NCBI GenBank assembly: GCA_016415585.1
Contig: CP066552.1
Location: 1,736,001-1,800,000, forward strand
Source: Pectobacterium carotovorum
GTDB lineage: Bacteria > Pseudomonadota > Gammaproteobacteria > Enterobacterales > Enterobacteriaceae
DNA: 64,000 bases
Direction of reading: 5' to 3'
Each line of letters begins with the position of its first letter. Position 1 is the stretch's first letter. Shown piece after piece: positions 1 through 64,000 of this stretch. The translations under genes and the position numbers were made by a program. The notes under the pieces are model-generated. The model was not told the origin of the DNA and did not search any database. It saw only the letters and a list, made by a program, of their open reading frames with translations.

Positions 1-1
1 G

Positions 2-610
2 GTGATGATTATTATCGCCGTCATGATCGGGATGCTGTTTGTGCAGCCAGTGATGGGGTTGATGAGCGATCGCTATGGGCGTAAACCGTTTATTATTTGC
101 GGCAGTATTGGGCTGCTGTTGCTGTCGGTGCCCAGCTTTATCTTGATTAACAGCGATGTGATTGGGCTGATCTTCTGCGGATTGCTGATGCTGGCCGTAC
201 TGCTGAATTCCTTCACGGGGGTGATGGCGTCAACGCTTCCTGCGCTGTTCCCCACGCACATTCGTTATAGCGCGCTGGCGACGTCATTTAACGTTTCCGT
301 ACTGGTTGCGGGCTTTACGCCAACGGCGGCGGCGTGGCTGGTGGAGTCTACCGGTAACTTATATATGCCGGCGTATTACCTGATGGTGATTGGACTGATC
401 GGCCTGATTACGGGGATGTCGATGCGGGAAACCGCTAACCAGCCGCTGAAAGGCGCAACGCCAGCGGCATCGGATCGGACGGAAGCCAAAGAGCTGTTGC
501 AGGAACAGTACGACAATATCGAGCAGAAAATAGAAGAAATCGATGAGCAAATTGCCGAACTGGAGAAGAAAAGAAAACGGCTGACCGAGCAGCATCCTGA
601 GATTAATTAG
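2..610 (+). CDS. proP: ProP osmoprotectant/H+ symporter, C-terminal part
   Basis: This is the last 202 residues of an inner-membrane MFS symporter that imports proline, glycine betaine and ectoine under osmotic stress. The gene runs off the left edge, so the start is not visible. The sequence shows an MFS loop (MSDRYGRKP), then four to five membrane helices. It ends in a hydrophilic tail (from about residue 150) with heptad spacing (NIEQKIEEIDEQIAELEKK). That tail is the antiparallel coiled coil that tunes the osmotic set point of enterobacterial ProP, and its presence separates this protein from other metabolite:H+ symporters. A Rho-independent terminator follows 24 bases after the stop. Identification is secure; only the N-terminal half is missing from view. 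Confidence 0.95.
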   Translation: MMIIIAVMIGMLFVQPVMGLMSDRYGRKPFIICGSIGLLLLSVPSFILINSDVIGLIFCGLLMLAVLLNSFTGVMASTLPALFPTHIRYSALATSFNVSVLVAGFTPTAAAWLVESTGNLYMPAYYLMVIGLIGLITGMSMRETANQPLKGATPAASDRTEAKELLQEQYDNIEQKIEEIDEQIAELEKKRKRLTEQHPEIN

Positions 611-633
611 TCTCAATTTCCTATGTCAGGAAG

Positions 634-655
634 GCGCCACGGATGTGGCGCTTTT
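634..655 (+). terminator. Rho-independent terminator after proP
   Basis: A perfect 7-bp stem (GCGCCAC/GTGGCGC) with a GGAT loop is followed directly by TTTT. It lies between the convergent proP and amn genes, so it may serve both, although the T-run favours proP. Confidence 0.85.
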
Positions 656-690
656 CAGAGGGATAGGCCATTCGAATGAGAGCCTTTCGA

Positions 691-2151
691 TTAACGGAAC
701 GGCGGCTCGTTAAAGGTGCGCAGTTTACGTGAGTGCAGCTTGTCGCTTTCCGCCCGCAGCAGATCGATGGCACAGATGCCAATCTGCAAATGCTCCGAAA
801 TCGCCCCTTCATAGAAACGGTTCGCCTGTCCCGGCAGCTTGATTTCACCATGCAACGGCTTATCCGAGACGCACAGCAGCGTGCCGTAAGGTACGCGGAA
901 GCGATACCCCTGTGCGGCAATCGTCGCACTTTCCATATCTACCGCGACGGCGCGACTGAGGTTAAACCGCAGGGCAGAGGCTGCATAGCGTAGCTCCCAG
1001 TTGCGGTCATCGGTGGTCACAACCGTGCCAGTACGCAGGCGCTGTTTAACTTCTTCCCCCGGCATCCCGCTGACCATCTTGGTCGCGTCGTACAGCGCAC
1101 GCTGCACCTCGGCGATGCTGGGAATCGGGATATCCGGCGGCAGCACGGCGTCGAGTACGTGATCGTCACGCAGGTAAGCGTGCGCCAGCACGTAATCGCC
1201 GATGGACTGGCTTTCGCGCAGGCCGCCGCAGTGGCCGATCATCAGCCAGGCATGCGGACGCATGACGGCGAGGTGATCGCAGATGGTTTTAGCGTTGGAT
1301 GGCCCGACGCCGATGTTGACCATCGTAATCCCTTTACCCTGACGGGGAATCAGATGATAGGCAGGCATCTGGTGGTTCTTCCAGGCCAGATCGGACACCG
1401 TCTGCTCGGGGTTGGGCGTATCCGCGGTGATATAAATCCCGCCCGCGCAGGACAGCGCCTCATACGGGCTATCGGGATCGGCAATCTGCGCACAGGCCCA
1501 GCGCACAAACTCATCGACATAGCGGGTGTAGTTGGTGAAGAGAATGAACGGCTGAATATGTTCTACCGGCGTGCCGGTATAGTGGCGAAGTCGCGCCAGC
1601 GAGAAATCGGTACGCAGCGCGTCGAAGTGCGACAGCGGCGATGTGGTGGTAGCGTGAAACAGCCCATCTGCCGTCTCGTCCCCAATCTGCGACAGTTCTG
1701 TCGTAGGGAAATGCTTGGCGATGCCCGCGCTCATGGAACGGTCAAGAATCAGGTCGGAACCGTCGAGCACGTAGGGGAAGGGAATTTCCTGCTGTGATGG
1801 GCTAACCTCGATGGTGACGTCATAATCTCCTTCCAGCAGCGCCAGCTGTTCTGCCAGATAAGCACGCAAAAATGCCGGACGGGTAACGGTAGTGGAGTAA
1901 CTGCCGGGATGAGTAAAACGCCCATAGGCGCGATGGCGGGGATGACCGGTCGAATTGCCACTCCAACTGACGCGTAAGGCTGGGTAGGCAAATAGTCCTG
2001 CTGCACGCGCGGTGGCATCAGGTAGTGTGCCATCATTGATGAAGTCACCGATGGCGTCGCGCAGCGCTGAGACGGCGTCATCATACAGCGCTTCCAGTTT
2101 ATCCAGAGTCTGAGTGACGGTAAGACTGACGTGGGATCCGCTGTTGTGCAT
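691..2151 (-). CDS. amn: AMP nucleosidase
   Basis: A cytoplasmic enzyme that hydrolyses AMP to adenine and ribose 5-phosphate and so helps set adenylate pools. The 486-residue product matches the usual enterobacterial length of about 484. It has the family's N-terminal regulatory part followed by a C-terminal nucleoside-phosphorylase-like domain, with the stretch GKGITMVNIGVGPSNAKT near residue 275 and a VDMESATIAAQG motif near residue 420 that carries the purine-binding acidic residue. I chose the start at 2151 rather than the upstream ATG at 2169 because AAAGGAGAG sits at the right distance in front of it. It is convergent with proP and downstream of the five-gene ABC/MFS operon on the same strand. 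Confidence 0.95.
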   Translation of the reverse strand: MHNSGSHVSLTVTQTLDKLEALYDDAVSALRDAIGDFINDGTLPDATARAAGLFAYPALRVSWSGNSTGHPRHRAYGRFTHPGSYSTTVTRPAFLRAYLAEQLALLEGDYDVTIEVSPSQQEIPFPYVLDGSDLILDRSMSAGIAKHFPTTELSQIGDETADGLFHATTTSPLSHFDALRTDFSLARLRHYTGTPVEHIQPFILFTNYTRYVDEFVRWACAQIADPDSPYEALSCAGGIYITADTPNPEQTVSDLAWKNHQMPAYHLIPRQGKGITMVNIGVGPSNAKTICDHLAVMRPHAWLMIGHCGGLRESQSIGDYVLAHAYLRDDHVLDAVLPPDIPIPSIAEVQRALYDATKMVSGMPGEEVKQRLRTGTVVTTDDRNWELRYAASALRFNLSRAVAVDMESATIAAQGYRFRVPYGTLLCVSDKPLHGEIKLPGQANRFYEGAISEHLQIGICAIDLLRAESDKLHSRKLRTFNEPPFR

Positions 2152-2203
2152 ATTCTCTCCTTTAATCACGCTCTGCTGTTAGCTCACAGCGTAACTGAAG
2201 ATG

Positions 2204-2239
2204 CACAGCCCCGCCATCGTGAAATCTGGCAGGGCTGTG
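2204..2239 (-). terminator. Hairpin between the ABC operon and amn
   Basis: Long inverted repeat (CACAGCCCCGCCA against TGGCAGGGCTGTG, nearly perfect) with a loop of about 10 bases. It lies 44 bases past the last gene of the ABC/MFS operon and before amn. No clear U-run follows on the minus strand, so it could be a processing or stabilising hairpin instead of a true terminator. Confidence 0.5.
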
Positions 2240-2282
2240 AACGTGGAGAGAGACGGACGCTTAGGCGGTGTCTCTCGACAGA

Positions 2283-4061
2283 TTAGTGTTTGTGGCGACC
2301 GGAGAGGTTCGCTGCGCTCACGGCCAGTATCGACAGCACGCCGAGTGCGGCCGCCGGTGCCAGCACGCCCCAGAAGGCACGTTCGATATACGGCATACCT
2401 TCGGCTAGAACGCGTCCCCATTCTGGCGTCGGTGGTGACGCGCCTAGGCCTAAAAAGCCGAGCGATGCCAGCGCCAGCGCGATGCCTGGCAGTTTCAGCA
2501 TAGCGTGACGGAAAAGCGGACCAATCAGCGCGGGCAGAATATAGAACAGGCTGCGCCGTATTGGACCGACGCCGAGAATTGGCAGCATCCGAATATAAGG
2601 ACGCGCATTGATTTCGGCGACCAGTGCTGCCGTGTGGGCCGCGAGCGGAGCCCAACTGACGGCAATGACGGCAATCGCCGCGCCCGTTGCCGTCGGACCA
2701 TTGACCGCAGCAACCAGCAGCCCGGCAATCACTGGCGGCAGGGCGTTAGTCACTTCGATGGGGCCGCTGAACAGACGCGGAAACAGTCCAATCAACAGGC
2801 CGATCGCCAGACAGGCCAGCGACACCGCCAGCGCCAGCAGACAGGTATGTAGTGTGCCGTGTGCGACGCGCGCCAATAAATCGCGCCCCATCGCGTCCGC
2901 GCCAAAAGGCAGCAGGAACGACGGCGGTTGCAGGCGCAGAAAGGCGGAGGTATAGGGATCGCGCAGCAGGCCAGCCAGCAGCAGAAGCGCCAGCAGCAGC
3001 ACGCAGATAATCGGCAGCCAGATAGCATGACGAGATGCTGGGTTATCGTGTTCTTCCGGCACCGGCATAGCGCCGCTCCGCAGTGCGCGTCCGAGAATCA
3101 GCAGTCGCACGCCGCTTGCTGCGATGCCAGCCAGCGAGGCGATGAGTAAGAGAATCAGCACGCCGACCTGCAAAGCGGGCAGATCCTGCGCGGCTGCCGC
3201 CCCCAGCGTTGCACGTCCCAGACCGGGAATCGCGAACACTTTTTCGACGGCGATAGCACCGCCGGTTAACGAAACCAGAACCAGCCCGACCAGCGGCATC
3301 ACGCTGGGCAATGTGCGCTTTAGCACTGCCAGTGCGATATGACGGCGGCTCACGCCCGACACGCTCCAGGTGGTGAGCCAGTTTTCGCTGAAAGTGGCGG
3401 ATAGCGCGTCGGCAATAATCCGGCCAAGGTAACCGCCTGCTGGAATACCGAGCGCCAGCGACGGCAGTACCGCGTAGTGCAGGCCTAGCCAGCCATAGGG
3501 TGGGAACCACTGTAGCCAGATGGCGCCGACGATCAGCAGAAATGACGCCAGCAGGAATTCGGGCAGTGCGGTAAACAAGGCGGCAAACAGGCCGCCTGAA
3601 CGATGAACCTGACCGCGTAACCCTTGCTGAAAGGTAGGGGCGCACAGCACGGCAGCCAGTGTGAATGCCACCAGCGCCGAAGACGCCATCAGCGTGAGCG
3701 AGACGCCCGCTGCCTGCAACATCCCCGGAAGGACCGGCCGACCAGAAACCCAGGAGTTACCCGCATCGCCATGCAATAGGCCCGTCAGCCAGTTCAACAG
3801 CAGCTGCAACGGGCCTTGATCCAGCCCAAGAGAGTGACGAATCGCGTTTAGCGTTTCCGCCGTCGCTTCCTGCTCGCCGGAACGGGCACGCAGCAGCGCC
3901 AGCGCCGGATCCTGACCAGATAGCCACGGCAACATGCCAATCAGCACCACGATGCCCGCCAGCGTCAGCAGCCGCGAAAACAGCGGGATTAGCACGCCGT
4001 ATCGTGGGCGTTGCGTCTGGTTGATGGTCGCACAGGTGCGGCAATACAGCGATTCGCTCAT
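2283..4061 (-). CDS. Fused double permease of a peptide/nickel-type ABC importer
   Basis: A 592-residue inner-membrane protein that joins two permeases which are normally separate (DppB-like then DppC-like). The first half has the DppB pattern: an N-terminal helix, a periplasmic region with RHSLGLDQGPLQLLLNW, and the ATPase-contact loop followed by AIAVEKVFAIPGLGR near residue 275. The second half, from about residue 340, has the DppC pattern GADAMGRDLLARVAHGT and ends with LGFLGLGASPPTPEWGRVL. Having both contact loops in one chain means one polypeptide could supply the whole transmembrane channel. It is the last gene of the operon, 37 bases after the binding-protein gene. The substrate is not readable from the sequence; the partner genes and a Zur-like operator suggest a metal or metallophore. 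The fusion itself is seen directly and is open throughout. Confidence 0.85.
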   Translation of the reverse strand: MSESLYCRTCATINQTQRPRYGVLIPLFSRLLTLAGIVVLIGMLPWLSGQDPALALLRARSGEQEATAETLNAIRHSLGLDQGPLQLLLNWLTGLLHGDAGNSWVSGRPVLPGMLQAAGVSLTLMASSALVAFTLAAVLCAPTFQQGLRGQVHRSGGLFAALFTALPEFLLASFLLIVGAIWLQWFPPYGWLGLHYAVLPSLALGIPAGGYLGRIIADALSATFSENWLTTWSVSGVSRRHIALAVLKRTLPSVMPLVGLVLVSLTGGAIAVEKVFAIPGLGRATLGAAAAQDLPALQVGVLILLLIASLAGIAASGVRLLILGRALRSGAMPVPEEHDNPASRHAIWLPIICVLLLALLLLAGLLRDPYTSAFLRLQPPSFLLPFGADAMGRDLLARVAHGTLHTCLLALAVSLACLAIGLLIGLFPRLFSGPIEVTNALPPVIAGLLVAAVNGPTATGAAIAVIAVSWAPLAAHTAALVAEINARPYIRMLPILGVGPIRRSLFYILPALIGPLFRHAMLKLPGIALALASLGFLGLGASPPTPEWGRVLAEGMPYIERAFWGVLAPAAALGVLSILAVSAANLSGRHKH

Positions 4062-4098
4062 AAACTCGTCATCTTTCTGGTTGCGGGTGCGCTATCCG

Positions 4099-5610
4099 TT
4101 ACTTGGCGCCGGTGACAATATGTGTGGCGGCGTTAATCAGCGTGCGTTCACGCGGGTCGCGTAGTGCGTCTTTGACCTGTGCGCTTTCACCTTGAATTAC
4201 ACGCTCATGCAGCATTGGGATCGCGGCATCGCTGGCCAGGATCAGGTTTTCTGCCTGCATGATGGCCTGACGGCGTGCAACGCCCGCAGGAATCGCGGCC
4301 GCTTTTTGCAGCGCCTGATCGATCTCTGGGCGGCACAGCTGAGCGATATTGAACGACCCTTCACAGGCGAAGTCGCTGTACAGATAAGCCACAGGATCGC
4401 CGGAATCCAGTACGGTGGCGCGGGATAAAATAAAGGCATCAAACTTGCCTGCCAGCGCGTCGGACTCGATCTGTGCATACTCACGCACCACCTGTTTCAC
4501 CGTAAATCCAGCGGCGGTGAGCTGCTGTGCCAGATAGACTGCGACTTCAGGCAGTTCGGCGCGATCGCTGAACGTTGCCAGCGTGATGGTTGCACCCGCA
4601 GGCGTACCGGCTTTGACTGGGTTAGTTACCGGCTGACGCAGTTCCGCAGCCCACGGCAGCGCGGGACCTAACAGACCCTGCGCGATATCGGCACGTTTCT
4701 CATAGACGTTGTCCACCAGCTGCTGGCGATTGATCGCATCGCGCACGGCAGCACGCATGGCGGGATCTTGCATCACGCCATGGCGCGTATTCAGATACAG
4801 CGTATTGGTGCGTGGCATGGGGACTTCATGCACCAGCGATTGATCCAGCAGCGGTGCCTGAGAAACCGGAACGGCTTCGACAATGTCTGCCGTGCCGGTA
4901 CGTAATGCAGCAGCGCGCGCCGCGCCGTCGGACACAAAGCTGACATCGATACCGCTGGCCTGTGCTTTCTCACCCCAATAACCGTCGAATCGATCCAATA
5001 CCGCGCTGCTGGTGCCGGTGACGGTACGCAGAACGAACGGGCCGCTTCCGGTGCTGATCGGATTGACTATGCCATTTTTACCGTATGCCGTGGTGGAGAG
5101 AATCGCCAATTGCGGGCTGGATAAGCGCTGTGGCAGCAGTGGATCCGCTTTAGCGGTGGAGACAATGACGGCGTTATCGCCATCGGCTTTTACCGTTAAC
5201 TGCACGCCGTCCAGAATGCGCGGTTTGGGGGCAGCCGTGGACGCCACGGTGAGCGCATTCACTACGGTGGCGGCGTTTAAGGTGGTGTTATCGTGAAAAT
5301 GGACGTTTGGCCGCAGTTCAAAACGCCAGGATTTATCATCGATCTGCTGCCATTTTGTCGCCAGTGCAGGCTGGGCTTCGCCGAGTTTGTCGAGCACCAC
5401 CAGCGTTTCTGCCGTGCTCCAGCGCGACAGCTTAAAGGCATCATCACTCAGCGGCGTCAGGCCGGAGCGCGGAGGCTGAAGCATCGCCAGTTTGATTCGA
5501 CCGTCATGATGTGAGCTGTGGTTTTCCTCGGGCTCATTGAAGCAGCCTGAAAGCAGCAGCGTGGCTGATAGCAAGCCGGAAACGGGCCACAGGAAATTGC
5601 GCATATTCAT
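4099..5610 (-). CDS. Lipoprotein solute-binding protein, family 5 (peptide/nickel type)
   Basis: A periplasmic, membrane-anchored binding protein that should deliver substrate to the adjacent fused permease. The lipobox LLSGC puts the lipidated cysteine at about residue 23. Just after it is a His-containing segment (EENHSSHHDGR), which could bind a metal, though this is inference. The rest follows the family-5 pattern: the conserved STAETLVVLDKLGEAQPALA region, WRFELRPNVHFHDNTTL and the YLNTRHGVMQDPAMRAAVRDA region. Its 503 residues are normal for the family. I chose the start at 5610 because AAGGAC is correctly spaced before it. A longer start at 5628 would overlap the MFS stop. The two genes are probably translationally coupled. 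Confidence 0.85.
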   Translation of the reverse strand: MNMRNFLWPVSGLLSATLLLSGCFNEPEENHSSHHDGRIKLAMLQPPRSGLTPLSDDAFKLSRWSTAETLVVLDKLGEAQPALATKWQQIDDKSWRFELRPNVHFHDNTTLNAATVVNALTVASTAAPKPRILDGVQLTVKADGDNAVIVSTAKADPLLPQRLSSPQLAILSTTAYGKNGIVNPISTGSGPFVLRTVTGTSSAVLDRFDGYWGEKAQASGIDVSFVSDGAARAAALRTGTADIVEAVPVSQAPLLDQSLVHEVPMPRTNTLYLNTRHGVMQDPAMRAAVRDAINRQQLVDNVYEKRADIAQGLLGPALPWAAELRQPVTNPVKAGTPAGATITLATFSDRAELPEVAVYLAQQLTAAGFTVKQVVREYAQIESDALAGKFDAFILSRATVLDSGDPVAYLYSDFACEGSFNIAQLCRPEIDQALQKAAAIPAGVARRQAIMQAENLILASDAAIPMLHERVIQGESAQVKDALRDPRERTLINAATHIVTGAK

Positions 5611-5620
5611 CAGTCTGTCC

Positions 5621-6868
5621 TTATTCATTCACGGTTGAAGCGGATTTAAACGGGCGGCAGATGACCATCATGGCCAGCGAACTGCACAGCGGCACGGCGG
5701 CGAGCAGCACCCACGGAATGGCGGCCTGTGGCGACGGCGTTAGCGCGCGGTCGAGCTGGCCGCCGAGTATAAAGTTGCCGACCAGTACCGCGATGCCGCC
5801 CATCGACGCCAGTGCGCCATAGTGCGCGCCCAGATTTTTGTTGTTGGCAAAGCGTGGGATGAGGTCCATCCCGACGGGGACGATTAACATCTGCCCCAGC
5901 GTCAGCAGCGTAATTAATGAGATAGCCGGAAGCAGGCGCTGCCATCCGTCAGGCGGCGTGCTGGAAGCAAACAGCGCGACGCTAAAGAACGATGCAGCTA
6001 GCAGCGCAAAGCCCAGTGGCAGCATGCGCGCCGCGCCAACTCGGCGGGCAAAACGCGCCAGCGGGAGCTGTAACCCAATCACCAGCAGGGAAGCCAACAC
6101 AAACAGCGGGCCGAGATCTTTCTCGCTGCTGCCGGAGCGATGCAGTTCAACCGGCAGTGCCAGATAGAGCTGGTTGTAGCTGAACAGGTAAGCGCTGTAA
6201 GCAATGATGAACGCGACAAAGCGGCGCTGGCGGAACGTTTCCCACCACGGGGCAATCTGTAATTCGTTCTGATTGCGCTGCGTCGGCGGCAGGCTGAAAA
6301 ACAGGACGATGAGCGCGATAACAAACACGCCCGCGCCCGCAAGCGCCACGCGCTGGAATCCGTATCCGGCCAGCACTGAGCCGAGCAACGGCCCCAGCAC
6401 TGCGCCTAACTCGCCGCAAATGGCAAACAGAGCGAACCATTCAGAGCGGCTGCGTTTTCCCTCTTTTTCACTTTGCGTACCGGCCTGTGCCATCAGCGCT
6501 TCGATGGCGGGAGAGAACAGGGCACCGCCGACACCGGTCAGGCAGGCACCAAGGATGATCGGCCATAGCGAGTCGCCTAACGCCAGCAGGAGATAGCCGC
6601 TGATACGTACGACACAGCCACACAGGATGATCACGCGCGCGCCGAATCGGTCAGCCAGCGCGCCGCCGACTAAAAACATGCCCTGTTGAGAAAAGGTGCG
6701 TAAGCCAATCACCAGCCCGATAGCCCAGCCGGAAAGCAGCATGTCGTCGCGAAGGAAAATCGCCAGAAACGGTACGACGGCATAAAAGCCAATATTGAAA
6801 ACAAGCTGGCTACCCAGAAGCAACGGGGGATAAGGCCGTGGTGCGCGGTTGGCGGTAAGGTCTGACAT
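5621..6868 (-). CDS. MFS exporter within the ABC import operon
   Basis: A 415-residue, 12-helix major facilitator protein. The first cytoplasmic loop carries the MFS signature (GGALADRFGAR) and the helix-5 region has the antiporter-like motif GELGAVLGPLLGSVLAG, so drug/metabolite efflux is the more likely direction. It is sandwiched between the ATPase genes and the binding-protein gene. An exporter embedded in a peptide/nickel-type importer operon is the layout of opine-metallophore (staphylopine/pseudopaline-type) systems, where the exporter releases the chelator and the ABC system recovers the metal complex. No nicotianamine-synthase-like or opine dehydrogenase gene is visible here, so that role is a hypothesis. 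Confidence 0.8.
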   Translation of the reverse strand: MSDLTANRAPRPYPPLLLGSQLVFNIGFYAVVPFLAIFLRDDMLLSGWAIGLVIGLRTFSQQGMFLVGGALADRFGARVIILCGCVVRISGYLLLALGDSLWPIILGACLTGVGGALFSPAIEALMAQAGTQSEKEGKRSRSEWFALFAICGELGAVLGPLLGSVLAGYGFQRVALAGAGVFVIALIVLFFSLPPTQRNQNELQIAPWWETFRQRRFVAFIIAYSAYLFSYNQLYLALPVELHRSGSSEKDLGPLFVLASLLVIGLQLPLARFARRVGAARMLPLGFALLAASFFSVALFASSTPPDGWQRLLPAISLITLLTLGQMLIVPVGMDLIPRFANNKNLGAHYGALASMGGIAVLVGNFILGGQLDRALTPSPQAAIPWVLLAAVPLCSSLAMMVICRPFKSASTVNE

Positions 6869-6952
6869 GTCATGATCCGTTATAAAAAGCCCGTTACGGG
6901 GGAATGTGTTATTGATGCGATATTTTATTGTAAAAAGCGCGTTTTCAGCGAG

Positions 6953-7789
6953 CTAATAGCCTGACGTCGATAGCGTGGGGACGGCCTGCAACAGATGAGC
7001 GGTGTGCGCCTGCTGCGGTGAAGCCAGCACCTCTGTCGTGGGGCGATCTTCAATAATGCGTCCGCCGTCCATGACCAGCATTCTGTCGCACAGCCCGGCG
7101 AGCATGGATATATCGTGCGAGACCATCAGCAAGCCCATTTTGTTTTGTTCGGTGACCTGCTGAAGCAGGTTTTTAATTTGTTCACGCAGCGGTAAATCCA
7201 GACCGCTGACAGGCTCGTCTGCCAGTAAAAATTCGGGTCGAACAATCAGCGCTCGCGCCAGCGTGACACGCTGTGCCTGTCCCCCGGAAAGCTGCCCGGC
7301 GACCTTATTCAGAAGCGTGACGCTCAGTCCTACCTGATCCATGACTTCGCCCAAGCGGGCAGAATGGTTTCCATTAGCGTGACGGTTTTCATCGGGACGG
7401 AGTCGCTTCAGCGGCTCGGTGAGGAGATCGGCGACGCGCTGACGTGGCGCGAACGAGCCTGCCGGATCCTGCGGAATGTACTGAACGCGTCGGCGATACC
7501 AGAGCAGTGAACGTACCGAACCGGGTTTAATCAGGTTGCCGTCGCAGTACACCGCACCACTTTCTGGCGCTTCGAGTGCGAGCAGGGTTTTTAGCAGCGT
7601 GGATTTACCACAGCCGGAGGCACCGACCAGCCCGACGCGTTCGTGCTGTTGCAGGTTCAGCGACAGGTCGTGAAAAATGGCACTGGCAGGATCGGCCTTT
7701 TGCCACGGCAAACGTGACGTCTGGCGATAGCGGCTGACGTGCTCAAGGCTTAAAAACGGTGAGGGAACCGCATGCAGGTGGTGGTTCAT
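6953..7789 (-). CDS. ABC importer ATPase (DppF/NikE-like)
   Basis: A cytoplasmic ATP-binding subunit of 278 residues. Visible motifs in order are Walker A GLVGASGCGKSTLLKTL (about residue 55), the Q-loop YIPQDPAGSF, the signature QLSGGQAQRVTLARAL (about residue 167), Walker B EFLLADEPVSGLD and the switch histidine in LLMVSHDISM. The family usually pairs a D-type and an F-type ATPase, and this is the second one. Its start codon overlaps the stop of the preceding ATPase gene by 4 bases (ATGA), indicating translational coupling. The next gene, for the MFS exporter, follows after about 84 bases. Confidence 0.9.
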   Translation of the reverse strand: MNHHLHAVPSPFLSLEHVSRYRQTSRLPWQKADPASAIFHDLSLNLQQHERVGLVGASGCGKSTLLKTLLALEAPESGAVYCDGNLIKPGSVRSLLWYRRRVQYIPQDPAGSFAPRQRVADLLTEPLKRLRPDENRHANGNHSARLGEVMDQVGLSVTLLNKVAGQLSGGQAQRVTLARALIVRPEFLLADEPVSGLDLPLREQIKNLLQQVTEQNKMGLLMVSHDISMLAGLCDRMLVMDGGRIIEDRPTTEVLASPQQAHTAHLLQAVPTLSTSGY

Positions 7790-8625
7790 CCGGCAAGCGC
7801 TCCGGCAACAGCGGTGGGTAACACCGTGTCAGGAAAAAGATTGTCAGATAAAAGCGTGTCAGCGCGACGTGCGGCAGCGACCAGACTGCGGGTATACGGC
7901 TGCTGTGGTGCATTCAGTAGTTGCTGCATACTGCCGGATTCAATGACTCGCCCGTTTTCCATCACCAGGCCACGCTGGCAGAGTTGGGCGGCAACGGCGA
8001 TATCATGCGTAATAAACAGCAGGGCGGGAGCATCCGGCTGTGCGCTACGTTCCTGTAAGACCTGCAATACCTGCTTCTGGGTAATGACATCGAGCGCGGT
8101 TGTCGGTTCGTCCGCCACCAGCAGGCGTGTCTTGCCGAGTAGGGCGAGGGTAATACAAATGCGCTGGCGCTGGCCGCCGGACAGTTCGGCAGGATAGCGT
8201 TGCAGGAGGTTGGGAATATCATCCAGCTTCATGGCAGCCAGCAGTGCAGAAAGCTCAATGGAAGAAGGGGTTTTCAACGCCAGAGACAGCTGTTTTCCCA
8301 ACGGCATGAGGGGATTAAGCGCCGTTGCGGAGTCCTGGAACACGGCAGAGACGCGGCTGGCCTGCGGGCGCGCCAGCGCTTTCAACTGGCTGACCGCTTC
8401 GCCATTCACCCGAATACTGCCGCTAATCTGGCAGCCTGACGGCGGTGTGCCGATGACAGCTTTGGCGGTGAGGGATTTACCGGAACCGGATGCACCGAGT
8501 AAACAGACACGTTCACCCGCGAACAGCGTAAAGCTGATATCGCTGACCTTGGTTGCACCACCAATAGACAGGCTCAGGTTCTCTACCTGAAGAATGGCGT
8601 CTGTATGTCTGTTCCAGTTAATCAT
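7786..8625 (-). CDS. ABC importer ATPase (DppD/NikD-like), first gene of operon
   Basis: A cytoplasmic ATP-binding subunit of 279 residues. It has Walker A LLGASGSGKSLTAKAV (about residue 40), a Q-loop region AVFQDSATALNPLMP, signature ELSGGQRQRICITLAL, Walker B LLVADEPTTALD and LLFITHDIAVAAQ with the switch histidine. It heads a five-gene minus-strand operon: ATPase, ATPase, MFS, binding protein, fused permease. A Zur-box-like operator lies 31 to 47 bases upstream of its start, overlapping the expected promoter. The protein lacks the long C-terminal oligopeptide signature extension common in OppD, which is more like nickel/metallophore-type ATPases. Confidence 0.88.
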   Translation of the reverse strand: MINWNRHTDAILQVENLSLSIGGATKVSDISFTLFAGERVCLLGASGSGKSLTAKAVIGTPPSGCQISGSIRVNGEAVSQLKALARPQASRVSAVFQDSATALNPLMPLGKQLSLALKTPSSIELSALLAAMKLDDIPNLLQRYPAELSGGQRQRICITLALLGKTRLLVADEPTTALDVITQKQVLQVLQERSAQPDAPALLFITHDIAVAAQLCQRGLVMENGRVIESGSMQQLLNAPQQPYTRSLVAAARRADTLLSDNLFPDTVLPTAVAGALAG

Positions 8626-8655
8626 GGCTAACGTATAGGGTTAGTGTAAATCGAT

Positions 8656-8672
8656 ATGTAATAACATAACAA
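8656..8672 (-). promoter_or_regulatory. Zur-box-like operator
   Basis: Read on the minus strand the site is TTGTTATGTTATTACAT. It matches 13 of 17 positions of the enterobacterial Zur core ATGTTATAATATAACAT, keeping TGTTAT on one side and ACAT on the other. It lies 31 bases upstream of the first ATPase gene, where a repressor site would block transcription. The comparison was done by eye from a remembered consensus. Chance matches are possible in AT-rich DNA. Confidence 0.5.
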
Positions 8673-8810
8673 ATTACAACTACGTGATGCAAAGGAAATG
8701 TGATCCAGAGCGTATAAATTGGCGCCGCGACGCAGCCTTAGCTGACCGCGTCGATGATGAAAAAGAGGGGGAAGGATAAATCGTAGGAAAGCGTGATGTA
8801 TCTTTAGAGC

Positions 8811-9233
8811 CTACTCATTCGATGAATCAACAAGCTGTGCCAGTTCCGCCGCGCTCAACTGAGTAATCTGACAAACCTGAGCAGGTTCCATGCCGCTAAG
8901 TAGAAGCTGACGAGCGATATTTCGAGCACTGGCTTTCATACCTTGCTCTATGCCATGTTGTATTCCCTGCTCCATGCCGCGCTGTATCCCCTGCTGTATG
9001 CCTTTTTCAAACCCGATTTTCTCAAGCTGCTGTGCGATGGTCATGATCGCCTCCCGATCCGTTGACAGAGACTGCGCGACGGCCTCAATAAACTCTGCTG
9101 GCCTTGAGGTGTTGCCGCTTCGTGCGATGTAAAACAGTATCGCTCTTTTTTGCGGCAGCGGTACCTGCCAGCGCTCAAATAATAGCCCGATATCCTGTGC
9201 TAATTCCAGTATATCGAGCTGTATGGCTACCTC
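8811..9233 (-). pseudogene. Rpn/YhgA-type nuclease family remnant, 5' truncated
   Basis: The open frame reads from a stop at 9234-9236 without a credible start and gives about 140 residues. It contains the family's segment WQVPLPQKRAILFYIARSG, an internal ATG at 9044 and the hallmark C-terminal GI-rich run (GIQQGIQRGMEQGIQHGIEQ) before a final helix. Rpn proteins are recombination-promoting nucleases of the PD-(D/E)XK fold. Their catalytic core lies in the N-terminal part, which is missing here. A short product from 9044 (77 residues) could be made internally, as reported for other Rpn loci, but it has no nuclease core. I read it as a decayed gene. Confidence 0.7.
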
Positions 9234-9635
9234 TTAGCCACATTCCCATGAAGATTCAGAGGTCGTTTCGTGCGCTGCACTGCCGCTACTCATTTGTGAT
9301 ATCGAACACGCGCCCGACTCAGGGCGCTCAATTGCCGTCGCCCTGAGAACCCTGGCTTCCGGCTAAATTATGCCGCTGCGCGGTGCCATCGATGGACATG
9401 ACCGCTAGTCGAGCCGCCAGTGACGCGATTACTCGCCCCATAAATGGACCTCGCCCTTTGGGCCAGCACAAGTGCTGTTCAAAAACGTCGTTGACGTTTT
9501 TGTCCGACGCGGCACTGACTTTCGCGGCGTCCATGCCGCTCACTCGGCGGCCACGTCCACCGCTGCATAATTTTTTAAGCCGGATATAACCCACTGCAGG
9601 TTGAGGCATTTGTGTAAGAGGCAGAGAACAGATAG
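9234..9635 (-). other. Non-coding stretch with possible gene relic
   Basis: About 400 bases without a convincing gene. A 93-codon minus frame (9328-9609) has no recognisable domain and no clear ribosome-binding site. The segment contains a striking self-complementary patch around 9480-9505 (AAAAACGTC near GACGTTTTT). It could be the remains of the Rpn gene or of an inserted repeat family. Confidence 0.3.
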
Positions 9636-9664
9636 ACGCGATCTCACTGGGAGCGAGATCGCGT
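9636..9664 (-). terminator. Hairpin after the arylsulfotransferase gene
   Basis: A perfect 10-bp inverted repeat (ACGCGATCTC/GAGATCGCGT) with a 9-base loop, 13 bases beyond the stop at 9678. The minus-strand downstream side is only moderately T-rich (TCTATCTGT), so it may be a weak terminator or an mRNA 3' end stabiliser. Confidence 0.6.
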
Positions 9665-9677
9665 TAAGGTGTGAGGG

Positions 9678-11471
9678 TTAGCTCTGTTGCGTGGTCAGCC
9701 ACTGGCGCAGGCGTTCGGGCTGTTGGGCGCCGCTCAGACGTGCTTGTTCTTCACCGTTTTCGAGCCAGAGCAGAGTTGGCAGCGTTCTCACCGCCAATTT
9801 CTCCGCTAGGGCAATGTGATGATCGGCGTCCAGATAATGACTTGGTAATTGACGGTATTCCTCGTTATCCAGAATCACTTCTAACTGGCGATAGAGGCTT
9901 TTGCAGTGGACGCAGCGCTCCGCGCCGACCAGCAGCAACTGCGGGCCACGTTGCGCTGCCAGTTCAGGCCAACGGTCGGCGGTGAGTGGCGCAAAACGCT
10001 CACGGTTGACGGCAAAGAGCTTCGGACTGCGCTTGAGGTCTTCGCTGTCGGTCGCGACACACAGGGCATCGCCGCTCTTTTTATAAGGGCGCGTACCGTC
10101 AATACGAATCACGCTGGCGAAGCCGGGCGCGGCGGCTCCGGGCTGGCGTAGTTGAGTATTATCAGGGGCAATCACCGGAGTTTCCTGTGGGCGCGACAGC
10201 TGCGGCACCCATTCATAGGGGACGCGGTAGGCGCGGTACAGCATATTGGTGTTCACCGTCTTGCCCCAATAGGGGGAAATAAACTCCCAGACAATTTCAT
10301 GATCGGCGGTGACTTCAAACAACCGACCATTGGCCCCTTCGTTAATCAGCGTATTGCCGTTCGGCAGGCGCTGGATGTTACTGATGTACGGGCTGTAAAA
10401 ACGGAAGGCGTCAGTCGGGTGCGGAATGCCCGCTTCGTAGGGCGAATAGCGCCAGACAATATCCAGCGTGACTGGGTTGATTTCCAGCACGCGGGAATAG
10501 TCACGCCAGGCGTTTTTTACCCCGTCAGCCGATGCCGGGTTGGGCGCGCCGTAGCCAGCCCAGCCGCCGTTATCAAACACCAGAATATTGCCCGCGCCCG
10601 GTAAGCCTGCGGGGATCATATGCGCGTGGTGCTGGCCGATAATCCAGCCGATATGTTTGAGCTCAGGCGTGTTGTAGTTGGGGCCAAGCTGCCAGACGAT
10701 ATTACCGCTCTGCTTGTCGATGATGGCAATGATGTTGGATTCGCGCGCGTCCCAGATGATGTTATCTGGGTGGAAACGGGTATCGCCTTGATCGAACCAC
10801 GGATTGGGACCGAGTGCCGACATGGAGTTGATGTGCATCCAGTCGCCCATCCCACCGCCGCTTTTGCGCAGGTTGGGATTGTTGTACAGCGCGGTTTTTG
10901 CGTCGTCATCAAAGCCCAGTTCATCGAAATGGTCGCTGCAACGCCATTCCCACAAAATGTTGCCCTCCCAGTCCACTTCGATGATGGTGTCGTCGAGCAG
11001 CAGTTTGTCGCTGATCCGTTCATTATGCAGGTTGGTATGCGCCAGCAATAATGTGTTGCCGCCAATCGACTGCGGTTCCTGACCCGGCGCGTAATAGCCG
11101 ACCGGATTGCCGCTGCGCTGGTAGTCATGGTGGACGCGTGCCATCCATTCTGGCGGAAGGTCAGGATCGGTAATGTATTCATAGCCGTTGAATTTCCAGA
11201 CGACGTTACCGTCCCAGTCGACCTGAATCAGATCGACCATGTCCTGCATGCCGTAGCGTGAATCACGTTCGCCGCTGTGCCCGAGGATGTAGCCGCCGGG
11301 CAGGATTTTGTTGGGGAAGCCGTGCAGGCCTTCCCACAGGCGCAGTTCGGTGCCGTTCATATCCACTAGCACCGCGCCACGTTCCAGCGCCTGAAAGACG
11401 GTGTAGCCGCCCCAGGCTTTTTCCGGGTTGTAAATCGTTGTGCTGGTCGGGTAGACGGAAGGGTGTCCCAT
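9678..11471 (-). CDS. Arylsulfotransferase-like protein fused to a thioredoxin domain
   Basis: A 597-residue protein. Residues about 20-420 form an arylsulfotransferase-type beta-propeller with repeated W-rich blades (VDWDGNVVWKFNGYEY, VDWEGNILWEWRCSDHFDE, INPVTLDIVWRYSPYEAG). They include the active-site-like histidine stretch GQHHAHMIPAG followed by GNILVFDNGG. Residues about 490-597 form a thioredoxin-like domain with CVHC (Cys520, Cys523) and a cis-proline motif TLPTL. No signal peptide is visible, unlike periplasmic AssT, so a cytoplasmic location is inferred. The ABC ATPase gene ends just upstream on the same strand, placing this protein in a sulfate-ester or sulfonate uptake unit. Plausible role: moving or removing sulfate from imported aryl sulfates, with the thioredoxin domain supplying redox chemistry. 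The reaction is not proven by sequence. Confidence 0.8.
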   Translation of the reverse strand: MGHPSVYPTSTTIYNPEKAWGGYTVFQALERGAVLVDMNGTELRLWEGLHGFPNKILPGGYILGHSGERDSRYGMQDMVDLIQVDWDGNVVWKFNGYEYITDPDLPPEWMARVHHDYQRSGNPVGYYAPGQEPQSIGGNTLLLAHTNLHNERISDKLLLDDTIIEVDWEGNILWEWRCSDHFDELGFDDDAKTALYNNPNLRKSGGGMGDWMHINSMSALGPNPWFDQGDTRFHPDNIIWDARESNIIAIIDKQSGNIVWQLGPNYNTPELKHIGWIIGQHHAHMIPAGLPGAGNILVFDNGGWAGYGAPNPASADGVKNAWRDYSRVLEINPVTLDIVWRYSPYEAGIPHPTDAFRFYSPYISNIQRLPNGNTLINEGANGRLFEVTADHEIVWEFISPYWGKTVNTNMLYRAYRVPYEWVPQLSRPQETPVIAPDNTQLRQPGAAAPGFASVIRIDGTRPYKKSGDALCVATDSEDLKRSPKLFAVNRERFAPLTADRWPELAAQRGPQLLLVGAERCVHCKSLYRQLEVILDNEEYRQLPSHYLDADHHIALAEKLAVRTLPTLLWLENGEEQARLSGAQQPERLRQWLTTQQS

Positions 11472-11487
11472 AATGGTGCTCCAGTGT

Positions 11488-12297
11488 TTACGTGTTCAGA
11501 GAAGAGAGGTCGGCAGCCGTGTCGGCAGGCTGCGTCAACAGTGCGAGCAGGTCGCTGCACTGCTGGTGAAAGGCCTGACTGTCACGCTGGCGCGGATGCG
11601 GCAGCGAAATGGTCGCAATCTGGCGGATACGGCCCGGTCGCGGTGCCAGCACGACGACGCGATCGGCGAGATAGACGGCTTCCTCGACGTCGTGCGTGAC
11701 CAGCAGCGTGGTCGTGCCTTCCGCCTGATGAATGCGGCGCAGCTCCTGCTGCATCTGCTGGCGGGTCAACGCATCCAGCGCGCCAAAAGGTTCATCCAGC
11801 ATCAGGATGCGTGGATTGGCGACGAGTCCGCGAGCGATAGCCACACGCTGCGCCATGCCGCCGGAAAGCTGGGCGGGTAGGGCATCGGCAAAATCCTGCA
11901 AATGGACGAGTTGAATAAAGTGGTCGATCAGGCGCTTCTGCTCTTTGTTATCGATGGCTTCATTCGCCAGTCCAAGTGCGATGTTTTGCCGCACCGTCAG
12001 CCACGGAAACAGGCGTGGTTCCTGAAACACCATGCCACGCTCACGCCCGATGCCGCGCACGGTTTTCCCTTCGACCAGCACGCGTCCCTGATAGTCGTTG
12101 TCCAGCCCAACCAACATGCGCAGCAGCGTGGATTTGCCGCAACCGCTGCTGCCGACAATCGCCACCAGCTCACCGCTGTGAATCGACAGTGAAAAATCAT
12201 CGATTACCGTCAACGACTCGCCCTGTACACGAAACTGTTTACGCAGCCGATCGAACTGTACGACTGGCGGTGATACCTCAAGGGTTGTGGACGTCAT
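11488..12297 (-). CDS. ABC ATPase, sulfonate/taurine/sulfate-ester type
   Basis: A 269-residue cytoplasmic ATPase of the SsuB/TauB/AtsC group. It shows Walker A IVGSSGCGKSTLLRML, a Q-loop MVFQEPRLFPWLTV, signature QLSGGMAQRVAIARGL, Walker B ILMLDEPFGALDALTR and the switch histidine in LLVTHDVEEAVYLADRV. The QEPRLFPW and GALDALTR motifs are characteristic of the nitrate/sulfonate/taurine family. Its start overlaps the stop of the fused permease gene by 4 bases (ATGA). It is followed after 16 bases by the arylsulfotransferase-thioredoxin gene, so all three are likely cotranscribed. Confidence 0.88.
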   Translation of the reverse strand: MTSTTLEVSPPVVQFDRLRKQFRVQGESLTVIDDFSLSIHSGELVAIVGSSGCGKSTLLRMLVGLDNDYQGRVLVEGKTVRGIGRERGMVFQEPRLFPWLTVRQNIALGLANEAIDNKEQKRLIDHFIQLVHLQDFADALPAQLSGGMAQRVAIARGLVANPRILMLDEPFGALDALTRQQMQQELRRIHQAEGTTTLLVTHDVEEAVYLADRVVVLAPRPGRIRQIATISLPHPRQRDSQAFHQQCSDLLALLTQPADTAADLSSLNT

Positions 12298-13907
12298 GCG
12301 ATTTCTCCTGCGGAACGCCAGCGCGTCATCCGCTGTTCCAGACCTAATCCGACGCGGTCGAGCACCGCGCCCGTTAATCCAATCAACAGTATGCCGCTGA
12401 TAATCAGGGGCATATCCAGTAGCTGTTGGGCGTTGATCATCAGGCTGCCGATCCCGGTGCCGGATGACATGAAATATTCAGCACCGATGGTGCCAAGCCA
12501 GGCGTAAATCAGCGACAGACGTAAACCGGCGAAGATCGCGGGCGCGGCCCCTGGCAGGATCAGCACCCGCAAGCGAGTTGATAAACGCAGTTGCAACACC
12601 TGTGCAACTTCCTGTAAAGCCTGTGAGCGCTGGCGGATACCGCGATGGCTGGCCACCAGCATGGGGAAGAACGAGGCCAGCGCGACAAACGTGATTTTCC
12701 CGGTTTCATCGTTGCCGACCCAGGCGGTCAGCAGCGGCAGCCAGGCAAACAGCGCGATCTGACGCAGCGTCGCGACCGTAGGCGTGAAGAGCGCGTCGCT
12801 GGTGGCATTCAGCCCCAGCAGCACGCCGCACACGAGGCCCGCGACAATCCCGCATACCGCACCGGCGAGCGCGCGGGTCAGACTGGCCTGCATCGCCTCG
12901 GTGAGCGAGCCGTCACGCACGCCTTGCAACAGCATGTGCCACACGTCGGCGGGCGGTGGCAGCAGTAGCGGATCGATCCAGCCGAAACGGCTGGCCTGTT
13001 GCCAGAGCAGCAGAAGCAGAAAAGGCAAAACCAACGCCGATAAGCGACGAGACGGTGCGGCGGTTAAGCGGCTGAGCGGCGGATGTGGCCAGAAAACCAG
13101 ACGGCGTTCCAGTTGATTGATTGCCCACTCCATCGTCAGCCCTGCCAGCCCAATGACGGCGATACAGACAAACACAATATCCAACTGAAACAGCTGGCGT
13201 CCCCATACCAGCAGGTAGCCAATGCCCTGCGATGATGCCAGCAGTTCGACCACGATCAGCGACACCCACGCCTGCGAGAGCGCCAGCCGTAAGCCGGTTA
13301 ACCAAGTGGGTAGCGCGGCGGGCAGCGTCAATTTGATGAGGCGCTGATACCACGGCAGGCGCAGAGTGCGAGCGACTTCCTGTAGTGCATGCGGCACGTT
13401 ACGCACGCCTGTTTGCGTATGCAGTGTCACGGGGATAATCACGGCCTTGATGATGACGGCGAGCTTCAGGCCGTCATCGATGCCGAACAGCACCATAAAC
13501 AGCGGTATCCAACCCAGCGTTGGAATTTGTGCCAGCGCGTAGACCGTCGGGTGCAGCAGGTGTTCGGCACGGCGTGAGGCTCCCATCAGCGCACCAAGTA
13601 GCGTCCCCGCCAGTACGCCAGCCAGCAGGCCGCTAGCTAGCCGTTGCAGGCTGATAAAGAGCTGCGGCAGGAGATCGTTGTGCCAAAGTTCGACGGCGGT
13701 TTTAGCGACGATGTCGGGAGCCGGGAGAATCTGGGAAGGCATCCAGCCGTAATGGGTGCTGATATACCACAACGCCAGCAGCGCCAGCGGCACAATTAGT
13801 GGTACTACAAGCGGCACCCCTATTGACACGACAAGAGAATAGACCCGCGCTACCGGCAGTGCAGGCCAGACGATCGCGTTTTTTTTCAGCAGTATCGACT
13901 TATTCAT
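12294..13907 (-). CDS. Fused double permease of a sulfonate/sulfate-ester ABC importer
   Basis: A 537-residue inner-membrane protein made of two SsuC/TauC-like permease halves. The first half carries the contact loop ALQEVARTLRLPWYQRLIKLTLPAALPTWLTGLRLAL in pieces near residue 170. The second half repeats the same pattern (ALQEVAQVLQLRL, then ILPGAAPAIFAGLRLSL) near residue 430. The two copies of the EAA loop show a true internal duplication. AtsB of the Pseudomonas sulfate-ester transporter AtsRBC has the same double size, which supports an ester-sulfate substrate. I place the start at 13907 (GGGAATAAA before ATG); a longer frame reaches 14012. It is divergent from the binding-protein gene at 14146. 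Confidence 0.85.
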   Translation of the reverse strand: MNKSILLKKNAIVWPALPVARVYSLVVSIGVPLVVPLIVPLALLALWYISTHYGWMPSQILPAPDIVAKTAVELWHNDLLPQLFISLQRLASGLLAGVLAGTLLGALMGASRRAEHLLHPTVYALAQIPTLGWIPLFMVLFGIDDGLKLAVIIKAVIIPVTLHTQTGVRNVPHALQEVARTLRLPWYQRLIKLTLPAALPTWLTGLRLALSQAWVSLIVVELLASSQGIGYLLVWGRQLFQLDIVFVCIAVIGLAGLTMEWAINQLERRLVFWPHPPLSRLTAAPSRRLSALVLPFLLLLLWQQASRFGWIDPLLLPPPADVWHMLLQGVRDGSLTEAMQASLTRALAGAVCGIVAGLVCGVLLGLNATSDALFTPTVATLRQIALFAWLPLLTAWVGNDETGKITFVALASFFPMLVASHRGIRQRSQALQEVAQVLQLRLSTRLRVLILPGAAPAIFAGLRLSLIYAWLGTIGAEYFMSSGTGIGSLMINAQQLLDMPLIISGILLIGLTGAVLDRVGLGLEQRMTRWRSAGEIA

Positions 13908-14145
13908 TTTATTCCCGAAAACCATCGCAGCTGGATGAATAGGGAATAAAAAACAGGTTTCAAGGTTGAACGCCAATGCAATAAAGCGATGGTCGTCGTG
14001 CAATAAATGCATACGCGTAGCCCAAGCCCGCCAGCCCTGATTTATGCTTTTTTCCGCTGAACAAACCTGTAAATGTTATTTAAGACTGACGCCGACGGTT
14101 CGCTAGTTTCATGGTAGATGAAACGAATTATTAAGGAAAAACCGT

Positions 14146-15282
14146 ATGCAGCACGCCACCCTGTTGATGACCGCCTCGCCGATAACGGCATCTTCCCGCT
14201 GGCGCTGGGGGATGAAGGTATTAAGTACGGCCTTGCTGATGGGCGCCGCGCTCGTTTCCACCGTTCAGGCAAACGACGCTGCCCCGCAGGAGGCACAGAA
14301 GCCGACGGAGATTCGTATTGGTTTGCCGGATCAGAGTGCAGGCAGCAAACCCTTTATTCGCGGGCCGCTGGGGTTGGCGCATATTCGCCAACAGTTGGAG
14401 AAGGAATTTGAGCCGCAGGGTATCAACATTCGCTGGTCGTTCTTTAAAGGAGCGGGCCCAGCGGTGAATGAGGCGCTGGCAAACAAGCAGCTGGATGTGG
14501 TGTATCTGGGCGATCTGGCGGCTATTATCGGCCGTGCGGGTAGTCTGCCAACGCGGGTGCTGGTGGGGTCGCGCGGCTCGAATTCTTATCTGGCGGCGAC
14601 GCCGGAATCGGGTATTCAACGCATTGAAGATTTACGCGGCAAGCGGATTGCGGTCTACAAGGGAACGGCCGATCAGCTGTCGTTTGAGCGCGCGATTAAA
14701 AGCGTCGGGCTAAACGAGCGCGATGTGCGAGTCATTAATCTGGACTGGACGGCAGGCAAGGCCGCACTGGCGGCCAGACGCGTGGATGCGGTGTGGGGCG
14801 GCGTCTCTCTGCTGGCGTTGCGTAAGCAGGGCATCAATATTGTGACCACCAGCCGGGCGCTGGGCTGGCCGAATACCACGCAGGCCGCGGTGTTGGCGAC
14901 GCAGGACTTTATCGACCGCTACCCGGGCACGACGCAGCAACTGGTGAATGTGCTGGTGGACAATGCGCAGTGGATCGGCGATGCACAGCACCTGCCGGAA
15001 TACACTGCGCTCATGGCCGAGCAGAGTCAGATTCCGCAGACGATTTTTCAGGAAGAATTGAAAGCGGAGGATCTCCCTTTCCAAAGCTCGCCGCGTCTCG
15101 ATCCGTTCCTGCTCAGCAGCTTGCAGGACAGCATTGAGCGGGCGAAAGCCGCCGGGTTGATTCGCAGCACGTTCTCGGCCAGCGACTGGTTTGCCGGCCA
15201 GTTTGTTGACCGGGCGCTGAAAGCCAAAGGGCTGGAATCGAACTGGGCAGTGTATGACGCCAGCGGTAATCCTGCGAAATAA
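14146..15282 (+). CDS. Periplasmic substrate-binding protein, sulfonate/sulfate-ester type
   Basis: A 378-residue secreted binding protein of the SsuA/AtsR group. The N-terminus has a signal peptide with an unusually long n-region (hydrophobic core VLSTALLMGAALVSTVQA, cleavage expected near residue 43). The mature part starts with EIRIGLPDQSAGSKP. It then has the typical FFKGAGPAVNEALANKQLDVVYLGDLAAI segment, which lines the ligand cleft, and GKRIAVYKGTADQLSFERAI. AAGGAAAAACC precedes the ATG. It is divergent from the fused permease and its ATPase and arylsulfotransferase, sharing a 238-bp control region, and convergent with the LysR gene 12 bases downstream. Confidence 0.87.
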   Translation: MQHATLLMTASPITASSRWRWGMKVLSTALLMGAALVSTVQANDAAPQEAQKPTEIRIGLPDQSAGSKPFIRGPLGLAHIRQQLEKEFEPQGINIRWSFFKGAGPAVNEALANKQLDVVYLGDLAAIIGRAGSLPTRVLVGSRGSNSYLAATPESGIQRIEDLRGKRIAVYKGTADQLSFERAIKSVGLNERDVRVINLDWTAGKAALAARRVDAVWGGVSLLALRKQGINIVTTSRALGWPNTTQAAVLATQDFIDRYPGTTQQLVNVLVDNAQWIGDAQHLPEYTALMAEQSQIPQTIFQEELKAEDLPFQSSPRLDPFLLSSLQDSIERAKAAGLIRSTFSASDWFAGQFVDRALKAKGLESNWAVYDASGNPAK

Positions 15283-15294
15283 TCACGAATGCGC

Positions 15295-16233
15295 TCACAG
15301 GGTCGGTAGTGCCGGAGCCGGTGAGCGCAGCCTGTCCTGTGCCAATATGCTTTCGATCATCAGCTCGGCCAGCGGTGGTAGCGTTCTCTGCAAACAGGTG
15401 ACAATACCGAAGCGGGTTTGCATATTTGCCCATTCCGGCGGCGTGCCTGTCAGTGGAATTTCTACCAGTTGATGACTTAATCGACCCAGCGCAAAGCCAT
15501 CCTCGCTGGCAAAGCTGATGGCCTGCGTATGCCGCAGGATGCTGAAAACAGAATAGATATGGTCACACTGAATCTGTGGCCGATAATCGGGCTGGCGCGT
15601 TAAGGCGGCCAGTACCTTGCGCATGCCGACGGGCATAAAAGGGGAGGCGAGCGGAAAGCGCAGGAGATCGTCCGGCGTGACGTTTGCCTGCTGTACCAGC
15701 GGGTGTGAAGAGTGGCAGATAAAAAAGCAGCGCTGCTGGCTTAATGGCTGGACATGAAGGTTGGTTTCCATTTCGGCCTGCCAGGTATCGGCAACGATAA
15801 AAGGCCACTCATCGGCTAGCAGTCGTTCACGCAGGGATTGCCAGTTATCCACGCTGTAGGTGACTCTGGCTCGCGGACGAAGGGCGTGGAAATGCGCTAC
15901 CGCCTTGGGGATCAGCGTGGTAGACGGTGCCGGGCCGCAGCCAAACGTCAGTTCGCCTTCCTGTGCCTCGCTGATCTGCCGCATGTCGGTCATCAGTTCC
16001 CAGGACAGCTCCTGCATACGCTGTGCAAACGGCAGCAGCGTATTGCCCTGCCACGTCAGCGCAAAGCGGCGGCTCTGGCGATCGATAAGCGGATGCCCCA
16101 TCGTTTGTTCCAGCGCCTGAATGCTGCGGCTGAATGCCGATTGCGACAGGCAGACGGCCTCAGCGGCCTGTACAAAACTCCCATGTTCGGCCAGCGCAAG
16201 AAAATTGCGTAATTGCCGTAAATCCAGATGCAT
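15295..16233 (-). CDS. LysR-family regulator of the sulfur-ester cluster
   Basis: A 312-residue DNA-binding activator. The N-terminal winged helix-turn-helix is clear (LRQLRNFLALAEHGSFVQAA then LSQSAFSRSIQALEQ), followed by an effector-binding domain (GELTFGCGPAPSTTLIPKA onward). It lies convergent to the binding-protein gene and is the only regulator in the cluster, so control of this uptake system is the likely role. The effector is unknown. I prefer the start at 16233 (MHLDLRQLRNF), which matches typical LysR N-termini, although an ATG at 16266 is possible. Confidence 0.82.
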   Translation of the reverse strand: MHLDLRQLRNFLALAEHGSFVQAAEAVCLSQSAFSRSIQALEQTMGHPLIDRQSRRFALTWQGNTLLPFAQRMQELSWELMTDMRQISEAQEGELTFGCGPAPSTTLIPKAVAHFHALRPRARVTYSVDNWQSLRERLLADEWPFIVADTWQAEMETNLHVQPLSQQRCFFICHSSHPLVQQANVTPDDLLRFPLASPFMPVGMRKVLAALTRQPDYRPQIQCDHIYSVFSILRHTQAISFASEDGFALGRLSHQLVEIPLTGTPPEWANMQTRFGIVTCLQRTLPPLAELMIESILAQDRLRSPAPALPTL

Positions 16234-16378
16234 ATTGCGGCTACCTACCGTATCGATTTTTCCCACTTTTTAGGCGGAGGTCGGCTGGCAACGCAATGAA
16301 CAAAACGTTATAAGTTATAGCGAATTGATTACGATGGGACCTCAGCGCACGGCGAGCGCCGCCTGGCGCGGTCAGCGG

Positions 16379-16625
16379 CTATTTCGCCAGCGCACAGGAC
16401 AAATCCTGAATTTCTTCCACAGATCCGAGACTCATATTGAACACGTCCAAACTGCTGGCGAGCAGCACCTTTTCGCCTGCTGACGTGGAAACCATCGCAA
16501 GGCCGTATTTGCCGATCGACTCATTCTGCTGCTGGGCGTAGCGATCGAGCGTTTTGAACGGATCGCTTTGCGCCAGTTCGTTCACCGCGAGCGTTTTTGC
16601 CAGATAGACGTGCCCGTTAATTTTT
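16379..16625 (-). pseudogene. C-terminal gene remnant, unknown family
   Basis: An open minus frame of about 80 residues ([20 protein letters not shown] at its start) with no start codon signal. It collides head-on with an ABC-transporter fragment at about 16625. I do not recognise the family. It is hydrophilic and has no membrane segment. It most likely represents the 3' end of a gene left by a deletion. Confidence 0.4.
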
Positions 16626-16627
16626 AC

Positions 16628-16873
16628 CAGCAGCGTATTTCGATAGCACGGGCATTATTAAAGGAAGCGCGGATTGTGATTCTGGACGAACCGACGGCGG
16701 CGTTGGATACCGAAAGCGAGTTAGCCGTACAGCGTGCGGTTGACCGACTAATGCAGGACAAGACGGTGATTGTCATCGTGCATCGGTTATCGCGAGTTGT
16801 GGAACGCGCAACAACAGTGCAAGTGTCTACCCACTATCCTCCTATTATAAGGAGTCGATATAAGGTGGAATAG
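16628..16873 (+). pseudogene. ABC exporter ATPase fragment (MsbA/ToxB-like)
   Basis: The frame begins inside the ABC signature ([20 protein letters not shown]), then has Walker B and the D-loop ([13 protein letters not shown]) and the switch histidine region ([11 protein letters not shown]). After about residue 60 it degenerates into unrelated residues. Walker A, the Q-loop and all membrane helices are missing. It is a short relic of an exporter and not a working gene. Confidence 0.75.
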
Positions 16874-16885
16874 ACGTGATGGCGA

Positions 16886-17623
16886 TTATAACGGTTCAGG
16901 TTTGATGAGCTGTAATTCCACGCCGAGTCTGATGGCGTGTTTAGCATTCAGGACACCGAGTTTTTTTACCACATTACCGATATGGAATTTCACTGTACTG
17001 ATTTTGATATCCAGAATCAGCGCAATTTCTGGGTAGGTTTTTCCCATACTTGCCCAGTAGAGAATTTCATTTTCACGCTGGGAGAAAATTTCTTTATCGC
17101 CTTGTTTTTTGCTCTGAGAGCTTTGCGTCATCTCTTTGTAAAGTGTAGTGATTTTCTCATGAATGGTAATGAGCAGCATTTGCAGTTTGTCTTTGTTTTC
17201 CTCAACAATATTTTCCATATCTGTTGGCGTATTTTCTTCAAACATAATAGATAACGCCGCCAGATTATTATTGTTGTCATGCAAGACAAAGGTATAACCA
17301 TTAACAATATCGTACTCTTTTGACAGATTAAAAATCCTGGAGAGCTTTAGCTTAGAGTTAATAACGATTTTGTCCTCCCACGAGAACGGCGAGACTTTAT
17401 TTATTGCCATCAAAATAACCGGGTCGATATGCTGATAGTTATTTTCTTTATAGGTATTAATCCATTCTTTCGGGTAATTTGAGATGATCACAACCTGAGA
17501 CGGATTTTTTTTGTTCATGATCATGTAAGCGTATTTCAGGTCGCCATACTGCTTTAATTTTCGGCCAAGATAGCTTTTTATCGTGTTATTGATAATTTCA
17601 TTATCAGAGAAAAATACAGACAT
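16886..17623 (-). CDS. virR: LuxR-type quorum-sensing regulator, VirR/ExpR2-like
   Basis: A 245-residue acyl-homoserine-lactone receptor and DNA-binding regulator. The N-terminal autoinducer domain keeps the ligand-pocket residues W54, Y58, D67 and W82 (in KEWINTYKENNYQHIDPV and SPFSWED). The C-terminal helix-turn-helix is FSQRENEILYWASMGKTYPE followed by IALILDIKISTVKFHIGNVV. The C-terminal third is nearly the same as Pectobacterium ExpR, but the N-terminal half differs. No luxI/expI gene is adjacent, whereas expR normally overlaps expI, so this is the second, solo receptor of the VirR/ExpR2 type. Such proteins repress plant-cell-wall-degrading enzymes until the signal accumulates. Gene symbol is by resemblance. 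Confidence 0.8.
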   Translation of the reverse strand: MSVFFSDNEIINNTIKSYLGRKLKQYGDLKYAYMIMNKKNPSQVVIISNYPKEWINTYKENNYQHIDPVILMAINKVSPFSWEDKIVINSKLKLSRIFNLSKEYDIVNGYTFVLHDNNNNLAALSIMFEENTPTDMENIVEENKDKLQMLLITIHEKITTLYKEMTQSSQSKKQGDKEIFSQRENEILYWASMGKTYPEIALILDIKISTVKFHIGNVVKKLGVLNAKHAIRLGVELQLIKPEPL

Positions 17624-18640
17624 GTAACGGCCTCAATAAAAAGCGAGAAATTATCCATTACGTAGATGGATCCGCAAAAGTATAGTATCAACCTATACCT
17701 AAGTCTAACTATTGTTACTCTATGATGTCACTTATAATCTCTTCATGAACAGGGCAATCCATAAAAATGTTAAGATAGAGTAATTTTTAAAAAATTGTTA
17801 CAAATTAATTTGCCAACCTAGGGAATTACCCATAATTTTGTTCCTGTTTTGTCAGCTGAATTTAGGGTGCGTGGCGTTAAGCCACCGCCCTAAAGCAGTC
17901 ACTCCGTTATGCTGCAAATTGCATAGACGTTATACGCTGGCTTTGTTACCCCGCCTACCTCTGAGCTTCGTTCCCGTCCTAAAAGACTGCTGCTAGCTCC
18001 GCTAGAATCTGCTTCTCACAGATTTGTTGTTCCCTATGTGCCAACGAAAATATTTTTTCCTGAAATTCTAATTGGTTAGGGGGGGCTATTCTGGCTCGGA
18101 TGGTAAATGAGCGATTTTAATTTGCTCTGGTCTAAATAACTATTCGGTATTTCACCGTAAATTTTCGGCCGAGATGGTTAGGCATTTCGAGGCTAATATC
18201 GTGTAGTATGAAATAATTTCGCTTGTTTTGACACCTCGAATAGTGCCAGTTTTTCATCAGACGCTACGGTTTCTTTCCCTGCTGATTATTCCGGTCAACT
18301 GGCGGTAAACGTCGATACGTGACAAATTTGAATGATCTTATTTTGCTGTCATGTCCTTTAAAGAATCTGATAATCAGAAAAAGCTATACAAAAGAGGGTA
18401 AAACGACACATTCATTATTCCTCTCAGGGATATTTTTATGACAATAATAATTATTATGAAAATTTTATATAAAAGCTATTTTATCTTTGCGGGATTTTTT
18501 TTGTTATTTCGTGACAAATTAAGAACTCAGGATGGAATTAAATTGTATTTCTAGTTTAAGAAATGTGATGGTTGAAATTACTATATAATGCTGAAAATAA
18601 TTAGCTCCCTGAAATATTATCAAAGAATAGAGGTTACGCT
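17624..18640. other. AT-rich non-coding stretch between virR-like gene and broken chitinase
   Basis: About 1 kb with stops in all frames and no recognisable gene. One hairpin is seen at 17864-17891 (AGGGTGCGTGGC against GCCACCGCCCT, loop GTTAA). The right end supplies the promoter and a weak ribosome-binding site (AGAGGTT) for the chitinase-like gene. Possible relics of coding DNA could not be identified. Confidence 0.5.
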
Positions 18641-19543
18641 ATGACTACATTATTCACCCCTTATATCGATGTTACTATTGATGCGCTATGGTCTGATTGG
18701 CAAAATTACCCAGATGGGCGTCCTAATCCACTGTATTCTAAACAAGCAGTTGAGTGGGGAGTTAGTGGGTTAATATTTGGATTTATTACACTATCCCCTT
18801 CACGTCAGGCCTGTTGGGCTGCAAACGATAAGATGCCTTTAAACTGGGCGGTACCTTTAGCAAATGATTTAAATGCTTAAAATCAAGATGTCGTCATCTC
18901 ATTTGGCGGTGCCGCTAACTCAGATATATCAACAGTATTCAGTGTACAGGAACTCATTAGCACCTATCAGCAGGCTATTGATGAATACCATGCTGTTGGT
19001 TTGGATTTTGATTTAGAGAACGGACTTTATAATATTAATAATATTCTTGAAGCACTTGGCACGGTTCAAAAGAATAATCCGAAGATCAAACTTTCTTTTA
19101 CATTACCAACCATGCCGACTGGTCTCACCACTGAAAGGTTGGCGATTGTTCAACAGGCCGCCAATGCTAAGTTGGATTTCATAGTAAATGCCATGGCAAT
19201 GGATTATGACGATCCTCAATATGCCCATAATATGGGGCAAGCGGCAATCGATGCTGCGAAAAGTATCTGCGCTCAACTGAAAAATATCTCTATCAATGGA
19301 GGATACAGCAAGGTTGCTATTACGCCAATGGTTGGGCTAAATGACGACTTGAGCATATTTAAATTGGCTGATGCCACCATGTTGGCAACTTTCGCTAAAG
19401 AGCAATCACTAGGCTTCCTTGGTATATGGGACTTCAATCGTGACAACCCTTCGTCATACACTTATGTAGATTTGACCACCAGTAGTAATCCTGAACAAAA
19501 AATTTCTGGGGAGTATTGCCAGCGTTTTGTTAGTGCAGGCTAA
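18641..19543 (+). pseudogene. GH18 chitinase-like gene with one in-frame stop
   Basis: Two open segments in the same frame (18641-18880 and 18881-19543) are separated only by a TAA at 18878-18880. Together they give about 300 residues of a glycoside hydrolase family 18 protein. The catalytic motif DFDLE is intact (general acid Glu codon 19016-19018), preceded by VVISFGGAANSD and followed by FTLPTMPTGLTTE and a MAMDYDDPQY segment. No classical signal peptide is present at the first ATG. Apart from the stop the frame is clean, so the mutation is recent or a sequencing error. A product from an internal start would lack the first barrel strand. Confidence 0.8.
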
Positions 19544-19923
19544 TGAAGTTAATACAGAGTGATTAATAATTTATTAATTTCACTCCTAATTGTTATAATT
19601 TCAAATTTTATGTGTGTTGACTGCACTTAATTACCCTAATTCATTACCTGAGTGTTATTGCGGAAAGGAAATATTTATCAGGATATTACTGTGTAGGTAT
19701 GATGCAGGATGATGATGTATAAAAATGGAAAAAATGACAGTGCAAGGACGCCCCACTTTACTTGATTTATTAATTGATAACTTTTACATATTGTATTATT
19801 TATCATAAAGATGATTTTGTAGGGTAACTAAATTTAATGTTATTTAATTACGTCAATATTATTTCGGCGGTGAAAATAAATTTATTTTCACCGCGTTATT
19901 TTATATTTAATTAAAGAGCGGTT

Positions 19924-20741
19924 GTGAAATTAAAATATATTGTTTTTTTGTTTTTTTGTTTTTTTGTTTTCTTTTTTTGTTTAGCCAATTAAGCCATGCC
20001 GTTGTAATTGGAGGGGTTGTTGCGATAGAACATTCATGGCCTGAAAACGCAGAATTTAATAAATTATCTTTTTTTCAGCAGGTAATTAACGATGGAGGAA
20101 TAGATTCCCACTACTATTGGGCAAATCAATTTCATTTTAAACAAGGAAATGACGGGTATATTGGCTTACAAAATAGGGGGGATAACACCCATGCCTTTAA
20201 TTACGCTATCTGGGATGCAAAAGGATGGAAAAGCGGTGAGTGTAGTTTCAGAAGGGAATGAACAACTTTCTTCCTGTTATGTGATGGGGGTTCAACGTTC
20301 TATCTTTCTGGCCCCACTAGGCGATGACAAAACGGAGGCAGAACAGAGCACTTATACTTACGGGAACTGTAATAATCCTTATGTGGTACAAACTTCGGGT
20401 ACCGATAATGCTTGTACCAATACTATAAAAAATCTTGGAGCGATAGCCTCTCCCGATGCACCAGAAGTATCGATTGTTAATGCCAGTTGGCTGCGGCAAC
20501 CATTTCGGGTGCATTAGAAAAAGTCGATTTAGTCGCTATTCGTTCTCAAGATGGCCGTTGGGCATCAAATATTTATTTCCCGCAGCCTGACTCGCTTAAA
20601 TGGAAATCAATATTTGTGAGCCATCAAGCGGGTTACAGTACATCGATTCATGTAAATGGCGGTGTTACGGAGATAAGCAAGGGCCAGCACCTGATGTATA
20701 TGTCCGATGGTAGCCGTTGGAAGGTGATTGATCCTACCTAA
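19924..20741 (+). pseudogene. Secreted protein gene broken by frameshifts (DUF3472-like)
   Basis: Three overlapping open pieces in alternating frames read as one protein. The start GTG (19924) encodes a hydrophobic signal peptide that changes frame inside a T-rich tract. Then comes a frame from about 19956 (FLFSQLSHAVVIGG, GYIGLQNRGDNTHAFNYAIW). A shift near 20240 continues into VSEGNEQLSSCYVMGV, and a second shift near 20487 leads to ISGALEKVDLVAIRSQDGRW and the end. The GLQ...FNYAIWDA pattern resembles DUF3472-type extracellular domains, but this is only a likeness. At least three indels make a functional product unlikely. Confidence 0.6.
19943..19966 (+). repeat. (TTTTTTTG)x3 tandem repeat in a signal-peptide region
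   Basis: Three exact copies of the 8-base unit TTTTTTTG, followed by TTTTC and a further TTTTTTTG. The tract lies within the first codons of the broken secreted-protein gene. Gain or loss of one unit shifts the frame by 8 bases, so it could act as a slippage-prone switch. Confidence 0.8.
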
Positions 20742-21346
20742 GGTTATCAACTTAATCATATCGCCACACCTACTTAGTGTTTTTGCGTTCGCGGTTATTT
20801 TACCTTTTTCATGCGGAGCGTGAGTGCGCTATGTGGGTGCTGTTCTTTGTCAGAAAAACCCTGTAGTTTCCTTGGCTACTTTGGTTTGGTTCTACGCCAT
20901 TATTTATTCTGCACTTCAAGCATCAATTCTCGACCGGGATGATTAGGTATTACTCATAAGTAAACTGCATGCGTGTTTTTTGACGGTGGCGTCTAGAGCT
21001 ACGCAAGATTTTCTTCTCAGGCAACATTTCTGTCACGATTTGGGATAAGGTGTTGGCAAATTCTGCCGATATTAATGATTCAGGGAATGTTATCTGCACC
21101 TTAAGGATGCTAGCCGACTGTTATACTGAAGAGGGCTGATATCCGTCTACTGGTCCGATGATTGCCATCGTTGGATGATGAGGTTGACACACTTAACAAA
21201 TATTTACGTTTGACGCTGGATAAGATTGAAGAACACGGCTATCACGTACAGTGGAGCGGTCGGATGTTGGTTCCTGTTTGCTCACATCTCGAATGTTGCC
21301 TTGTTACGGTATACCTATAATGACAATGACTCGCACTGAGGAAAGC
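20742..21346. other. Non-coding stretch upstream of cheV
   Basis: About 600 bases. A short open segment (about 21160-21310) reads DDEVDTLNKYLRLTLDKIEE but has no start signal or recognised domain, so it may be a gene relic. The last 20 bases hold the cheV ribosome-binding site (GAGGAAA). A sigma-28 promoter for cheV was looked for and not clearly seen. Confidence 0.4.
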
Positions 21347-22318
21347 ATGGATAATTTTCAAAAAGAAATCGATGAGAGAACAAACCTCACCTCTGCTAAT
21401 AAATTTGAACTCTTATTATTCCAGCTGGGCAAATCACCTGAAGGTGGCAAATCGGAGCTGTTTGGCATCAACGTGTTTAAACTGCGTGAAATTGTGCCGA
21501 TGCCTACGCTGACCAAAGCGGCTGGCATGAAATCGCCGATGCTGGGTATGGTCAACATTCGTGGACAAATCATTCCCGTTATCGATCTGCCTGCCGTGGT
21601 TGGTAGTTCATCGGAAACTGGCCTGAACATTCTTCTTATCACGGAATATGCACGTAGTACGCAGGCATTCGCCGTGGAATCAGTCGACGATATCGTTCGT
21701 CTGGAATGGAGTCAGGTTCTGGCCGCTGAAGCGGGCGTGAGCAGCTCTTATATCACAAGTATCGCGCGTCTTGATAACGACAAAGACAGCAACCGTCTGG
21801 CGCTGGTGCTGGATGTTGAACAGATTCTGTTTGATATCATTCCCGGCGATCGCGAAACCAAGCTCAAGAACGCAGAAGAGAAAACTTACCCCTATACGCC
21901 AGGTGCGATTGCGATTGTGGCGGAAGATTCCAAAGTCGCTCGTTCGCTGCTTGAGCAGGGGCTAACCCAGATGGGCATTCCGTTTAGTATGCACATCACC
22001 GGACAGGATGCCTGGAACAAGATTCGACAAATTGCGCAAGAAGCACAGTCAGAAGGCCGACCTATCTCGGACAAGATCTCGCTTGTCCTGACCGATTTGG
22101 AAATGCCGGAAATGGACGGCTTTACGCTGACAAGAAACATCAAGCGTGAAGAGTTCCTGAAGAATATCCCGGTGGTGATCCACTCTTCACTGTCCGGTAG
22201 CGCGAACGAAGATCACGTACGCAATGTTGGCGCAGATGCTTACGTCGCGAAATTTGAGATCAACGAATTGTCGACGGCGATTCAGACGGTACTGAATAAA
22301 GTGAAAGTACGCCGCTAA
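21347..22318 (+). CDS. cheV: Chemotaxis coupling/receiver protein CheV
   Basis: A 323-residue cytoplasmic protein that couples receptors to CheA and damps signalling when phosphorylated. Residues about 15-165 are a CheW-like domain (LFGINVFKLREIVPMP, GMVNIRGQIIPVIDLPA). Residues about 185-320 are a response-regulator receiver with acidic pocket VAEDSKVAR, phosphoacceptor aspartate in VLTDLEMPEMDGF and the conserved lysine in AYVAKFEI. I start at 21347 because GAGGAAAGC sits just before this ATG; the frame is open back to 21251. The chemotaxis genes themselves are not nearby, which is common for cheV in this group. A strong terminator follows. Confidence 0.95.
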   Translation: MDNFQKEIDERTNLTSANKFELLLFQLGKSPEGGKSELFGINVFKLREIVPMPTLTKAAGMKSPMLGMVNIRGQIIPVIDLPAVVGSSSETGLNILLITEYARSTQAFAVESVDDIVRLEWSQVLAAEAGVSSSYITSIARLDNDKDSNRLALVLDVEQILFDIIPGDRETKLKNAEEKTYPYTPGAIAIVAEDSKVARSLLEQGLTQMGIPFSMHITGQDAWNKIRQIAQEAQSEGRPISDKISLVLTDLEMPEMDGFTLTRNIKREEFLKNIPVVIHSSLSGSANEDHVRNVGADAYVAKFEINELSTAIQTVLNKVKVRR

Positions 22319-22345
22319 TTAGTCAAGCGCGCGTATTACCACATT

Positions 22346-22393
22346 CGGCCTTTGCCTCCTCCTTGACGGGAGAGGGCAGAGGCCGATTTTTTT
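22346..22393 (+). terminator. Rho-independent terminator after cheV
   Basis: GC-rich stem (CGGCCTTTGCC...GGCAGAGGCCG, with an inner CCTCC/GGGAG part) followed by a seven-T run at 22387-22393. Confidence 0.85.
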
Positions 22394-22433
22394 AGTCGTT
22401 GAATACGACCAGCATTGATCTGGCGGCAGAAGA

Positions 22434-23273
22434 TTAATCCAAATCAGATGCCTGATGGCGCTCGGCGACCTGCTCAGACTCTTCACCCCAGGTGCGGTTG
22501 ACCTTGCGGCCACGGATCACCGCCGGACGGGCGGCAATCTCGTCAGCCCAACGAATCACATGCGTATATTCGTGTACGGACAGGAACTCTCCGGCTGAGT
22601 AAAGCGCATTTTGTACCAGCCCCCCGTACCACGGCCAAACCGCAATATCGGCAATCGTATAGCTGTCGCCGGCCAGATAGCGGTTCTCTGCCAGTCGACG
22701 GTTGAGCACATCCAACTGACGCTTGGTTTCCATCGTGAAGCGGTTGATCGGGTATTCAAATTTTTCCGGCGCGTAAGCGTAGAAATGGCCGAATCCACCG
22801 CCAACGTAAGGAGCGGAACCCATCTGCCAGAAGAGCCAGTTCAGGGTTTCCGTACGCGTTGCGAGGTCGTTCGACAGCAGCGCACCAAACTTCTCGGCCA
22901 GATACACCAGAATGGAACCGGACTCGAACACGCGAACCGGTTTTTCGCCGCTTTGGTCAAGCAAGGCGGGGATCTTGGAGTTCGGGTTGACGTCGACAAA
23001 CCCGCTGGAGAACTGATCTCCATCACCTATCTTAATCAGCCAGGCATCGTACTCTGCTCCCGAATGGCCTAGCGCCAGCAGCTCTTCCAGCATGATTGTC
23101 ACTTTCACGCCATTTGGCGTTGCCAGCGAGTAAAGCTGAAGTGGATGCTTGCCAACGGGCAGCGCTTTTTCGTGCGTTGGGCCAGCGATTGGGCGGTTAA
23201 TATTGGCGAAGGCACCGCCGGAAGAGGCGGGCTGCCAGACTTTTGGCGGCACATAGGTTGGGGACGTAGCCAT
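22434..23273 (-). CDS. yghU: Glutathione S-transferase family disulfide-bond reductase
   Basis: A 279-residue cytoplasmic nu-class glutathione transferase. It shows the characteristic N-terminal extension (PPKVWQPASSGGAFANINRP). Next comes the thioredoxin-fold domain with PNGVKVTIMLEELLALG and the glutathione-binding stretch NPNSKIPALLDQ and VFESGSILVYLAEKFG. The C-terminal helical domain contains YTIADIAVWPWYGGL. These features match YghU, which binds two glutathiones and reduces disulfides such as in organic hydroperoxide and disulfide defence. It stands alone, convergent with cheV. Confidence 0.92.
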   Translation of the reverse strand: MATSPTYVPPKVWQPASSGGAFANINRPIAGPTHEKALPVGKHPLQLYSLATPNGVKVTIMLEELLALGHSGAEYDAWLIKIGDGDQFSSGFVDVNPNSKIPALLDQSGEKPVRVFESGSILVYLAEKFGALLSNDLATRTETLNWLFWQMGSAPYVGGGFGHFYAYAPEKFEYPINRFTMETKRQLDVLNRRLAENRYLAGDSYTIADIAVWPWYGGLVQNALYSAGEFLSVHEYTHVIRWADEIAARPAVIRGRKVNRTWGEESEQVAERHQASDLD

Positions 23274-23437
23274 TCAAAATCTCCTTATGCATGAAAAGAG
23301 AGCGAGTTAAGTCAACACCATAACAAACTCACGCGGCTCGCTGATACCGTTCTGTTCTATCTCTACTTATTTAGGGTATAACGCGAGATCCGCACATTTC
23401 TGAGGGAAGGAATCAATGTACGGATCGCCGTCAAGGC

Positions 23438-24049
23438 TTAATAGCCGACGGTAAAGCGCTGACGAGTGTGTGCTGGGTTTTCAATTTCATCAACCAGCGC
23501 AACGGCATAGTCTTCGAAAGAGATACTGCTGCCTTTATCGTTACTCAGCAGCGCGTCTTTGCCGAGGCGGAAGGTGCCTGTGCGTTGACCCGGAACAAAT
23601 TCGGCGGACGGCGAGAGGAACGACCAATCAAGATTGTTTTCCTGTTTTAACAAGTCGAGGAAGGCTGCGCCGCGAGAGGCTTCAGGACGATAAGCATCAG
23701 GAAAATTTGGCTGATCGATCAGGCGCTGGCCGGGCGCAATTTCAAGGCTCCCCGCGCCGCCGACGACCAGATAGCGTTTCACGCCTGCGGCTTTAACGGC
23801 TGCAATCAGGGTAGCTGGATCGGACGAACCAAATTTAACGGCGCTGACCACGACGTCATGTCCTTTGAATAATGCGACGAGAGCATCTTTGTCCAGTGCG
23901 TCACCCTGCTTGGCGGTAACGTTCGGCAGTGAAGCAATTTTTTCTGGCGAGCGTGCGATGGCGGTGACTGTATGCCCACGGTCCGATAATTCTTTAAGAA
24001 TGCGTGAACCGGCATCGCCTGAGGCGCCAATGAGTGCGATATGTGACAT
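23438..24049 (-). CDS. NAD(P)-binding oxidoreductase, NmrA-like atypical SDR
   Basis: A 203-residue protein with a Rossmann fold: IALIGASGDAGSRILKELSD holds the GxxGxxG nucleotide motif, followed by ITAVKAAG-type core and VKRYLVVGGAGSLE. It resembles the YwnB/NmrA-like group of small oxidoreductases. It is divergent from an HxlR regulator at 24152 with a 102-bp gap, the usual arrangement in which HxlR senses electrophiles or quinones and controls the neighbouring reductase. Substrate unknown. Confidence 0.85.
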   Translation of the reverse strand: MSHIALIGASGDAGSRILKELSDRGHTVTAIARSPEKIASLPNVTAKQGDALDKDALVALFKGHDVVVSAVKFGSSDPATLIAAVKAAGVKRYLVVGGAGSLEIAPGQRLIDQPNFPDAYRPEASRGAAFLDLLKQENNLDWSFLSPSAEFVPGQRTGTFRLGKDALLSNDKGSSISFEDYAVALVDEIENPAHTRQRFTVGY

Positions 24050-24151
24050 GTAGACTCCTTATTTTCTTTTTTTGGGACTAAGTAACAAAAATAGACTATA
24101 GAGAATCTGGATGGTACATTCCCGACTTTCTCTCCACAAGAAGTCACCGGT

Positions 24152-24592
24152 ATGCAACCAGGTCACACAACAATGACTAATGACACCCTCACCAATGACG
24201 CGGTTAGCCAAAAAACATCGCCAGCGGAAAACCCCGACGATTTCGCGTTTGATAATCCATGCCCGATCCGTGATGTGCTGGATCGCATCGGCGATCGGTG
24301 GAGTTTGTTAATACTAGAAGCGCTGGCGCAACAGACGCTGCGTTTTAATGAATTACATCGCCATATCGACGATATTTCGCGTCAGATGCTGTCACGCACG
24401 CTAAAACGACTCGAAGCTGATGGGTTCATACATCGGACGATCTATGCGGAAGTTCCCCCGCGCGTGGAATACACGCTGACGCCATTAGGGCACTCCTTTT
24501 TGCAACCCATGCAGTTGTTGATTCAGTGGGCTGATAAGAACCATGCCGAAATTTGCCGCTCTCGCCGTCAGGCCAGACAAAACAATGCTTGA
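24152..24592 (+). CDS. HxlR-family transcriptional regulator
   Basis: A 146-residue winged-helix regulator. It has the family core PIRDVLDRIGDRWSLLILE, the helix-turn-helix segment FNELHRHIDDISRQMLSRTL and the wing PPRVEYTLTPLGHSF. A single cysteine in NPCPIRDV lies at the position that senses electrophiles or hypochlorite in HypR/QorR-like members. It is divergent from the NAD(P)-binding oxidoreductase gene, its probable target. The start could be at 24152 or 24173; neither has a strong ribosome-binding site. Confidence 0.88.
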   Translation: MQPGHTTMTNDTLTNDAVSQKTSPAENPDDFAFDNPCPIRDVLDRIGDRWSLLILEALAQQTLRFNELHRHIDDISRQMLSRTLKRLEADGFIHRTIYAEVPPRVEYTLTPLGHSFLQPMQLLIQWADKNHAEICRSRRQARQNNA

Positions 24593-24641
24593 ACGGCCAT
24601 TTGACGCTTAATCAATTGCTCTCTCCAATCTAAATATCACC

Positions 24642-24669
24642 GCACCGTGCGACCTTGCTCGCACGGTGC
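24642..24669. terminator. Perfect 10-bp inverted repeat after hxlR
   Basis: GCACCGTGCG and CGCACGGTGC flank an 8-base loop. It sits 50 bases after the HxlR stop and has no T-run on the plus strand, so termination is possible but not certain. Confidence 0.5.
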
Positions 24670-24818
24670 TGGCAATGCTATTTCATCTGCATAGAAGTAT
24701 TGGAATTCACCTTCCGATTTCTCTCACTGGCCTGTGCATATCTTCTGCTGTCGCTTCATAATCTGAATTATAGCCTTTCATCTATATAGGGTTTGATCTA
24801 TATTTATAAGGGGGATTT

Positions 24819-25172
24819 GTGTGGAGAATTGAAACGACGGACGTGTTTGATAGCTGGTTCAGCGCCTTAAACGATAGGGATCGAGCTTGCGTGCTTGCAG
24901 CACTTATCGTGTTGCGGGAAAAAGGTCCAATGTTATCCAGACCTTATGCCGATACGGTTAAAGGTTCTCGCTATAGCAACATGAAAGAGCTGCGTATTCA
25001 GAGCCGAGGAACGCCGATACGGGCATTTTTTGCCTTCGACCCACATCGTACAGGGATCCTGCTCTGCGCGGGCAATAAGTCCGGTAATGAAAAGCGCTTT
25101 TACGATGAGATGCTCCCGTTTGCTGAGCGGGAGTTAACAAATTATCTGAAAAAATCAGAGAAGAGGGAGTAA
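24819..25172 (+). CDS. RelE/HigB-type toxin (Gp49-like)
   Basis: A 117-residue predicted mRNA interferase of a type II toxin-antitoxin pair. It starts at GTG with a good Shine-Dalgarno (AAGGGGGA). The fold signature is visible: WRIETTDVFDSWFSALNDRD, then ADTVKGSRYSNMKELRIQ, and RAFFAFDPHRTGILLCAGNK with the basic and aromatic residues of the Gp49 group. The toxin comes first and the XRE antitoxin 4 bases later, the HigBA order. Direct toxicity is an inference. Confidence 0.85.
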   Translation: MWRIETTDVFDSWFSALNDRDRACVLAALIVLREKGPMLSRPYADTVKGSRYSNMKELRIQSRGTPIRAFFAFDPHRTGILLCAGNKSGNEKRFYDEMLPFAERELTNYLKKSEKRE

Positions 25173-25176
25173 TGCT

Positions 25177-25479
25177 ATGGGCAGAACACTGGAACAGCTT
25201 CTTGCGGATGAAAAGCCAGAGGTCGTGGTCGATGCTCACGCTATAGCGACAGAGATGCTGCTCAACATTCATCTCGCCGAACTGCGTGAGAGGGTGCAAA
25301 AAACGCAAGTAGAAATGGCGCAGGTGCTTGGGTTAAAACAGCCGACCGTGGCGGTAATGGAGAAACCCGGTCGCGATCTGAAACTTTCCACGCTTAAACG
25401 CTATGTCGAAGCGACTGGCAGTAAGCTACGTCTTGATGTTGAACTACCGGACGGCTCGCATTACGAATTTATGCTGTAA
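25177..25479 (+). CDS. XRE-family antitoxin (HigA-like)
   Basis: A 100-residue protein with a helix-turn-helix (KTQVEMAQVLGLKQPTVAVM) at residues about 45-75, preceded by a helix that likely contacts the toxin. It begins 5 bases after the toxin stop with its ribosome-binding site inside the toxin's last codons (AGAGGGAG), so the two are coupled. It would neutralise the toxin and repress the operon. Family and pairing are clear from order and motifs. Confidence 0.86.
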   Translation: MGRTLEQLLADEKPEVVVDAHAIATEMLLNIHLAELRERVQKTQVEMAQVLGLKQPTVAVMEKPGRDLKLSTLKRYVEATGSKLRLDVELPDGSHYEFML

Positions 25480-25515
25480 CGCCTCCGCAGGTTACCCAGC
25501 AAAGAGGTGCTTGTT

Positions 25516-26520
25516 CTACCGGTTTACGTCGGCTGTCGCCTCATTAAGTAGCGTGAGATAGCGTGAACTCGAAATATTCCTGCCGGTGACGACGCAGGCG
25601 GTTTTGCGTCCGCCAATCTCCTTCGCGTAGCGAATGGCTCCCGCGACGGCAGGTACCCCTGAAGGCTCGACAACGTGGCGATGCAGATCGAGCATTGACA
25701 GCATCGCGGCTTTGATTTCGTCTTCAGAGACGGTGAACACGCGATCGACGCGATCACGAACCAGCGGCCAGGTCATCGCGCTGGGCTCTATATAGCCACT
25801 CACACCCTCGGCGATGGAGGGGGCCAGATCGACGGGAATCGCTTCACCCGCTTCTTTCCAGCGAGCGAACGTTGGGCTCGCTTCACTCTGTATGCCCCAC
25901 ACTTCGATAGCGGGGTTGATTGCCTTGGCTGCTGTCGCAATCCCTGAGACCAGTCCGCCGCCGCCGATATTCACCAGGATGATCTCCGCATCCATCCAGT
26001 CTTCCATAATCTCAAGACCGACGGTGCCACCACCCGCAATCATATGTGGGTTATCGTAGGCCGAAACGAAGGTGGCACCAGACTGTTGTGCAGCCACTAT
26101 CGCCGCCTGCCGCGCGTCTTCGATGTCATCAAAGAACGTAATACGCGCACCACAGCCTTTCATGGCTGCGACCTTCATGGGATCTGCCGCGCGTGGTAAA
26201 AAGATGGTTACGGGGATGCCCGCGACCTGCCCGGCATAGGCGAGCCCTAACCCGTGGTTTCCTGCCGTTGGGGCGATGACGCCAACGCGGCGCTGTTCTG
26301 CATCCAGATTGGCAAGAACGTTTGCCGCGCCACGCAGCTTAAAGCTACCGGTCTGCTGAAGATTTTCCATTTTGAGTCGAATTTCTGCACCAACAAGAGC
26401 GGATAATTCCTGCGAGTGGTCTAGCGGTGTTCTGCGTATTGTTGCTTTGATCTGCTGAGAGGCGGCGTAAATGTCCTTCAGCGTTACAGAGTCGGTTGCC
26501 CTTTGGTGTTTGCTTGTCAT
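25516..26520 (-). CDS. PLP-dependent threonine/serine dehydratase
   Basis: A 334-residue fold-type II PLP enzyme that deaminates threonine (or serine) to 2-oxobutyrate (or pyruvate). The PLP lysine is K61 in TGSFKLRGAANVL. The phosphate-binding loop GGGGLVSGIATA and the NHGLGLAYAG segment are intact. It lacks the long C-terminal ACT regulatory domain of IlvA and so is of the catabolic TdcB-like or serine-dehydratase-like type. Its divergent neighbour is an ArsR-type regulator 52 bases away. TdcB itself normally sits in the tdc operon, which is absent here, so I leave the symbol empty. Confidence 0.87.
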   Translation of the reverse strand: MTSKHQRATDSVTLKDIYAASQQIKATIRRTPLDHSQELSALVGAEIRLKMENLQQTGSFKLRGAANVLANLDAEQRRVGVIAPTAGNHGLGLAYAGQVAGIPVTIFLPRAADPMKVAAMKGCGARITFFDDIEDARQAAIVAAQQSGATFVSAYDNPHMIAGGGTVGLEIMEDWMDAEIILVNIGGGGLVSGIATAAKAINPAIEVWGIQSEASPTFARWKEAGEAIPVDLAPSIAEGVSGYIEPSAMTWPLVRDRVDRVFTVSEDEIKAAMLSMLDLHRHVVEPSGVPAVAGAIRYAKEIGGRKTACVVTGRNISSSRYLTLLNEATADVNR

Positions 26521-26572
26521 AGTATTCTCCTATCAACTGTATATGGAAATGATTATATAGGTATTTGGCTAT

Positions 26573-26911
26573 ATGAACAAGCAGGCAACGACAACGGCCG
26601 ACTTGCTGCGAGCGCTCGGCAATGAACAGCGGCTTATCATTCTGGAATGGCTGGCGGATCCCCGTGCACACTTCCCGAAACAGCAGGACGGGGATCTGGT
26701 TAAGGACGGAGTGTGTGTTGGGTTTATCACTGAGAAGATCGGCCTGAGCCAGCCGACCGTCACCGGTCATCTGCAATATCTTTCGAAAGCCGGGATTGTC
26801 ACATCGAAACGCATCAAAAACTGGGTGTTCTACAAACTCGTCCCTGAGCGCTTAGACGAGGCAACCACCGTATTGTCTGAGCTGGTCAAGACAGCCTCTC
26901 GCCAGCAGTAA
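26573..26911 (+). CDS. ArsR-family winged-helix regulator
   Basis: A 112-residue repressor: LLRALGNEQRLIILEWLADP, then ITEKIGLSQPTVTGHLQYLSKAG (recognition helix) and VFYKLVPERLDEA (wing). The metal-binding CxC motif of ArsR/SmtB is absent, and the only cysteine is in the loop DGVCVGF, so it probably senses an organic ligand. It is divergent from the dehydratase gene with a 52-bp gap that contains AT-rich repeats (GTATATGG, TTATATAG, CTATATG) that could be operators. Confidence 0.83.
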   Translation: MNKQATTTADLLRALGNEQRLIILEWLADPRAHFPKQQDGDLVKDGVCVGFITEKIGLSQPTVTGHLQYLSKAGIVTSKRIKNWVFYKLVPERLDEATTVLSELVKTASRQQ

Positions 26912-26926
26912 AGGGCGCTAAAATTA

Positions 26927-27331
26927 TTACTTTCCCTGCGATTTTGGCCTGGCTGTGCGTCCCCGCGCAGCAGATTTGACGGGCACCGTTTGGCCGTATT
27001 CCATCCACCACGCTGTTAATGCTTGCATCGTTGGCCCAAGCCCGCGTGCTTTCGGCGTAATTTCATACTCGACACGTGGAGGCACTTCCGCGAAAACGGT
27101 GCGAGATACCAGACCATCCGTTTCCAGCTCGCGCAGTTGGGCCGTCAGCATGTGTTGAGTAATGCCGGGAATTGCTTTTCGGAGTTCTCCGAAGCGATAA
27201 ATCCGTTGATTGAGCAACCACATAATTTCTAGTTTCCACTTGCCTGCCAGCAGCCCAAATGCCCGGCGCATTTCCTCGTGCATGTTGATCTCAGGGGTGC
27301 CATTAGTCTTGTTTTCCATACTAACCATCAT
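26927..27331 (-). CDS. HxlR-family transcriptional regulator (second copy)
   Basis: A 134-residue winged-helix protein: MRRAFGLLAGKWKLEIMWLL, FGELRKAIPGITQHMLTAQL, then PPRVEYEITPKARGL, with a basic C-terminal tail (RGRTARPKSQGK). No cysteine is visible in the core, so its sensing differs from the electrophile-sensing members. It is divergent from a DoxX-like membrane gene and an NAD(P)-binding gene, the likely targets. Start could be at 27331 or at an ATG a few codons further in. Confidence 0.86.
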   Translation of the reverse strand: MMVSMENKTNGTPEINMHEEMRRAFGLLAGKWKLEIMWLLNQRIYRFGELRKAIPGITQHMLTAQLRELETDGLVSRTVFAEVPPRVEYEITPKARGLGPTMQALTAWWMEYGQTVPVKSAARGRTARPKSQGK

Positions 27332-27408
27332 TATTTCATCCTACTTGCGGTAATTCATGTTAGCAGACATTCTGCGCCAACATTGGTAAACACGCTTAAG
27401 GAAATGTC

Positions 27409-27834
27409 ATGCAAGCACACTACATTTACTGGGTCAGTACCGCACTGTTGTCACTGCTGTATATCGCCTCCGCGACGATATACCTCACCAAAAGAGAGTG
27501 GGTCCGCCAGACGATAATTAACTTTGGTTATCCCGGTTATCTTGTGCCGATCCTCACCACAGTGAAGCTCCTCGCTGTCGCTACCATCCTCTCCCGCATT
27601 AGCGTGCCGCTCAGCGATCTGGCCTATGCGGGCATGTTCTTTCATCTGCTTCTTTCGGCTATTGCGCATATTGGCGTGCGCAAACCTAGCGGCGCATTAC
27701 CCGCAGGACTGGGGCTGGTCTTTTTGCTCGTTTCATTTGCCACCCAAAATACAGCGCACGACACTTCTTCGCCCTATGGCGGCGTTATCGCGTGGCAACA
27801 CCTGACGTTCAGCGGACAGGGGAGCGCGCACTGA
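27409..27834 (+). CDS. DoxX-like membrane protein
   Basis: A 141-residue inner-membrane protein with four predicted helices (first about residues 5-25, then 45-65, 70-90, 98-115). The segment IINFGYPGYLVPILTTVKLLAV is the DoxX_2 pattern; these proteins often accompany HxlR-controlled oxidoreductases. ACGCTTAAGGAAATGTC provides an AAGGAA site before the ATG. The next gene, an NAD(P)-binding oxidoreductase, follows after about 120 bases. Confidence 0.82.
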   Translation: MQAHYIYWVSTALLSLLYIASATIYLTKREWVRQTIINFGYPGYLVPILTTVKLLAVATILSRISVPLSDLAYAGMFFHLLLSAIAHIGVRKPSGALPAGLGLVFLLVSFATQNTAHDTSSPYGGVIAWQHLTFSGQGSAH

Positions 27835-27953
27835 AGCGTCTGAGTCTGGTAAGCCGTCGGTTATTACTGACTCGCTTACCTGCCGATGGCAGCCTTGTTT
27901 TTTGACATTTCACATCTTGGTTATTCATTTTGATAAATACATAAAGGTGCAAC

Positions 27954-28589
27954 ATGAAAGTGACATTGTTCGGCGCGACGGGGAAGACAGGGCGTTATTT
28001 AATCGCCGAAGGCCTTAAACGTGGAATTGAACTGACGATATTTGCGCGCACAGGTTCTTTATTTGAAGATTCAAACGTCCGCGTTATTCGCGGTGAATTC
28101 ACGGACAAAGAAGCGTTAAAAGACGCTATTCAGGGCGCAGATGCTGTGTTGTCCGCGCTTGGCCCAACCGCATTCAAGCACCCTAAAGCGTTACCGATTA
28201 CCCAAGCGATGCAATCCATTATTACGGTGATGAAACAGGAAAATGTCACCCGCCTGATTGCTATATCGACCGGAACGGCGGCTGACCCAGACGACGGTTC
28301 GGACTGGAGAATTCGGTTGCCTGCATGGTTGATCAAAATAATGATGGCGAGCGCTTATCAGGACATTATTGCTCTCGCAAAAACAATCCGCGCCTCGGAA
28401 TTAGATTGGACGTTGGTCCGCGTCGCTTTTCTTAATAATAATCCTGCGTCGAGTTACCTCAACGTGGGGCTTTATGGTAAGACCAAACACACCATGATGT
28501 TATCGCGGGAAGAAGTAGCGACGTTCATGTTCGATCAGCTATTCGATGGACAATTTATAAAGATGGCACCAGGAATTAGCACCGGATGA
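27954..28589 (+). CDS. NAD(P)-binding oxidoreductase, NmrA-like atypical SDR
   Basis: A 211-residue Rossmann-fold protein: VTLFGATGKTGRYLIAEGLK carries GxxGxxG at the start, ADAVLSALGPTA follows, and VTRLIAISTGTAADPDDG is the mid-core. It differs from the gene at 23438 in sequence but shares the family and the HxlR-linked context. The substrate is unknown. AAAGGTGC precedes the ATG. Confidence 0.84.
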   Translation: MKVTLFGATGKTGRYLIAEGLKRGIELTIFARTGSLFEDSNVRVIRGEFTDKEALKDAIQGADAVLSALGPTAFKHPKALPITQAMQSIITVMKQENVTRLIAISTGTAADPDDGSDWRIRLPAWLIKIMMASAYQDIIALAKTIRASELDWTLVRVAFLNNNPASSYLNVGLYGKTKHTMMLSREEVATFMFDQLFDGQFIKMAPGISTG

Positions 28590-28808
28590 AATACGTCTAC
28601 AGTATTGCTCCAGCGTGAATGTAGTCGCATTGTTTCTAATTCATTACTCGTCCAAATCAGCCGGTTTGGAGCGTATCTAACCAGTGGGTGACCGTTTCGG
28701 TCGTTTTTCTTTCCTGATCGCATTCAATAACGAGTGGCTTTCTCCATCGGTTCTCTGGTGTCAGGTTCCTTATCGTTCCGATGATGGACAAGTTTAATGT
28801 GTTACTCG

Positions 28809-30008
28809 CTAACTGGCTGTCTTCGTGACTGGTGTGGTGAGTGCGATTACCGCGCTGGCTGCGGTAAACAAGGCGATGATCCACGCCATTGTCCACGGCG
28901 TCCCATCGCTCAGTAGCGCAAGCAGCAAGGAGGAGATAATGCCGCTGCCGTACTGTAGCGCCCCTATTAATGCTGACGCAGAACCGGCCATGTTTGGCAC
29001 CGCATCAAGTGCGGCGGCTGTTGACGTTGCGGCGATGATGCCGTTCATCGAAAAGAACACGAACACCGAGACCACAATCAGAATTATTCCCCCGATATGC
29101 AGTTTCGTACCTATAGCCAGAATGAACGATGCGGCGGCTGCGATCAGCACGGCAAATTTAAGCAGTCTTTCTAGCGAGTAGCGCTGAACCAGATGACGGT
29201 TTACCACGCTCATGCCCATAACACCGACGATATTCAGCGCAAATAGCCAGCCGTAATGCTGTGGATCGATACCGAAGTAGGTGATGTAGACAAAGGCCGA
29301 ACCGGTAATAAAGGCGTAGGCGGCAACATAATAGAACGTCAGGCATAAGGTGAAACGCATGAAGTTCGCGTTCGTCAGCAGCGCGTAATAGTTGCGAAAG
29401 GCGCTGGGCAACGACGCTTTCACTCGCCTGTCTGCGGGAAGCGTTTCGGGCAGCCAGCGTAATGAAATCAGCATAGCGATGCCAATCACCGTCAGCAGCC
29501 AAAAAATGGCGTGCCATGATGTCACGTTGATCAATTGCCCGCCGAGTAGCGGCCCGGCAATCGGCGCAATCGCCATCACGATCATGAGCGTTGAGAGCAT
29601 TTGCGCTGCGCGAGTACGGCTAAAGAGGTCGCGAATCATCGCACGAGCCAGCATCGGGCCTGTACATGCTCCCAGCGCCTGAAAGATACGCCAAAAAACG
29701 ATCTGCGGCATATCTGTAGACAGGGCGCAGCCGACGGAGCCGATGATAAACAGAACCATACCAATAAACAGCGGTATTCGGCGGCCCAGATGATCGCTTA
29801 ACGGTCCCCAAATCAGCTGTGCGATGCAAAAGCCGATTAAAAAGCCAGTGATGGTTAGCTCTGCATTCCCCTGCAAATCCTTCGCCATGATGGGCATAGC
29901 CGGTAAATAAATGTCTGTCGATAAAGAGGTAAACGCCATCAGTGCACTGAGAATGGCAATAAAAAATAGCCCTGACGTTTTTTCTGGGCGCGTCTGAATT
30001 TGAGTCAT
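28809..30008 (-). CDS. Bcr/CflA-family multidrug MFS exporter
   Basis: A 399-residue, 12-helix drug/H+ antiporter. Motif D1 is in LSTDIYLPAMPIMAKDL, motif A in WGPLSDHLGRRIPLFIG, motif B in IVFWRIFQALGACTGPMLAR and motif C in APIAGPLLGGQLI. These are the signatures of Bcr, exporting bicyclomycin, sulfonamides or similar compounds. It stands alone, preceded by a second MFS gene in the same direction (30177), about 170 bases apart. Confidence 0.9.
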   Translation of the reverse strand: MTQIQTRPEKTSGLFFIAILSALMAFTSLSTDIYLPAMPIMAKDLQGNAELTITGFLIGFCIAQLIWGPLSDHLGRRIPLFIGMVLFIIGSVGCALSTDMPQIVFWRIFQALGACTGPMLARAMIRDLFSRTRAAQMLSTLMIVMAIAPIAGPLLGGQLINVTSWHAIFWLLTVIGIAMLISLRWLPETLPADRRVKASLPSAFRNYYALLTNANFMRFTLCLTFYYVAAYAFITGSAFVYITYFGIDPQHYGWLFALNIVGVMGMSVVNRHLVQRYSLERLLKFAVLIAAAASFILAIGTKLHIGGIILIVVSVFVFFSMNGIIAATSTAAALDAVPNMAGSASALIGALQYGSGIISSLLLALLSDGTPWTMAWIIALFTAASAVIALTTPVTKTAS

Positions 30009-30176
30009 ATCTGTCCATTTGGTTTTATATTCTTTGGATTATCTTACTGGGATTACGCCCCGTGATAATCGTGCGCGACTGGATAGACGTTATGAATGAT
30101 GCTCATAAATCAGCGGTGATTTATACCGGGAAAGGGGCGCTGTCGCCCCGAATTCAAAAGGTGCATGTCTGATCTG

Positions 30177-31412
30177 TTATCGGGTGGCCTGTTTCCACTT
30201 TGGTAGTCGGGTAAATGCGATGGCGACAAGCACCATACCGCCAGCCAGAAAGAAGGTGAGCTGCATGCCATTCGCGAGGGCAGCGGGTGCAGCATGGGTA
30301 AAATCTTCCGTGCCGACCCCTAAAGCGAAAACCTGCCCCATGATCGAGGCACCGGCGATCAACCCAATATTGCGCGACAGGTTGAGCAGGCCAGAAATGG
30401 TACCGCGCTGGTTTCCGGGAACCTCGGCAAGGGTGGCGGTGTTGTTGGCCGCCTGAAAGAGCTGGTAGCCCGGCGTCAGGACAATAATGGCAAGAATGTA
30501 TCCCGTGACGCCGAGCAGATTGGGCAGGATCGCCAGCATAAAGGTGCCGGTAACCACGAGAGAGAGCCCAGCGGTGAGAGCCCGTCTAAACCCCCAGGTA
30601 TCAACCAATCGCCCTGATGGAATCCCGCTAAAGGTCGCAACGGCAGGGCCAATGGCCATCACCAGTCCCACCAGCGTTTCCTTCAGTCCAAGACCCAGGC
30701 CAAGATAGTAGGGGCCAACGATTAACGTCGTCATAATAACGGCAGTGACGGCCGCATTGATTGTGAGATTCGGCAACAGCGTAGTGTTCCATAACGACAA
30801 TCCCCCTGAGAGCGACGCTTTTTCCTTCACCGGCGTGGCTGGCAGTAGAGTAAAGGCCATGAACAGAACGATCGTGACCAGTGGGATCTGTATCCAGAAC
30901 AGGCTACGCCATCCCGCTATTGCAAGCAGGAATCCCCCAACAGAAGGGCCAAGCGCAGTACCCAGTGCGGATACTGTTCCCACTATCCCCATTGCTCGCC
31001 CGGCATGCTTCTCCCCAGCTGTCTGCCTCAGCAGTGCCATGCCGAGCGTCATCAGAAAGGCCGCACTGATCCCCTGAAATGCTCTTGCCGCGATAAGTTG
31101 CCACAGTTGGGGGGCAATGGCGCATAGTAGCGAAGCGATGGCGAAGAGCCCAAGACCAGTGATGAACACGGGCTTCAGCCCATAGCGATCGCCAAGGCGA
31201 CCCGCGATCACAACTGAAAGTGCCATGGCTGCAAGATAGGCGATCACCACGGCCTGCACCTGCGCGAAGGGCGCTGAAAATACCGCTGTCAGCGTCGGAA
31301 GGGCAATATTGGCAATGCTTGTCCCCAGCGAGGCTGACAGTATTGCGAGCGCCAGTGTGAGGGTGATCCCCGGTTTGGCCTGATCTGGTTCGTCCGGTTG
31401 GTTAATTGTCAT
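30177..31412 (-). CDS. MFS drug exporter controlled by the divergent MerR gene
   Basis: A 411-residue, 12-helix major facilitator: ASLGTSIANIALPTL at helix 1, GRLGDRYGLKPVFITG (motif A), LIAARAFQGISAAFL and TALGPSVGGFLLA (motif C). It is closest to drug-resistance transporters of the QacA/EmrB side of the family, though with 12 helices. It is divergent from a MerR-type regulator, and the intergenic region contains a MerR-type promoter driving this gene. Substrate unknown. Confidence 0.86.
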   Translation of the reverse strand: MTINQPDEPDQAKPGITLTLALAILSASLGTSIANIALPTLTAVFSAPFAQVQAVVIAYLAAMALSVVIAGRLGDRYGLKPVFITGLGLFAIASLLCAIAPQLWQLIAARAFQGISAAFLMTLGMALLRQTAGEKHAGRAMGIVGTVSALGTALGPSVGGFLLAIAGWRSLFWIQIPLVTIVLFMAFTLLPATPVKEKASLSGGLSLWNTTLLPNLTINAAVTAVIMTTLIVGPYYLGLGLGLKETLVGLVMAIGPAVATFSGIPSGRLVDTWGFRRALTAGLSLVVTGTFMLAILPNLLGVTGYILAIIVLTPGYQLFQAANNTATLAEVPGNQRGTISGLLNLSRNIGLIAGASIMGQVFALGVGTEDFTHAAPAALANGMQLTFFLAGGMVLVAIAFTRLPKWKQATR

Positions 31413-31445
31413 TTTTTATCCTTGTCAGAATGTGGGTTCCAGAGC

Positions 31446-31476
31446 ATGCTACGAATTAAAGTCGACTTGAGGTCAA
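31446..31476 (-). promoter_or_regulatory. MerR-type promoter with 19-bp spacer and dyad operator
   Basis: On the minus strand TTGACC (-35, 31471-31476) and TAGCAT (-10, 31446-31451) are separated by exactly 19 bp. The spacer carries the imperfect dyad CTCAAGTCGACTTTAA. The elongated spacer with a centred dyad is the hallmark of promoters that MerR-family activators untwist. Direction and position fit the MFS exporter gene at 31412. The regulator's ATG lies 2 bases to the right. Confidence 0.8.
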
Positions 31477-31478
31477 GC

Positions 31479-31934
31479 ATGAAATTTCTGGATATAGGCG
31501 AAATCGCGGAGAAGAGTGGGATCAAGCCTTCGGCGCTGCGTTATTACGAGGAGATTGGGCTGATTGCGTCGGTGTCTCGGAATGGGCTCCGGCGGCAGTT
31601 TCCTGCCGACGTGCTGCTGCAACTTAGGTTGATTACGATGGGGAAATCGGCGGGGTTCTCACTGCAAGAAATCGCTGGCATGTTTAACAAGGATGGGATG
31701 CCGGACTTGCCCCGCGCCGCGCTGCATCAGAAAGCCGACGACATCGATCGGCAAATTCAGGAGTTGAAGGTATTGCGTGACACGCTGCGGCACGTCGCCG
31801 ACTGTTCTGCGCCATCGCATATGGAATGTCCGACGTTCAGGAAGCTCGTTGAAACCACGCACCGAAGAGGCCAGATGCAGGATAAAACGAGTAAGCCAGC
31901 CACGCGAAAGGTGCCTCCGAAGGTGAAAAAATAA
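31479..31934 (+). CDS. MerR-family regulator (SoxR-like)
   Basis: A 151-residue regulator. The helix-turn-helix and wing are FLDIGEIAEKSGIKPSALRY followed by YEEIGLIASVSRNGLRRQFP. A dimerisation helix follows (ALHQKADDIDRQIQELKVLR), and the tail has DCSAPSHMECPTFRKL with two cysteines (CSAPSHMEC). These cysteines recall the SoxR cluster region, but the spacing and number do not match a 2Fe-2S site, so it may sense something else. The start at 31479 overlaps the operator for the divergent exporter. Confidence 0.86.
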   Translation: MKFLDIGEIAEKSGIKPSALRYYEEIGLIASVSRNGLRRQFPADVLLQLRLITMGKSAGFSLQEIAGMFNKDGMPDLPRAALHQKADDIDRQIQELKVLRDTLRHVADCSAPSHMECPTFRKLVETTHRRGQMQDKTSKPATRKVPPKVKK

Positions 31935-32118
31935 AGCGTAATTCGCTGTCCGTGGCGAATGCCCCTATGCTGGCGGACCCGCATATATCGGATATGCAAC
32001 CGGTTTCTTATTTCTGTTCATGCCCTCTTTTTTCCTCTAGAATTTCTGCCATTCGGCGTGCGCTAAATCCAATCAATATCAGGCGGACGCGCGATTATCG
32101 ATAACGAATCAGCATTGA

Positions 32119-33570
<1,452 letters not shown>

Positions 33571-33731
33571 ATGGATATTTCCCGGTGCTGGGGGTATGGG
33601 CATCGGGAATGTTTTTTCACAGACCAGAAATTTATCGTCCAGACTTAACCCAAAGACGTAGTCTGCGCAGGCATTGTGCTTTACACTGCGCGCTGCAAAA
33701 ACTGAGTAGATAAACGATTACGTAGGCGGTA

Positions 33732-34214
33732 ATGGCGATGAACGGAACGATCACAACTTGGTTTAAAGATAAGGGCTTTGGATTTATCAAAGATGAAAAC
33801 GGTGAGAACCGTTATTTTCATGTGATTAAGGTCGCCAACCCCGATCTGATTAAGAAAGATGCGGCGGTCACTTTCGAGCCCACCACGAATAACAAGGGGC
33901 TGTCAGCGTATGCTGTGAAAGTCCTACCGGAAAGCAAATACATCTATATCGCCGGTGAGCGTATCAAGCTCACGTCGATCAGATCTTATGTGGTTTACAG
34001 CGAAGAAGTACCTGCTGATACGCACATTGATAAAGACAATACGGTGCTGTCAGTAGGAATATTGATGAATAGCATCAAGCCGAAAGCAGCCACTAAGCCC
34101 GATGAAATGCGCTCGCTGAAAAAACTGGCGATCACCACCTTTCAGGGTACAACGTTAATCTTCTCGGAAGATGAGATAGACGTGGATGCCACGGTGAAAC
34201 TGCTCAAGGTCTGA
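33732..34214 (+). CDS. Cold-shock-domain protein with C-terminal extension
   Basis: A 160-residue nucleic-acid-binding protein. Residues 1-65 form an OB-fold: MNGTITTWFKDKGFGFIKDE (RNP1-like) and ENRYFHVIKV (RNP2-like, with His in place of the usual VF pattern). The remaining 95 residues form an unclassified extension, so it is over twice the size of a normal Csp. Family function is RNA binding or chaperoning; the extension's role is unknown. No operon partners. Confidence 0.82.
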   Translation: MAMNGTITTWFKDKGFGFIKDENGENRYFHVIKVANPDLIKKDAAVTFEPTTNNKGLSAYAVKVLPESKYIYIAGERIKLTSIRSYVVYSEEVPADTHIDKDNTVLSVGILMNSIKPKAATKPDEMRSLKKLAITTFQGTTLIFSEDEIDVDATVKLLKV

Positions 34215-34389
34215 AATCATTTGGGTTGACCCCGTGCCGAAATCCTGCGTCATGCATAAGCAGAATTTCGGCATCGCTTCTGATAGCCTTCAAGCTCAAG
34301 CCGCACCGCGTTCGGGTCCTGCAATCTGGCGCAGCCTCAAAAATTACAGGTATAATCCTGTGAATTATTCCACGGGTTTAGGAACGAAG

Positions 34390-34929
34390 ATGACAAAGCT
34401 CACCTTACAAGAGCAGATGCTAAAAGCTGGATTAGTGACCAGCAAAAGAATGGCCAAAGTTCAAAGAACGGCGAAAAAATCACGGGTTCAGGCTCGTGAG
34501 GCAAGAGAGGCTGTGGAAGAAAATAAAAAAGCACAGCTTGAGCGTGATAAACAGCTAAGCGAACAACAAAAACAAGCGGTTTTATCTAAAGAGTATAAAG
34601 CTCAGGTGAAGCAACTTATTGAAATGAATAGAATCAATATTTCAAAAGGCGATATTGATTTTAACTTCACCGATAATAATTTAATTAAGAAAATAACGGT
34701 GGATAAGCTGACTCAAGCTCAGCTAATTAGCGGTCGTCTCGCCATCGCTCGTTTGGTGGTTGATAGCAGCGGTGAGAATCAATACGTTATTATCCCTGCG
34801 AGCGTAGCCGATAAAATTGCGCAGCGAGATGCGAACAGTATTGTATTAAATAGTGCGCTGAGTCAGGAAGAGCAGGATGAAGACGATCCATATGCTGATT
34901 TTAAAGTGCCTGATGATTTAATGTGGTAA
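34390..34929 (+). CDS. yaiL: DUF2058 nucleoprotein-like protein YaiL
   Basis: A 179-residue cytoplasmic protein with a basic, coiled N-terminal half (MTKLTLQEQMLKAGLVTSKR, then KKSRVQAREAREAVEENKKA) and an acidic end (EEQDEDDPYADFKVPDDLMW). This layout is characteristic of the conserved YaiL family, linked to nucleic-acid association but of unproven function. I use the ATG at 34390, which fits the family start; upstream codons are open to 34234. A clean terminator follows. Confidence 0.88.
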   Translation: MTKLTLQEQMLKAGLVTSKRMAKVQRTAKKSRVQAREAREAVEENKKAQLERDKQLSEQQKQAVLSKEYKAQVKQLIEMNRINISKGDIDFNFTDNNLIKKITVDKLTQAQLISGRLAIARLVVDSSGENQYVIIPASVADKIAQRDANSIVLNSALSQEEQDEDDPYADFKVPDDLMW

Positions 34930-34957
34930 TTAACGTTTTTGCCGATGCGTATATGAT

Positions 34958-34982
34958 GAAAAGCCCTTACGGGCTTTTCATT
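34958..34982 (+). terminator. Rho-independent terminator after yaiL
   Basis: GAAAAGCCC/GGGCTTTTC stem with a TTAC loop ends in a T-rich 3' side. It can work for yaiL and, on the opposite strand, for the convergent mesD gene. Confidence 0.85.
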
Positions 34983-35044
34983 AAGGCTTATGTATCGCTC
35001 AATTCGGACTGAACTCGCTTCAAGTGATTTACTACTTGGCGACG

Positions 35045-36076
35045 TTATTTAGCCAAGAGTTCTTTTCGGACGATTTTCGCACCCGCACTTAACGCATTGA
35101 GTTTGCCTTTTGCGACGTGACGAGATAAGGGGGCCATACCACAGTTGGTAGACGGATAGAGTTTGTCGGCATCCACAAATTGAAGCGCTTTTCGTAACGT
35201 ATCGGCGACTTCCTCTGGTGTCTCAATGATATTGGTTGCCACGTCAATGGCGCCTACCATCACTTTTTTACCGCGAATGAGTTCAATAAGATCCATTGGA
35301 ACACGGGAGTTCTGACATTCCAGTGAAATGATATCGATAGCCGATTTTTGCAGTTTAGGAAAAATTTCTTCATATTGCCGCCACTCGGATCCCAGCGTCT
35401 TTTTCCAATCGGTATTAGCTTTGATGCCATAGCCATAGCAAATATGCACCGCAGTTTCACACTTAAGCCCTTCAACGGCTCTTTCTAAAGCGGCAATTCC
35501 CCAATCATTCACCTCATCAAAGAAAACATTAAATGCGGGCTCATCAAACTGGATAATATCGACACCCGCAGCTTCTAACTCTTTGGCTTCTTGATTAAGA
35601 ATTTTGGCGAATTCCCAGGCGAGTTTTTCGCGACTTTTATAGTGGCTATCATAGAGCGTATCGATCATCGTCATTGGACCCGGCAGAGCCCATTTAATTG
35701 GTTGCGTGGTTTGCTGACGTAAGAACTTGGCGTCTTCAACAAAAACGGGCTTCTGGCGCACCACCGCACCAATGACTGTTGGTACACTCGCGTCATAGCG
35801 ATTACGAATTTTAACGATCTCACGTTTCTCGAAATCAACACCGCTGAGGTGTTCAATAAACGTCGTGACAAAATGTTGACGCGTTTGCTCGCCATCACTG
35901 ACAATATCAATACCTGCCTGTTGTTGATCTGCCAGGCTCAAACGTAGAGCGTCTTGTTTGCCCTCAACCAGTTCCTCACCTTGCAATTTCCAGGGTGACC
36001 AAAGTGTTTCAGGCTGCGCGAGCCAAGAGGGTTTCGGTAAGCTGCCAGCAGTTGAAGTGGGTAACAATATTTTCAT
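35045..36076 (-). CDS. mesD: MetE-core folate-independent methionine synthase MesD
   Basis: A 343-residue zinc-dependent methyltransferase covering only the catalytic core of MetE (MetE itself is about 755 residues). It has VSDGEQTRQHFVTTFIEHL, the homocysteine-face segment QFDEPAFNVFFDE, the zinc ligand histidine and cysteine in TAVHICYGYG, and the C-terminal cysteine in YPSTNCGMAPLS. The folate-binding N-terminal half is missing. The partner DUF1852 gene lies 28 bases upstream on the same strand. Family knowledge: MesD proteins make methionine without methyl-folate and need MesX (DUF1852) and oxygen. I start at 36076 (MKILLPTSTAGSLPKPSW); the frame continues to 36226. Confidence 0.85.
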   Translation of the reverse strand: MKILLPTSTAGSLPKPSWLAQPETLWSPWKLQGEELVEGKQDALRLSLADQQQAGIDIVSDGEQTRQHFVTTFIEHLSGVDFEKREIVKIRNRYDASVPTVIGAVVRQKPVFVEDAKFLRQQTTQPIKWALPGPMTMIDTLYDSHYKSREKLAWEFAKILNQEAKELEAAGVDIIQFDEPAFNVFFDEVNDWGIAALERAVEGLKCETAVHICYGYGIKANTDWKKTLGSEWRQYEEIFPKLQKSAIDIISLECQNSRVPMDLIELIRGKKVMVGAIDVATNIIETPEEVADTLRKALQFVDADKLYPSTNCGMAPLSRHVAKGKLNALSAGAKIVRKELLAK

Positions 36077-36104
36077 AATAATCGGTGACCTTTTGTTTGG
36101 TGAA

Positions 36105-37082
36105 TCAAAGAACGTAATTAGCAGACCATTGCTCAAGAATAGCTTGGTATGGTTTGATGAAGTTTTTCTCAGTAAACTTTCCCTGCTCGATAGCCAACAG
36201 GCTACGTTCTTCTCGATCATAAACAATTTGAGTGAATGAATGATCCTGATGATTCAGGCTTGGCTGATAGCACAGACCTGCTGCAGAATTCGCATTGTAA
36301 ATCTCAGGTCGGTAAATCTTTTGAAAAGTCTCCATCGTGCTGATGGTACTGATCAGCTCAAGATTCGTATAATCACTCAATAAATCACCAGAAAAATAGA
36401 AAGCCAAAGGCGCGACACTATTTGGCGGCATAAAATAACGAGCCTGCAACCCCATTTTATGGAAGTATTGATCGGTCAATGAATATTCATCTTGCTGATA
36501 TTCGACACCTAATACGGGATGCTGATTTCCAGTCCGATGGTAGGTGTTTTTACTTGAAACACTTAGGCATATAACCGGTGCTTTACTAAAAACCTCTTTA
36601 TAACTCTTTGAATTAACGAAACATTTAAATAGATTCCCATGCAACTCGCCAAAGCTATTTGGGGTGCTAAATCCGGGGTGATTCTTATTATGATCTGCCA
36701 GCAATACGCTAAAATCATAATCTCGCACGTAGGAGGAGAAGTTATTTCCTACAATACCTTCAATGCGCTCGTTAGTTTTTTTATCGACAATATTGGTTTT
36801 CAGTATTTCAATGACGGGGAAGCTATCGCCATTGCCTTCTATATCAACCTCAACGGAAATGATATCAAGTTCGACAGAATAGCGATCCCCTTTGGGGTTA
36901 TCCCAACTTGCTAGGGAATTGAAGCGATTGTCAATCATCGTTAAGGCGTTGCGCAAGTTCTCCTGGCGATTTTTTCCTCTCGCCAAATTCGCAAAGTTGG
37001 TCGTAATACGCGTGTTTTCGGAGGGGTTATAATTTTCATCGAAACACGTGTTCTTAATCGTAAAGGTAAAATTCTTATTCAT
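36105..37082 (-). CDS. mesX: DUF1852 protein MesX, partner of MesD
   Basis: A 325-residue cytoplasmic protein. It has the conserved stretch FDENYNPSENTRITTNFANL and a C-terminal WSANYVL end, which together identify the DUF1852 family. Family knowledge: MesX works together with the adjacent MesD in an oxygen-dependent, folate-independent methionine synthesis. The methyl donor is not established from sequence. No membrane segment or signal peptide is visible. It precedes mesD in a two-gene operon and is preceded by a long 5' region with a hairpin at 37111. Confidence 0.85.
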   Translation of the reverse strand: MNKNFTFTIKNTCFDENYNPSENTRITTNFANLARGKNRQENLRNALTMIDNRFNSLASWDNPKGDRYSVELDIISVEVDIEGNGDSFPVIEILKTNIVDKKTNERIEGIVGNNFSSYVRDYDFSVLLADHNKNHPGFSTPNSFGELHGNLFKCFVNSKSYKEVFSKAPVICLSVSSKNTYHRTGNQHPVLGVEYQQDEYSLTDQYFHKMGLQARYFMPPNSVAPLAFYFSGDLLSDYTNLELISTISTMETFQKIYRPEIYNANSAAGLCYQPSLNHQDHSFTQIVYDREERSLLAIEQGKFTEKNFIKPYQAILEQWSANYVL

Positions 37083-37110
37083 TGCGATCTCGCATCCTAA
37101 TTCTTGATAT

Positions 37111-37154
37111 AAAACCTGAAATTATTGCTTGCTTTGCCAAGGTTTTCAGGTTTT
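37111..37154 (-). promoter_or_regulatory. Inverted repeat in the mesX leader
   Basis: AAAACCTGAAA and TTTTCAGGTTTT can pair across about 21 bases, 29 bases upstream of mesX. It may be part of a 5' leader structure or an operator. No S-box, B12 or clear MetJ pattern was recognised. Confidence 0.45.
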
Positions 37155-37412
37155 ATAATTTTGCAGGTTTCATCTTGTTTATAGTATTGCACAATTTATG
37201 CCAGACTCATCGAGTGAGTAAAAGTGATTTAATTTCAATAGACATGAGCCATCTTCATGACCTGGTGTATGGTTCGAGTCGGTGTGGTTGTAGTCGGTAT
37301 TAAATAACCTGTTTTATGTTTTAGATTCATGTGGTTAGATGTCATTAACTGCATGATTTATGGTAAGGTGCTAATATCAATAGATATAGACCTTAACCCT
37401 TGGGGACGACGT

Positions 37413-37658
37413 ATGAGCAATGAAATACCACTTAAATTTTATGACATCACGGATGAGTATGCGACGGAATCTGAAAAGCCGGTGAGCGAGTCAGAACGTG
37501 ACGCTCTGGCGCGCTATTTCCAACTGCTGATTACCCGCTTAATGAATAATGAAGAAATCAGTGAAGAGGCGCAGAAAGAGATGGCCAGTGAAGCCGGTAT
37601 TGACGAGTTTCGTATTGATGAAATCGCGACATTCCTGAATCAATGGGGCAATGAATAA
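37413..37658 (+). CDS. ymjA: DUF2543 family protein YmjA
   Basis: An 81-residue cytoplasmic protein of unknown role. The start ([20 protein letters not shown]) and the end ([14 protein letters not shown]) are nearly those of E. coli YmjA, including the conserved core [19 protein letters not shown] prefer the ATG at 37413; a longer frame to 37329 does not match the family. A strong terminator is downstream. Confidence 0.92.
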
Positions 37659-37710
37659 CGGTTGTTTAGGGCGTTTGGAAACAAGCAACATTGAGGTTGT
37701 GATGTTCGCG

Positions 37711-37742
37711 TCCCGCTTAGGTTGCCATAAGCGGGATTTTTC
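37711..37742 (+). terminator. Rho-independent terminator after ymjA
   Basis: Perfect 9-bp stem TCCCGCTTA/TAAGCGGGA, loop of 8, then TTTTT. Confidence 0.9.
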
Positions 37743-37793
37743 AATTTGGCTGTGGCAGGGCGATGGGCGTATTTGATTTATATACCCTAAACG

Positions 37794-38129
37794 CTACTGG
37801 CCTGTCTGTGGCTGTAACTGATAAACCCATGCCGTAACCTGCTGGTCTTCCGCTGTAGTAACCACAACCTCAACGCGATCGTAGCCGTCTTCAAATTCAT
37901 CCAACATTGGCCAGTGCGCTTCGAGATTATCAGATAAAAATAGATAACCGTTGATGCGCGACCCGTGATCATCCAGCACGATCCCCGGAAAATCTGCGGC
38001 AGCGCCCCAGCCACGCTCATAAAACGTGCCTGTCACGTAACCCGGCAGCCAGTCTCCACCGATGTTTTCCAGAATATAGGCATTTTCGTGGCCTGGGCGC
38101 AGCGTCCCGTAGACAAACAAGCGTTCCAT
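37794..38129 (-). CDS. Gamma-glutamylcyclotransferase-like protein (YtfP family)
   Basis: A 111-residue cytoplasmic protein. It opens with the GGCT signature MERLFVYGTLRPGHENAYIL and has the acidic catalytic candidate in MLDEFEDGYDRVEV. Family members act on gamma-glutamyl dipeptides or related amides. It stands alone, with the ymjA terminator on one side and a decayed transposase region on the other. Substrate not predictable. Confidence 0.85.
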   Translation of the reverse strand: MERLFVYGTLRPGHENAYILENIGGDWLPGYVTGTFYERGWGAAADFPGIVLDDHGSRINGYLFLSDNLEAHWPMLDEFEDGYDRVEVVVTTAEDQQVTAWVYQLQPQTGQ

Positions 38130-38319
38130 TTTCCCTCGTCAATCAAAACAATGAATACCCAAAGAGTGAAGAATAATGCTCACGTTAGGGGTTAATAAAG
38201 TGGTTCGCAACAGCTTATTCAGTGCTGATGAGCGCAGGCCTTAGCGAATGATGCTTTCCGTATAGCGATCTCCTCAGAGGAATGTAATCAGTATGTCGAA
38301 AGATCGCTAAAGTAGATGA

Positions 38320-38529
38320 TTTGGCGGGATCATTCATGGCACCAGAGCGATCATGCGCTGTGCCCAAAAGCGGGATGACCGTCTTGGAAGATGGCTTAAT
38401 CATGTCACTGAGCGACGGGGAAAAATGAAAGCCACTGTGGCGCTGGCAAATAAGTTAACACGTATTGTCTGGCGGTTGCTGTCTGAACCGGTTGATTTCA
38501 ATATGGACAAGGCATTTGTGATGAAGTAA
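38320..38529 (+). pseudogene. IS110/IS1111-family transposase C-terminal remnant
   Basis: The frame reads GGIIHGTRAIMRCAQKRDDR, then RRGKMKATVALANKLTRIVW and ends DFNMDKAFVMK. This is the conserved C-terminus of IS110-family transposases. A stop at 38317-38319 and loss of the DEDD catalytic part show it is a relic. No complete element is present. Confidence 0.75.
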
Positions 38530-39107
38530 TGATTTAGTTCGGCACAAAGTAAAAGATTTCCTGAGTTTGCAGGCACTGATGAGAAAACGGTAAACCAACC
38601 CTATAATAACCTGAAGTAGATCTAGGTAGAAAATACCGGCCAAGTAATAAGGAAACAGGGTGCGGATGACATCATGGCGCGGACAAATTTTCCCTAAAAG
38701 ACGCCGGATATATGACAGCAAACCTTATCACGTCAGTACTTGTACACCACGGGACGCCCATATATGATCTACTATTGTGCAATAATAAAAAGAACACCTC
38801 ATCTTAATCGGCGTCAGTGAGGCATGCTGTAAGTATCGACAAAATTGTAAGGTGTACAATGGGACAAATATCTGGCAAGGCGAGTCTTTCAGGCACATGT
38901 AGCCTCTGTTTCAGAGCCGATGTATATCAATAAGATGATGCTACGGGATAAACTCACTGTGAGGATAGAAACGCTTACCGGAGTGGAGCACTCCACTTTG
39001 ACGTTATATAACAACGAGCATGCGCATGATTGTGTCTACATCTGCCAGGAGAGCTGGAGTTTCCAGGTTAGCCATCAGCAAGTTTCTGCTTGATTCCGGA
39101 GGTTCAT
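38530..39107. other. Non-coding stretch after the IS110 remnant
   Basis: About 580 bases with no credible gene. The first part is probably more of the decayed insertion sequence's end. The last 15 bases hold the strong ribosome-binding site (CGGAGGT) of the next gene. Confidence 0.4.
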
Positions 39108-39395
39108 ATGGGGTTCGAAAAATTACTGGCTGTCATAGAAAAAAGTCACCAGGATCCGAAATCGGTTATCTCGTTATCTGAACTGAGCCAGGCAATCCAT
39201 GAGATAATTTGTACTGAAAGCTCGAAAGAGTACAAGATAAATGAATGCTTCACCGAACTGAGGGAACTGGTTGATGAGAGAAAAGCACTTGCCAGAAAAC
39301 AGTTATTGGATAAAACGTTGGTGATGGAATTAACACAATATAAAAATAAAGAAGAGGCGCTACTTTTGAAACTCATCAGCGTCGGAAGTAAATAG
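39108..39395 (+). CDS. Hypothetical protein, helical, 95 residues
   Basis: A small cytoplasmic protein starting MGFEKLLAVIEKSHQDPK, highly helical and charged, rich in Glu and Lys, with two cysteines (IICTESS, INECFTE). CGGAGG is well spaced before the ATG at 39108. It is convergent with yecF, sharing a bidirectional terminator. I do not recognise the family. Its good ribosome-binding site and clean terminator argue that it is real. Confidence 0.6.
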   Translation: MGFEKLLAVIEKSHQDPKSVISLSELSQAIHEIICTESSKEYKINECFTELRELVDERKALARKQLLDKTLVMELTQYKNKEEALLLKLISVGSK

Positions 39396-39439
39396 ACTGG
39401 AGTCTCTATTTTTAATCGAAAACGGAAATACTAATATTA

Positions 39440-39477
39440 CCACACCGTCAGCTAAAATTATTGAGATGACGGTGTGG
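39440..39477. terminator. Bidirectional terminator between small ORF and yecF
   Basis: An 11-bp perfect inverted repeat (CCACACCGTCA/TGACGGTGTGG) with a 16-base loop lies between the convergent genes. Confidence 0.7.
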
Positions 39478-39486
39478 CAAATCGTG

Positions 39487-39711
39487 CTATTTACGGTAGC
39501 TGGTTTTGATCTGTTTAATCGTATTATCAAAAATAGCCGCTTGCTCAGTATCTTCCAATTGTGCAATATATCTTTCCATATTGATGATAACTTTACCAGC
39601 ATCCGCCTGGCCGATTGCTTTTAATAACAGCGTAACCATAGCTTTTAGGCAGGTAACCTCATGGGCTAGTGTTTCAACGGATGCGGCAGTAGAAAAATCT
39701 GCGTTGCTCAT
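39487..39711 (-). CDS. yecF: DUF2594 protein YecF
   Basis: A 74-residue cytoplasmic helical protein of unknown function. It has the conserved ALAHEVTCLKAMVTLLLKAI-like core (here LAHEVTCLKAMVTLLLKAI) and the ending IKQIKTSYRK. In E. coli the same gene lies next to uvrY, as here, which makes the identity firm. It is divergent from uvrY with about 640 bases between. Confidence 0.92.
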   Translation of the reverse strand: MSNADFSTAASVETLAHEVTCLKAMVTLLLKAIGQADAGKVIINMERYIAQLEDTEQAAIFDNTIKQIKTSYRK

Positions 39712-40355
39712 GTTTTCTCCTCAACAAGAAAAAGATGTTTTCCTTCGCCTGCTGCGGGCGTTACCGCTGACGCTACAGACAGAACCAGATGGACGGGAGT
39801 ATAACATAAAGCATATTGTGGATTGATATTATTCGCGGATAAAGCCATTTTAGTGACTGTTTTTTATGCATTTAACTTATTAAAATAGCGTCTATATTTT
39901 AGATGTTTTTTTGTGGTAAAGGCTATAGATGTGTTTCGTTTAATACATATGATGTTCACTATGGACGTTTTTCACTGAATATATTATTTGTATAATACAG
40001 TGGCTGACGATGATAAAATTTCCAATCACTATCCTGATTACAATAGTGACTTTTTATTGACATTCAAGATGTAAAGCCAATTGCATGCCATTTGATTTGC
40101 ATTGTTTTTTATACATTTTGTGCCAGCGGAGTGTTTATACTGCGTGGCGTATTTGAAATGTTAAGAGTGTGATCAACATTCACCATCAGGTTAACGATAT
40201 ATTGTTATGATCGGGAATGCGCTTTATTCCTTCTCGGCATATTTTAAAATAGATATTCATATAAATCTGTGTTCATTATTTTTTGAAACCAACGTAGTAT
40301 CACCTGCAAGCAATTTTTTATGTAAGTGTTACTCCCTTTTTTGGAGAATTATTCT
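39712..40355. other. AT-rich control region between yecF and uvrY
   Basis: About 640 bases with no gene. The stretch is AT-rich with several TATAAT-like and TTGACA-like words (for example TTGACATTC near 40057). It is likely to contain the uvrY promoter region. I could not assign the exact start site. Confidence 0.4.
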
Positions 40356-41012
40356 TTGATTAGCGTTTTTCTTGTTGATGACCATGAACTGGTGCGGGCA
40401 GGGATACGACGCATTCTTGACGATATCAAAGGTCTGAAAGTGGTTGGTGAGGCATGCTGCGGTGAAGATGCAGTTAAGTGGTGCCGAAGCAATGATGTGG
40501 ACGTTGTCCTGATGGACATGAGCATGCCGGGCATCGGTGGGCTTGAAGCAACGCGCAAGATCCTGCGTTTTACGCCAGATATAAAAGTCATCATGCTCAC
40601 TATTTATACTGAGAATCCGTTGCCCGCTAAAGTGATGCAGGCCGGTGCCGCGGGATATGTGAGTAAAGCTGCTGCCCCTCAGGAAGTGATCTCCGCCATT
40701 CGCGCAGTACATGCAGGTAAACGGTATATTGCTTCTGATATTGCTCAACAGATGGCATTAAGTCAGTTGGAGCCGCAGACGGATGCGCCGCTTGAGTGTT
40801 TGTCTGAACGCGAATTACAGATTATGCTAATGATAACGAAGGGACAGAAAGTGACTGAAATTTCAGATCAGCTCAATCTTAGCCCTAAAACAGTGAACAG
40901 CTATCGCTACCGTATGTTCAGCAAGCTGAATATCAACGGCGACGTAGAGCTGACCCATCTGGCTATCAAGCATGGGCTTTTTACCGCGGAGACATTGTTA
41001 AGTAGTGAGTGA
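40356..41012 (+). CDS. uvrY: Response regulator UvrY (GacA/ExpA type)
   Basis: A 218-residue regulator of the BarA/UvrY (GacS/GacA) system, which in Pectobacterium turns on rsmB and thus exoenzymes and virulence. The receiver has the acidic pocket VDDHE, phosphoacceptor D54 (VLMDMSMPG) and K104 (YVSKAA). The C-terminal LuxR-type helix-turn-helix is [20 protein letters not shown] with [18 protein letters not shown] take TTG at 40356: it gives the exact family length and matches the N-terminus ([15 protein letters not shown]); TTGGAGAAT precedes it. The gene overlaps uvrC by 8 bases. Confidence 0.96.
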
Positions 41013-42837
41013 GAGTTTCGATGCGTCGGCATTTTTAAAAACGGTAACGAGCCAGCCCGGTGTCTACCGGATGTATGACGCCAGTAATACGGTCATCTAC
41101 GTCGGTAAGGCAAAAGACTTAAAAAAACGACTTGCCAGTTATTTCCGCAGTCATGTCGCCAGCCGTAAAACCGAGGCATTAGTCAAAAGCATCAAGCATA
41201 TTGATGTCACGATCACGCACACAGAAACTGAAGCCTTACTGCTGGAACACAACTACATCAAGCTTTATCAGCCGCGTTATAACGTCTTGTTGCGCGACGA
41301 TAAATCCTATCCCATGATTTTCCTGAGCGGTGATGCTCATCCACGTCTGGCTGTTCACCGCGGCGCTAAGCATGCAAAAGGCGAATATTTTGGCCCGTTT
41401 CCTAACGGCAATGCCGTACGTGAAACGCTAATATTGCTGCAAAAACTGTTTCCGGTGCGCCAGTGTGAAAATAGCGTCTATCGCAATCGATCTCGCCCCT
41501 GCCTGCAATATCAAATTGGCCGCTGCCTCGGGCCTTGCGTTAGCGGTTTGGTGAGCGAAGAGGATTATCAACAGCAGGTTGACTATGTTCGCCTGTTTTT
41601 GTCTGGCAAAGATCAGCAAGTATTGAATCAACTCATTTCCCGGATGGAAGCGGCCAGTCGCGATCTGCATTTTGAAGATGCAGCCCGGATTCGCGATCAG
41701 ATCCAGGCGGTCCGGCGGGTGACGGAAAAACAATTTGTTTCTGGTGACGGTGACGATCTGGATGTTATCAGTGTTGCTTTTGATGCTGGCATGGCCTGTG
41801 TTTATGTCCTGTTCATCCGACAGGGAAAAGTGCTTGGCAGCCGCAGCTATTTCCCCAAAGTACCTGGCGGTACGGAATTGGGGGAAGTCGTGCAGACGTT
41901 TGTCGGGCAATTCTATTTGCAAGGGAGCCTAGGCCGAACGCTTCCTACAGAAATTTTGCTCGACTTCACTCTGCCCGATAAAGATTTGCTGACGGAGTCT
42001 CTAACGGCAGTCGCGGGAAGAAAAGTACAGATTCAGACGAAACCCCGTGGCGATCGTGCTCGTTATTTAAAACTGGCGCGGACAAATGCTGCCACGGCGC
42101 TGGTCACAAAACTGTCTCAACAGTCCACCATTCACCAGCGCTTGGCTGCGTTAGCCAAAGTCTTGCAGTTGCCAGAAATCCGTCGAATGGAGTGTTTTGA
42201 CATCAGTCATACTATGGGGGAACAGACGGTGGCATCCTGTGTAGTATTTGATACCAACGGTCCGTTACGTTCGGAATATCGCCGCTATAATATCAGTGGC
42301 ATTACGCCAGGCGATGATTATGCCGCCATGGCGCAAGTCCTCCGACGTCGGTATGGTAAAGCGCTGGATGACAGCAAAATACCGGATGTCATTGTTATCG
42401 ATGGCGGGAAAGGGCAGCTCGGTCAGGCTCAGGCCGTGTTTGACTCGTTGCAAGTATCATGGGATAAAAACAAGCCGCTGTTACTTGGTGTCGCGAAAGG
42501 CAGCGATCGTAAAGCCGGACTGGAAACGCTGTTTTTTGAGTCGACGGGCGAGGGTATGGCACTACCGCCTGATTCTCCCGCATTGCACGTTATCCAGCAT
42601 ATTCGCGATGATTCGCATGATCATGCAATTGGCGGACATCGTAAGAAGAGAGCAAAAGTAAGAAATACCAGTACGCTGGAGCTTATCGAAGGTGTCGGCC
42701 CTAAACGTCGTCAAACCCTGCTGAAATACATGGGAGGGCTGCAACCTTTGATGAATGCCAGTATTGAGGAGATTGCAAATGTTCCTGGAATTTCGAATGC
42801 ATTGGCAGAAAAAATCTTCCATGCATTGAAACACTAG
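41005..42837 (+). CDS. uvrC: Excinuclease ABC subunit C
   Basis: A 610-residue nuclease that makes both incisions in nucleotide excision repair. It has the N-terminal GIY-YIG nuclease ([20 protein letters not shown]), the UVR domain that meets UvrB (residues about 205-240, [19 protein letters not shown]), the RNase-H-like C-terminal nuclease ([20 protein letters not shown] and [12 protein letters not shown]) and two helix-hairpin-helix motifs at the end ([16 protein letters not shown]). The start is GTG at 41005, overlapping the uvrY stop; the overlap implies co-translation. Length equals E. coli UvrC. Confidence 0.97.
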
Positions 42838-42895
42838 GGACAATGTTGCAACATACTCTTAGTATCCACTCCAGCCAGATAGTTACCTAAGCGCT

Positions 42896-43444
42896 ATGCA
42901 ATTTAATATACCGACGTTGCTTACCCTGTTTCGTGTTGCTCTTATTCCGTTTTTCGTGCTGGCGTTTTATCTTCCATTCGTCTGGGCACCGCTGCTCTGC
43001 GCGTTGATTTTCGTGTTTGCTGCCGTGACGGATTGGTTTGATGGTTTCCTTGCCCGCCGCTGGAAACAGACCACGCGTTTTGGTGCCTTCCTCGATCCTG
43101 TTGCGGATAAAGTGATGGTGGCTGTCGCACTGGTGTTGGTTGCGGAATACTATCATTCCTGGTGGATTACGCTGCCGGCAGCGACAATGATCGCACGGGA
43201 AATCATCATTTCAGCCTTGCGCGAGTGGATGGCTGAAATTGGCAAGAGAAGCAGCGTTGCCGTGTCGTGGATAGGAAAGGTGAAAACCACGGCTCAGATG
43301 ATGGCGCTTTTTGCTCTGCTATGGCGACCAGAACACATTGTCGAAGGTGTTGGCGTGGTGGCGTTGTATATCGCGGCGGTACTGACTTTCTGGTCCATGT
43401 TTCAATATTTGAACGCTGCACGCCACGATCTGCTTGAACCTTGA
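42896..43444 (+). CDS. pgsA: Phosphatidylglycerophosphate synthase
   Basis: A 182-residue inner-membrane enzyme that makes phosphatidylglycerophosphate from CDP-diacylglycerol and glycerol 3-phosphate, the committed step to acidic phospholipids. The CDP-alcohol phosphotransferase signature is seen as [15 protein letters not shown] followed by [11 protein letters not shown]. Four membrane helices are predicted. Start ATG at 42896. It follows uvrC by 58 bases and precedes the tRNA operon, the same order as in E. coli. Confidence 0.96.
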
Positions 43445-43494
43445 TCGAAGCGCCGTAAAAACCAGCAAACGAACGTGGTCGCTTGATAATTTTA

Positions 43495-43522
43495 TTGACT
43501 CACTGCGTCATGTCAGTAGAAT
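43495..43522 (+). promoter_or_regulatory. glyW-cysT-leuZ promoter
   Basis: TTGACT (-35, 43495-43500) and TAGAAT (-10, 43517-43522) with a 16-bp spacer. It is followed by a GC-rich discriminator (GCACCGC), typical of stringently controlled stable-RNA promoters. It sits about 61 bases before the first tRNA. Confidence 0.75.
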
Positions 43523-43583
43523 GCACCGCATCAACAGCAACGCTGGTTTGTAAGAAGTTAAGATAATCAGCGAGTTCTGTGTT

Positions 43584-43659
<76 letters not shown>

Positions 43660-43710
43660 ATTTAAAACATCGGCAATAGCGGATGTTGGTCACTAAGACC
43701 TGAATATTTT

Positions 43711-43784
43711 GGCGCGTTAACAAAGCGGTTATGTAGCGGATTGCAAATCCGTCTAGTCCGGTTCGACTCCGGAACGCGCCTCCA
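43711..43784 (+). tRNA. cysT: tRNA-Cys (GCA)
   Basis: A 74-base tRNA including CCA; the acceptor stem GGCGCGT pairs with ACGCGCC, and the anticodon loop reads TTGCAAA (GCA). It is in the conserved glyW-cysT-leuZ order. Confidence 0.97.
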
Positions 43785-43792
43785 ATATTTAA

Positions 43793-43879
43793 GCCCGGGT
43801 GGTGAAATCGGTAGACACAAGGGATTTAAAATCCCTCGGCGTTCGCGCTGTGCGGGTTCAAGTCCCGCCCCGGGCACCA
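43793..43879 (+). tRNA. leuZ: tRNA-Leu (TAA)
   Basis: An 87-base class II tRNA with a long variable arm; the acceptor stem GCCCGGG pairs with CCCGGGC and the anticodon loop reads TTTAAAA (TAA). The phage remnant starts downstream, so the 3' end of this gene is the likely integration site. No second copy of the 3' end was found inside the window. Confidence 0.97.
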
Positions 43880-43923
43880 TTGATTTAACTTCAATAAAAA
43901 CAAGAAGTTACATAATAAAATTC

Positions 43924-43946
43924 AACCACCGAAAGGTGGTTTTTTT
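43924..43946 (+). terminator. Terminator of the tRNA operon
   Basis: AACCACC/GGTGGTT stem with a GAAA tetraloop, then TTTTTT. Classic Rho-independent form. Confidence 0.9.
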
Positions 43947-44010
43947 ATGCCTGAAAAAAGGCAAGTGGCAGCAAAATGGCAGCAGAGTGGCAGCACTGAT
44001 TTTAGGCATG

Positions 44011-44041
44011 AAAAAAGCGGCCAAGAATTTAACCGCTTTTG
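44011..44041 (-). terminator. Terminator of ogr
   Basis: AAAAAAGCGG pairs with CCGCTTTT around a 12-base loop, 20 bases past the ogr stop. On the minus strand it ends in T6. Confidence 0.7.
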
Positions 44042-44060
44042 TTAAGTAGGATTGAATAAT

Positions 44061-44303
44061 CTACAACGCTAAATCCAATTGGTTTTCCCCTTTGTGGCTG
44101 CGGGGAAAGATATTGGTGGGGACATATGCGCCAGGTGCGGGTTTCGTTTCGTTCAGTGATTCATCAATGTGTGTCATGCTGGTAAAGCAGTAACCGCACA
44201 TCATATTTTGACACTGGTGATAGCTACGTCGAACCAATGGGCTGAGCTCTACGCTGGTACGTGTTTTTGCAGTTGCGCGGCACTTTGGACATTTGATCGC
44301 CAT
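44061..44303 (-). CDS. ogr: P2 Ogr/Delta-like late transcription activator
   Basis: An 80-residue zinc-finger protein. The metal ligands are in MAIKCPKCRATAKTR (CxxC) and QCQNMMCGYCF (CxxxxCxxC), matching the Ogr/Delta family that activates P2-type late promoters with RNA polymerase. In P2 it is the last gene before attL, downstream of D; here it sits next to the leuZ tRNA in that same position. It should activate late promoters, but the prophage is incomplete. Confidence 0.88.
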   Translation of the reverse strand: MAIKCPKCRATAKTRTSVELSPLVRRSYHQCQNMMCGYCFTSMTHIDESLNETKPAPGAYVPTNIFPRSHKGENQLDLAL

Positions 44304-44353
44304 GACAACCCCTCAAACGGCTGGTGTTACTGTCATTATACACAGGCGTTGCA

Positions 44354-44884
44354 TTAATCATCATTATCGTCTGCCGCCCAATCCGTTATTTTCACTTCAA
44401 ATTCCAGCGATGTAGTAAATCCTGATTGGCTAATTTCATGTACGCAGCGCGTAATTATCCAGTCTGCATTATCGATAACTGTTTTAAACCCAAACATGCG
44501 GGCGTGTAATTCCGGATATAAGTCGGCACGGCCTCGCGCTAACGTCATACTGAATTCCGCTGCACCACGCTGTAATTTCGACCATTTTGCCGCCGCCGCG
44601 CGTTTTGCAGCTTGCTCGGTTTTAAACGTCGAACGCATAACATAAACATTACCTTCCGTTCCCTTCAGATAATTCCCCTCTTTACTGCTGGATGCGGGTT
44701 CTTTCTTTTTAGCTGGCGTACTGGTTTTACGTTTATTTTTTACCTTTGTCGTTTTGGTTTTGCCAAAATTCAGATCCAGCCAGTACGCCGTAACACCGGT
44801 GTATGCATCGCGGTCAGCAACGCGGAAGCTGTGACTGTCCCCGCTACTGCGCGTAATGGTGATGACCGGTAACGGCTTGCCGCT
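44354..44884 (-). pseudogene. P2 gene D (tail late-control protein) C-terminal remnant
   Basis: About 175 residues of the tail protein GpD: VADRDAYTGVTAYWLDLNFG, a K-rich linker, then STFKTEQAAKRAAAAKWSKL and the ending LEFEVKITDWAADDNDD. The frame is open only up to a stop at 44885-44887, where the plus-strand FI gene begins, so the first half of D is lost. Ogr follows on the same strand as in P2. The abrupt junction with an oppositely oriented sheath gene marks an inversion breakpoint. Confidence 0.85.
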
Positions 44885-45928
44885 TTAACCCGCGTTGCTA
44901 GCGTATTGGGCAAAGCGGGTAAAACAGGCACGCTACACACCACGCTGAAATGCATTTCCGATCAGGCCAGTCCTCAAACGGTAGTGATCCGTGTGGCAGA
45001 TGCGGCGAACGCGCTCGCAGAAGGCAATGAACCTAAACCGACGCAAGATCAGTTAGTGATCGGCGGTTCCGATGCCAGCGGGCGCTATACGGGGCTGTAT
45101 GCGCTGCTGTCGGCAGAGGCGCGTATTGGTGTTCGTCCGCGTGTACTGGCAGTGCCTGAGCTGGACACTCAAGCCGTTGCCGCACAGTTGGCCGTAATGG
45201 CTGAAAAGCTAAACGCGTTCGCCTATGTCAGTGCGCATGACTGCGCAACTATCGCGGACGCGAAAACGTACCGTGAAAACTTCTCCCAACGTGAACTTAT
45301 GGTGATCTGGCCTGACTTTATCGCCTACGACACCGCAAAAGGGGAAAATGTGACCGTCCCTGCGCCAGCGTTCGCGGTTGGCCTGCGTGCCAAAATTGAT
45401 GCGGAGACGGGCTGGCACAAGGTGTTATCCAACGTTGCCGTAAACGGTGTGCTGGGACTGAGCAAAGATGTGTATTTCACGCTACAGGGAACCGATACCG
45501 ACGCCGACGAACTGAACAGCAACGGCATCACCACGCTGATTAAGCAGAACGGCTTTCGCTTTTGGGGATCACGCACCTGTGACCGTGAAACCTACCTGTT
45601 TGAAAGCTACACCCGTACGGCGCAAATCCTCGCAGACACCATCGCAGAAGCGCATTTCTTCTACATTGATAAGCCGCTTACGCCCTCACTGGCAAAGGAT
45701 ATTGTTGACGGTATCAACCGCAAGTTAACGGCGCTGGTCACTGCTGGCCGTCTACTGGGTGCGAATTGTTGGTATGACAAAGAAACCAACACCGGCGAAA
45801 CGCTACGCACCGGAAAATTAACCATCAAGTACAACTACACACCCGTTCCGCCATTGGAGCATTTGGATCTGGTGCAGGAGTTTACTGACGAATACTTCGC
45901 GACGTTCGCCAATACGTTCAGCGGGTAA
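44885..45928 (+). pseudogene. P2 FI tail sheath, 5' truncated
   Basis: About 347 residues of the contractile tail sheath (P2 FI is about 396). The open frame starts directly at the junction with gene D (LTRVASVLGKAGKTGTL) and lacks the first roughly 50 residues and any credible start signal. The remainder is intact to the C-terminus (LDLVQEFTDEYFATFANTF). It is followed 10 bases later by the tube gene FII. If translated from the TTG at 44906 it would be an N-terminally shortened sheath. Confidence 0.85.
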
Positions 45929-45938
45929 GGGGTAAATC

Positions 45939-46454
45939 ATGTCTCTGCCAAAGAAACTTAAATACTTCAATCTGTTTATCGACGGTGACAACTATTTCGG
46001 TCAGGTGCCGGAAGTGACACCGCCTAAGCTCACGCGCAAGACAGAAGACTATCAGGCGGGTGGCATGCCTGGCTTTGTCGCGATTGACTTCGGTTTTGAT
46101 GCGGGCGCGCTGGATATGGAAATCACCCTCGGCGGGCTGGACGCTGGCTTGTTGAAAAAGTGGGGCGTCTCCACTGCGGACGGTATGCAAACGCGCTTTG
46201 CGGGTTCTTATCAGGATGAAGCGACGGGCGAAGCGGTGCCGTGTGAAATCCAGACGCGCGGCCGGTTTACCGAGCTTGACCCAGGCTCTGCCAAAGTGGG
46301 TGAAGATACGGCGCATAAATACACACTGAAAAATACCTACTTCAAGCTGACGATCAGCGGTGAAGAGGTCATGGAAGTGGATGTGCTGAACATGATTTAT
46401 AAAGTGGCCGGTGTCGATATGCTGGAAAAACACCGCGCTAACGTTGGGCTATAA
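45939..46454 (+). CDS. P2 FII major tail tube protein
   Basis: A 171-residue phage tail tube subunit: LPKKLKYFNLFIDGDNYFGQ at the start, MPGFVAIDFGFDAGALDMEI and the ending VDMLEKHRANVGL match the FII family. The length equals P2 FII (about 172). GGGGTAAATC precedes the ATG. It is complete and lies between FI and E in the normal P2 order. Confidence 0.92.
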   Translation: MSLPKKLKYFNLFIDGDNYFGQVPEVTPPKLTRKTEDYQAGGMPGFVAIDFGFDAGALDMEITLGGLDAGLLKKWGVSTADGMQTRFAGSYQDEATGEAVPCEIQTRGRFTELDPGSAKVGEDTAHKYTLKNTYFKLTISGEEVMEVDVLNMIYKVAGVDMLEKHRANVGL

Positions 46455-46469
46455 CAGGAAACTCCTACC

Positions 46470-46781
46470 ATGACTGAGAAACAAAATAACGTCGTCATTC
46501 TGCAAAACCCGATCACACGTAAAGGCGGTGATGTGAAAGAAGTCACGATCACTGGCGCATTGAAGCAGGCCGGATCGCTGCGTGGGCTGAAGGTCTACGA
46601 TGTGATGACGTCCGATGTTGATAGCCTGCTGACGTTGCTCCCGCGCGTCACCAGTCCGGCGCTAACGAAAGAAGAACTGACTGTGATGGATACTTGGGAC
46701 TTTTGCCAGCTATCCAATGCGGTGGCCACTTTTTTGCAACCCTCTTCCCCAGCGAACGAGACGGGCGCGGTAACGGCGTAA
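46470..46781 (+). CDS. P2 gpE tail assembly chaperone
   Basis: A 103-residue protein (KQNNVVILQNPITRKGGDVK at the start) that assists tape-measure packing during tail assembly. Like P2 E it contains a slippery sequence near its end, which yields a second, longer product. It follows FII after 15 bases. Confidence 0.85.
   Translation: MTEKQNNVVILQNPITRKGGDVKEVTITGALKQAGSLRGLKVYDVMTSDVDSLLTLLPRVTSPALTKEELTVMDTWDFCQLSNAVATFLQPSSPANETGAVTA
46730..46736 (+). promoter_or_regulatory. -1 frameshift slippery site T TTT TTG
   Basis: In the zero frame the codons are ACT TTT TTG. The heptamer T TTT TTG is the same as the slip site in P2 gene E. The -1 frame downstream is open to 46930, so the ribosome can make an E-E' fusion. 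This is preserved despite the decay of the prophage. Confidence 0.85.
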
Positions 46782-46930
46782 TTCATTGCCCGTTTAACCG
46801 TGTTGAAGAGGTGATGGCCGACATCGCAGCAATTTTCCATTGGTTGCCGTCGGCGATGGATGCCATGCCAGTAGATGAACTGCTGGCATGGCGCAGCCGA
46901 GCGGCCGTTAGAAGCGGAAACTCGGAATGA
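46737..46930 (+). CDS. gpE' extension made by -1 frameshift
   Basis: The -1 frame after the slippery site encodes about 65 residues: FNRVEEVMADIAAIFHWLPS then MDAMPVDELLAWRSRAAVRS. The motif EEVMADIAAIFHW is the conserved GpE+E' family segment. Its stop overlaps the start of the tape-measure gene (ATGA at 46927). No independent start is needed. Confidence 0.8.
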
Positions 46931-49900
46931 CAGATCGCAATCTCAATATTCGCGTGGCGTTCAGCGCGATCAATAATATGGCTCGGCCCGTCAGTGCTGC
47001 ACGCAGCGGCACGGCGGCGCTGGCTGACCAAATCAGAGCAACACAAAACACCCTCAACGGATTAGGACGGCAGGCCAGCAGCTTTGACCGTCTGAGTGCT
47101 GCATCCGCTAAAACAACCCGTGAACTGGAACAAGCTAAAGCCAAAGCCGCCGCGATGCGTGCCGAATTCGGTGCCGCCAGTGCGCGAACGGACGAACAAA
47201 ACGCGGCACTAAAACGGCAACGTGAGCTGATCAGGCAATTATCAACGGCTCAGACCAACGAAACCGAACAGTTAAAACAACTGCGCGCAGAGCTGGCACG
47301 GCACGGCGTGATACTCGACCGCAGCCGCAGGGCAACAGACCAGATTAGCGATCAAACCGCACGCTATAACCGTATGTTAGCGGAACAGCAACGGCGGTTA
47401 GCGGCAGTGACGCAGGCACGCGCACGCTATGATCGGATGCAGCAGACGGCGAGTAACCTGCGTAGCACAGGGGCAATGGCAATCGGTGCCAGTGCAGCCG
47501 GTGCGTATGTCGGCGCCAGAATGATGGCCCCTAATCTGCAATCAGATAAAAGCGGGGCGGTGATTGCTGCACAAAATGCCGAAACCCCTGCAATGGGGGC
47601 ACAGTATTCGAAAATCATTAAAGGGATTAATAGCGCCGGCGTGAGCAATGACCTCGCTCAGATCGCTGACACTGTATCTGCGGTGCGTAGCTCGCTAGGC
47701 GCATTAGGTGAGGTCGGTGAAGCTGAGTTAGACCGGATCTCGCGCAAAGCGTTAGATATGCAATCCGTGCTCGGCGGCGATACGGCGGAACATATCCAGA
47801 TTGCCGCCATCATGATGAAAAATGGCCTGGCTCGCAGTAGCGATGAAGCATTCGATTTGATGGCGGCAGGAATGCAACGTGTGTCTACCCAGATGCGTGG
47901 TGAGCTGCCTGAGATATTGCATGAGTATTCAACGCATTTCAGGAACATGGGCTACAGCGGTTCTGAAGCCATGACGCTGCTGGTCAGCATGGCGCAACAA
48001 GGAAAGTTTGCGCTGGATAAGACCGGCGACGCCATCAAAGAATTTTCAATTCGCGGCTCTGACATGTCCAAAGCCAGTGTAGAGGCGTATGACGCCATCG
48101 GACTGAATGCACAGCGCGCGTCATCTGCCATTGCCAGCGGCGGAGCACAGGCGCGTAACGCGATGCAGCAAACTGCACAGGGGCTATTGAAGATTAAAGA
48201 CCCAGCCGCGCGGGCGAATGCAGCCATTGCATTATTCGGTACCCCGATAGAAGACCTTTCTATCGATCAGATCCCTAACTTCCTGTCAGCGCTTGCCAAT
48301 ACCCAAGACCAGTTCAGCGATGTCAGCGGAACGGCCGAACGCATGGGCAGCACGTTACGCGATAACCTGTCGGGGGATATCGACAAGCTGGGTGGCGCAC
48401 TGAGTGGGCTACGTTTTGCCATCTTTGAAAATGACTCCGGCGTTTTGCGCTCGCTGGCTCAGAGTGCGACGGCGTTAGTGAATAGCGTCCGTGAGTGGGT
48501 AACAGCTAACCCTGAACTGGCTCAAACACTGCTTGTGGTTGTGGGCGGCGCATTGGCGCTCACCGCCGCCATCGGCACCGTTTCTCTGGCCGCAGGCATA
48601 TTGATGGGGCCATTTTCCAAACTGCAACTTGGCCTATCCCTGTTAAGCGGTGGTAAGGGTATTGGCACTGTTACAAGTATGTTCAGCAGGCTTAGCGGCG
48701 TTATGACGGGTAGCCTGTCCAGCACTCGCGCGTGGGGGGGTATCCTTACCAGTATACGCAGCGGCATCGGTGGAATCGGCAACATCGCCCAAGGCGCTGG
48801 TCGTGCGTTGTTGATGGTATTCACTCAGCCAGGCGCAGCGCTATCGGCGTTAGGTAATGGCGTGCGGATGCTGGCGACATCTGGATTTTCTGCACTGAGC
48901 GGTTCAGGTATGGCGGTATTTAACATCCTGCGTACGGGCTTCATGCTGTTGCTCAGTCCTATCGGCATTATCGGCGCGGCAATCGTTGCGGCCGGTGTAT
49001 TGATTTACAAATACTGGGAGCCGATCAAAGCGTTTTTCAGCGGTTTTTTCAGTGGCCTGACGGCGGGTCTTGAGCCGGTTAAACAATCTTTCTCAGCGTT
49101 ATCACCGATTTTTGACGGGATCGGACAGGCTATTAGTGGCGTATGGGACTGGTTCAAAAAACTGTTTGAACCGGTCAACGCCTCATCTGAATCACTGAAA
49201 CAATGCACGGAAGCTGGGAAAGTGTTTGGTGAAGTCGTTGGAATGGCGATTGGTGGCGTAGTGACAGTTATCCTGAAAGTTGCCGAAGGGATTGGCTGGA
49301 TACTTGAAAAGCTGGGCGTTATCCCTAAAGCGGCAAATGCCGCCATCTCAGCATCGAACGCCATGAACGGCGCAATGCCGGAAAAAGGCTATGAACCTAA
49401 AAAGCCGGTTATGTACGTATGGGATAAGAAACAAAAGAAAATGGTGGCGCAGGAATGGAAACCGCAGCCCCCCAAAGAAGCCGATGCGGTGATTAAAACC
49501 GGCGAGGCAGCAAAACCACCGGCAGGCGAAGGCAATAAGCCTAAACAAACTGGGGCGTTGCAGGACTTGACGGGGAGCAATCCCAAAACAGAAAAAACAG
49601 GCAGCACAGCAAAGACCGAAGACAAGAAAGACCCGAACAAGCTGGGTGATATCGTTTTTAAAAACGTACCGCCTACCGTCATGCTGGCGAACGGCTACCG
49701 TGAATCACAGGTTATGCCTGCACAGCCAAAAATCCCCCTACTGGAGCGGGTGAAGCAAACCGCCGGCGTGCTGGCCGCGTCTGTCCTGCCGTTCACCGTG
49801 CAACCTGCTGGGGCAGACGTCCCAGCTATCAATTCACCTGCAGCACAGATGAAAACGGCGATGTCTGCCGGTATGGCCAACACAGACAAATATGAAATCA

Positions 49901-50028
49901 ATATCACGATTCAGGATGCACGCAGCCTTGATGAAGACAAACTCGTCGCCAGACTGCGGCGGGAAATAGACGACATTGAACGCCGTAAGCAGCGTCGCCA
50001 GCGCTCACAACTAACCGATCACGTATAG
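46927..50028 (+). CDS. P2 T-like tail tape-measure protein
   Basis: A 1033-residue phage protein that sets tail length. It has a long helical N-terminus (RVAFSAINNMARPVSAARSG; coiled regions to about residue 160), the TP901-type tape-measure core around residues 200-450, hydrophobic segments near residues 530-560 and 640-700 (LLVVVGGALALTAAIGTVSL) and a Lys/Pro-rich C-terminal region. It starts at 46927 and is complete. The preserved full length suggests the tail block was recently functional. Confidence 0.9.
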   Translation: MTDRNLNIRVAFSAINNMARPVSAARSGTAALADQIRATQNTLNGLGRQASSFDRLSAASAKTTRELEQAKAKAAAMRAEFGAASARTDEQNAALKRQRELIRQLSTAQTNETEQLKQLRAELARHGVILDRSRRATDQISDQTARYNRMLAEQQRRLAAVTQARARYDRMQQTASNLRSTGAMAIGASAAGAYVGARMMAPNLQSDKSGAVIAAQNAETPAMGAQYSKIIKGINSAGVSNDLAQIADTVSAVRSSLGALGEVGEAELDRISRKALDMQSVLGGDTAEHIQIAAIMMKNGLARSSDEAFDLMAAGMQRVSTQMRGELPEILHEYSTHFRNMGYSGSEAMTLLVSMAQQGKFALDKTGDAIKEFSIRGSDMSKASVEAYDAIGLNAQRASSAIASGGAQARNAMQQTAQGLLKIKDPAARANAAIALFGTPIEDLSIDQIPNFLSALANTQDQFSDVSGTAERMGSTLRDNLSGDIDKLGGALSGLRFAIFENDSGVLRSLAQSATALVNSVREWVTANPELAQTLLVVVGGALALTAAIGTVSLAAGILMGPFSKLQLGLSLLSGGKGIGTVTSMFSRLSGVMTGSLSSTRAWGGILTSIRSGIGGIGNIAQGAGRALLMVFTQPGAALSALGNGVRMLATSGFSALSGSGMAVFNILRTGFMLLLSPIGIIGAAIVAAGVLIYKYWEPIKAFFSGFFSGLTAGLEPVKQSFSALSPIFDGIGQAISGVWDWFKKLFEPVNASSESLKQCTEAGKVFGEVVGMAIGGVVTVILKVAEGIGWILEKLGVIPKAANAAISASNAMNGAMPEKGYEPKKPVMYVWDKKQKKMVAQEWKPQPPKEADAVIKTGEAAKPPAGEGNKPKQTGALQDLTGSNPKTEKTGSTAKTEDKKDPNKLGDIVFKNVPPTVMLANGYRESQVMPAQPKIPLLERVKQTAGVLAASVLPFTVQPAGADVPAINSPAAQMKTAMSAGMANTDKYEINITIQDARSLDEDKLVARLRREIDDIERRKQRRQRSQLTDHV

Positions 50029-50038
50029 GGCTTTTATC

Positions 50039-50461
50039 ATGATGATGATTCTGGGTATGTTCGTTTTCATGCGGCAGACTGCGCCGTACCAAACCCTAAG
50101 CCATGACAGCAGTTGGCGACATGCTAAAAATGACCGCGTCGGCAAATCCCCGCGTTATCAGTACATCGGCGCAGGGGAAGATAAAATCACGCTGGCCGGT
50201 GAACTGTACCCAGAAATAACCGGCGGCGATGTCTCGTTGAACATGCTGCAAACGATGGCCTACACAGGAAAAGCCTGGCCGCTGATCGAAGGGACGGGCA
50301 ACATCTACGGTATGTACGTGATTACCAACATCAACAAAACCCGTTCCGAGTTTTTTAACGACGGTAAGGCGCGGCATATCTCATTTACGCTGAATCTGGA
50401 ACGGGTTAGCGAGGATTTGCGAGAAATGCTGGGTGATATGGATATCGGGCTATCCGGATAA
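50039..50461 (+). CDS. P2 gpU tail terminator protein, shortened
   Basis: A 140-residue protein: MILGMFVFMRQTAPYQTLSH, then GEDKITLAGELYPEITGGDV and GTGNIYGMYVITNINKT. P2 U is about 159 residues; here the C-terminal last part is missing (ends LREMLGDMDIGLSG), so the right inversion or deletion breakpoint probably lies at this gene's end. Downstream gene D is absent from the expected place. Confidence 0.85.
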   Translation: MMMILGMFVFMRQTAPYQTLSHDSSWRHAKNDRVGKSPRYQYIGAGEDKITLAGELYPEITGGDVSLNMLQTMAYTGKAWPLIEGTGNIYGMYVITNINKTRSEFFNDGKARHISFTLNLERVSEDLREMLGDMDIGLSG

Positions 50462-50580
50462 CACAGGCGCTTTTAACTGTGATTATCAATAAATTTAGCA
50501 TCAGGCTAGTAATCTAGATAAATCTTAAATAAAATCACGCTCCTTGCGACAATAGCACACTCCTTGAAAAAACATACACG

Positions 50581-51636
50581 GTGATAAATTTGGATAATTT
50601 TTCAAAAAAAAATTGCATGAATGATAATCAATTACACGGATTGACTATTTTTAGATTTATTGCAGCCTTTTATGTTTTTATTTTTCACTGCCAAATTAGG
50701 TACCCTCTTGATGTACCTCATTTTATTACAAGAATAATTAATAATGGTGCAGTTGGTATGTCATTTTTTTTCGTTTTGTCGGGTTTCGTTATGGCTTGGT
50801 CTGCCAGAAATGGCATACGAAGTGATTATATAAAAGCAAGAATATCAAGAATATATCCAGCATATGTTTTTATGGGGATAGTGTCGCTGCCTTTTTTATT
50901 TGATATTGAAAACGAAAAATTAATACCATCTCTTGTATTGTACTTTACAGGGATGCAATCATGGATACCGGATTCATTTTCTTCTTGGCACTTCGGGGGG
51001 TCTTGGTCGGTCTCCACAGAGCTTTTTTTCTATATGGTATTTCCATTAATACTTCCATTAGTTAAAAAGAACCCTAAACTATCTTTATTGATAGCATATG
51101 TTACAACATCGCTAATCATTCCCTTTGTCATGGTGTTTAGTGGCTCAGATAATATGCCATATTTTTACATAAGCCCAATACATAGACTTCCTGAGTTTGT
51201 TATCGGAATGGCTCTTGGTGTTATGTATATAAATGGCTTTAAATTAACATTAAAAAAACACAAAATATTGTTAATTTGTTTTTCTTTGTTGATTCTTTTT
51301 TTTGTATCTCCAATAGGCAATTACGGATTCATGAAAAGGAATTTCGCTACAGTACTAGCAACCGCTTCTTTGGTTTTTGTTTTTGCTTGTTCAAAGATTG
51401 AATTAAGTCTATTTGCGCGGCCGTTTGTTTGGCTAGGTAAGATAAGTTACTCTTTTTATCTTATGCAAATACCAATAATATTGTTTTTTGTAAAATATCC
51501 GAGTGTTTTTTTTGGAATGGAAAACTACCAAGTTTGGATAGTTGTAGGTGTGTTCAACCTTATGATGGCGACAATTTCCTACTATCTCATTGAAGAGAAA
51601 TTCATATCAAAAATAAAGAGAATGTCTTTTGCTTAA
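50581..51636 (+). CDS. Acyltransferase 3 family membrane protein (OafA-like)
   Basis: A 351-residue inner-membrane acyltransferase with about ten helices. The family histidine is in helix 1 (FRFIAAFYVFIFHCQIRYPL), followed by SFFFVLSGFVMAWSARNG and GGSWSVSTELFFYMVFPLI. Members O-acetylate O-antigen, exopolysaccharide or similar sugars. The gene is strongly AT-rich compared with the flanking tail genes, so it was acquired separately. Placed at the U end of a prophage remnant it may have been a lysogenic-conversion gene that alters surface sugars. Start at GTG 50581 has a weak ribosome-binding site; ATG at 50617 is an alternative. A strong hairpin follows. Confidence 0.85.
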   Translation: MINLDNFSKKNCMNDNQLHGLTIFRFIAAFYVFIFHCQIRYPLDVPHFITRIINNGAVGMSFFFVLSGFVMAWSARNGIRSDYIKARISRIYPAYVFMGIVSLPFLFDIENEKLIPSLVLYFTGMQSWIPDSFSSWHFGGSWSVSTELFFYMVFPLILPLVKKNPKLSLLIAYVTTSLIIPFVMVFSGSDNMPYFYISPIHRLPEFVIGMALGVMYINGFKLTLKKHKILLICFSLLILFFVSPIGNYGFMKRNFATVLATASLVFVFACSKIELSLFARPFVWLGKISYSFYLMQIPIILFFVKYPSVFFGMENYQVWIVVGVFNLMMATISYYLIEEKFISKIKRMSFA

Positions 51637-51641
51637 AATAT

Positions 51642-51675
51642 GTGGTTGCATTTCGCTATGAGATGCAACCACTTT
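51642..51675 (+). terminator. Terminator after the acyltransferase gene
   Basis: Perfect 10-bp stem GTGGTTGCAT/ATGCAACCAC with an 11-base loop, then TTT. Confidence 0.75.
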
Positions 51676-51679
51676 ACAT

Positions 51680-51829
51680 TTATGAACTTACCGCATGTGA
51701 TACAACATCAGGTAAATACACGGTACGCTGATGAATATTTATCTCTTCATCTGTAGCGGGTCTGGCACCCTCCATTTCATTTCCAATATAGATCCATCCA
51801 TCTTTGTGTTTCCAATATTGAATATCCAT
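51680..51829 (-). CDS. Small phage tail-fibre-associated-like protein, cut by IS
   Basis: A 49-residue frame: MDIQYWKHKDGWIYIGNEME, then RPATDEEINIHQRTVYLP and the end SHAVSS. The aromatic start and DGWIYIGNE pattern recall short proteins next to phage tail-fibre genes, but this is only a likeness. The ATG is 6 bases from the IS end at 51835 and has no good ribosome-binding site, so the gene may have lost its front to the insertion. Confidence 0.35.
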   Translation of the reverse strand: MDIQYWKHKDGWIYIGNEMEGARPATDEEINIHQRTVYLPDVVSHAVSS

Positions 51830-51842
51830 CTACTTGTAGTGG

Positions 51843-53017
<1,175 letters not shown>

Positions 53018-53090
53018 AATGTCACCTGTTTTGACTATGAGGTGATGATATCACCTCTATTCAGGTGGCCAAATTCACTATGCCACTACA

Positions 53091-53207
53091 GGTATTGCCT
53101 GTGCGATCATCTGTTATCTTGCAACGTGCATGATAGGCTGCCTTCCTACAGGAAGACATACCCTCAGAACGTTTCACAATTTTAAACTCCAGATGAAATA
53201 TCGCCAT
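53091..53207 (-). pseudogene. MOBQ relaxase N-terminus (MobA/MobL/TraA), cut by IS
   Basis: Only about 39 residues remain: MAIFHLEFKIVKRSEGMSSC then RKAAYHARCKITDDRTGN. The opening MAIxHL and tyrosine 25 in AAYHAR match RSF1010-like relaxases, where Tyr25 forms the covalent link with DNA. The IS3 element ends immediately after Thr-Gly-Asn-Thr-Cys, removing the three-histidine metal site and the rest. It marks the island as derived from a mobilisable plasmid or element. Confidence 0.75.
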
Positions 53208-53313
53208 TAACTTATAGAACCTCAATATAAAATAAAACCAAAATATAAAACGCAACGATAACTATGCTGCCGTTAGTTTTTCGCAAGAAAAACTTCGGGG
53301 TTGACGTTGACGT

Positions 53314-53396
53314 TGTTTCCGAAGGAAACGGTGTTAGCCTGCGGCAGGCAACCGTCGGTAGACCCCACACACTGCGTAGCAGTGTATAAGTGGGCA
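53314..53396. other. oriT-like cluster of hairpins upstream of the relaxase
   Basis: Three close inverted repeats: GTTTCC/GGAAAC (53315-53329), GCCTG/CAGGC (53337-53349) and ACACTGC/GCAGTGT (53369-53385). The last is followed directly by ATAAGTGGGCA. MOBQ origins have a hairpin followed by a TAAGTGCGCC-like nick sequence and lie just upstream of the relaxase, as here. The nick core differs in the GCCC part, so this is a resemblance only. Confidence 0.5.
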
Positions 53397-53878
53397 TTGT
53401 TTTTTCTAACAATGTAAAACCCTCTACTTAATTAATACGAAATATATTAATGCCTGTAAAATAAAACACCGAATTAAGCGGCGCATTCTAGATGAAAGGG
53501 CGAAGTATTCCGCGATATTACATCAGTGGGGTTTAGATGGTGTCCGAAGGACGAAAAGAGTGTTAATTTATCCCGCCGTAAGGCGGGAAAGCACTAAAAC
53601 AAGAAAATAGTAGCTTTTATGTGTAGTTTTCCCTGTTGCACAATTCACAAGTTATGATGGAATATCAGAATGAAAATTTGACAAGTGAAATCAAAAACAC
53701 TAACAACCAAAAATAAGTAACGCGGAGAGTATTAGATAAACAAGTTAGTAATTATTATTGGTTTGTGTTGATGAATTTAGTTTTGAGTGGGTTAGACGGT
53801 GTTATTATTTACTACAACAACGCCTTTTATTAGTGTGCATTGAAAAAAGAGTGTTAGGTTAATATTGTCAAATGGTTT
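53397..53878. other. AT-rich stretch with one strong hairpin
   Basis: About 480 bases without a credible gene. A perfect 7-bp stem (TCCCGCC/GGCGGGA, loop GTAA) lies at 53571-53588 and could end transcription. The rest is AT-rich. Confidence 0.5.
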
Positions 53879-54715
53879 TTATTTATTAATGTATTCTATT
53901 TTATATATACGGCTAAGCGGTATTATCCCATATGTTTCTTTTGGTGATGAAGGTTGGTTATTTTTAAATGTTTTTTTGTAATGGAGCATATTGGGAGTCT
54001 GTAATACTATAAAAAGTTCTTCACTGTAATAATTTTTCTCATGCATTACTAATGCGGGAATTTCACCGCCGACATTAAACTCAGCAAGCCCTTTACCATA
54101 TAATCTGGATAGAAATTGATTCGGAAAAATACAGAACAAACCAACTGTCATGACTACAGCGAGCTGATATATTAGCTTTGTTTTTAGTGTTGTTCTAAGT
54201 AGACTGGTTAAATAAATAACTATCCCAATCATCATGGCTACCACTTGCAATGATTGCTTTATCTGTTCATACCCCATGTTTTTTAGTGCATTAAAACTTG
54301 AAGTTATGAACAAAAACAACATGAATAAATTCACTACTGATATTATAAATGTTGACTCAAATCCAATTTTTTGCTCTCTCTTAATTTTTTTTGGCAATTT
54401 TATGATAAAGAGTACGCCAAAAAAAGACATTGAAATAAAGATTAAAGTGCTAATTTCAGTCATTACAAAGATACTATTTGCGCTATATAGTTCACCAATC
54501 ATGTCAAAGTCAAATGAATTTTTATCTCTCATGTAATTTAGCAATAAAAGAAATGATAAAGCTGGAAATGTTATCAAATGAGATATGGATAGTGATATGA
54601 AAATTTTTATTCCATTATGTAAATTACGGCGGCCAGATGGTCTTTTCAACTTCATAAAACAAACCAAGAAATCAAGGGCTTTAATATATGCAATTCTAGC
54701 AGTTAAGATTTTCAT
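53879..54715 (-). CDS. Unknown membrane protein, six or so helices
   Basis: A 278-residue, AT-rich gene with no family I recognise. It has about six hydrophobic helices (for example ISHLITFPALSFLLLLNYM, STLIFISMSFFGVLFIIKL, VVNLFMLFLFITSSFNALK). A final soluble part of about 80 residues follows (EIPALVMHEKNYYSEELFIV). The base composition and position between a relaxase remnant and mobilisation genes suggest island cargo. It could be a transport, immunity or defence membrane subunit, but nothing visible decides this. Confidence 0.6.
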   Translation of the reverse strand: MKILTARIAYIKALDFLVCFMKLKRPSGRRNLHNGIKIFISLSISHLITFPALSFLLLLNYMRDKNSFDFDMIGELYSANSIFVMTEISTLIFISMSFFGVLFIIKLPKKIKREQKIGFESTFIISVVNLFMLFLFITSSFNALKNMGYEQIKQSLQVVAMMIGIVIYLTSLLRTTLKTKLIYQLAVVMTVGLFCIFPNQFLSRLYGKGLAEFNVGGEIPALVMHEKNYYSEELFIVLQTPNMLHYKKTFKNNQPSSPKETYGIIPLSRIYKIEYINK

Positions 54716-54965
54716 TCTCTTACTCTATGATAAAAATGATTATTCTATAACATTATAAACATCTTTATCTGCATTGATGTTTGATAAATATCAATGTTAA
54801 AGTTTATTGATATATTTTTGTATAATTTAAATTTTCCACCCTCCTTTTTTCTGTGATTGGTTTAAAATTAGATTATTTTCTTTTTATCAAATTAAACCCT
54901 CTGTTGTATTGATAATTATTAAAAATATGGTAAAGAATAACCTATAACAAATACAAGGAGGTGTA

Positions 54966-55220
54966 ATGTATAAAAATAACGATGAAGCCATTGATTGGGA
55001 AGCCAAAAAACTTCTTGATGAAGGTGTTTATACCGATACAGAACAAGCCTATTTAGAAGCAGAAAAACGAGTGAATCAGATAAGGGAAAAATTCAGAGAG
55101 CATCAGGTTAAACAGACATTTAAATTGAAGATAAAATCAATCAAGAAAAAACTGAATAATGATGACTATGCGAATATTCCTTATAATAAAAATAGAAACC
55201 ATTGGGGGAATGACATATGA
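54966..55220 (+). CDS. Small mobilisation-associated protein
   Basis: An 84-residue charged protein (YKNNDEAIDWEAKKLLDEGV, then EKRVNQIREKFREHQVKQTF) with a strong Shine-Dalgarno (AAGGAGGTG). Its stop overlaps the next start (ATGA at 55217), so both are coexpressed. Charged helical proteins of this type accompany TraD-like genes in mobilisable plasmids. I do not recognise a named family. Confidence 0.55.
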   Translation: MYKNNDEAIDWEAKKLLDEGVYTDTEQAYLEAEKRVNQIREKFREHQVKQTFKLKIKSIKKKLNNDDYANIPYNKNRNHWGNDI

Positions 55221-55501
55221 CAACAAAAACAATCAAACAACAAATTGCTTCAGCACAAGAACGTCTATACTTCTTGGAAGCTAAAAAGAAACAGCAAACG
55301 AAAAAAGAAAATACACGTCAGAAAATTATTTTCGGTGCAGAGGTTGCCAAAGTCTTAGGATGTGATATTGGTTATGTAGATAAGGAATTGGTCTTTGGGA
55401 TTCTGCTTGATATTCCAAATCTTCATGAAAGCGATATTGAAAGGTATAAAGCACAAGGCCAAGCTTATATCGAAAGTGTCTTAAATAAATCCAAACAGTA
55501 G
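55217..55501 (+). CDS. TraD-like small conjugal transfer protein
   Basis: A 94-residue protein. After a Lys/Gln-rich start (QERLYFLEAKKKQQTKKENT) comes RQKIIFGAEVAKVLGCDIGY and ELVFGILLDIPNLHESDIER, which follows the pattern of the short TraD/MobD family (KxxLGxLVxKAGL then LLGALLE) found near MOBQ relaxases. This fits the relaxase remnant 2 kb away. It overlaps the previous gene by 4 bases. A hairpin follows at 55529. Confidence 0.6.
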   Translation: MTTKTIKQQIASAQERLYFLEAKKKQQTKKENTRQKIIFGAEVAKVLGCDIGYVDKELVFGILLDIPNLHESDIERYKAQGQAYIESVLNKSKQ

Positions 55502-55528
55502 TTTTCCTTTTCACGTCCGAACGGTGAG

Positions 55529-55555
55529 CCGACCTAAAACTTGTTTTTAGGTCGG
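55529..55555 (+). terminator. Terminator-like hairpin
   Basis: CCGACCTAAAA/TTTTTAGGTCGG with loop CTTG: an 11-bp stem, AT-rich at the top, lying 28 bases after the TraD-like stop. The downstream T-run is absent. Confidence 0.55.
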
Positions 55556-55606
55556 TGAACTGTTGAGCAAGCCCCAGAGGGCGCGGTAGCTAATTTATTC
55601 TCAACA

Positions 55607-55966
55607 TTATCTCAGGAAGAGATTTGCAGCATATTCACCATTAATAAAAACATCACATTCATGAACTGGTGCTGAAAAAGTATGAATTTCTCTTTTGCAA
55701 CGTGCCATAACTTTTTTACCATTGTAGGTCGCTGTATAGACATTGGTGAAACTATTGCTAAAAGCCCCGGCTAAACTTTTATCTTGGTTTAGGAAAGGTT
55801 CATTTAGTATCAGGATTTCATTTATCCATAGCTTTAAAACACCATTTGGCATGTTTGCGCTAATTAGAAGTTGTTCGCCATCCTGAGTTCGGTAAGGTTG
55901 TTTTGCTGAAAAATTGGTACACCCCGCTAGAAAAAGTGCTCCCAGAAGTAATACTCTGCCTGTCAT
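55607..55966 (-). CDS. Small lipoprotein, island-encoded
   Basis: A 119-residue lipoprotein: TGRVLLLGALFLAGCTNFSA gives a lipobox LAGC with the lipidated cysteine at 16. Cysteines in MARCKREI and HECDVF may form a disulfide. No domain is recognised. Its role, such as entry exclusion or immunity, is unknown. It lies alone beside an H-NS gene. Confidence 0.7.
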   Translation of the reverse strand: MTGRVLLLGALFLAGCTNFSAKQPYRTQDGEQLLISANMPNGVLKLWINEILILNEPFLNQDKSLAGAFSNSFTNVYTATYNGKKVMARCKREIHTFSAPVHECDVFINGEYAANLFLR

Positions 55967-56044
55967 TTCTTGTCCTTAAGTTAAATTTTTATATTTAATT
56001 TTAGAAAACACCCCTTTAAATAAAACTTAAAGGGGAGGGTTCTC

Positions 56045-56443
56045 TCAGATCTCAAAATCTTCCAAAGTCTTACCATTTTCAAGCGCAGCAGTGATAGCTT
56101 TAGGTGTACGGCCCTGACCAGTCCATAACTTTTCATTGCCATTTTCATCGATGTATTTGTATTTGGCAGGACGAGGTTCACGTTTAGATTTTACAGACTT
56201 GGATGATGCACCGCCAAGTAGCTCTGATGGATCAATACCATCTTCTAACAGTCTGGCACGTAAGGCTTCGATTTTGGCCTGACGTTCAGCGTTTTGTTGC
56301 TGTGCGCTGGCTTCTTCTTCACGACGATCTTCAACAATAACAGTCAACTTTTCCAGCATTTCTTCCAACGTTGCCAAATCGGTTTCACGCGCCTGAGCAC
56401 GTAGGGTGCGGATATTGTTTAATACTTTAAGTACTTCACTCAT
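56045..56443 (-). CDS. H-NS-like nucleoid silencer, horizontally acquired copy
   Basis: A 132-residue DNA-binding silencer. The oligomerisation domain is typical ([39 protein letters not shown]), followed by the linker and the DNA-binding domain with the AT-hook-like core GQGRTP in [12 protein letters not shown]. Compared with the chromosomal H-NS of enterobacteria it is clearly related but distinct in the middle and lacks the terminal KQ, so it is a paralogue carried on the island. Such copies often repress acquired genes and reduce the fitness cost of the element. It can form mixed oligomers with host H-NS. Confidence 0.88.
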
Positions 56444-56543
56444 AGCTTATTATCCTGATGGTGATAAAAAATCATCGATAGGGTGTCTGAATTTGACATA
56501 TGTCAGAAATAAATTGTATATCAATATGGATACGGAGGAAATA

Positions 56544-56780
56544 ATGAAAAAGAGAAAATCAAAGAAAAATCCACTTGAGGATACAGCGGTGTTAAGTAGA
56601 ATTGCTCAGGCAGCATCACAGAAAGCGATTAAAGAAACGTTCGCCGCAGGAATGGCTATCCACTATATTTCAGAGGGGAAGTTGATCAAAGCATATCCTG
56701 ATGGAACAAAAGAGTGTGTCAAAAATCTGGAGATGGAGCCTATTTCTTTCGCATCAGCCGTTCGTCAGTTAACCCGCTAA
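56544..56780 (+). CDS. Small basic protein of unknown function
   Basis: A 78-residue protein with a Lys-rich start (MKKRKSKKNPLEDTAVLSRI) and a body with AAGMAIHYISEGKLIKAYPD. GGAGGAAAT precedes the ATG. No family is recognised. The motif IxEGKLIKAYPDG looks like the small proteins that accompany toxin or conjugation genes. It is divergent from H-NS. Confidence 0.55.
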   Translation: MKKRKSKKNPLEDTAVLSRIAQAASQKAIKETFAAGMAIHYISEGKLIKAYPDGTKECVKNLEMEPISFASAVRQLTR

Positions 56781-56858
56781 TTACATACCGCCATCTATTG
56801 TTTTATCTTATGTAATTGTTTATCTGTTTTTCATCGTTTGGATGAAAAGGAGTTAAAC

Positions 56859-57383
56859 ATGGCGTTATTGAAAAACAGAAAATATAGAAAAGGGTTCTCT
56901 TTGCTTGAGCTAATGTTGGTTTTAGGTGTTATTACTGGATTAATTGTCAGTGCGTTTATGATTTACCCCAAGGCTCAGGCTGCACAGCGAGCAGAGATCG
57001 AAGTGAAAAATATTACAGCAATTCAAGCTGGAGTGAAAGCGCTCTATACCTCTGCACCTAATTATAGTGGATTGAACAATACTGTTGCGCTTAATGCCAA
57101 TGTTTTCCCTGATAGTATGTTAAGTGGTGAGGGGAATGAAAGGAAAATTGTAAATTCATTTAAGGGTGATGTTGATCTTATTGCTTCGGGGAATATATTT
57201 TATATAGTTTATTATAGTGTACCAAGTGCAGAATGTGTCAGGTTGCTTTATGCTGTTCGAAATAACTTTAATACTGTAGTGATAAACGGTTTAGGTATTA
57301 CTGCACAGAGTAACGATTATGATCTTGTTTCAAAGAAATGCAGTTCAACAGAGAAAAATAAACTCATGTTCATTTCTTCATAA
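56859..57383 (+). CDS. pilS: Type IVB prepilin PilS
   Basis: A 174-residue major prepilin of the thin-pilus (R64/Pil) type. The class III signal is KNRKYRKG followed by FSLLELMLVLGVITGLIVSA, with cleavage expected after the glycine. The PilS C-terminal part has cysteines (SAECVRL and SKKCSS) that can form the terminal loop. AAGGAG precedes ATG at 56859. In plasmids pilS is followed by pilT-pilV; here pilV follows after 111 bases. None of the assembly ATPase, platform or secretin genes is in view. Confidence 0.85.
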   Translation: MALLKNRKYRKGFSLLELMLVLGVITGLIVSAFMIYPKAQAAQRAEIEVKNITAIQAGVKALYTSAPNYSGLNNTVALNANVFPDSMLSGEGNERKIVNSFKGDVDLIASGNIFYIVYYSVPSAECVRLLYAVRNNFNTVVINGLGITAQSNDYDLVSKKCSSTEKNKLMFISS

Positions 57384-57494
57384 GTGAAATGTATTTTTTA
57401 TTATTCATTTTATCATTGTTAATGATTTGGCCTCTTGACCGATTTTTTATTTTTGCTAATTACCATTTGTGTAAATAAAAAAGGACGGTGATAA

Positions 57495-59087
57495 ATGAAA
57501 ATAATAAATAAAAAAGGGTTTTCCCTATTGGAAATAACACTGGTGTTAGGTATCGGCACAGCAATGACTTTCATTAAGTTTCAGGATATGAAAACAGAAC
57601 AAGAAAATATTCTGGCCTCTGCTGTTGGTCAGCAAATGAAACAGATGGGTGAGGCGGTTAATCGTTATATCAGCATTCGCTATGACAAACTTTCAACCCT
57701 GACTTCCAGTAGTAGCCAGAGCAGCGATCCGGGACCACGAACCTGTTCGGCTAATGGTTGTGAAATTACGTATCAGACGCTGGTAAATGAAGGGCTATTA
57801 CCCTCTACCTATACGGGTGTAAACGCGCAGAATTCTTCCTACAAGATCCTGTTAAAGCGCGATGGGGGTTCACCTAATTACGTTATTAACGGGCTGGTTA
57901 TCACTACGCTGCCTTGGTCAGAAGGGAACCGTGTTCGCTATGACTTACTAGGCCGTGCTATGCAAACGGCTGGTATTGATAGCGGTATGACGCAATCCGC
58001 TACGGTTGCATCGGGTACGGCTGGTCAATGGACTGAGAGCCAAAATAATTATAATGGGATAAATGCGGCAGGATTGCTGGCCTACCGTGTTGGATATGAC
58101 AGCTCTATGTATTCAGTTTATCTACGTCGTGATGGAACATTACCAATGACGGGTGATTTGAATATGGGAGGCCAGAGTATCAACAACGCCAAAGACATCA
58201 CCGCATCGGGTGACGTGAACGCGACCTCATTTAATGGCACCTATGGGCGTTTTGCCAAGAACGTCAATGTGTCTGAGGATTTAAATGTTATTGGATTTTC
58301 CACCTTTGGTAAGAACGTATCGATGAACAGCCAGCTTACGGTAAAAAACGGCATCAACTCTGAAAACTACATTTCAGCAAAAACCCAGAGCAGCAAACTT
58401 CAGATTGGTGGTGGAGGCTCTAGCGATCCAAATATGCTCTTGTTGAACGTATCAGGCGGTGCGGGGGATGGCTATCTCTCTCTGAATGGGAATAACAACT
58501 CCTCTGTTAAGCTGGATATATGGGGAAGCCAAAGAGTGAGAGGCGACCTCACATTATCGGGTTCAAATGATGGAAAAACGACAGGAGCGATTTCTGCATC
58601 AGGAAATATTACAGGTAAATATTTTCAGCCGACTTCAATATCAATTGCAGGTGAGGTTTGTTTACCTGATGGTCTGATAAGCAGAGATCAGACTGGCGCG
58701 ATATTATCCTGCCAGAATGGGGAATGGAAAGGAACAGGTGGCGGCAGTATCACCCGAACTGCCACTGACAGTTTACGTTTTCAGTCCACGGGGGATTTTA
58801 ATTATCTCAATGTTTTTGTGGCGTCAAAATTTTATCCGGCAGATGGTACACACACGGGTTCAGCCACGTTTAATGTTCTGGTAGCGGGCAAGACGGTGGG
58901 ACAAATCACGACTTCCATTACGGTCTGGAAAGCGGGAAGCCGTGGACATTACTGGGGTTATGAAAATACGGGTGCGACATTGCGTATGTTTACGACGGCA
59001 GTAAAGCAGGGCGATGTTGTTCAGGTGGTTATGGCAAGTTCTGGATTTCATAGCAGCAGTGATATCAGCGTTTCATTATCTCAGTAA
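57495..59087 (+). CDS. pilV: PilV thin-pilus tip adhesin (shufflon-type protein)
   Basis: A 530-residue minor pilin. It has the prepilin motif KKGFSLLEITLVLGIGTAMT, a long repetitive middle (LRRDGTLPMTGDLNMGGQSI, TASGDVNATSFNGTYGRFAK) of the shufflon-protein domain, then the conserved junction ILSCQNGEWKGTGGG and a C-terminal variable-type receptor-binding region (about the last 110 residues). In R64-like plasmids inversion of shufflon segments swaps this end. No sfx recombination site or rci recombinase is visible here, so the adhesin tip is fixed in this copy. Confidence 0.85.
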   Translation: MKIINKKGFSLLEITLVLGIGTAMTFIKFQDMKTEQENILASAVGQQMKQMGEAVNRYISIRYDKLSTLTSSSSQSSDPGPRTCSANGCEITYQTLVNEGLLPSTYTGVNAQNSSYKILLKRDGGSPNYVINGLVITTLPWSEGNRVRYDLLGRAMQTAGIDSGMTQSATVASGTAGQWTESQNNYNGINAAGLLAYRVGYDSSMYSVYLRRDGTLPMTGDLNMGGQSINNAKDITASGDVNATSFNGTYGRFAKNVNVSEDLNVIGFSTFGKNVSMNSQLTVKNGINSENYISAKTQSSKLQIGGGGSSDPNMLLLNVSGGAGDGYLSLNGNNNSSVKLDIWGSQRVRGDLTLSGSNDGKTTGAISASGNITGKYFQPTSISIAGEVCLPDGLISRDQTGAILSCQNGEWKGTGGGSITRTATDSLRFQSTGDFNYLNVFVASKFYPADGTHTGSATFNVLVAGKTVGQITTSITVWKAGSRGHYWGYENTGATLRMFTTAVKQGDVVQVVMASSGFHSSSDISVSLSQ

Positions 59088-59276
59088 GCGTAGGGAGAAT
59101 AGGGATTTTTTGACAGGTTTATGACTTAATAAGAAATAATATCTGACCCTAAATAAAAATCTTATTCATCATCTCTGTATCGACGCCTGATACGGGTTTC
59201 GGTATTGAACCATCTATAAAAAGCGCCCAACATTCAGCCTTCAAAAGGAATGTTTTACTGTCAAAGGAAAATGACA

Positions 59277-61094
59277 ATGCCGGGTGCTGCTCGTCTCAAC
59301 GACATTGGAAGTGGTCATGACTGTTTCCCCGAAACCCCGATAACTGAAGGCAGTTCTGATGTAATTGTTAATGGTCAGCCTGCTGCCCGACAAGGTGATG
59401 CTGTTCTGCTTCATGGTTGTCCCTGTCCCAATGCACCCCATGGTGTTCATTCCCGAAAAATCGCCGAAGGTTCATCGACCGTCATTATTAACGGTAAAAA
59501 TGCGGCACGTATTGGCGATGGTATCCATTGTGGTGGCGTCATCACATCTGGCAGTGGCAACGTCATTATCGGTGATACTCCTCATCGTTCTCCGGTTCAG
59601 GAATGCGCTAAACAAGCAGCGTTAAGCCGTGCGCCATTACTGGCACTAACACCGATGCTGGCTGTAGAGCCTGTTTTTGCCAAATCCTGTCTACGTGGCG
59701 CGGGTTGTACCGATGCGGGAAAAGAAGAAGAGCCACAGGGCAATATTGGGGAAATGAGTTTTTATGTCGCGGAACCTGTTGAGCAGGCTAATCCCTCGCA
59801 AGAAAAATCAGTTGAGGTAAAGCAGTATGCGCAGGCGGCGAAAAAGAAAAACACGTCTTCTGCTGCTGTTTCCCCTCCTCAGTCATTTGCCGGAAAAAAC
59901 GAACCGTTACCCAAGACCCCGCCCGGTGCGATTAACAAGCCTCAGATACCCCCGATGGAACCGTGGTATAAAACGGTTTTTGACTTGTTAGTGGGTAAAG
60001 CGGATGCGGCAATGTTGCCGCCACCTCAACAAGTGGTAATGGCAGGTACGGCAGCACAGGCGGGTGCGATCGCTGCTGCGGGTGGCGCTGTAGCTCAGGC
60101 CAATCAGGATGCAGCAAAGGCACTGACACATCAGATGAAACGCCTTTCTGGGCCATCAATCTGGCAAGGTCAGTTGCAGATGGCGCAAAGTTTCCTGCTG
60201 ATGGGAGCGTTGATTCAACACCATCTGAAAGGTGAAAAAGCAGATTTACTGACACCTGAGAAATTGCTTGAGGCAGCTAATAAGCAGGGAACCGTCCCCA
60301 GTCGTGTGCGTTATCAGTGGATGGAAGATGAGGAAACAGGCAGGCTGAAGGCGGTTGGCTACCACACCAGTATGGAAAGCGGGCGCGATCAGGTGCGTGT
60401 CAGACTACTGAAATATGATTTCCCCAATAACCGCTACGAGTTCTGGGAAGAGGGGGCAACCGGACCAACGATTCTATGGACGCCGGACAATCCGGGCATG
60501 GAATTACCCACAGATACGGCACACGGTGAACAGCCTGTTATCCCATCAGCCGTGCCGGGATTTGAAATTCCCGAAATGGATGATGTCAGCATTCTTGCAA
60601 CACCGATGCCGGACGAGAAGGATTTTCGGGATTACATTCTGGTGTTCCCAGAGAATGCGTTTCCACCGATTTATGTTTATTTGAGTAAGCCTCCGGTTGA
60701 GTTTTTAGAAGTCGATCTTTACAGTGATTTTGAAGGCAGATCACGGCAGGGGGAATATCAAGTTGACCATATGCCTTCGGCTGCAGCCGTAAAAGCTCAC
60801 TACAAACGTTTGCATCCAGAGCTTGGACCAAAGGAGCTGAAAAAACTGTCTAAAAGGGTTGCCGCCATTGCTGTCCCTACTGGCGTCCATCAAAAAAATA
60901 GTGAAACATACGGTGGTCGAAATACGCCAGAAAAAGTCGAAGCAGATAGTCATGATCTTCGCTCTGCTACTGACAGTAACTTTGATGCGGAAAAGCAGGC
61001 ACTTAAAGAACATGGCGCAACGGAAGAGCAATTAGAAGAAGCAAGAGCAAAATTGCACCAACTAAATGAAAGTGTGGGGTTGTACAAAAAATGA
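59277..61094 (+). CDS. PAAR-domain polymorphic toxin with S-pyocin and nuclease-like end
   Basis: A 605-residue antibacterial effector. Residues 1-95 form a PAAR spike tip (PGAARLNDIGSGHDCFPETP, GDAVLLHGCPCPNAPHG, INGKNAARIGDGIHCGG). A proline- and alanine-rich linker with a hydrophobic stretch follows, then an S-type pyocin domain (YDFPNNRYEFWEEGATGPTI, PTPMPDEKDFRDYILVFP-like). The C-terminal toxin contains GEYQVDHMPSAAAVKAHYKR and VPTGVHQKNSETYGGRN, an HNH/Endo VII-like arrangement with candidate catalytic His near 498 and 538. I start at 59277 because AAAGGA is 8 bases away, while the ATG at 59271 is too close. The immunity gene overlaps the stop. No type VI secretion genes are in the window. 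Confidence 0.8.
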   Translation: MPGAARLNDIGSGHDCFPETPITEGSSDVIVNGQPAARQGDAVLLHGCPCPNAPHGVHSRKIAEGSSTVIINGKNAARIGDGIHCGGVITSGSGNVIIGDTPHRSPVQECAKQAALSRAPLLALTPMLAVEPVFAKSCLRGAGCTDAGKEEEPQGNIGEMSFYVAEPVEQANPSQEKSVEVKQYAQAAKKKNTSSAAVSPPQSFAGKNEPLPKTPPGAINKPQIPPMEPWYKTVFDLLVGKADAAMLPPPQQVVMAGTAAQAGAIAAAGGAVAQANQDAAKALTHQMKRLSGPSIWQGQLQMAQSFLLMGALIQHHLKGEKADLLTPEKLLEAANKQGTVPSRVRYQWMEDEETGRLKAVGYHTSMESGRDQVRVRLLKYDFPNNRYEFWEEGATGPTILWTPDNPGMELPTDTAHGEQPVIPSAVPGFEIPEMDDVSILATPMPDEKDFRDYILVFPENAFPPIYVYLSKPPVEFLEVDLYSDFEGRSRQGEYQVDHMPSAAAVKAHYKRLHPELGPKELKKLSKRVAAIAVPTGVHQKNSETYGGRNTPEKVEADSHDLRSATDSNFDAEKQALKEHGATEEQLEEARAKLHQLNESVGLYKK

Positions 61095-61558
61095 CTGTGA
61101 ATGTTGAAGCATTATTTAATCGAATAGGTAAAACTTACCAAGAGATCTTTGATGAAGGATTGATCCCTTATAAAACTAAGCCTAAAGGGGATTCAGGCGA
61201 TCCTGTATTAGATTTAGATATGGTTAAAGAATCTGTTTACTTAGCTTTTCATCGCTCATCGAGAAAATTGTTTTGTGTGACACTTACACTCTTTGATGAA
61301 GACAGGCCAACACAGCAATTCCCAAATGAGCTTCCTCTTCCTTTTAAGAAGGAAATGAGCATCGACTGGATGCATGAAAAATTCGGCATTCCAGAGAAAA
61401 CCATCCCTTCCAAGGTTATTGGGGGTCTTCAGTTTGGAATGAAAGAAAAGTATAAGTTAGATGGTTTTTATATACCTTTAGCAATGCAGATAGCTTATAC
61501 CGAGAAAAATACTGTTGAATCAATAACAGTTATGCCAACAGAAGAAATGAAGTGGTAA
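61091..61558 (+). CDS. Immunity protein for the PAAR toxin (DUF6392-like)
   Basis: A 155-residue cytoplasmic protein. It starts VNVEALFNRIGKTYQEIFDE and has GLIPYKTKPKGDSGDPVLD, a pattern I associate with a family that sits beside S-pyocin-domain toxins. The start overlaps the toxin stop by 4 bases (ATGA), the usual coupling for effector-immunity pairs. Its job would be to block the toxin's nuclease end in the producing cell. A strong hairpin terminates the pair at 61588. Confidence 0.75.
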   Translation: MTVNVEALFNRIGKTYQEIFDEGLIPYKTKPKGDSGDPVLDLDMVKESVYLAFHRSSRKLFCVTLTLFDEDRPTQQFPNELPLPFKKEMSIDWMHEKFGIPEKTIPSKVIGGLQFGMKEKYKLDGFYIPLAMQIAYTEKNTVESITVMPTEEMKW

Positions 61559-61587
61559 TTACACAAATTAAATTACGATCTCTAAAT

Positions 61588-61613
61588 AGCAGCACACAGG
61601 TCGTTGTGCTGCT
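61588..61613 (+). terminator. Hairpin terminator of the toxin-immunity pair
   Basis: AGCAGCACA/TGTGCTGCT, perfect 9 bp, loop CAGGTCGT; followed by CAACTTC. The T-run is poor. Confidence 0.65.
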
Positions 61614-61628
61614 CAACTTCCCACACAA

Positions 61629-61814
61629 TTAAGGCTGTTCTACTGGAGTCACTTCTGGCGTATGAAAAGTACGGAATAACAAATCGATTCGTTCCCACAA
61701 AATAAAAGCCAAAATCTCTTTTGCTTTGGGTTCATCCAGCTCAACAACCGCATAAATTAATGCCCGACACTGATCGATGATTTCTTCCAGTTCCAGCGGC
61801 GTGTTATCGAACAT
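61629..61814 (-). CDS. Small hypothetical protein, 61 residues
   Basis: Acidic helical protein (MFDNTPLELEEIIDQCRALI then AVVELDEPKAKEILAFILWE) ending TPEVTPVEQP. GGGGGCTTATC before the ATG at 61814 fits a ribosome-binding site. No family is recognised. It is convergent with the immunity gene. Confidence 0.55.
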   Translation of the reverse strand: MFDNTPLELEEIIDQCRALIYAVVELDEPKAKEILAFILWERIDLLFRTFHTPEVTPVEQP

Positions 61815-62340
61815 GATAAGCCCCCGCTGTTGGATGTTGATATGTGGCAAAAAAAGCAGTAGCCAGATGCAGATTTTCAGGAAGGGAATAGGTAAACTGA
61901 CAGACAGCCATAGCGTTAGTCCTTATAACGTTGAGGTTAGCCCCTGTCTGGTACGCCAATACCTTTCAGGGGCGATTATTGCATGAATAGCTTTTCGTTA
62001 AGGTGTGTACCTGCTTGGCTGCAATGTAAAGCTAGGAATGGTGCTAGTCAATTGCTAAACGCGATATGAAAAATCTACGGTGGGCAAGTCTCCAACGTTT
62101 CAGATCTACATAGTCTCAGAGCTGCGTGAAAAATTGGGTGAAACTGCTGGGAATGTGGGTATGAGTCTGGAGAGTTTGTTTAAGAAATTGGCTCAGCGGA
62201 GATTAGGGATTGAGGTAAAAAGATAAGGTGTGGGATATTAAATGTATTTATTCGGAAGTATTAATATTAAAATATTCCCTAATCGTATATCACGGAGAAT
62301 ACCATTGTAAATATATTCATCCGTGATATTATCATTCAGC
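61815..62340. other. Intergenic stretch with a gene relic
   Basis: About 520 bases. Apart from the relic noted at 62059-62226 no gene is seen. The left part has no recognisable pattern. Confidence 0.35.
62059..62226 (+). pseudogene. C-terminal relic of an unknown gene
   Basis: An open frame of 55 codons (GKSPTFQIYIVSELREKLGE, then GMSLESLFKKLAQRRLGIEV) with no upstream start signal. The sequence looks like a helical C-terminus with a basic end and is preceded by stops. Family not recognised; probably the end of a lost gene. Confidence 0.35.
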
Positions 62341-62562
62341 TCACTTTTCGGCTGTGAAGCACGAAACACCCGGTTTATCTGTTCCACATGATCTGATTAT
62401 TTGATGGGTCTCATCAAATTTATCATTAAGTGCATTAATAAAAATGCCACTATCACCAAAGATAAAACTAATTGCCGTGGCTATCAACGCCGCCAAAACG
62501 CCGTATTCAATTGCAGTAGCACCACTCTCGTTACTTAAAAATGAACGAAATTTCAATTCCAT
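62341..62562 (-). CDS. Orphan Flp-family type IVb pilin
   Basis: A 73-residue prepilin: LKFRSFLSNESGATAIEYGV then LAALIATAISFIFGDSGIF is the Flp/Fap signature (glycine, short hydrophilic part and GAxAIEYG). AAGGGGTTGC precedes the ATG at 62562. In Tad loci flp is followed by tadV, rcpC and the rest; none is here, so this is a solo copy. C-terminal tail (SCGTDKPGVSCFTAEK) has two cysteines not found in most Flp pilins. Confidence 0.8.
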   Translation of the reverse strand: MELKFRSFLSNESGATAIEYGVLAALIATAISFIFGDSGIFINALNDKFDETHQIIRSCGTDKPGVSCFTAEK

Positions 62563-62593
62563 AACAGCAACCCCTTGCCTGATTGAAAGTGTG

Positions 62594-62720
62594 TATACCC
62601 TAAATAATTCGAGTTTCAGGCAGACGGCAAGCGAGGGGATCCCGATGACCTTACTCAAGTAAGTTATTCGGGTAACCGAACGAAGCTAACGTACATGCAA
62701 CTTGAAGTATGACGGGTGTA
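62594..62720. repeat. 127-bp enterobacterial interspersed repeat
   Basis: Starts TATACCCTAAATAATTCGAG and ends TGAAGTATGACGGGTGTA, with imperfect inverted ends (TATACCC/GGGTGTA). It matches a repeat family I recognise from Pectobacterium, Serratia and Yersinia chromosomes. It is non-coding and lies in the promoter region of the Flp gene. No second full copy is in the window. Confidence 0.75.
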
Positions 62721-62887
62721 GTCGTTTTTATCTTATAATCCTTGGCTTTCATGGTAATGATTTTCATTATCAAAATCAATAATGACTTATGGTAGGGACT
62801 TTAAGTGGTCTTATGTTTTTACTGCTTTTGTGTTCTGACAGTTATCTCACCCTGATGGTATCAGTCATCCATGACCTTAGCTAAAAT

Positions 62888-64000
62888 TTATCCCTTCTGC
62901 CCAAACTCAAACGGCCTCACCATCCCGTTGCTGTTAGCATCCAGAAAATCAGCCCACCATTGCAACATGAGGCGGCGTTGCTCAAGGTGTTTGGCCTTGT
63001 GAGTGTAGGCAGCGCGAACGTTGTTCTTTTCCATGTGGCTCATCTGAAGTTCAACCACATCTTCAGGCCAGATACCCGATTCAATTAAGGCACTACACGC
63101 CAGCGTTCGGAAACCATGACCACACAGATCGGTTTTGGTGTCATAGCCCATTTTGCGTAGTGCCTTGTTGATGGTGTTTTCACTCATCGGCTTCATCGCA
63201 TCATAACAGCCAGTCAGGATAAAGCCGTCATCACCGTTAACGTCATAGGTGAGGTCTTTTAGTTCTTTCAAAATTGCCAGTGCTTGATCGCATAGAGGAA
63301 CATAATGTTTCCTGCGCATTTTGGCACCACGGCCTGAATGTTTGATCCCTTCAATGGCTTCACGCTGTTCAGGGATAACCCACAAAGCGCTTTTGAAATC
63401 GATCTCTGACCACCGGGCAAAGCGAAGTTCACTAGAACGCACAAAAATCAGTAGATTGAGTTTTATCGCCAATTGGGTCAGCCTGCTACGGCCTTTATAG
63501 GCTTCAATACGTTCCAGTAGGGTAGGTATCTCTTCCAGTTCAATAGCAGGGCGGTGTTCCGTCTGTGGCTTCTGAACCGCACCTTCCAAGTCATAAGCAG
63601 GATTGAAACGGATCATCTTTTGCTGGACGGCATAACGCATGATGGCGGTCGCGTACTGTTTCACCCGCATAGCGATTTCCAGATAACCCAGCTTCTCTAT
63701 CTTTTTGATGGGAATCAGCAGATCGCCTGTATCCAGCTCAGCAATGTCTTTGTTACCTATGTCAGGAAATAGGTAGGTTTCGAGTCGTGTCCATACAGAA
63801 CGTTGATAATCTTCTGACCATGTAGTTTTGGTGGCAAACCAGCTTTTGGCGACGGTTTTGAAAGCGCGGGTATTGTTACGCTTCTCTTGAATGGTTTTGT
63901 TGTCAGCCTGCTTTTTAGCGCTGGGGTCTACTCCAGCGGCTAACAGCTTTTTGGCTTCATCCCGGCGTTGTCTGGCATCAGCCAGTGAAACAGCAGGGTA
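62888..64000 (-). CDS. P4-type tyrosine integrase, N-terminus off the edge
   Basis: At least 370 residues of a genomic-island integrase. Visible parts: the N-terminal arm-binding end (YPAVSLADARQRRDEAKKLL, GVDPS), the core-binding helices with TWSEDYQRSVWTRLETYLFP, and the catalytic domain with Arg in RSSELRFARWSEI, HGFR box (GHGFRTLACSALIE) and the tyrosine in NNVRAAYTHKA. The frame is open to the window edge. The usual LTI-type attachment tRNA would lie just past the right edge. All key catalytic motifs are present. Confidence 0.9.
   Translation of the reverse strand, partial: YPAVSLADARQRRDEAKKLLAAGVDPSAKKQADNKTIQEKRNNTRAFKTVAKSWFATKTTWSEDYQRSVWTRLETYLFPDIGNKDIAELDTGDLLIPIKKIEKLGYLEIAMRVKQYATAIMRYAVQQKMIRFNPAYDLEGAVQKPQTEHRPAIELEEIPTLLERIEAYKGRSRLTQLAIKLNLLIFVRSSELRFARWSEIDFKSALWVIPEQREAIEGIKHSGRGAKMRRKHYVPLCDQALAILKELKDLTYDVNGDDGFILTGCYDAMKPMSENTINKALRKMGYDTKTDLCGHGFRTLACSALIESGIWPEDVVELQMSHMEKNNVRAAYTHKAKHLEQRRLMLQWWADFLDANSNGMVRPFEFGQKG

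Follow-up and report, generated by a model that had tools for sequence, protein, structure and literature searches.

The protein encoded at positions 9678-11471 of the minus strand joins an arylsulfotransferase (ASST)-type beta-propeller to a genuine thioredoxin domain. It also carries a conserved tail cysteine, Cys471, which had no place in the original prediction for this DNA. Taken together, the conserved cysteine and the protein's own reducing domain suggest that sulfur would be released half-reduced, as sulfite; the wider family points the same way, with the thioredoxin as the probable electron donor to Cys471 and sulfite as the probable product. We consider it, on balance, somewhat probable that the protein acts in the cytoplasm as a thiol-dependent reductase that desulfurylates organosulfates (probably aryl sulfates). 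Whether it represents a new enzyme class, a dithiol-dependent organosulfate reductase in which the sulfuryl group would pass from a histidine to the tail cysteine and leave as sulfite with the help of either a thioredoxin, in cis or as a separate protein, or a chain of lipoyl and glutaredoxin proteins, we judge to be evenly balanced. All coordinates refer to the window, that is, the whole analysed stretch of 64,000 nucleotides of Pectobacterium carotovorum (CP066552.1, positions 1,736,001-1,800,000, assembly GCA_016415585.1).

The fusion protein and its active site

The original prediction had described an arylsulfotransferase with a C-terminal thioredoxin domain, and had named as evidence against itself a C-terminal part that fails to model as a thioredoxin fold. 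This part does model as a thioredoxin fold, and it has in addition a PF00085 match, the CxxC motif (Cys520-Val-His-Cys523) and the conserved proline. The protein exceeds curated Pfam cut-offs (79.9 against 24.2 and 57.8 against 27 bits; PF05935/PF14269), and it belongs to the PAPS-independent arylsulfotransferase superfamily by profile, by active site and by the AssT propeller fold. In the fold search, the propeller part matched E. coli AssT (3elq) and Cpz4 (9kf4, 9kf6), while the sequence search of solved structures gave, among the matches listed, only thioredoxin-type chains or weak Cpz4 matches. PF01507 (PAPS_reduct) is not among the Pfam families matched at an E value of 0.001, and PADLOC gave no match that would indicate a defence role of the locus. 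The features are compiled in Table 1.

Table 1. Features of the fusion gene and its neighbours in the window.
Feature	Position	Strand	Evidence or remark
ASST-thioredoxin fusion protein, 597 aa	9678..11471	-	ORF, Pfam, fold match of predicted model
Beta-propeller, arylsulfotransferase fold, about residues 8-424	10200..11450	-	
Thioredoxin domain, residues 490-597	9681..10004	-	
Redox motif Cys520-Val-His-Cys523	9903..9914	-	CxxC in 37/37 fused loci (window included) and 31/31 fused proteins
His115, equivalent of AssT His252	11127..11129	-	alignment with periplasmic AssT homologues; invariant, 37/37
His213-Ile-Asn215, equivalents of AssT His356/Asn358	10827..10835	-	alignment with periplasmic AssT homologues; invariant, 37/37
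Arg243, equivalent of AssT Arg374	10743..10745	-	alignment with periplasmic AssT homologues; invariant, 37/37
His281, equivalent of sulfuryl-accepting AssT His436	10629..10631	-	alignment with periplasmic AssT homologues; invariant, 37/37
Cys471 in floppy tail/linker (residues 465-481, pLDDT <50)	10059..10061	-	
ABC importer ATPase	11488..12297	-	PF00005; SaoA/TauB/SsuB-like, below cut-offs; 16 bp upstream of fusion gene
ABC permease, two BPD_transp_1 domains in one ORF	12294..14012	-	PF00528, two stretches; 4-bp overlap with ATPase gene
Periplasmic binding protein, SsuA-like, divergent	14146..15282	+	PF09084; TIGR01728 131.2 bits against cut-off 163.5
LysR-type regulator	15295..16266	-	Pfam

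For the active site, the fusion protein was aligned with 18 more distant ASSTs, periplasmic class I homologues among them. According to the accessible part of a review (PMC13426309), His436 of E. coli AssT accepts the sulfuryl group and is surrounded by His252, His356, Asn358, Arg374 and Thr501. The E. coli numbering was transferred through this source and residue spacing, the aligned sequences being those of class I homologues rather than of the E. coli enzyme itself. Five residues were mapped (H281, H115, H213, N215 and R243), Thr501 lying outside the mapping; the set of 37 close homologues (A1) consists of the window protein and 36 of its best 120 homologues.

The protein has only four cysteines, at positions 178, 471, 520 and 523, and the two-cysteine disulfide loop of class I enzymes is missing from it in the alignment with periplasmic AssT homologues. 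On this point the original prediction does not stand: it had implied that the redox domain serves the disulfide that AssT proteins need, and with no cysteine loop there is no such disulfide for a thioredoxin to make or tend, so that this reading is rejected. The tail around the cysteine is of low confidence in both predicted models, as would fit a mobile arm. At the N-terminus, alignment and a simple hydrophobicity scan, used in place of a signal-peptide program, found neither an extension nor a hydrophobic stretch. This agrees with the predicted lack of a signal peptide, from which we infer that the protein is probably cytoplasmic.

A cysteine after the propeller in fused and stand-alone forms

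The best 120 homologues comprise 31 fused proteins, the other 89 being stand-alone proteins of about 480 aa; the named stand-alone ones are mainly from Bacillota, many of them sulfate reducers, with 66-70% identity. The genome scan gave 472 relatives, of which 80 were retained and, together with the window, form a set of 81 loci (37 fused, 43 stand-alone and one frameshifted, L037). A cysteine follows the propeller in 80 of these 81 loci, that is, in all intact ones, and in 120/120 of the best proteins. In stand-alone forms, 5-34 residues separate it from the C-terminus, and most often it is the sole cysteine of the tail, exactly one being present in 80 of the 89 stand-alone proteins.

The nearest outgroup, collected with a Calothrix protein (L111) as query, consists of exported relatives. 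The tail cysteine is present in 119/119 ingroup proteins against 2/115 of the outgroup, and a hydrophobic N-terminus in 2/119 against 97/115, the scan having dropped one of 120 ingroup and five of 120 outgroup rows (set A3 drew on 54 of 240 proteins). Two further samples agree with this division. Among 395 genomes of the phylum of L051, all 21 full-length matches (at least 830 bits) have the tail cysteine; of the 11 lower matches two had no locus, and the nine readable ones have the CV motif in 0/9, some tail cysteine in 2/9 and an N-terminus that is clearly hydrophobic (at least 2.6) in 7/9 and weakly so (1.5 and 1.6) in 2/9. Four of the 21 ingroup ORFs reach hydrophobicity peaks of 1.5-2.3, all of them in unresolved upstream start extensions. 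The Moorella phylum gave matches in 23 of 398 genomes, from which 20 regions were read; the tail cysteine, with varying flanking residues, is present in 22/22 copies there (21 stand-alone, one fused). These samples overlap the first set by 2/21 and 5/22 copies, so that the 43 copies represent 36 new ones and 7 repeats; region L213 holds the same protein as the first-set locus L044.

On the propeller tree, which was built by a quick method, has weak basal forks and excludes L037, the fused and stand-alone states require two changes. Most simply, the fusion would be early and the thioredoxin domain would have been lost twice, while the cysteine was retained. Four delta-type loci (L172, L173, L175 and L176) pair a cytoplasmic copy that has the cysteine with an exported-looking copy that lacks it. 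The same loci also contain a DASS-type transporter and an exported protein, porin-like by eye, for whose L171 copy there was no Pfam match.

There is no sign of selenocysteine at the tail position: among the matches listed in the two phylum searches, full-length ingroup matches end in TAG or TAA only, and the sole TGA (G289) belongs to an exported-type relative whose match stops before the tail.

The importer

The original prediction had placed the protein with a sulfate-ester-type ABC importer and had proposed a cytoplasmic route for such esters. The association is conserved among the fused forms: 36 of the 38 fused loci, with the window and L037 counted, have an Ssu/Sao-like permease or binding protein gene at a distance of no more than six genes; a LysR gene lies within six genes in 31 of 37. 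The imported compound would be a sulfate ester, judging from this conserved neighbourhood and the SsuA-like binding protein. Given the fusion, the absence of a signal peptide and the conserved importer, a cytoplasmic route for sulfate esters, the putative substrate, is likely.

The importer has Pfam domains of the Ssu/Tau/Ats type, yet every NCBIfam equivalog score lies below its cut-off. SAO (SaoA/SaoP) is the selenocysteine-assisted organometallic system named in the accessible part of PMC13188914. For the ATPase, SaoA is one of the closest NCBIfam names (232.6 bits against a cut-off of 360), and for the permease SaoP is the closest (263.9 against 295).

Redox partner genes

The presence of redox genes within 6 kb was scored with a detector for glutaredoxin-like, GcvH, Lpd, thioredoxin reductase and thioredoxin genes, which was built from the first-set stand-alone loci. 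Of the 38 later regions, 21 have a redox gene, compared with 0/11 exported-ASST regions (Fisher p = 0.0011) and 1/20 random windows (Fisher p = 0.00014), with kinship ignored in both comparisons; the 20 random windows come from 11 of the carrier genomes, and the control regions are few, three being shorter than the rest. In the first-set stand-alone loci, the frequency is 15/43 by the 6-kb window against 12/43 by gene-rank clusters. There is no redox gene within 6 kb in 17/38 later regions and in 28/43 first-set stand-alone loci, most Paenibacillus included. Fused loci rarely have a redox neighbour (none in 35 of 37), as is expected if the fusion itself supplies the redox domain; L037 was counted as fused here and in the importer counts, and its own split domain is one of the two exceptions.

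In locus L227, the ASST gene is accompanied by a gene for a thioredoxin of 111 aa and one for a thioredoxin reductase of 407 aa (350.0 bits against a cut-off of 343.45) that carries its own thioredoxin domain. L228 has the ASST, a thioredoxin and a 407-aa ORF that corresponds to that of L227 by profile and cluster, the thioredoxin reductase scan having covered the L227 ORF; in both loci the thioredoxin gene begins 17-21 bp after the ASST gene. In Cetobacterium somerae (L112) and in L221, the fused gene is immediately preceded by a thioredoxin reductase-like gene, at 11 bp in L221, with scores of 342.9 and 331.0 bits, respectively, just under the same cut-off.

In sulfate reducers and their kin, genes for a glutaredoxin-like protein, dihydrolipoamide dehydrogenase and a lipoyl protein of the GcvH type lie nearby, at times together with LipA/LipB. 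The glutaredoxin-like protein has CxRC in 16/16 cases and scores with PF00462 at 26.8 bits in L165 and, under the cut-off of 22.9, at 20.6 bits in L046. A lipoyl-based electron chain formed by the CxRC protein, GcvH and dihydrolipoamide dehydrogenase is possible; the GcvH/Lpd/LipA genes could instead serve glycine or lipoate metabolism. Proteins of about 270-300 aa in L046, L052, L072, L165 and L171 have an N-terminal CxRC and a C-terminal half that is faintly radical SAM-like (E 0.02), and the CxRC protein is often beside the GcvH-type lipoyl protein and dihydrolipoamide dehydrogenase.

The fate of the sulfur in carrier genomes

If the product were sulfate, carriers unable to activate sulfate would gain no sulfur. 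Among 32 carrier genomes, some of them incomplete, PF01507 was found in 22, Sat in 18 and PF01077 in 30. Three lack both PF01507 and Sat, namely Merdenecus (MAG L029), which also lacks PF01077, and two Cetobacterium MAGs. The carriers tested from Enterobacterales, Pasteurellaceae and Paenibacillaceae have PF01507, and many have Sat, so that genomics does not decide between sulfite and sulfate in these groups.

In Cetobacterium, 12 genomes contain the full protein in six cases and Sat in none (0/12). The six carriers have PF01077 in 6/6; PF01507 is absent from four, and two have one ORF of 554-555 aa. One carrier, G249, has two AsrC ORFs (474.7 and 391.3 bits, cut-off 324.1), and G250 has one ORF that opens like the second of these. 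Moorella sulfitireducens has two copies of the protein, DsrAB and one PF01507 match in a 602-aa frame, and the genome search gave no Sat match. PF01507 is absent from 11 of a set of 16 genomes, several of them from sulfate reducers, in which its absence is uninformative because these organisms use Sat. Clostridium tyrobutyricum was set aside as a case without sulfate activation, having CysD and an adjacent ORF that is CysN-like by eye.

The strongest single case for a sulfite product is locus L225, whose genome gave no PF01507 match. There, the genes for an importer ATPase, permease and binding protein and for the ASST are followed, in one run, by an O-acetylhomoserine sulfhydrylase-like gene (TIGR01326, 418.7 bits, under the cut-off of 495.1), a sulfite/nitrite reductase, TusA, a thioredoxin, ThiS, ThiF and JAB. 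The reductase of 290 aa matches PF01077 (103.2 bits) and PF03460 (74.4 bits), and scores 170.6 with AsrC (cut-off 324.1); a role in nitrite reduction is possible. An ASST inside such a sulfite-to-homocysteine gene set would fit a sulfite product. The set is similar to the Wolinella route to methionine by way of a protein thiocarboxylate, a route named in the title of a reference cited in the accessible part of PMC5764234.

Proposed mechanism and alternative explanations

In the mechanism that we propose, the ABC importer would carry a sulfate ester into the cell, as its conserved neighbourhood and SsuA-like binding protein suggest. The propeller would transfer the sulfuryl group to His281 and free the phenol, which the conserved AssT active site makes plausible. 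A thiol, for which Cys471 of the mobile tail is the likeliest candidate, would then take over the group. The resulting enzyme-Cys-S-SO3(-) would be attacked by C520/C523 of the fused thioredoxin, with release of sulfite. The thioredoxin disulfide would be re-reduced by the cellular thioredoxin reductase; in unfused relatives, a separate thioredoxin or a chain of glutaredoxin-like protein, lipoyl protein and dihydrolipoamide dehydrogenase may be the donor. The sulfite would enter sulfite reductase directly, bypassing ATP sulfurylase, APS kinase and PAPS reductase.

The protein might instead be an ordinary cytoplasmic arylsulfotransferase or sulfatase that passes the sulfuryl group to an alcohol or water, so that the sulfur ends as sulfate for the cys pathway, with the thioredoxin and Cys471 as a redox switch or a protection from oxidation. 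We regard this as unlikely, although the active site is the same as that of AssT, ping-pong transfer to an acceptor is known chemistry (accessible part of PMC13426309), and PF01507 genes occur in the tested carriers from Pectobacterium, Brenneria, Raoultella and Enterobacter. It accords poorly with Cetobacterium, whose carriers lack Sat, and four of six also PF01507, yet keep PF01077 in 6/6, and with the reductase gene within the L225 run; moreover, the lone tail cysteine of 80/89 stand-alone proteins is ill-suited to a disulfide switch within the tail.

Less probable still is the same relay of histidine, cysteine and thioredoxin acting on another sulfur donor (a sulfonate, sulfamate or thiosulfonate) and releasing sulfite. 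Sulfonate monooxygenases require oxygen, so anaerobes would need another route to sulfonate sulfur, and the importer is nearest to Ssu/Tau/Sao-type families, yet under their cut-offs. Against this, the aligned ASST active-site residues are retained, and attack by histidine on a sulfur that must expel a carbon leaving group would be chemically hard. A thioredoxin domain that serves only structure or docking, with no redox role in catalysis, seems to us very improbable: although it is dispensable in cis, given the two changes on the tree, which are most simply two losses, its CxxC is retained in 37/37 fused loci and 31/31 fused proteins, and genes for thioredoxin or other dithiol proteins are often nearby where the cis domain is missing.

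Comparison with known systems and significance

Periplasmic AssT/AstA (PF05935; E. coli 3elq) differs from the fusion protein, which has neither signal peptide nor disulfide loop and adds the tail cysteine, the thioredoxin domain and an ABC importer in its operon. Cpz4 (9kf4, 9kf6), a 463-residue chain titled a caprazamycin-synthesis sulfotransferase, was compared by overall fold and matches the propeller part alone.

The proposed working is most like that of plant-type APR, or CysH with thioredoxin: a sulfuryl-binding domain, a catalytic cysteine and a C-terminal thioredoxin-like domain. The catalytic cysteine of plant-type APS reductase sits on a mobile segment. APS reductase forms a thiosulfonate-enzyme intermediate, from which thioredoxin or, in the plant enzyme, the C-terminal domain sets sulfite free (accessible part of PMC6827007). 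Unlike APR, the window protein has no PF01507, has a different fold, and would act on an organic sulfate ester without ATP. The likeness is thus one of working, not of membership, and would be convergent.

In Pseudomonas putida, Kahnert et al. (2002) reportedly described AstA/AtsRBC/SftR, in which an ASST, an Ssu-like ABC importer and a LysR regulator serve the use of sulfate-ester sulfur. The likeness would lie in these three components, and the Pseudomonas system is not known to include a thioredoxin fusion. Among the literature matches listed, from which subscription papers were largely excluded, no title or abstract opening deals with a reductive ASST or with one fused to thioredoxin, and no paper was found that pairs an arylsulfotransferase with Pectobacterium; the accessible part of the 2026 review PMC13426309 contains 'thioredoxin' and 'cytoplasm' zero times. 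If the proposal is true, the stratagem of APS reductase, which pairs a catalytic cysteine with a thioredoxin of the enzyme's own, evolved twice, on folds that are unrelated.

Sulfate esters make up a large share of soil organic sulfur, and in the known routes they are hydrolysed to sulfate, which is re-activated with ATP before reduction, or the sulfate is passed to another phenol. Direct conversion of aryl sulfates to sulfite would spare the ATP cost of sulfate activation and would give plant-associated, gut and soil bacteria an ATP-free entry to sulfite for their sulfur supply. Organisms without sulfate activation could then use aryl sulfates, and sulfate and sulfite reducers could gain an organic electron acceptor, possibly allowing respiration on organosulfates.

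Other observations on the locus and its relatives

The Kluyvera copy (positions 9001-10787 of L037) has a frameshift that splits the propeller from the tail. A contig labelled Serratia marcescens (L010) has a copy that groups among Pectobacterium in the tree, probably through contamination or a wrong label. Three stand-alone proteins without a thioredoxin domain (P0028, P0041 and P0115) are publicly named 'thioredoxin', perhaps a name carried over from fused forms.

Most Enterobacterales loci encode the permease in one ORF of about 510-570 aa, in which the window copy has two permease domains; the permeases of Bacillota and Pasteurellaceae relatives are of about 250-310 aa. In the window, nothing but short ORFs separates the ASST gene from the following ABC genes (about 8625-9670); several related Pectobacterium loci (compare L040 and L008) have there an ORF of about 237-357 aa, by eye an Rpn-type mobile-element nuclease, of which the short ORFs are likely a relic. 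Adjoining the sulfur locus, at 4099-8625, are a NikA/peptide-type binding protein, an MFS transporter and two NikD/NikE-like ATPases, a group that travels with the locus in several Pectobacterium and Brenneria loci. Near the LysR gene, at 16886-17623, lies a LuxR-type autoinducer-binding regulator.
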